5,293 bases of DNA, taken from DASVDK01 sp036381125 [NCBI: Thermodesulfobacteriota bacterium]. Lineage in GTDB: Bacteria > DASVDK01. The stretch is from NCBI GenBank assembly GCA_036381125.1, contig DASVDK010000179.1:1-5293 (forward strand). The letters run 5' to 3'. A program made the translations under genes and the position numbers. The number at the start of each line of letters is the position of its first letter. The stretch's first letter is position 1. Below, in pieces: positions 1 to 5,293 of this stretch. Under the pieces are notes generated by a model. It saw only the letters and a program-made list of their open reading frames with translations, was not told where the DNA came from and searched no databases.

Positions 1-441
1 GCCGATCGAGGCGCGAGCGCGGAAGGCCGCCTCGGCGGGCGGAAGCCCGGCGGGCAGCCGCACGAAGGCCGGGACCGCGAGCCCCGCGCGGGCGAGCCGC
101 TCGCGGCTCTCCGCCTTGTTGCGCGCGGCGTCGACGGCCGAGACGGGGTTGGCCGGGATCCCCAGGCGCTCGGCCACGGCGGCCGCCAGCGCCGCCGTGT
201 CGTCGTCGACCCCCACCACGGCATGCACGGGGTGGCGGGAGGCGAACTCGGCGGCGGCGGCGACGGCCCGCTCGCGGTCGTGGAACGGGAGCGTCAGGAA
301 CCCCGTGGGGTTGGCCGCCGCCATCACGTTGGGCTCCTCGGAGCCGACCGTGAGGTCGGCTCCGAGGCCAACGGCGGCCTTCATGAAGTCCTCCGCCCGG
401 TAGGTGCCGGTCGGCAGGAGGAGGAGGAGCCGCGGCCTCAG
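1..441 (-). CDS. ATP-grasp superfamily enzyme, N-terminal part (cut by window edge)
   Basis: Only the first 147 codons are inside the window; the frame is open to base 1. The start of the protein has a hydrophobic first beta strand (LLLLLPTGTYRAEDF), then GLGADLTVGSEEPNV, a VVGVDDDTA segment and NKAESRERLARAGLAVPAF. This is the pre-ATP-grasp fold followed by the 'NK..sR..L..aGl..P' signature that opens ATP-grasp ligases of the carbamoyl-phosphate synthase/biotin carboxylase-like branch. The ATP-binding lysine loop should lie just beyond the window. Such enzymes use ATP to activate a carboxylate and couple it to an amine or thiol; the substrate cannot be read here. No ATG, GTG or TTG precedes the first strand in frame. 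I therefore place the start at a CTG (441-439) overlapping the DUF169 stop as CTGA, with AGGGGG 8 bases upstream. The alternative is ATG at 384-382, with GGAGG 5 bases upstream, which would remove the first strand. It is the fourth gene of a minus-strand operon. Confidence 0.8.
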   Translation of the reverse strand, partial: MRPRLLLLLPTGTYRAEDFMKAAVGLGADLTVGSEEPNVMAAANPTGFLTLPFHDRERAVAAAAEFASRHPVHAVVGVDDDTAALAAAVAERLGIPANPVSAVDAARNKAESRERLARAGLAVPAFVRLPAGLPPAEAAFRARASIG

Positions 442-1142
442 GAGAGGCGCCCCCTGTGGAAGCGCTCGAGCTCGTCGTTCGCCTTGACGATGGTCTCGAG
501 CCGGTCGACGACGGCCCCGAGCGAGGCGCCGGGGAGGCTCGCGTAGAGCTCGCCGTCGGCGAGCCTCGTGTAGACGCGGTTGCCGATGCAGCCGAGGCTC
601 ACCGCCGCCCGGCCGGACGCCTCGGAGGCGGGGATGGCGGCGCAGGTCGGCCGCCCCATGACCGTGCCGTCGGGCCCCACGCCGGCCAGCGTGGCGGCCT
701 CGGTGAGGAGCATGATCTGCCTGGCCGTCCCGCGCACCATCACGACCGCCGGCTCCACCGGCGTCGCCTCGAGCGGCGCGTAGACGGCCACCTTGAGCGG
801 CGTCCTGCGCCGCGGGATCTGCGCCACCTCCTCCAGGCGGATGTACTGGAGGTCGACCATCGTGCCGATGAGCCCCTCGAGCTCCTTTGCCGTGGCGGGC
901 GGCAGCTCCACGGCATGCGTGTGGGCGCCGATGGGGCACGACATGTGGTCGGCCGCCTCGGTGTAGAAGGCGCCGGACTCGGCGGCCTTCGGCCAGTAGC
1001 CGCACCCGGCCGGTGCGGCGGCGGCGCGCGGGATCCCGGCGGGCGGCGCGTCCGGAAACGCGACCGCAACCGGCGGCGCCGCGAGGCCGAGAAGGGTCGT
1101 CAGGCGCCGGCCGGAAGCCCTGGCGGCATCGAGCGTCGTCAT
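438..1142 (-). CDS. DUF169 family protein
   Basis: This is a 234-residue protein of the DUF169 (COG2043) family, which has no established biochemical role. Family landmarks are visible: an N-terminal LTTLLGLAAPPVAVAF segment, CGYWPKA around residues 47-53, HMSCPIGAHTH around 67-76, MVRGTARQIMLLTEA around 135-149, GRPTCAAIP around 163-171 and SLGCIGNRVYT around 182-192. The four cysteines (47, 69, 167, 185) fall inside the conserved blocks, which would suit metal, cluster or thiol chemistry, but that is inference. Length is about normal for the family and there is no signal peptide or membrane segment. The ATG at 1142 is preceded by GGGAGG about 10 bases upstream and lies 16 bases beyond the Nfu stop. 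The stop overlaps the proposed start of the next gene. Tight packing argues for cotranscription with the Nfu scaffold and radical SAM genes. Confidence 0.9.
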   Translation of the reverse strand: MTTLDAARASGRRLTTLLGLAAPPVAVAFPDAPPAGIPRAAAAPAGCGYWPKAAESGAFYTEAADHMSCPIGAHTHAVELPPATAKELEGLIGTMVDLQYIRLEEVAQIPRRRTPLKVAVYAPLEATPVEPAVVMVRGTARQIMLLTEAATLAGVGPDGTVMGRPTCAAIPASEASGRAAVSLGCIGNRVYTRLADGELYASLPGASLGAVVDRLETIVKANDELERFHRGRLS

Positions 1143-1158
1143 CGTCGACCGTCCTCCC

Positions 1159-1755
1159 TCACTTCTTCGCTGGCGAATAGTACGGGTTGGTCCCCAGCGC
1201 GTGCTCCGTGGTGTCGAGAATGGCCACCACCTCCGGCACCTGCTGCCGGATGGTGGCCTCGATGCCCTGCTTGAGCGTCACGTTGGCCATCCCGCAGCCC
1301 TGGCAGCCGCCGCCGAGCCGCACGTAGACGATCGCGTCCTCCACGTCGATCAGCTCGACGAAGCCGCCGTGCGAGGCGACGGCCGGGTTGATGTCCCGGT
1401 CGATGATGGTCTGGACCTTCTCGCGGATCCCCCGGTCCACCTCGCTCACCACCTTCGCCCCCTCCGCGATCGGCGGCACGCCGGACCGGAGCGCCTCGCG
1501 GATGGCGGCGCCGATCCGCTTGCCGATGACCGGCCAGGGATCGGGGTTGTCCTTCGTCACGGTCACCGTTCGACCCGAAACCGTGAGCGAGGTAACGCCG
1601 TCGATGTCGAGGATCTTTTCGGCCAGCGGAGAGCCGAGCGCTTTGTCGGGCGTGGCGAAGCGGATGGTCCCCTCCGGGTAGATCGGCCGGTCGACGACGA
1701 ACCGGCAGGTCCGGTCGTCCACCGGTTCACCCGTGATCCTGATCTCGTCGCTCAT
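1159..1755 (-). CDS. Nfu/NifU-type Fe-S cluster scaffold or carrier
   Basis: This 198-residue cytosolic protein has two domains. Residues about 5-90 (from IRITGEPVDDRTCRFVVDRP through FATPDKALGSPLAEKILDIDGVTSLTVSG to DPWPVIGKRIGAAI) match the Nfu N-terminal domain. Residues about 107-182 match the NifU C-terminal domain, with INPAVASHGG, an acidic strand, and the cluster-binding CxxC as GGCQGCGMA (C151, C154). Two such monomers bind a [4Fe-4S] cluster between their CxxC pairs and pass it to apoproteins. The length is close to that of other bacterial Nfu proteins. The start at ATG 1755 has a strong AAGGAGG 4 bases upstream. It begins 19 bases after the proposed true stop of the radical SAM selenoprotein. 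An obvious inference is that it supplies the cluster of that radical SAM enzyme or of the reductase on the other strand. Confidence 0.95.
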   Translation of the reverse strand: MSDEIRITGEPVDDRTCRFVVDRPIYPEGTIRFATPDKALGSPLAEKILDIDGVTSLTVSGRTVTVTKDNPDPWPVIGKRIGAAIREALRSGVPPIAEGAKVVSEVDRGIREKVQTIIDRDINPAVASHGGFVELIDVEDAIVYVRLGGGCQGCGMANVTLKQGIEATIRQQVPEVVAILDTTEHALGTNPYYSPAKK

Positions 1756-1770
1756 ACGGCCTCCTTGGTC
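1756..1770 (-). promoter_or_regulatory. Shine-Dalgarno site of the Nfu gene
   Basis: On the minus strand AAGGAGG lies 4 bases before ATG 1755. It excludes longer readings of the Nfu frame that would extend back into the radical SAM gene, and fits the known N terminus of the Nfu domain. Confidence 0.85.
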
Positions 1771-1774
1771 GGTG

Positions 1775-3247
1775 TCATGTTCGTTCGAGAGAGCCCAACT
1801 GGCCCTCGGTCGGCTCCGCTCAGCAGAACCACGCTTCGGCGAGCCTCGGGGGACGCCTTCCCGCCGGCGCTCCAGCCGCCGGCACCTTCCGACGGGGCGC
1901 GGCGTCCTCGCCTGCCGGCGCTCCACTCGCCGGCACCATCCGTTGCGGCGCGGGCACGCCTCCGGCTCGGCAGGAGGCGAGGTCCCGGAGCCGCTCGAAG
2001 GTCGACGCGTGCGGCTCCCCCGTGCGCGCGGCCTCCTCGACCAGCGCCGCCGCCTCGCGCTGGAGCGCGTCCATGCGGGGGTCTGGGTGCCGCCACCGGT
2101 ACGTGAACGCCGCCTCGTCGAGGTCGCCCAGGTGCGGCCGCATCGCGTCGGACCCGAGCAGGAGCGACCCGGGCGGCACGAGGAGCCTCAGCGTGTAGTG
2201 CACCGGGTCGATGTGCTCGACGAGCCCCTCGCCGTCGACCACCTCGAAGAGCTCACGATAGCTCTCGAGCGTTTCCCAAGGCGTGAACGGCACGAGCGTC
2301 GGTCGCAGGACGAGGCCGGCGGCTCGCGCGAGCGCCAGGACCTCGAGCACGTCGGCCCGCGTGTGCCCCTTGGCGAGACTGGCGAGCACCGTGTCGTTCA
2401 GCGACTCGACGGCGGTCACGACGAAGGCGCAGCCGGTCTCGACCAGCTCGGGAAGGAGGCGCCGGTGCCGGAGCAGGTGCTCCACCTTGATCGTGGCGTC
2501 GAACGTGACGTCCGGGAACTCGGCGTGGAGCGCCCGCGCCAGGCGCATGCCGTGCGTCGGCCCGTTGAAGAAGTCGGGGTCGCCGAACGTGATGTGGCGA
2601 GCCCCCGCGGCCACCTGCCGCCGGATGTCCTCGAGGACCACGTCGCGCGGCACGGCGAAGAACCGGCCGCCGTAGACCGGTGGAATCGGGCAGTGGCGAC
2701 ACGCGTGCCGACACCCCCGGCTGGCCTCGGTATAGCCGGCCACGTCGAGCCGCCCGTCGCCCCGATCGAGCGGCGCGTAGCGGGCGAGCGGCGGCAAGGC
2801 GGCCCGCGACGGCACGCCGAAGGACAGCCGCTCGAGGACCGGCTCGCGCGAGGGGGCCGGCGTCTCGCCCCGCTCGAGCGCCTGCGCCAGCTCGACCAGG
2901 CGCTGCTCGACCTCCCCGCCCAGCACCGAGTCGGCGCCGTGGCCGAGCAGGTGCTCGGCGTTCAGCGTGGCGTAGAGGCCGTAGAGGCAGACGTGCGCCC
3001 CGGGGTTGGCGGCCCGGACGGCCGCGAGCGCGCGCACGCCGAGCCGCAGCGCCGTGTGCATCGGGACCGAGATGGCCACGAGGCGGGCCCGCGACACCGC
3101 GGCGAGGTCGAGCCGCTCGGCGGCCAGGTCGAGTGCGGCCGGGCGGAAGCCCGCCCGCTCGAGGAAGCCGAGCGCCGAGGCCACCGCGAAGGGCTGGTGG
3201 CCGAGCTCGTAACAGGAAATGAGAAGCACCTCACCTTCGCCGCGCAT
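1775..3247 (-). CDS. B12-binding-type radical SAM selenoprotein with CUAEP tail (TGA at 1822-1820 read as Sec)
   Basis: Read through one TGA, this is a 490-residue protein. Residues 1-130 resemble a B12-binding Rossmann-like domain (VLLISCYELGHQPF start, VAISVPMHTAL, HVCLYGLYA, VLGGEVEQRL); the classic DxHxxG motif is not evident. The radical SAM core starts at SRGCRHACRHC (C179, C183, C186; Cx3Cx2C), with FGDPDFFNGP and DATIKVEHL downstream. It should therefore bind [4Fe-4S] and SAM and generate a 5'-deoxyadenosyl radical; the substrate is unknown. A low-complexity Pro/Ala/Gly linker (about 424-468) leads to PPRLAEAWFC475. Then come TGA (position 476), A-E-P and 11 further residues before a TGA at 1777-1775. 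C-U-A-E-P is the hallmark of the radical SAM family I recall as 'CUAEP/CCAEP-tail', where U is selenocysteine or is replaced by Cys. Readthrough shortens the gap to Nfu from 64 to 19 bases. The start may be ATG 3247 or the in-frame GTG 3229-3227, which fits the usual N terminus better. Confidence 0.88.
1789..1807 (-). promoter_or_regulatory. Candidate bacterial SECIS hairpin
   Basis: In the RNA of the minus strand, GAGGGCC (1807-1801) pairs with GGCUCUC (1795-1789), giving 7 bp including one G-U. The loop is AGUUG. The stem begins 12 bases after the UGA and the loop 19 bases after it, with G as second loop base. Bacterial SECIS elements lie within the coding region just behind the UGA and usually have a small apical loop with a G in its first two positions, where SelB binds. 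An alternative pairing, GAGCC with GGCUC (1816-1812 with 1796-1792), competes. The identification rests on hand folding only. Confidence 0.6.
1820..1822 (-). other. In-frame TGA proposed to encode selenocysteine
   Basis: The codons are TGG TTC TGC TGA GCG GAG CCG, giving W-F-C-U-A-E-P. The match to a known selenoprotein tail on both sides of the TGA is the evidence. A simple stop codon would not explain Ala-Glu-Pro-Thr-Glu following directly in frame. Confidence 0.87.
1863..1937 (-). repeat. Two palindromic repeat units, 51 bases apart, inside the radical SAM linker
   Basis: Each unit has the form GCCGGCG - 7 bases - CGCCGGC followed on the plus strand by ACC (units at 1863-1886 and 1914-1937). 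The two units differ at only two or three loop positions. Each arm pair is a perfect 7-bp inverted repeat, so the transcript can form two hairpins. The 51-base period equals 17 codons, so the protein also repeats (VPASGAPAG and VPAAGAPAG). I see no further copies in the window. It may be a small duplicated palindromic element tolerated in a linker. Confidence 0.75.
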
Positions 3248-3257
3248 GACGCTTCAT
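3231..3257 (-). CDS. Possible 8-codon upstream ORF before the radical SAM gene
   Basis: ATG 3257 has AAGAGG 4 bases upstream, a better ribosome site than the radical SAM ATG at 3247 possesses. The reading is M-K-R-H-A-R-R-R, then TGA at 3233-3231, one base before an in-frame GTG (3229-3227) of the radical SAM frame. It could couple translation to that GTG, which is where homologues of this type seem to begin (VLLISCYELG). It may equally be chance. Confidence 0.3.
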   Translation of the reverse strand: MKRHARRR

Positions 3258-3265
3258 GGTACCTC

Positions 3266-3294
3266 TTGACGCCAGCCCCCCGACCCTCTAGGCT
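3266..3294 (+). promoter_or_regulatory. Sigma-70-like promoter for the leader ORF and reductase unit
   Basis: TTGACG (3266-3271) matches five of six bases of the -35 consensus. A spacer of exactly 17 bases leads to TAGGCT (3289-3294), a weak -10 box that keeps the first T, the A and the last T. Transcription would begin near 3301, only about 2 bases before the ATG of the cysteine-rich ORF, so that ORF would be translated leaderless or nearly so. The opposite strand of this site carries the ribosome site and start region of the divergent radical SAM gene. Confidence 0.55.
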
Positions 3295-3302
3295 CCTCGG
3301 GT

Positions 3303-3428
3303 ATGTTCGACCTGCGCGCCGCCGCCTGCGCCTGTTGTTGTCGCCCCTCCGGGGCTGCGTGCATGCGCACGCCCCTGGCGGCCTCGGGCTCGCGCGCGCC
3401 GGTCACCCGGAGCGCCGCGCCGCGATAG
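3303..3428 (+). CDS. Cysteine-rich leader peptide (polycysteine uORF)
   Basis: This is a 41-codon ORF from ATG 3303 to TAG 3426-3428. The N-terminal part reads MFDLRAAACACCCRPSG, with cysteines at codons 9, 11, 12 and 13 and another at 20. Codons 11-13 are UGU UGU UGU, although Cys in the genes of this window is nearly always UGC. The ORF lies directly behind a promoter-like sequence and upstream of a sirohaem reductase-type gene. Leaderless polycysteine ORFs are known in mycobacteria as cysteine-responsive attenuators upstream of the sulfite reductase gene, and short leader peptides precede sulfur genes in other actinobacteria. By analogy, slow decoding of the Cys run when Cys-tRNA is scarce would change folding of the downstream leader and raise reductase expression. 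The peptide itself probably has no function. Attenuation here is inference; the ORF, Cys run and location are seen directly. Confidence 0.65.
   Translation: MFDLRAAACACCCRPSGAACMRTPLAASGSRAPVTRSAAPR
3343..3375 (+). promoter_or_regulatory. Mutually exclusive hairpins just behind the Cys codons
   Basis: The segment GGGGC (3351-3355) can pair with GCCCC on its left (3343-3347, loop UCC) or with GCCCC on its right (3371-3375). The right-hand option is extended by GUGC (3359-3362) pairing with GCAC (3367-3370). The left arm starts 2 bases after the third UGU codon, so a ribosome waiting there would cover it and favour the right-hand hairpin. This is the standard geometry of a translation-controlled switch. 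It was folded by hand. Confidence 0.5.
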
Positions 3429-3448
3429 CGGCGACACGCGGGACCTCA

Positions 3449-3471
3449 AGGGCCGCACCCCAACCGGCCCT
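3449..3471 (+). promoter_or_regulatory. Leader hairpin of 7 bp
   Basis: AGGGCCG (3449-3455) and CGGCCCU (3465-3471) are perfect inverted repeats around a C/A-rich 9-base loop. It lies in the untranslated part of the leader between the uORF stop and the anti-Shine-Dalgarno tract. Its role is unknown. In DNA this GC-rich some stems are expected by chance. Confidence 0.4.
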
Positions 3472-3503
3472 GACGGCCCGCGGCGCGCCTCGACACTCCC
3501 GCT

Positions 3504-3570
3504 TCTCTCCTCCTCCACGCGCCCCGCCGGCCCGAGCGGCCCGCGGGGCGCGGCCGTTTTCGAGGAGAGA
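3504..3570 (+). promoter_or_regulatory. Anti-Shine-Dalgarno/Shine-Dalgarno stem enclosing a large GC hairpin
   Basis: UCUCUCCUC (3504-3512) is the exact 9-base complement of GAGGAGAGA (3562-3570), which contains the ribosome-binding site of the reductase gene. Between them GCGCCCCGC (3519-3527) pairs perfectly with GCGGGGCGC (3543-3551), and GGCC (3529-3532) pairs with GGCC (3538-3541) around the loop CGAGC. UUUU (3557-3560) follows 5 bases after the hairpin. The hairpin would bring the two 9-base strands together and hide the ribosome site. The U run also gives it a weak resemblance to an intrinsic terminator. Together with the Cys-rich uORF upstream it could be the output end of a cysteine attenuator. 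Confidence 0.6.
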
Positions 3571-3577
3571 CTCGGAC

Positions 3578-4554
3578 ATGGCGTCAGCGGCACACGTCGA
3601 GGCGGTCAAGAAGTCGAAGAACCCCCTCGACGTCCTCGAGGACATCCGGCGCTACGCGCGCGAGGGCCTCGCGGCCATCGATCCGGACGACCGGGACATC
3701 CGCTTCAGGTGGTTCGGCCTCTACACCCAGCGCCCCCTCGAGGACGGCTATTTCATGCTGCGCGTGAAGCTGCCGGGCGGTCAGGCGACGGCCGACCAGT
3801 TCGAGGCGCTGGCCGACATCTCGGAGCGGTACGGTTGCGGCGTCCTCGACGTCACCGACCGGCAGAACGTCCAGTTCCACTGGCTGCGGATCGAGGACAT
3901 CCCGGCGGTCTTCGACGCGACGCCAGCCCTCGAGGCGGCGAGCCGCCACGTCACCGGGAACCGCGAGTTCTCGGACCTCCCGCGGAAGTACAGGGTCTCC
4001 ATCGCCGCCTGCGGCCACCGGTGCACGCACCCGGAGATCAACGACGTGGCGCTCGTCGGCGTGTCGCACGGCGACATGCGCGGCTTCGACCTCTGGGTGG
4101 GCGGCGGCCTCAGCACGGCGCCTCGGTTCGCGACGCCGCTCGGCGTCTTCGTCCCCGAGGCGGAGGCGGTCGAGACGAGCCTCGGCCGCCCCCTCGCCGA
4201 CGGGCCTCCGGCGCCCGACCCCGACGACCCGCTCGCCGACCGGCTCGAGGCGGACGGGCTCTCCGTCGGACGCCGCTCGTACCGTGCACAGACGATGGCC
4301 TGCACCGGCATCGAGTTCTGCAAGCTCGCCGACATCGGGCTGCTCGGCTCGCGGGTGAAGGTGGGCGGGGAGGCGCGGCAGGCCTACCAGGTTTACCTCG
4401 GCGGCCGCGGCGGCGCGCGGCGGCGCTCGAGGCGCTCGGGGCGGCCGAGAGCGACCCGGCGCACGAGGTGCTGACGCCGGGCGGCGCCGACGCCCCTGCC
4501 GACGACCCCATTGCGCTCGCGGCCGCCGCGGCCGGAGCAGGAGACCTGCCATGA
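3578..4554 (+). pseudogene. Sirohaem nitrite/sulfite reductase-like gene, multiply deleted and frameshifted
   Basis: From ATG 3578 (GAGGAG about 10 bases upstream) the frame encodes the landmarks of ferredoxin-type nitrite/sulfite reductases in the right order. They are DGYFMLRVKLPGG (about 56-68), VLDVTDRQNVQFHW (89-102), FSDLPRKYRVSIAACGHRCTHPEINDVALVG (131-161), VGGGLSTAPRF (174-184), TMACTGIEFCKLA (239-251) and DIGLLG plus YQVYLGG (252-276). Family members have about 500-570 residues; here only 298 codons precede the TGA at 4472. Blocks expected between the landmarks are absent. They include the ACGD...CPVAG segment after VF112, the 'IFRDYG...RxRxRxKFL' segment after E199, and the NVNGCPNxC segment after A251 with the second pair of Fe4S4/sirohaem cysteines. 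Behind YLGG the natural-looking tail (LEALGAAESDPAHEV) continues in another frame to TGA 4552-4554, overlapping the next ATG. As written it cannot hold the coupled cofactor, so it is either a decayed gene or an assembly error. Confidence 0.75.
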
Positions 4555-5293
4555 CGAAGATCTTCGTGATCCACGAGCACGACGTCTGGGTCGAGCCGCT
4601 CCGCGAGGCGTTCCGCGCGGAGGGGCTCCCCTTCGAGGAGTGGTTCCTCGACGAGGGCACGCTCGACCTGTCGGCCACGCCGCCCGACGGCGTCTTCTAC
4701 AACCGGATGAGCGCGTCCTCCCATACGCGCGACCACCGGTACGCGGCCGAGTACACCGGCCTCGTCCTCGCCTGGCTCGAGTCGCACGGTCGGCGCGTCG
4801 TCAACAACGGCCGCGCCCTCCAGCTCGAGATCAGCAAGGTGGCGCAGTACGAGGCGCTCCGCGCGTTCGGCATCCGGACGCCGCGAACCGTGGCCGCGGT
4901 CGGACGCCGTCACGTGATCGAGGCAGCGCGCGCGTTCGAGCCGCCGTTCATCACGAAGCACAACCGGGCCGGCAAGGGGCTCGGCGTGCGCCTGTTCCGC
5001 TCCCACGACGCCCTGCGCGCGTACGTCGAGGGCCCGGACTTCGAGGTGCCGGTCGACGGCGTCACCCTCGTGCAGCAGTACGTCCAGGCGCCCGAGCCCT
5101 TCATCACCCGCGTGGAGTTCGTCGGAGGCCGGCTCCTCTACGCGGTCCGGGTCGACACCTCGCTCGGCTTCGAGCTCTGCCCGGCCGACGACTGCCGGAC
5201 CGGCGACGCCTTCTGCCCGACCACGCCGTCGCCGGCGCCCCGATTCCGCATCCTGCCGAGCTTCGACCACCCGATCGTCGAGCGCTACCGGCG
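4551..5293 (+). CDS. ATP-grasp ligase (RimK/glutathione synthetase-like), N-terminal 247 residues
   Basis: ATG 4551 overlaps the final TGA of the reductase tail frame as ATGA, with AGGAG 7 bases upstream, pointing to translational coupling. The frame is open to the window end. Residues 1-90 form a pre-ATP-grasp domain (MTKIFVIHEHDVWVEPL, VFYNRMSASSHTR, RRVVNNGRAL). The ATP-grasp part follows with EISKVAQYEALRAFGIRTPRTV (93-114), the lysine and glycine-rich loop ITKHNRAGKGLGV (134-146), the adenine-site strand LVQQYVQAPEPFITRVEF (173-190) and GGRLLYAVRV (192-201). Such proteins join an amino acid or peptide to a carboxylate using ATP; the substrate is not evident. Several cysteines (210, 215, 222) lie in a segment specific to this branch. 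It is not related in detail to the ATP-grasp protein at the left edge. It probably belongs to the plus-strand unit controlled by the cysteine-rich leader. Confidence 0.88.
   Translation, partial: MTKIFVIHEHDVWVEPLREAFRAEGLPFEEWFLDEGTLDLSATPPDGVFYNRMSASSHTRDHRYAAEYTGLVLAWLESHGRRVVNNGRALQLEISKVAQYEALRAFGIRTPRTVAAVGRRHVIEAARAFEPPFITKHNRAGKGLGVRLFRSHDALRAYVEGPDFEVPVDGVTLVQQYVQAPEPFITRVEFVGGRLLYAVRVDTSLGFELCPADDCRTGDAFCPTTPSPAPRFRILPSFDHPIVERYR

What the first reader, a model, noticed from the sequence alone, without database searches (positions are those of the whole stretch)
1775..1830. TGA-containing radical SAM gene: a CUAEP selenoprotein that standard annotation would truncate
The codons TGC TGA GCG GAG CCG give Cys-Sec-Ala-Glu-Pro after a radical SAM core with Cx3Cx2C. 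From established knowledge, a radical SAM family with a C-terminal CUAEP or CCAEP tail exists. In this gene the tail is complete only if the TGA is read as selenocysteine. A further 14 residues follow to a stop lying 19 bases before the strong ribosome site and start of Nfu. The Cys-Sec pair at the tail could form a selenenylsulfide or ligate a metal or substrate; that is inference.
Basis: partly seen in the sequence, partly recalled or inferred. Interest (0 to 1): 0.9.

Follow-up and report, generated by a model that had tools for sequence, protein, structure and literature searches.

The report
Selenocysteine-tailed radical SAM enzyme gene
The gene's in-frame TGA is almost certainly read as the rare amino acid selenocysteine, which makes this a full-length member of a catalogued but uncharacterised enzyme family related to the arsenic-antibiotic enzyme ArsL.

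Summary
A minus-strand radical SAM gene (3247..1775) reads ...WFC-TGA-AEP-TEGQLGSLERT-TGA. It scores 680 bits against NCBIfam NF040546, 'CUAEP/CCAEP-tail radical SAM (seleno)protein' (cut-off 500), so family and selenocysteine (Sec) tail are already catalogued. Of 82 sequences, 65 have TGA at this codon (window included), 16 Cys, none TAA/TAG; one contig ends first. Glu and Pro behind it are invariant in 65 aligned proteins. A SECIS hairpin follows the TGA, with far more compensatory cells than shuffles (40 against 15.5); Cys forms lack it. A model built without window or Rokubacteria finds the window at 57 bits. At least one of SelA, SelB or tRNA-Sec was found in 34 of 34 TGA genomes and 8 of 16 Cys genomes; the window's own genome is not held. 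Added here: SECIS evidence, repeated Sec/Cys exchange, and recurrent neighbours Nfu, DUF169 and an L-amino-acid-ligase-type ATP-grasp. The nearest family is ArsL. Most likely chemistry (inferred, 0.35): aminocarboxypropyl transfer to an atom held by Cys-Sec, then peptide ligation. New member of a known kind.

The parts
1775..3247 (-). CUAEP-tail radical SAM selenoprotein gene, 490 residues with one Sec
   Evidence: NCBIfam NF040546 680.2 bits, cut-off 500; translation with TGA read through; AlphaFold2 model mean pLDDT 92.8 from an alignment of 65 sequences
2690..2713 (-). Cx3Cx2C motif (C179, C183, C186) for the SAM-binding 4Fe-4S cluster
   Evidence: invariant in 65 aligned proteins; PF04055 58.4 bits
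1820..1822 (-). in-frame TGA read as selenocysteine (residue 476)
   Evidence: TGA in 65, Cys in 16, TAA/TAG in 0 of 82 sequences, 1 unreadable
1811..1825 (-). Cys-Sec-Ala-Glu-Pro tail motif
   Evidence: W473 F474 C475 C/U476 E478 P479 invariant in 65 aligned proteins
1789..1807 (-). SECIS apical hairpin: stem 1807-1801 with 1795-1789, loop 1800-1796 (AGTTG)
   Evidence: 40 cells with compensatory change against 15.5 in shuffles over 43 homologues; covariance model without the window finds 1822-1781 at 57.0 bits; Cys homologues lack the stem; against it, a competing fold is 0.5 kcal/mol better in the window
1775..1777 (-). true terminator, also TGA
1159..1755 (-). Nfu-type Fe-S carrier, next gene of the presumed operon
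   Evidence: PF01106 87.2 bits, PF08712 48.5 bits; homologue on the same strand downstream in 24 of 80 related loci
438..1142 (-). DUF169 protein, third gene
   Evidence: PF02596 78.2 bits; downstream in 8 of 80 related loci
1..447 (-). N-terminal part of an ATP-grasp ligase, cut by the window end (exact start codon not fixed)
   Evidence: PF18130 40.6 bits; homologues on the same strand within 3.5 kb in 24 of 80 loci; the full homologue in L011 has PF13535 and LAL_C2 and matches L-amino acid ligase 3vot at E 2.5e-50

Best explanation
The gene encodes a selenoprotein. A SECIS hairpin just behind the UGA recruits SelB with tRNA-Sec, so this UGA is decoded as Sec and translation continues 14 residues to a second UGA, which terminates. 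The product is a radical SAM enzyme with a B12-binding-like N-terminal fold and a C-terminal Cys-Sec pair, a member of NF040546 (this identity: about 0.95). What it most likely does (inferred, about 0.35): like its nearest characterised relative ArsL, it cleaves SAM to a 3-amino-3-carboxypropyl radical and attaches that group to a soft atom (metalloid or chalcogen) held by the Cys-Sec tail. This would give a non-protein amino acid, which the operon's ATP-grasp L-amino acid ligase then couples into a peptide; Nfu would supply or repair the 4Fe-4S cluster; DUF169 is unassigned. The number below is for the selenoprotein identity and the operon; the chemistry carries its own 0.35.
For: Family: 680.2 bits, cut-off 500. 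Codon: 65 TGA, 16 Cys, 0 TAA/TAG, 1 unreadable of 82. Protein-level selection behind the TGA: Glu and Pro invariant with only third-position change. SECIS: mean apical stem 6.1 bp in 64 TGA sequences, 3.25 in 16 Cys sequences, 3.2 in shuffles; own-arm pairing exceeds swapped arms in all 2000 trials in both registers, not so for Cys forms; 40 cells changed on both sides against 15.5 in shuffles, and paired cells and covariation score above all 500 shuffles; window found at 57.0 bits by a model built without it. Machinery: tRNA-Sec 32/34, SelA 32/34, SelB 33/34 TGA genomes against 8/16, 8/16, 7/16 Cys genomes. Code is standard: the neighbours Nfu and DUF169 also end in TGA. Relation to ArsL: NF040542 295 bits, third-ranked family 52. 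ArsL makes a C-As bond with the aminocarboxypropyl group (passages of PMC8552651). Partner ligase; ArsL-type clusters of a Priestia and an Alicyclobacillus plasmid also hold an ATP-grasp gene.
Against: The window's own genome could not be searched for SelA, SelB or tRNA-Sec. In the window, the 45-nt minimum-energy fold is an alternative hairpin 0.5 kcal/mol better than the SECIS form (pair probability 0.26), and several TGA members, mostly Chloroflexota, have weak hairpins. The bare number of pairs with a two-sided change (6 of 7) is not unusual against shuffles (126 of 500 reach it), nor is the number of pair types (310 of 500). The covariance model scores one Cys locus (L021, 32.9 bits) above two TGA loci (L018 31.6, L041 17.1). 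Two of 34 TGA genomes lack a found tRNA-Sec, two lack SelA, one lacks SelB (completeness not told); the tRNA-Sec model also passes its cut-off in 5 of 14 control genomes. For the chemistry: 14 of 16 accompanying proteins of three ArsL-type clusters, ArsM, ArsN, ArsQ and ArsR among them, have no hit in the neighbourhoods; the tail is not the RCCLKC tail; the ATP-grasp proteins of the two kinds of cluster are only 22-32% identical and one of the three ArsL-type stretches shows none, so the shared partner may be convergent; no residue diagnostic of aminocarboxypropyl chemistry was tested.
Confidence: 0.93

Rival explanations
1. The TGA is an ordinary stop: the protein ends ...WFC-COOH and the matching downstream codons are leftovers or chance.
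For: The annotation of the T. roseum homologue ends there; the window's SECIS has a competing fold.
Against: Glu and Pro invariant behind the codon, third-position-only change, Cys in 16 homologues that read straight through, no TAA or TAG in 82, covarying SECIS, Sec machinery in TGA genomes.
Confidence: 0.02
2. Cys-Sec is a redox pair (selenenylsulfide) that reduces or re-arms the enzyme or its substrate during turnover, as in other C-terminal Cys-Sec proteins; the radical SAM reaction itself may be of 5'-deoxyadenosyl or methyl-transfer type.
For: Vicinal Cys-Sec at a C-terminal tail; the predicted fold's best solved relatives are AprD4, MgmA, OxsB and TsrM, which do 5'-deoxyadenosyl or methyl chemistry (recalled).
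Against: Sequence relationship to ArsL is far stronger than to those families. No reductase partner was seen among the few neighbour clusters that were put to family searches; most clusters were not.
Confidence: 0.25
4. It is simply an ArsL isozyme making arsinothricin-like amino acids from arsenite.
For: ArsL is the nearest family and tail thiols suit arsenite (inference).
Against: Below the ArsL cut-off (295 against 450); separated from three ArsL-type proteins with 100/100 support; no homologue of the arsenic genes of three ArsL-type clusters found nearby.
Confidence: 0.1

Closest known systems
NCBIfam NF040546, CUAEP/CCAEP-tail radical SAM (seleno)protein
   Same: Whole-length match above the cut-off, same tail, Sec or Cys at the same place
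   Different: Nothing that excludes membership; against the T. roseum copy the window has a longer low-complexity linker before the tail, and its terminator after the Sec TGA is again TGA, as in 29 of 65 TGA sequences
ArsL, arsinothricin biosynthesis radical SAM protein (NF040542, RCCLKC tail)
   Same: Homologous over residues 7-406, 34-40% identical in the best blastp hits listed; two vicinal thiols near the C terminus; ATP-grasp gene nearby in the Priestia and Alicyclobacillus clusters
   Different: Tail RCCLKC, not WFCUAEP; no Sec in the three compared; arsenic genes around them, none of these found around CUAEP genes
Other Cys-Sec selenoproteins catalogued from NCBIfam: SaoC, MbdU (rows of Table 1 in PMC13188914, passages seen)
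   Same: Vicinal Cys-Sec; SaoC is credited to a paper whose title speaks of organometallic biochemistry (reference line seen)
   Different: Unrelated proteins (recalled); no NF040546 found in that review
Solved radical SAM enzymes AprD4 (6fd2), MgmA (9ccb), OxsB (5ul4), TsrM (6wtf)
   Same: Same two-domain fold, Z 25-27
   Different: 13-21% identity; no Cys-Sec tail known (recalled)

Membership tests
NF040546 CUAEP/CCAEP-tail radical SAM (seleno)protein | score above the curated cut-off of 500 bits | tested here: met
   680.2 bits over model 1-467 of 468
NF040546 CUAEP/CCAEP-tail radical SAM (seleno)protein | C-terminal C-[U/C]-A-E-P | tested here: met
   TGC TGA GCG GAG CCG at 1825-1811
NF040546 CUAEP/CCAEP-tail radical SAM (seleno)protein | radical SAM core with Cx3Cx2C | tested here: met
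   PF04055 58.4 bits; C179, C183, C186 invariant
bacterial selenoprotein | UGA aligned with Cys in homologues, coding conserved downstream | tested here: met
bacterial selenoprotein | SECIS hairpin just downstream of the UGA | tested here: met
   caveats: competing fold in the window, number of pairs with two-sided change not unusual by itself
bacterial selenoprotein | SelA, SelB, tRNA-Sec in the same genome | not testable with these tools
   own genome not held; of 34 TGA relatives' genomes 34 have at least one of the three, and 9 of 9 Rokubacteria tested have all three
bacterial selenoprotein | Sec present in the protein | not testable with these tools
   needs mass spectrometry or 75Se label
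ArsL (NF040542) | score above 450 bits | tested here: not met
   295.2 bits
ArsL (NF040542) | RCCLKC tail | tested here: not met
   window tail is WFCUAEPTEGQ; three ArsL-type proteins end RCCLKC
ArsL (NF040542) | arsenic genes alongside (arsQ, arsM) | tested here: not met
   blastp at 1e-5 of 16 accompanying proteins from three ArsL-type clusters against frames of 90 codons or more in the 82 stretches: 14 without a hit, the 2 ATP-grasp proteins with hits; the stretches end at contig or window ends
B12-binding domain protein (PF02310) | score above gathering 32.1 bits | tested here: not met
   28.0 bits in the window, 32.0 in L002; the fold is shared with cobalamin enzymes

The most novel reading that the evidence does not exclude
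A selenium-dependent ArsL-like branch, spread over at least ten phyla of mostly uncultured bacteria (labels), joins the aminocarboxypropyl group of SAM to a metalloid or chalcogen held by a Cys-Sec tail, and a dedicated L-amino acid ligase turns the product into a peptide: an unknown class of element-carbon natural products.
Probability: 0.25. Interest if true: 0.8.

Novelty: new member of a known kind. Interest (0 to 1): 0.42.

Why it matters
It confirms by comparison a Sec codon in a family that at least one annotated record still truncates, and adds SECIS and Sec-machinery evidence. It ties the family to ArsL and to an L-amino acid ligase, which gives a concrete, testable chemistry for an enzyme without a known function. 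Repeated Sec/Cys exchange (5 changes on the tree, at least 3 forced) makes the family a natural test of what selenium adds.

Tried and rejected
TGA as an ordinary stop: rejected. A different genetic code for TGA: rejected, since Nfu, DUF169 and this gene itself end in TGA. Arsenic context: tested with proteins of three ArsL-type clusters; apart from the radical SAM proteins themselves only the two ATP-grasp proteins had hits. The nitrite-reductase-like gene was first scanned in a wrong frame (protein 5, no hit), corrected. The window's ATP-grasp fragment was first translated in a wrong frame (in the neighbourhood search it matched only the window), corrected. The Rfam scan of the window found nothing at the gathering scores. 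The distance of the tail to the active site could not be measured: no coordinates reach the script box. Literature: 'CUAEP', 'RCCLKC' and 'NF040546' occur in 0 papers of the held library; two papers by Haft and co-workers cited by the review are not held, so whether they discuss this family is unknown to me.

Rows dropped before counts: L027 (contig ends before the tail) is left out of the TGA/Cys ratio and of the operon counts; L076 (contig ends) is left out of the hairpin counts. The 80 loci are the best 80 of 355 matching stretches, so distant relatives are missing. The 80 loci of the operon counts are 79 of these plus L001. Genome tests used 50 of the 80 fetched genome loci: all 16 Cys and 34 of 63 TGA loci, picked by hand for spread, because a call takes at most 50. 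The model search was given 37 sources: the window, L001, 19 Rokubacteria and the 16 Cys loci. The Fisher tests are not corrected for relatedness: the 8 Cys genomes without machinery are Nitrospirota, Bacteroidota and Ignavibacteriota, the 8 with it are Chloroflexota.

Full report
WHAT IS THERE. The minus strand of the window carries, in order, a radical SAM gene (3247..1775), an Nfu-type Fe-S carrier (1755..1159), a DUF169 protein (1142..438) and the first part of an ATP-grasp protein (about 447..1, cut by the window end). In the radical SAM gene, codon 476 is TGA (1822-1820), preceded by TGC and followed by GCG GAG CCG and 11 further codons to a second TGA at 1777-1775.

FAMILY. The read-through protein scores 680.2 bits against NCBIfam NF040546 'CUAEP/CCAEP-tail radical SAM (seleno)protein' (cut-off 500), 295.2 against ArsL (NF040542, cut-off 450), and 52.4 or less against the other 12 families listed. 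So the family and its Sec form are already catalogued.

IS THE TGA READ AS SEC? A scan of genome contigs (84,980 species genomes) gave 355 stretches that encode a relative, of which the best 80 were fetched. With the T. roseum copy and the window that makes 82 sequences: 65 TGA, 16 TGC or TGT, none TAA or TAG, 1 unreadable because the contig ends. Behind the codon, Glu and Pro are invariant in the 65 aligned proteins. In the 65 TGA sequences their codons change only at third positions (GAG 57, GAA 8; CCG 28, CCC 22, CCA 12, CCT 3), and Ala is kept in 64 of 65. This is selection on protein downstream of a stop codon.

SECIS. Counting the T of TGA as 1, bases 16-22 pair with 28-34 around a loop AGTTN. 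Mean uninterrupted stem: 6.1 bp in 64 TGA sequences (window among them), 3.25 in the 16 Cys sequences, 3.2 in shuffles. Own arms pair better than arms swapped between sequences in all 2000 trials in both loop registers (12 and 31 distinct arm pairs); in Cys forms they do not. On 43 TGA sequences without the window, 19 Rokubacteria, L001 and L076, 40 cells show changes on both sides of a pair against 15.5 +- 3.2 in shuffles, and paired cells (82.7%) and covariation score (0.389) exceed all 500 shuffles and every slid register; but the number of pairs with such a change (6 of 7) is reached by 126 of 500 shuffles and the number of pair types by 310. The Gln codon in the loop is CAG in 62 of 64 TGA sequences and never CAA; the Cys forms also use CAA (3 of 16). 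A covariance model of those 43 ranks the window third in a search of 37 sources, at 57.0 bits and E 8e-15. It also scores most Cys loci (up to 32.9 bits, L021), since the flanking codons are shared, and two TGA loci fall below that (L018 31.6, L041 17.1). In the window alone a different hairpin is 0.5 kcal/mol better, and some hairpins, mostly of Chloroflexota, are weak.

SEC MACHINERY. No genome is held for the window. In 50 genomes of relatives (34 TGA, 16 Cys): tRNA-Sec at 64 bits or more in 32/34 against 8/16 (the next matches score 52.2 bits or less); SelB over cut-off in 33/34 against 7/16; SelA in 32/34 against 8/16. At least one of the three: 34/34 against 8/16 (Fisher p 2e-5, not corrected for kinship). 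All nine Rokubacteria tested have all three. Among 14 control genomes SelA passes its cut-off in 1, SelB in 2 and the tRNA-Sec model in 5, so the tRNA model alone is the least specific. On the family tree, Sec and Cys states need 5 changes, at least 3 forced by well-supported branches: repeated exchange. The window falls beside a Chloroflexota/Thermomicrobiota clade with modest support (89/86), and its highest identity is 66%, to a Rokubacterium, so its phylum stays open.

OPERON. Counted over 80 loci with a readable tail (79 of genome contigs and L001). An Nfu homologue lies on the same strand downstream in 24: 21 by the position rule, plus L003, L004 and L080, whose stop-to-stop frames start further upstream but end at +350 to +431. 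ATP-grasp homologues of the window fragment lie on the same strand within 3.5 kb in 24 and on the opposite strand in 8 more, one of them 5.3 kb away; DUF169 is downstream in 8. 64 of the loci hold more than 2.2 kb downstream. A full ATP-grasp homologue (L011) has the L-amino acid ligase C-terminal domain LAL_C2, and its best solved relative is L-amino acid ligase BL00235 (3vot, E 2.5e-50). An Fe-trafficking protein (PF04362, tested on L073) belongs to a gene cluster found upstream in 20 loci, 19 Chloroflexota and 1 Myxococcota. Most other neighbour clusters were not put to family searches.

STRUCTURE. AlphaFold2 from an alignment of 65: mean pLDDT 92.8, pTM 0.91; residues 461-480 around 80, 441-460 and 481-490 lower (51-64). 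The fold is that of AprD4, MgmA, OxsB and TsrM (Z 25-27). Several alignments end at model residues 470-489, which suggests that the tail packs on the radical SAM barrel (inference from ranges alone). Invariant Cys12, Cys475 and Cys/Sec476 could form one site (inference); the three ArsL-type proteins compared lack the Cys12 equivalent.

MECHANISM. Shown by comparison: Sec codon, SECIS, machinery in relatives, recurrent neighbours. Inferred: ArsL attaches the 3-amino-3-carboxypropyl group of SAM to As(III) (passages of PMC8552651). A sister family with a Cys-Sec tail, beside an amino acid ligase, fits the same chemistry on another soft atom, with the amino acid product then ligated. ArsL-type clusters of two Firmicutes also carry an ATP-grasp gene, the Pseudomonas stretch shows none; the two kinds of ligase are only 22-32% identical, and no homologue of the arsenic genes of those clusters was found beside CUAEP genes. 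I give this chemistry 0.35; redox use of Cys-Sec and an auxiliary cluster are the main rivals.

NOVELTY. The kind is known from NCBIfam; this is a new member. The search terms CUAEP, RCCLKC and NF040546 occur in no paper of the held library. A 2026 review of the prokaryotic selenoproteome holds no NF040546, and its three 'radical SAM' places are two other table rows and one reference. The relevant NCBI papers are not held, so I make no claim about print. Seen of papers: PMC8552651, 12 passages; PMC13188914, passages; PMC12013277, a term search with no hit.

Noticed in passing
window 3578-4474 (+): A NirA-type nitrite/sulfite reductase gene looks decayed or misassembled: 298 residues against a 513-position family model; aligned to 1zj8, the chain advances from 279 to 403 between residues 199 and 217, and from 437 to 485 between residues 251 and 252. 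The reading frame also seems to change near 4415 (judged by eye).
   Followed up: partly
window 3303-3428 (+): A short open frame, MFDLRAAACACCCRPSGAAC..., upstream of the reductase gene is rich in Cys near its start and may be a cysteine-sensing leader peptide (inference).
   Followed up: no
window 4551-5293 (+): A RimK/LysX-like ATP-grasp gene (46.9 bits to TIGR00768, below its cut-off), not detectably similar to the operon's ATP-grasp.
   Followed up: no
L032, L046, L057, L074 (Thermogemmatispora): Cys-form tails carry long extra Cys-containing extensions (e.g. CAEPTRGQFGSC...DCCGVGH in L032), and the first three keep a 4-5 bp remnant of the hairpin, as if Sec had been lost recently.
   Followed up: no
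L014, L020, L028, L034, L048 (Poribacteria): Nfu sits upstream instead of downstream, and a gene that looks like a cobalamin adenosyltransferase follows at about +1.5 kb (the latter name is recalled, not tested).
   Followed up: no
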